Of a stretch of 7,559 nucleotides of DNA, positions 1 to 7,559 are shown piece after piece. This DNA is from Treponema sp. (GTDB lineage: Bacteria > Spirochaetota > Spirochaetia > Treponematales > Breznakiellaceae). Numbering within the stretch: the stretch's first letter is position 1; every line of letters starts with the position of its first letter. The stretch spans positions 1-7,559 of the forward strand of contig JAIRSD010000114.1 in the NCBI GenBank assembly GCA_031255615.1, given 5' to 3'. The position numbers were made by a program, and so were the translations under genes. The notes under the pieces were generated by a model that saw nothing but the letters and a program-made list of their open reading frames with translations, did not search any database and had not been told where the DNA came from.

Positions 1-611
1 TTCCCCCCAAAGAACAGACTGAACATGGTGGCCGCGGCGTAGCGGTTATAGTTGGCCGGCCAGCTCATGGGCGGACAGGGGCGGCCCCCATGGTATTCAC
101 CGTAGCGCTGCCAGGTAAAGGCCGCCCCCGTGGCGTCCATCAACTCCGGCCTCATGCCCAGTTCTTCCAGGGTCCAGGCCGGGGCGCCGTCCCCCCCGGT
201 AAAGCGGCTCCACACATCCTGATGGGGGTCGATGTAAACGGCGATACCCCATTTTTCCATGGCAAGGAGGAGTTTTCTCAGGTACGCTAAGTAGGATTCG
301 TCATACTGTCCGGGCCCCTGGTGTTCCAGGGCCTCCCAGGTGATGGGGAGCCGGACAAAGCTAAAGCCCCAGCGGACAAGCTGGGCCAGCCGTTCATCCG
401 CTTCTTCCAGGGGAAAAGGCCGCCCCACAAAGGACGCGTCCCCGGGATTTTCCAGAGATTGGGCCTCCAGACCCCAGCGCCGCGGACTTCCCCCCGCCCC
501 CCCCTCCGGGGAAGGATCCCGGGGGACCTTGGAATCGCCCCCCAGATTCAGCCCCCGTAAGACAAGGACCCGCCCCGTATCATCGACAATCCGGTTTTGG
601 CGGATCAGCAT
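1..611 (-). CDS. Glycoside hydrolase family 5 protein, 5' part (cut by left edge)
   Basis: Partial gene; 203 N-terminal residues are visible and the rest lies outside the window. The opening VLRGLNLGG (about residues 16-24), SFVGRPFPL (60-68), WGFSFVRLPITWEALEH (81-97) and the conserved IDPHQDVWSRFTGG stretch (127-140), followed by GAPAWTLE and a WPANYNRYAAATMFSLFFGG-type segment (184-203), are typical of the GH5 TIM-barrel branch that includes bacterial and fungal glycolipid or steryl beta-glucosidases and endoglycosylceramidase-like enzymes. The two catalytic glutamates lie downstream and cannot be checked. No signal peptide is seen, so the enzyme is probably cytoplasmic. Residues 30-58 form a Gly/Pro-rich loop that looks longer than usual. 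The ATG is chosen because an in-frame TAA lies 12 nt before it; a G-run about 5 nt upstream is a weak ribosome site. It follows the PTS IIA gene by 59 nt and may be co-transcribed with it. Family assignment is firm; the substrate is unknown. Confidence 0.85.
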   Translation of the reverse strand, partial: MLIRQNRIVDDTGRVLVLRGLNLGGDSKVPRDPSPEGGAGGSPRRWGLEAQSLENPGDASFVGRPFPLEEADERLAQLVRWGFSFVRLPITWEALEHQGPGQYDESYLAYLRKLLLAMEKWGIAVYIDPHQDVWSRFTGGDGAPAWTLEELGMRPELMDATGAAFTWQRYGEYHGGRPCPPMSWPANYNRYAAATMFSLFFGG

Positions 612-670
612 GGGGCCCCCGTTTTACGGCGAATCATCCGGGACTTCCGGCGGGAATCTGATAATACGGA

Positions 671-1117
671 TTAGGTAGAGAGGATCCTAAGCAGATCATC
701 CACCGACTGGGTGGCCAGGATTTCCTGCCGTTTTTCCGCGCTCTTGAAAAGCAGGCTTATCTCCGCCAGAAACTGCAAATGGGGACCAGTCTTCTCCACC
801 GGCGAAAGGGTCATAATGAAGATTCTGCACGGTTCGTGGTCCAGAGCTTCAAAATCCACCGCTTGGTCAGAAATTCCGATACAGGCAACCAAATCCGTAA
901 TCGTGGGACTTTTACCATGGGGAATAGCGATGCCGTGCTTCATCCCCGTAGACATCTTCCGTTCCCGGTCCATAACCGCGTTATAAGCGGCCTCGCGGTT
1001 GGGAATCTTATGAGCCGCGTACAACACATCCAGCAGCTCGTTGATAATCTCGTCTTTGGTGGTCCCCTTCAGGTGAAGTTTTATCGTTTCTGATGTAAGT
1101 ACCGTCTTAAGGTTCAT
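671..1117 (-). CDS. ptsN: PTS EIIA type-2 domain protein (PtsN / fructose-IIA family)
   Basis: 148-residue single-domain protein of the phosphotransferase EIIA type-2 fold. It accepts a phosphoryl group from HPr on the histidine of the GIAIPHGK motif (His67); a second conserved histidine lies in HLQFLAEI (His113). The length and the absence of fused IIB or IIC domains match PtsN-like regulatory IIA proteins rather than a transporter subunit, so a cytoplasmic regulatory role is inferred. The ATG at 1117 is chosen over an in-frame TTG at 1153, because that TTG is the first three bases of a -35 box (TTGACT) and the family normally begins near the MNLKTVL segment. There is no ribosome binding site before the ATG, and the promoter geometry implies a leaderless mRNA. 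It lies downstream of lptB on the same strand, separated by a repeat, and upstream of the GH5 gene. A sugar-specific IIA cannot be ruled out. Confidence 0.85.
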   Translation of the reverse strand: MNLKTVLTSETIKLHLKGTTKDEIINELLDVLYAAHKIPNREAAYNAVMDRERKMSTGMKHGIAIPHGKSPTITDLVACIGISDQAVDFEALDHEPCRIFIMTLSPVEKTGPHLQFLAEISLLFKSAEKRQEILATQSVDDLLRILST

Positions 1118-1153
1118 AGCAAACAGTGTAAAACCGGGTATCTGAAAAGTCAA
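1118..1153 (-). promoter_or_regulatory. Sigma70-type promoter of the PTS IIA gene, apparently leaderless
   Basis: On the minus strand, TTGACT (1153-1148, 5/6 match to consensus) is followed by a 17-nt spacer and TACACT (1130-1125, 4/6). Seven bases beyond the -10 box is position 1118, directly before the ATG at 1117. No Shine-Dalgarno sequence exists between the -10 box and the ATG. The assignment rests on sequence match and spacing only. Confidence 0.7.
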
Positions 1154-1217
1154 GGATTTCGTTTGACTGGACGGCGATTCTCAGTTCAGCGCATACCGCG
1201 TATCGAATGTATGTTTT

Positions 1218-1306
1218 GGGCGCATCCCCGCCTCCGGCGGGGACCGGGCTATCCGCTCTAACAAAAACCCTGCGGGTTTTTGTTCCGCTCCTATCCCTTG
1301 CGCGGG
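1218..1306 (+). repeat. Dispersed hairpin repeat, copy 1
   Basis: An 89-nt element in the lptB to PTS IIA gap. It has a 5' block (1218-1255) that is the same as the block at 5403-5364 on the minus strand apart from a 2-nt indel, a variable middle (1256-1287), and a 3' block (1288-1306, CTCCTATCCCTTGCGCGGG) identical to 5310-5292. The 5' block contains a small hairpin TCCCCGCC-tcc-GGCGGGGA (1225-1243); the middle holds an 11-bp AT-rich hairpin. Conserved flanks around an interchangeable hairpin core suggest a repeat family scattered through the genome. Its mobility and function are unknown. Confidence 0.8.
1260..1284. terminator. Bidirectional terminator-like hairpin inside repeat copy 1
   Basis: AACAAAAACCC-tgc-GGGTTTTTGTT is a perfect 11-bp inverted repeat with a 3-nt loop. 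On either strand it reads as an A-tract, a short C3/G3 core and a T-rich tail, which is the layout of a two-way intrinsic terminator. It lies about 130 nt beyond the lptB stop codon and could end the pyrG-lpt transcript before the PTS IIA promoter. The GC core is only 3 bp, so termination may be weak. Confidence 0.5.
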
Positions 1307-1412
1307 CGATGCCTCCTGAGTTGCTGCGCTCCGTGCGGCAATTTATGGATATTGCTCCCTGTGCGGCATTCTTAGCGGCGCAGTTTCCGCCCTGCTTTCC
1401 CCCGCCGGACGC

Positions 1413-2150
1413 CTACATCCTGAACTCGCTGCCCAGGTAGACCTCCCGGACCATCTCGTTGTTCAGAATTTCTTCCCGTCCCCCCCGGGCCACAATGGAA
1501 CCGTCGGCAATGATAAAGGCTTCGGTAGTAATCTCCAGGGTATCCCGGACATTGTGATCCGTGATCAGCACCCCGATACCCTTATCCGCCAGGCGGCGGA
1601 CTATCTGTTTGATCTCGAAAACCGCTATCGGATCAATCCCCGCAAAGGGTTCGTCCAGGAGCAGGAACTTCGGTTCCGTGGCCAGGGCCCGGGCAATTTC
1701 CGTCCGCCGCCGCTCGCCGCCGGAAAGGGTAAAGCCGTACTGTTTGCGGAGCCTCCCGATTCCGAACTCCTCCAGCAGGGATTCCAGCCGTTCCTTTTTC
1801 CCCACCCGGTTAATATCCCGGCGGCTTTCCAGGATAGCCCAAATATTCTGCTCTACCGTAAGTTTACGGAAGATCGACGCCTCCTGAGGCAGGTAGGCGA
1901 TGCCCTGGCGGGCCCGGAGGAACATGGGTTTGGCGGTAATGTCCACCTCGTCCATGCTGACCGCCCCCGTGGAGGGACGCAAAAACCCCACAATCATGTA
2001 AAAAATGGTGGTTTTCCCCGCGCCGTTGGGCCCCAGGAGTCCCGCCACTTCACCGTTGCTCATGGAAAAATTGACCCCCCGGACCACTTCTTTGCGGCCG
2101 AATTTCTTATGGAGGTCTCTTACGGCCAGAATATGAGTATTGTCGGCCAT
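1413..2150 (-). CDS. lptB: LptB, ATPase of the lipopolysaccharide-type export ABC transporter
   Basis: 245 residues, the usual LptB length. The ATP-binding cassette is complete: Walker A GPNGAGKT (40-47), Q-loop in [18 protein letters not shown] (Gln89), signature LSGGERRR (142-149), Walker B LLLDEP with catalytic Glu167, and switch His199 in ITDHN. The [14 protein letters not shown] stretch and the closing region are characteristic of LptB rather than of amino-acid transporter ATPases. In known systems it sits on the cytoplasmic face with LptF/LptG and drives extraction of a lipid A-linked glycolipid towards LptC and LptA; LptF/G are not in this window. The start ATG follows the lptA stop by 2 nt (TAG-cc-ATG) with no good ribosome site, so it is probably translated by coupling. 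It is the last gene of the pyrG-lptC-lptA operon. Many treponemes are thought to lack classical LPS, so the cargo is uncertain. Confidence 0.95.
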
Positions 2151-2152
2151 GG

Positions 2153-2791
2153 CTAATTCTTGATGGAACCGGATACGGTCCCTTCCATGGTAACGTCGTC
2201 GGTGTCCAGATCAACCCGAATCCGGTCGGCCCGGAATTCGTCGTCCTTCTTGAACACCACCGGGTAGCCCGAAAGGTCCAACAGCTTTTCCTGCCGCCGG
2301 TACACCGCGTACTCCGAGCGGCATACCATATCGTCCTTAAAAAGCCGGATCCCAATCTGGAAAACCACCACCTCGGTCTCGTCGTTGTACTCGATAAACC
2401 GGCCCCGGGTGATAATTTCGTTCTTCCGGTCCTCCAGGGTCGAATTGCCCTCCAGCCGGGCGATCTTAAGTTTCCGGTCGTAGCGGAGCCGGTCGGTCCT
2501 AAAGGAAATCTGTTTTTCATCGTCCAGCCCCGTTACGGCGCCGGAACAGTCGATAAATTGGTTGTCGTCCCCCTGAATCTCGATCCGGGTTGCCCGGAGC
2601 AGGAGGTTGTCGGATTGGACCTCGGCGTTTCCTATCAGGATGGTAATCTCCTTGCCGGAAGCCCGGCTGCCGGACATTTGATCCGCCCGAAAGGTAAAGG
2701 TATCCCCCCCCGCCCCCGCCGCGCAGAAGAACATGAACAACAGGAATCCCGGCAGGGGGTTTCGCCGCCGAATTTTATGGCGCCGGTTCAT
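2153..2791 (-). CDS. lptA: LptA/OstA-like periplasmic glycolipid-bridge protein
   Basis: 212 residues. A basic n-region (RRHKIRRR), a hydrophobic core (about 12-27, [16 protein letters not shown]) and small residues near 26-29 make a Sec signal peptide. The mature part carries OstA/LptA-like beta repeats of the type [19 protein letters not shown] (54-72), [19 protein letters not shown] (97-115) and [19 protein letters not shown] (186-204), each a short strand, turn, strand. In characterised systems LptA polymerises or bridges LptC to LptD across the periplasm. The start at 2791 is chosen for a strong GGAGG 9 nt upstream and because the signal peptide begins there; an in-frame ATG at 3001 would add 70 residues that only read lptC out of frame. 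It overlaps the end of lptC by 17 nt and is followed by lptB after 2 nt. Function follows from family and context; sequence identity to model LptA is probably low. Confidence 0.85.
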
Positions 2792-3380
2792 AGTCGTTTT
2801 CCTCCCCTTCCCCGTCCTCGTCTTCGTCTTCATCATCCTCATGGACATAGGCGCCCCCCACGGGGCCGGAGAATTCCCACCGGCGGCTTCGGGTGTTGAC
2901 CTTGAAACCCCGGCCCTGGAAACTGGTCCCGTCGTTCCGGAGTATCCTGACCGGGGCCTCCGGGCCGCCGGAGAGCTGCCGTTCCTTATCCAGCCAGTCA
3001 AGGCTTTCGGTTTCGATGGTAACGTTTTCGGAATCCACCGAGAGGCTTACGCCGCCGGAAATGCCGATGTTCCCCGAATCAAGTTCCACCCGGGCGGCGG
3101 CGGCCTTGCCGACGGAGTCGACCTCCTCCCCGCGGCCGGAAAATTGCTCAAAGGAAAAGTTGCGCAGTTCCATGAGCTGTTTGTCTTCGTAACGTTCCGC
3201 CTTCTCCGCCTGAAACCTGAGTTGGGGATCCCCGTCTTTTACCCGCACATACTCCACGTCGTTCATCATCAGATCCGGCAGTCCGGAATCTTCCCCCGCA
3301 TCCGCCCCGTAGTCAAAGGAACAGCCCGGAAGGAGTATAAAAAGAAGCAGGCAGCAAATCCCGTAAACATGGTTTTTCAT
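2775..3380 (-). CDS. lptC: LptC-like protein, predicted lipoprotein with an acidic C-terminal tail
   Basis: 201 residues. The N-terminus has a short hydrophobic segment (about 6-17) ending in LPGC, a lipobox with the lipidated cysteine at 20. The protein is therefore predicted to be a lipid-anchored periplasmic protein rather than having the transmembrane anchor of E. coli LptC. The region 40-170 reads as LptC/YrbK beta repeats (e.g. MNDVEYVRVKDGDPQLRFQAEKAE, AARVELDSGNIGISGGVSLSV, FQGRGFKVNTRSRRWEFSGPV). In known systems LptC receives lipid from LptBFG and passes it to LptA. Residues 181-198 are a run almost entirely of Asp/Glu, unusual for the family. The start ATG overlaps the pyrG stop as ATGA, with no Shine-Dalgarno site, so reinitiation after pyrG is expected. 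Identification rests on position before lptA/lptB and on the repeat pattern. Confidence 0.8.
   Translation of the reverse strand: MKNHVYGICCLLLFILLPGCSFDYGADAGEDSGLPDLMMNDVEYVRVKDGDPQLRFQAEKAERYEDKQLMELRNFSFEQFSGRGEEVDSVGKAAAARVELDSGNIGISGGVSLSVDSENVTIETESLDWLDKERQLSGGPEAPVRILRNDGTSFQGRGFKVNTRSRRWEFSGPVGGAYVHEDDEDEDEDGEGEENDYEPAP
2792..2808 (-). promoter_or_regulatory. Strong ribosome binding site of lptA inside the lptC tail codons
   Basis: AGGGGAGG (2808-2801) with core GGAGG ends 9 nt before the lptA ATG. It is made of the Gly/Glu codons that encode the acidic C-terminus of LptC, so one stretch serves as both protein sequence and translation signal. It decides the lptA start. Confidence 0.8.
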
Positions 3381-5053
3381 GGCTTTTCACGAGCCTCTGG
3401 CCGGGCCTCCGGCTCTTCGGCGCGGGGGCCGAGCATCCGGGCCTTTGAAGCGGCGATAAAATCCCGAAAGAGGGGGCTGGCCTGGGTAGGTTTGGACTTA
3501 AATTCCGGGTGGAACTGGACCCCCACCCCCCAGGGATGATCCGGCCATTCCGTACATTCCACCAGACCGCCGTCGGGGGTAAAGGCGGCGAGTTTCAGGC
3601 CGGCCTTTTCTATTTCTTCCCGGTATTTATTGGAAAATTCGTAGCGGTGCCGGTGCCGTTCCCAAATTTCTCTTGTCCCGTAGGCCGCATGAATCCAGCT
3701 TCCCGATTCCGCCACGGTCTTGCTGGCCCCCAGCCGCATGGTTCCGCCGTAGTCCTTTACGTTTACCTGTTCCGCCAGGAGACTGATCACCGGATGCTTG
3801 GTATCCTCGTCAAATTCACTGGAATCCGCGTCCTCCCAGCCCAGGACATGCCGCCCCCATTCGATAACCATGACCTGCATCCCCAGGCAGATGCCGAAGT
3901 AGGGAACCTTGTTGGCCCTGGCCCAGGCGGCGGCCTTTACCATGCCCTTGATTCCCCGCTGGCCGAATCCGCCGGGCACCAGGACTCCGTGGACCGGCCC
4001 CCCTTCGGCGCCTTCCCCCAGGGCCGCCCCCGGTTCCGAAATCTCCTCCAGCCGGGATGAATCGACTTTGATCAGCTCCACCTCCACCTCGTTTTCCATG
4101 CCCGCGTGGAACAGGGCCTCGTAGACGGACTTATAGGCGTCGTGGAGTTCCATATATTTCCCCACGACTCCGATGCGCACTTTGCCCCGGCGGGAATGGA
4201 ATTTTTCCATCATGGAAACCCAGGGGGCCAGGTTCGCGTGGCGGCTTTCCACCCCCATTTTTTTCAACACCACCTGTTCCAGTTTTTGGGCGTGGAAGAT
4301 CAGGGGTATTTCGTAGATTGTGGTATCCACGTCGTAGGAACTGAAGACCGAATCGAATTCCACGTTGGTAAAGAGGGCTACCTTTCTGCGGGTCGCCTCG
4401 TCCAGCATCACCGGGGTCCGGCAGATAAGGATATCCGGCTGGATTCCCGTTTCCTGCATGGCCTTAACCGAGTGTTGGGTCGGCTTGGTTTTAAGCTCCC
4501 CCCCGGCTACCGCGGGGACCAGGGTAAGGTGGACGGATAGGGCGTTGGCCCTGCCGTATTCATGGATAAGCTGGCGGGCCGCCTCCAGAAAGGGGATGGA
4601 CTCGATGTCCCCCACCGTACCGCCGATCTCCACAATTACCACGTCCACGTCCTGGTCTTCCCGGGCTATGCTCTGGATCCGGTTTTTGATCTCGTCGGTG
4701 ATGTGGGGGATAACCTGGACGCAGCGGCCCAGAAAACGGCCTTCCCGTTCCTTGTTGATAACCTCTTTGTAGATCTGTCCGGTGGTTATCGAGCTGGCCC
4801 GGGAAAGGGGGCTCCGGGTAAAGCGGGCGTAGTTTCCCAGGTCCAAGTCCGTTTCCGCCCCGTCGTCGGTCACATAGACTTCGCCGTGCTGGTAGGGGCT
4901 CATCGTACCGGCGTCCACGTTGATGTAGGGATCGCATTTGACCATCCTGACGTTAAGCCCCCGGGCTTCCAACAGGGCCCCCAGGGAAGATGCGGCCACC
5001 CCTTTCCCCAGGCCGGATAATACACCGCCGGAAACAAAAATTAGCTTATCCAT
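3377..5053 (-). CDS. pyrG: CTP synthase (glutamine-hydrolysing)
   Basis: 558 residues, slightly longer than E. coli PyrG (545). It converts UTP, ATP and glutamine to CTP in the cytoplasm. The N-terminal synthetase domain shows the P-loop SGGVLSGLGKG (8-18), KCDPYINVDAGTMSPYQHGEV (39-59), GAETDLDLG (65-73) and VEIGGTVGDIES (141-152, Glu142). The glutamine amidotransferase domain has the VPGGFGQRG oxyanion region (359-367), nucleophile Cys389 in GICLGMQ, and the His515/Glu517 pair in FHPEF. All key residues are present. The P-loop reads VLSGLGKG where many homologues have VVSSLGKG. Residues about 340-353 are a small Gly/Ala-rich insertion, and the last ~20 residues (RAEEPEARPEAREKP) are a charged tail beyond the family domain. 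The stop codon overlaps the lptC start. The ATG gives the canonical N-terminus; its promoter implies a leader of about 2 nt. Confidence 0.98.
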   Translation of the reverse strand: MDKLIFVSGGVLSGLGKGVAASSLGALLEARGLNVRMVKCDPYINVDAGTMSPYQHGEVYVTDDGAETDLDLGNYARFTRSPLSRASSITTGQIYKEVINKEREGRFLGRCVQVIPHITDEIKNRIQSIAREDQDVDVVIVEIGGTVGDIESIPFLEAARQLIHEYGRANALSVHLTLVPAVAGGELKTKPTQHSVKAMQETGIQPDILICRTPVMLDEATRRKVALFTNVEFDSVFSSYDVDTTIYEIPLIFHAQKLEQVVLKKMGVESRHANLAPWVSMMEKFHSRRGKVRIGVVGKYMELHDAYKSVYEALFHAGMENEVEVELIKVDSSRLEEISEPGAALGEGAEGGPVHGVLVPGGFGQRGIKGMVKAAAWARANKVPYFGICLGMQVMVIEWGRHVLGWEDADSSEFDEDTKHPVISLLAEQVNVKDYGGTMRLGASKTVAESGSWIHAAYGTREIWERHRHRYEFSNKYREEIEKAGLKLAAFTPDGGLVECTEWPDHPWGVGVQFHPEFKSKPTQASPLFRDFIAASKARMLGPRAEEPEARPEAREKP

Positions 5054-5091
5054 GTAAGGGTATTATTCTCCGCCCCCTTCCCCCGCGTCAA
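5054..5091 (-). promoter_or_regulatory. Sigma70-type promoter of the pyrG-lptCAB operon, apparently leaderless
   Basis: On the minus strand, TTGACG (5091-5086, 5/6) is followed by an 18-nt spacer and AATAAT (5067-5062, 5/6). The predicted start is near 5055, 2 nt before the pyrG ATG at 5053. A GGAG sequence at 5071-5068 is 14 nt from the ATG and lies upstream of the -10 box, so it would not be in this transcript. If a different promoter is used, that GGAG could act as a distant ribosome site. Confidence 0.6.
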
Positions 5092-5166
5092 TGACCCCTG
5101 GGGGCGGCGTTTCCGGGAGAGGCTTCCGCCGCCGGGATCGGCGTCCCGGGGGGGACGGAACGGCAG

Positions 5167-5200
5167 GGGGCCGCCGAAACGCGGGCGTTTCGGCGGCCCC
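5167..5200. other. Perfect 16-bp inverted repeat (hairpin) between pyrG and cheR
   Basis: Left arm 5167-5182 (begins GGGGCCGCCGAAACGC) and right arm 5185-5200 are exact reverse complements separated by two bases. On the plus strand it is followed by a T-containing stretch (TTATGTGGTGTTTT), which is a poor terminator tail. No gene ends next to it, so it looks like a structural or repeat-derived element rather than an ordinary terminator. Confidence 0.75.
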
Positions 5201-5233
5201 TTATGTGGTGTTTTCGGCGGGGAGAGCCCCCGG

Positions 5234-5258
5234 GCCGCCGCGCCATAGGCGCGGCGGC
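5234..5258. other. Perfect 11-bp hairpin between pyrG and cheR
   Basis: GCCGCCGCGCC (5234-5244), loop ATA, and GGCGCGGCGGC (5248-5258). Both arms are entirely G/C and no T-run follows on either strand. It is one of a row of hairpins next to repeat copy 2. Confidence 0.75.
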
Positions 5259-5264
5259 TGGGAA

Positions 5265-5293
5265 GGAGAAAGCCGCGGCAGGCGGCTTTCTCC
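5265..5293. other. Perfect 12-bp hairpin abutting repeat copy 2
   Basis: GGAGAAAGCCGC (5265-5276), a 5-nt loop and GCGGCTTTCTCC (5282-5293). It overlaps the end of the conserved repeat block by two bases, so it may be part of a longer form of the element. There is no clear T-run. Confidence 0.7.
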
Positions 5294-5403
5294 CGCGCAA
5301 GGGATAGGAGGGGTGCGAAGCAGACCCGGCGCGAAGCGCCGGGGCCGGAGCGCAGCGGAGCCCCGGATAGCCCGGTCCCCGCCGGACCGGCGGGGATGCG
5401 CCC
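5292..5403 (-). repeat. Dispersed hairpin repeat, copy 2 (inverted relative to copy 1)
   Basis: A 112-nt element on the minus strand. Its 40-nt 5' block (5403-5364) matches copy 1 except for two extra bases in a hairpin loop, and its 19-nt 3' block (5310-5292) is identical. The 53-nt core differs completely in sequence but is again hairpin-forming, for example CCCGGCGC-gaa-GCGCCGGG at 5325-5343 on the plus strand. The 5' block contains TCCCCGCCGG-a-CCGGCGGGGA (5376-5396). It sits 55 nt upstream of the cheR -35 box. Confidence 0.8.
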
Positions 5404-5458
5404 AGGATGCGCCGGATATAGGGATTGTCTACGCTGGGTATTACCTGGCGGGGACTCA

Positions 5459-5494
5459 TTGACAGGAGGGGGGCGAGACTCTACTATGTAAGCC
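5459..5494 (+). promoter_or_regulatory. Sigma70-type promoter of cheR-cheB, apparently leaderless
   Basis: A perfect -35 TTGACA (5459-5464), a 17-nt spacer and TACTAT (5482-5487, 4/6 with the key second A and last T). The predicted transcription start is 5494, one base before the cheR ATG. A GGAGG at 5465-5469 lies immediately after the -35 box, about 25 nt from the ATG, and would not be part of the mRNA. Confidence 0.7.
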
Positions 5495-6310
5495 ATGGCG
5501 GATGTAGTTTTCCTTGGGGACGCCGATTTTCAAAAATATAAAGCTCTTATATACAAAGAGAGCGGTATAACTTTTACCGCTACCAACCGGGCGATTTTGG
5601 AAAGCAGGATTAAAGAACAGCTTCGCAGCCGCAATATTGATTCTGTTAAGGCGTATTTCGAAAAAATATCCACAAGCAGGGAAGAGCTTAAGAATTTTCT
5701 TGACAGCATAACTACCAATCTTACGCGCTTTTTTCGCAATCAGGCCCATTTTGACGCGCTGGAGCATTATGTGATTCCCGAGCTGATAAAGGCCAAGCAG
5801 GGGAGCAATACTATTAAGATTTGGAGCGCCGGTTGTTCGACGGGAGAGGAACCGTACACTATCGCCATGTTGTTAAGCGATATTCTTCCGCCGTCCTGGA
5901 AGTACGAAATTCTGGCCAGCGATATAAGTCTGAAATGTCTTATGACCGCCAAGGAGGGTTTTTACGCGGATTCCCGGGTTGTGGGAATTCCCGACAACTA
6001 TTTGAAAAAATATTTTGATAAGGTGGACGGCGGCTATAAAGTTCACGCCGACATCATGTCCAGGATACGTTTTGACTACCACAATTTGGCCAATGAATCG
6101 GGGCAGCGGAATTTGGATATTGTATTTTGCCGGAATGTGATCATCTATTTCGATGAGATTGCCCAGGCCGCGGTGATTAACCGGTTTTGGGATTCCATGG
6201 CCGGTAAATCGTATCTGTTTATTGGACATTCGGAATCTCTTTTTGGCATGAAGACAAAATTTGAATTTGTAAAAACTGAATGGGCCACCTTTTACCGGAA
6301 ATCGGGGTAG
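5495..6310 (+). CDS. cheR: CheR, chemoreceptor glutamate methyltransferase
   Basis: 271 residues, normal for CheR. It transfers methyl groups from S-adenosylmethionine to glutamates of chemoreceptors during adaptation. The N-terminal helical CheR domain (about 8-70) leads to TTNLTRFFR (73-81). The SAM-binding domain has SAGCSTGEEPYTIAM (111-125, motif I), ASDIS (141-145), DIVFCRNVIIYF (208-219) and LFIGHSESL (241-249). All core motifs are intact, and no TPR or extra C-terminal domain is present. The ATG at 5495 gives the expected N-terminus; the promoter places the transcript start at it, and there is no nearby Shine-Dalgarno site. cheB follows after 91 nt. Composition is unusual: three 60-base samples counted by hand gave about 35, 47 and 40% GC, against about 62% in the body of cheB. 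Confidence 0.97.
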   Translation: MADVVFLGDADFQKYKALIYKESGITFTATNRAILESRIKEQLRSRNIDSVKAYFEKISTSREELKNFLDSITTNLTRFFRNQAHFDALEHYVIPELIKAKQGSNTIKIWSAGCSTGEEPYTIAMLLSDILPPSWKYEILASDISLKCLMTAKEGFYADSRVVGIPDNYLKKYFDKVDGGYKVHADIMSRIRFDYHNLANESGQRNLDIVFCRNVIIYFDEIAQAAVINRFWDSMAGKSYLFIGHSESLFGMKTKFEFVKTEWATFYRKSG

Positions 6311-6350
6311 GGGTTTCCCTTACATGAGGCGGCTGTAGAGAGGGGGCTTC

Positions 6351-6369
6351 GCGGGCCTTTCCGGGCCGC
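6351..6369 (+). other. Short GC hairpin in the cheR-cheB gap
   Basis: GCGGGCC (6351-6357) can pair with GGGCCGC (6363-6369) over seven positions with one G-G mismatch, around a TTTCC loop. It lies 41 nt after the cheR stop and about 20 nt before the cheB ribosome site. With no T-tail it is unlikely to be a full terminator; a modest effect on cheB level or mRNA stability is possible. Confidence 0.35.
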
Positions 6370-6389
6370 GCGGGGTCTGCCACGGGAAA

Positions 6390-6401
6390 AAGGAGTGGTC
6401 T
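6390..6401 (+). promoter_or_regulatory. Strong ribosome binding site of cheB (decides a GTG start)
   Basis: AAGGAG (6390-6395) followed by a 6-nt spacer to GTG at 6402. This canonical site supports the GTG start and contrasts with the missing site before cheR. Confidence 0.85.
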
Positions 6402-7559
6402 GTGGCTAATGAAATATCTGTTTTAATTGTCGATGATTCCGCGTTGATGCGTAATCTTATAGGTAAAATGGTGGAGGCAACGCCGGGTCTGGTGATTGCC
6501 GACAAGGCGATGAACGGGCGTTTCGCCCTGGACAAGATTCCCCGGGTAAACCCCGACGTAATCGTCCTGGATCTGGAAATGCCGGAGATGAACGGCATCG
6601 AATTTCTGCGGGAGCGGAAGAAGCGGGGTATAAATATTCCGGTGATCATCCTCTCCTCCATAGCGGCCAGGGGCGCGGCGATCACCATGGAGGCCCTTTC
6701 CCTGGGGGCCAACGATTTTATTCAGAAGCCTTCGGGTTCGATTTCGGAAGATATACACACCGTGCGGGATCGTCTGGTCGAACTCCTGTTGGGTTACGGA
6801 AGCCAGTACCGGCGAATCAACGGGAAAGTGCTGGTGTCCCCCGGCGAGGCCAAGGCGGTGAATCCGGCGGCCGCGGAGTCTATGAGCAAGGGCGCGGTTT
6901 CCATTGCGTCGATTCTGGAATCCGGCGTTTCCCATGCCCCGGCCCTCGCCAAGTCTCCGACCCCCCTGCGGCGGCCCGCCAATACGGAGCTTATCGCCAT
7001 CGGTATTTCTACCGGGGGGCCCGATGCTTTGCGGGTGGTGTTCTCCATGCTGGACGCGGATCTTAAGGCGCCCATCGTGGTGGTCCAGCATATGCCCGCG
7101 GGTTTTACCAATGAGTTCGCGAAAAGTCTTGACCGGGTGTGCCCCCTGGATGTGAAGGAGGTGGAGGATGGGGATCCGCTGATTCCCGGACGCATCCTTA
7201 TCGCCCAGGGAAACAAGCATTTGGAGGTTGGCCGCAAGAACGGCCTCCCGGTCGCCCATCTTTCCGACGCTCCCCTGGTGAGCGGCCACCGGCCCAGCGC
7301 GGACGTGCTTTTCGCCTCCGCGGCCCTGACCTTCCAGAACCATGTCCTGGGGGTGATCATGACCGGCATGGGCCGGGACGGCGCGGCCCAACTGGGAACC
7401 ATCTACAAGGAAGGGGGCCTTACCCTGGGGCAGGACGAGGCCAGCGCGGTGGTTTACGGTATGCCCCGGGTCGCCTTCGAACTCGGCCATGTGCAGGAGC
7501 AGGTGCCCCTGAACCAGATGGCCCGGCGTATCTGCGACATCGCAAAGACTAGGCGTTAG
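6402..7559 (+). CDS. cheB: CheB, chemotaxis response-regulator protein-glutamate methylesterase
   Basis: 385 residues from a GTG start, ending with TAG at the last base of the window. The N-terminal receiver (1-~125) has the acidic pair Asp11/Asp12, phosphoacceptor Asp57 in VLDLEMPEMNG, the Ser85-Ser86 switch position and Lys109. A linker of about 65 residues (roughly 130-195) leads to the C-terminal esterase with Ser203 in GISTGGP, His230 in QHMPAGFT and Asp326 in MTGMGRDG, the family's catalytic triad. Phosphorylation by CheA releases the esterase, which removes methyl groups added by CheR and deamidates receptor glutamines. The linker is rather long, rich in Ala, Ser and Pro, and of unknown significance. 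Composition changes inside the gene: bases 6421-6480 are about 38% GC, and 6481-6540 about 62%. It is co-transcribed with cheR on present evidence. Confidence 0.97.
   Translation: MANEISVLIVDDSALMRNLIGKMVEATPGLVIADKAMNGRFALDKIPRVNPDVIVLDLEMPEMNGIEFLRERKKRGINIPVIILSSIAARGAAITMEALSLGANDFIQKPSGSISEDIHTVRDRLVELLLGYGSQYRRINGKVLVSPGEAKAVNPAAAESMSKGAVSIASILESGVSHAPALAKSPTPLRRPANTELIAIGISTGGPDALRVVFSMLDADLKAPIVVVQHMPAGFTNEFAKSLDRVCPLDVKEVEDGDPLIPGRILIAQGNKHLEVGRKNGLPVAHLSDAPLVSGHRPSADVLFASAALTFQNHVLGVIMTGMGRDGAAQLGTIYKEGGLTLGQDEASAVVYGMPRVAFELGHVQEQVPLNQMARRICDIAKTRR

Follow-up and report, generated by a model that had tools for sequence, protein, structure and literature searches.

Leaderless genes are best known in actinobacteria, Deinococcus, and archaea. 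They are also already known in spirochaetes, both by prediction and by dRNA-seq in Leptospira. The survey by Zheng et al. 2011 (PMC3160421) describes leaderless "TA-led" genes, in which a −10-like signal lies ≈10 to 12 bp before the start codon; of the 18 spirochaete genomes covered, 6 are reported to have leaderless genes, with a mean of 3.9% of genes (1.8–6.9). For Leptospira interrogans, a dRNA-seq study (PMC5243855) gives ≈440 mRNAs with leaders shorter than 10 nt and, at 30 °C, 184 mRNAs that start exactly at the start codon; ptsN, pyrG, and cheR are not mentioned in its main text.

The window analyzed here is the whole of a 7,559-nt stretch (GCA_031255615.1, contig JAIRSD010000114.1) from a Treponema-like spirochaete of the gut treponeme lineage, and harbors three operon heads predicted to be leaderless. 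On the minus strand, pyrG (CTP synthase; 3377..5053, ATG at 5053; NF003792) is followed by the internal genes lptC (2775..3380; TIGR04409), an lptA-like gene (2153..2791; TIGR03002, under the curated cut-off), and lptB (1413..2150; TIGR04406), and then by the head ptsN (PTS EIIA/PtsN-like; 671..1117; TIGR00848 and TIGR01419, both under the curated cut-off). On the plus strand, the head cheR (5495..6310; NF007902, under the curated cut-off) is followed by the internal gene cheB (6402..7559, GTG start; NF001965). One copy of an interspersed GC-rich repeat lies between the pyrG and cheR promoters (5294..5405). The internal genes have the features previously noted in the sequence: lptA has a Shine–Dalgarno site (GGAGG; 2801..2805, minus strand) 9 nt from its ATG and cheB has one (AAGGAG; 6390..6395, plus strand) 6 nt from its GTG, while lptC shares an ATGA overlap with the pyrG stop and lptB starts 2 nt past the lptA stop.

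The three heads all have an AUG start codon (ATG in the window) and a σ70-type −10 box that ends 7 to 8 nt before it. For ptsN, the −35 box TTGACT (1148..1153, minus strand), at which TTGACTTTT is frequent among orthologues, is separated by a 17-nt spacer from the −10 box TACACT (1125..1130, minus strand), which ends 7 nt 5′ of the ATG at 1117. The promoter scan places the pyrG −35 box TTGACG at 5086..5091 (minus strand), with an 18-nt spacer and a −10 box AATAAT (5062..5067, minus strand) ending 8 nt 5′ of the ATG, and the cheR −35 box TTGACA at 5459..5464 (plus strand), with a 17-nt spacer and a −10 box TACTAT (5482..5487, plus strand) ending 7 nt 5′ of the ATG. The −35 box thus begins 36 (ptsN), 38 (pyrG), and 36 nt (cheR) ahead of the A of the ATG. 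A sequence-only reading of this DNA had listed these hexamers, spacers, and distances, and had found no usable Shine–Dalgarno site within the three predicted mRNAs; the window sequence confirms each of these points.

Bacterial RNA polymerase seldom starts outside 6 to 9 bp past the −10 box. Within this range, a distance of 7 bp is preferred (PMC5730371). With gaps of 7, 8, and 7 nt, the preferred start (6–9 bp downstream) lands at or beside the start-codon A in all three genes, and the transcripts are predicted to begin on that A or no more than ≈2 nt upstream of it. A ribosome, likely the 70S particle, would then bind the 5′-terminal AUG without a Shine–Dalgarno site, and 70S binding is the known biology of leaderless mRNAs. 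We consider it highly probable that ptsN, pyrG, and cheR are transcribed from σ70-type promoters into mRNAs starting 0 to 2 nt before the AUG, with likely leaderless initiation that is conserved in this lineage and marks a minority class of heads. No 5′ end mapped in this organism or in a close relative was found in the literature searched.

AT-rich hexamers are common, and a scan of both strands at a 9-of-12 threshold found five promoter-like sites versus 3.4 expected in shuffles, so the window as a whole is not enriched in such sites. Three of the five nonetheless fall exactly at the three heads, where ≈0.003 would be expected by our own arithmetic. The start codons of cheR and pyrG are well fixed by in-frame stops just upstream, a TAA two codons 5′ of the cheR ATG (5489..5491, plus strand) and a TAA at 5065–5063 within the pyrG −10 box itself. 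The ptsN reading frame stays open upstream to a TTG at 1153, but in several relatives the open frame that holds the best hit spans just 149 to 153 aa, for a match of 146 to 147 residues. That the geometry reflects chance or mis-called start codons is hardly credible, given these fixed starts, conservation across 30 to 109 upstream regions per gene, and the fewer changes at the boxes on protein trees.

This conservation was assessed in orthologues, with a search over 145 genomes giving a match in 125, of which the best 30 were taken as loci and 40 more as stretches; a ptsN search gave a match in 34 of 34 genomes, and the best 30 of these places were used as loci. Rows with an identical 60-nt upstream sequence, with less than 50 nt upstream, or with a match starting after residue 25 were removed, as were those below 45% (pyrG), 55% (cheR), or 60% (ptsN) identity. 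One further locus (L288), which has a GTG start and keeps TAC ahead of it, was left out. Upstream regions were termed leaderless-type when the −10 box lay 5 to 9 nt before the ATG, and only nonidentical regions were counted. By this definition, 79 of 90 cheR regions (gap of 6 in 38 and 7 in 30), 94 of 109 pyrG regions (gap of 8 in 88), and 29 of 30 ptsN regions (gap of 6 in 19) are leaderless-type, such that the −10-to-ATG distance is 6 to 8 nt in most orthologues of each gene. All of these start with ATG (79/79, 94/94, and 29/29), a selection effect as the script favored ATG. A Shine–Dalgarno match of at least 4 nt occurs in only 12/94 pyrG, 5/79 cheR, and 3/29 ptsN leaderless-type regions, whereas 8 of the 11 cheR regions that lack the geometry have a Shine–Dalgarno site instead. 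The ptsN promoter is kept in two genomes (G001 and G002) even though ptsN is not adjacent to pyrG there. At four loci (L016, L019, L029, and L276), ≈50 to 60 bp separates the start of pyrG from that of the divergent cheR, and this interval holds the pyrG −10 box along with the entire cheR promoter. In the tightest-spaced pairs, pyrG has a weak −35 match (e.g., TGGATC).

Protein trees reveal where these regions change. On the PyrG tree of 61 tips, positions −13 to −9 of the −10 box undergo 2, 3, 2, 8, and 2 changes and those of TTGAC 5 to 12, versus 14 to 28 for spacer positions −31 to −14. This tree was restricted to rows of at least 60% identity and proteins of at least 300 aa, a filter that accounts for the absence of the short pyrG loci, and takes in three rows outside the leaderless type (L201, L260, and L278). 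Boxes also change less than spacers on the cheR and ptsN trees, although the difference is weaker and the gaps vary more. Taken together, the geometry, its conservation among orthologues, and the slower change of boxes relative to spacers make predicted leaderless transcription of the three genes well supported.

These same promoters might be real and yet give rise to leadered functional transcripts, with the main start farther upstream or a leader supplied by read-through from the upstream operon, and with the near promoter acting as a secondary promoter or operator. The evidence is drawn from sequence, which leaves room for extra upstream promoters or for read-through into ptsN, the frame of which is open upstream of its ATG. 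However, neither the lptB–ptsN nor the pyrG–cheR intergenic region contains another promoter-like match at 9-of-12, and no Shine–Dalgarno site lies at a usable distance before the three ATGs. The lptB–ptsN region carries a terminator-like perfect 11-bp hairpin (1260..1284; −12.8 kcal/mol, z −3.7), which supports ptsN as an operon head. A leadered promoter would moreover have no need of a fixed distance to the ATG, and yet this distance is conserved. We regard leadered transcripts as distinctly improbable and favor leaderless initiation at these genes.

The sequence-only reading had gone further in proposing a systematic split, in which first genes would as a rule be initiated without a leader and internal genes through Shine–Dalgarno sites or coupling. 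In stretches of four related genomes, the geometry (gap of 5–9 nt) is found in 33 of the 476 operon heads but in only one of the 375 internal genes, and a Shine–Dalgarno match of at least 4 nt is commoner in internal genes (241/375, 64%) than in heads (219/476, 46%), both as such a split would have it. The 33 heads compare with 1.45 expected from mononucleotide shuffles and with only three at a gap of 10 to 14 nt, and the shorter gap outnumbers the longer among heads at all five promoter thresholds tried. Only 5 of these 33 heads have a Shine–Dalgarno match, versus 58 of 83 with a recognized −10 box at least 15 nt away (Fisher p = 8e-8). The geometry is therefore nearly confined to heads, and the heads bearing it usually lack a Shine–Dalgarno site. 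On the other hand, most sampled heads in these four relatives are not of this type (4/140, 5/113, 16/129, and 8/94 per genome), nearly half have a Shine–Dalgarno site, and pyrG itself has a Shine–Dalgarno match instead of the geometry at four rumen-type Treponema loci (L195–L198). The start was called exactly in 57 of the 77 E. coli genes used as a check, and the promoter cut-off was strict; the rate of leaderless heads is thus probably underestimated, but hardly by enough to turn the geometry into a rule. A general split is therefore very unlikely, and this part of the earlier proposal falls, while the predicted leaderless transcription of ptsN, pyrG, and cheR stands, with a conserved gap beside spacer bases that turn over. 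In these samples, the leaderless geometry is shown to be a distinct minority class of operon heads, and with only a minority bearing it, it is a trait of particular genes.

The stretches were evenly spaced in G001 and nonrandom in G002, G003, and G094, where they were the first-numbered contigs (40, 20, and 20) cut at 20 kb. The same pipeline applied to E. coli found the geometry in 0 of 100 heads at thresholds 5 to 8, a control in which 38 promoters were recognized at threshold 5 and only 5 at threshold 7. Genome-wide enrichment, which had been put forward as a check, was found: the whole genomes G002, G003, and G001 contain 29, 74, and 49 instances of TTGAC-18-TANNNT followed 5 to 8 nt later by an ATG, versus 3, 3, and 7 for the reversed pattern. 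With the ATG 10 to 13 nt on, the counts are 10, 25, and 14, some of them promoters already counted that have a second ATG, versus 3, 6, and 5 for the reversed pattern. In G001 and G002, an exact TTGAC/TANNNT scan of the stretches turned up too few cases for use. An initial survey that began every long ORF at its first ATG had given a strong gap-6 peak in 80 cheR loci, largely cheR and pyrG orthologues found in every locus (≈29 of ≈44 cases in the closer set), and only a weak signal on genome stretches; this method was replaced by start calls based on coding potential. An intact 16S tail pattern, searched as an anti-Shine–Dalgarno check, is present in two copies in G001 and was not found in five other genomes searched, the assemblies of which may lack 16S.

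Other candidate marks of leaderless-type heads were considered and set aside. Reduced 5′ structure is not supported, as the first 40 nt of the mRNA are alike in leaderless-type and leadered heads (p = 0.16). Discriminator purine content does not predict gap length (cheR, rho −0.21, p 0.07; 33 heads, rho 0.11, p 0.53), and leaderless-type heads have a pyrimidine before the start no more often (25/33) than leadered heads do (61/83); in the cheR tree set, a pyrimidine directly precedes the start in 46 of 46.

An unexpected observation concerns the AC immediately 5′ of the pyrG ATG (5054..5055, minus strand), a possible 2-nt leader that is conserved by orthologue counts and on the 61-tip tree. This C stands immediately before the start codon in 87 of the 94 leaderless-type regions and at all 61 PyrG tips, with 0 changes on a tree that contains no pyrG case without it; the A at −2 is found in 79 of 94 leaderless-type regions and changes four times. 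A tentative and rather unlikely reading is that pyrG in this lineage senses its own product, CTP, by start-site choice. When CTP is plentiful, transcription would start at the conserved A(−2) or C(−1) to give a 1- to 2-nt leader (AC-AUG) that is poorly translated; when CTP is scarce, it would start at the A of the AUG to give a truly leaderless and better translated mRNA. The putative sensor would comprise the conserved C, the preceding A, and the 8-nt gap that, of the three genes, only pyrG has, and would operate without a protein, hairpin, or Shine–Dalgarno site. Nucleotide-sensitive start-site switching occurs in E. coli pyrimidine genes such as pyrC. Like pyrC, pyrG belongs to pyrimidine metabolism and offers several candidate start bases, C among them, 7 to 9 bp after the −10 box; unlike in pyrC, the putative outcome is a leader of 1 to 2 nt or none, rather than a hairpin over a Shine–Dalgarno site. 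With its conserved C, pyrG offers a concrete and inexpensive case in which possible regulation via the first transcribed nucleotides could be probed.

Individual core genes of this spirochaete lineage retain a leaderless-type promoter across wide divergence, whereas roughly half of the operon heads sampled have Shine–Dalgarno matches, and the coexistence of the two allows the purpose of leaderless initiation to be asked gene by gene. A TANNNT ≈12 bp upstream of the start is present for ptsN and cheR, whereas the −10 box of the window pyrG is AATAAT and is missed by the strict motif. As in the TA-led genes of the surveyed genomes (PMC3160421), the −10 hexamer occupies the same place and no Shine–Dalgarno site is found; unlike that survey, the present analysis treats each gene separately, by the conserved promoters of its orthologues. 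The leaderless mRNAs of L. interrogans (PMC5243855) are from the same phylum, although Leptospira is a distant spirochaete in which the 5′ ends were mapped, whereas those of ptsN, pyrG, and cheR are predicted.

The window encodes pyrG-lptC-lptA-lptB and then ptsN on the minus strand and cheR-cheB on the plus strand, with cheR and pyrG in divergent orientation. A scan of the window returned five sigma70-like sites, against 3.4 expected from shuffles, and three of the five are the promoters of ptsN, pyrG and cheR, at exactly the distances from the start codon that the sequence-only reading had given. The start codons of cheR and pyrG are fixed by in-frame stops two and four codons upstream, respectively, and a perfect 11-bp hairpin lies between lptB and ptsN. 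The order lptC-lptA-lptB and then ptsN (671-3380) resembles the E. coli arrangement lptC-lptA-lptB-rpoN-hpf-ptsN, without rpoN and hpf; positions 1-614 of the minus strand encode part of a GH5 cellulase-like protein that extends past the window edge.

To place these promoters among relatives, we define a leaderless-type geometry as a sigma70-like promoter with a score of ≥8/12 whose −10 box lies 5 to 9 nt before the start codon (the gap). The nearest genomes share 85% identity in CheR and 91 to 92% in PyrG; those with names are metagenome bins titled Treponema or Spirochaetaceae, presumably from termite or cockroach guts, and for Breznakiella homolactica, which belongs to the same kin, the genome is complete. 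A cheR 75% identical to that of the window occurs in a record titled Bacteroidetes bacterium, a bin that is probably mislabelled or mixed given this identity. The cheR upstream regions were drawn from 80 loci plus those pyrG loci also holding cheR; those of pyrG came from searches of 4, 30 and 145 genomes plus 40 short stretches, and for ptsN 34 genomes were searched and the best 30 places taken as loci. After removal of identical regions, the geometry is found in 79 of 90 cheR, 94 of 109 pyrG and 29 of 30 ptsN regions, with a gene-specific gap of mostly 6 to 7 nt, 8 nt and mostly 6 nt, respectively. Shine–Dalgarno (SD) matches are present in 8 of the 11 cheR and 9 of the 15 pyrG regions that lack the geometry. 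On protein trees (61 pyrG, 46 cheR and 31 ptsN tips), the boxes vary less than the spacers, most clearly for pyrG, with its almost invariant gap and with 5 to 12 changes at TTGAC positions, 2 to 8 at positions −13 to −9 of the −10 region and 14 to 28 at spacer positions; small gap variation blurs the cheR and ptsN columns. In the ptsN orthologues (L145-L174) and at 1145-1153 of the window, the −35 box is extended to TTGACTTTT, and columns −30 to −27 of the orthologues are conserved at least as well as the box columns.

Bacterial RNA polymerase is described as favoring initiation 7 bp past the −10 box, and as initiating only rarely beyond 2 bp downstream or 1 bp upstream of that position (PMC5730371). 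Gaps of 6 to 8 nt would therefore make the A of the ATG, or a base no more than ≈2 nt ahead of it, the first transcribed position, and a 5'-terminal AUG of this kind would be translated by 70S ribosomes, by analogy with the leaderless-mRNA behaviour described in PMC9031893. Judged from promoter position, ptsN, pyrG and cheR are likely transcribed as leaderless mRNAs; the conserved geometry favors this earlier prediction for the three genes, but not its extension into a rule for the first genes of operons (heads).

Both starts are present in 39 loci (several per genome possible), and in every one of them pyrG and cheR are divergent, at separations of 50 to 3100 bp. Four of these loci (L016, L019, L029 and L276) have a spacing of only ≈50 to 60 bp, give or take start offsets of a few nucleotides, which contains the whole cheR promoter interleaved with the pyrG −10 box, the pyrG −35 match being weak; as read from these promoters, a 20-nt leader on both genes would not fit. 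A second compact divergent pair in another relative (L118 in genome G003), 63 bp apart, has the geometry at both genes and a 4-nt SD match at one of the two; one of its protein starts resembles what we take to be a TrmJ-type methyltransferase. The spacer between the pyrG and cheR promoters measures 441 bp in the window versus 103, 133 and 148 bp in L254, L256 and L001, three close relatives whose pyrG and cheR share a contig. In the window, a copy of a GC-rich interspersed repeat (≈100-110 bp) sits between these two promoters; 1233-1309 and 5289-5405 are parts of this repeat, inverted relative to each other, and segments like 5294-5405 recur in related genomes, with at least 16 matches to the query in one of them.

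Genome-wide, TTGAC is enriched at the leaderless distance, as the sequence-only reading had anticipated: the pattern TTGAC-18-TANNNT with an ATG 5 to 8 nt on occurs 29, 74 and 49 times in G002, G003 and B. homolactica (G001), versus 3, 3 and 7 for the reversed pattern, and with an ATG 10 to 13 nt on 10, 25 and 14 times (reversed, 3, 6 and 5). We then annotated stretches of G001 (400 kb), G002 (394 kb), G003 (400 kb) and a further relative, G094 (268 kb), with a start caller that uses coding potential and is blind to upstream sequence. At a promoter score of ≥7 and a gap of 5 to 9, the geometry is found at 4/140, 5/113, 16/129 and 8/94 heads, respectively, or 33/476 in total (one being ptsN of G003). 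Mononucleotide shuffling of the upstream regions would give 1.45 such heads, and internal genes have the geometry in 1/375 cases (Fisher p = 5e-8). Only three heads have a gap of 10 to 14, so that the gap distribution forms a peak and a valley; across five thresholds, heads at gaps 5-9 and 10-14 number 55/11, 48/6, 33/3, 17/1 and 6/1. SD matches accompany 5 of the 33 geometry heads versus 58 of 83 heads with a promoter ≥15 nt away, and 219/476 heads overall versus 241/375 internal genes. The same pipeline applied to 200 kb of E. coli K-12 finds no head with a gap of 5-9 among 100 at any threshold from 5 to 8, a control informative mainly at the looser threshold because 38 promoters are recognised at 5 and only 5 at 7; at that looser threshold, gaps of 5-9 occur in 0/38 recognised E. 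coli promoters versus 55/254 in spirochaete heads. In two of four E. coli stretches, the caller placed the start exactly for 57 of the 77 annotated genes compared, and the spirochaete counts are thus probably underestimates. The leaderless-type class is real, occurs almost exclusively at heads and is poor in SD matches, and most heads lack the geometry. The proposed systematic split between leaderless first genes and SD-dependent or coupled internal genes is rejected by the small share of heads with the geometry and the many with an SD match, and gives way to a conserved minority class.

Unlike cheR and ptsN, pyrG has a gap of 8 nt with AC as the two bases before the ATG. Of the 94 leaderless-type pyrG regions, 87 have C(−1) and 79 have A(−2); a separate recount finds AC before the start in 77/91 gap-8 pyrG regions, 5/107 cheR and ptsN regions and 1/33 leaderless-type heads. 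In the window this AC lies at 5054-5055, the C being conserved in pyrG orthologues of this family, the A usually so, and the pair absent as a feature of cheR or ptsN. The seven leaderless-type regions without C(−1) comprise the other Treponema loci L052, L056, L064 and L080 and short loci L285, L287 and L306. On the 61-tip PyrG tree, which leaves out all seven, C(−1) shows no changes and A(−2) four, below every TTGAC position. Because the pyrG product makes CTP, it is tempting to guess from these bases that the start may be chosen among A(−2), C(−1) and A(+1) in a CTP-sensitive way; the SD-bearing pyrG regions L278 and L315 retain C(−1), which such sensing does not need there.

Among the matches listed in open-licence literature, no paper could be recognised as dealing with leaderless Treponema mRNAs, and the main text of a T. 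pallidum transcriptome paper (PMC12223175) contains no occurrence of leader, UTR or cheR. Elsewhere in the spirochaetes, Zheng et al. (PMC3160421) report predicted leaderless genes for 6 of 18 genomes, and dRNA-seq of Leptospira interrogans, as described in PMC5243855, gives ≈440 mRNAs with leaders of <10 nt.
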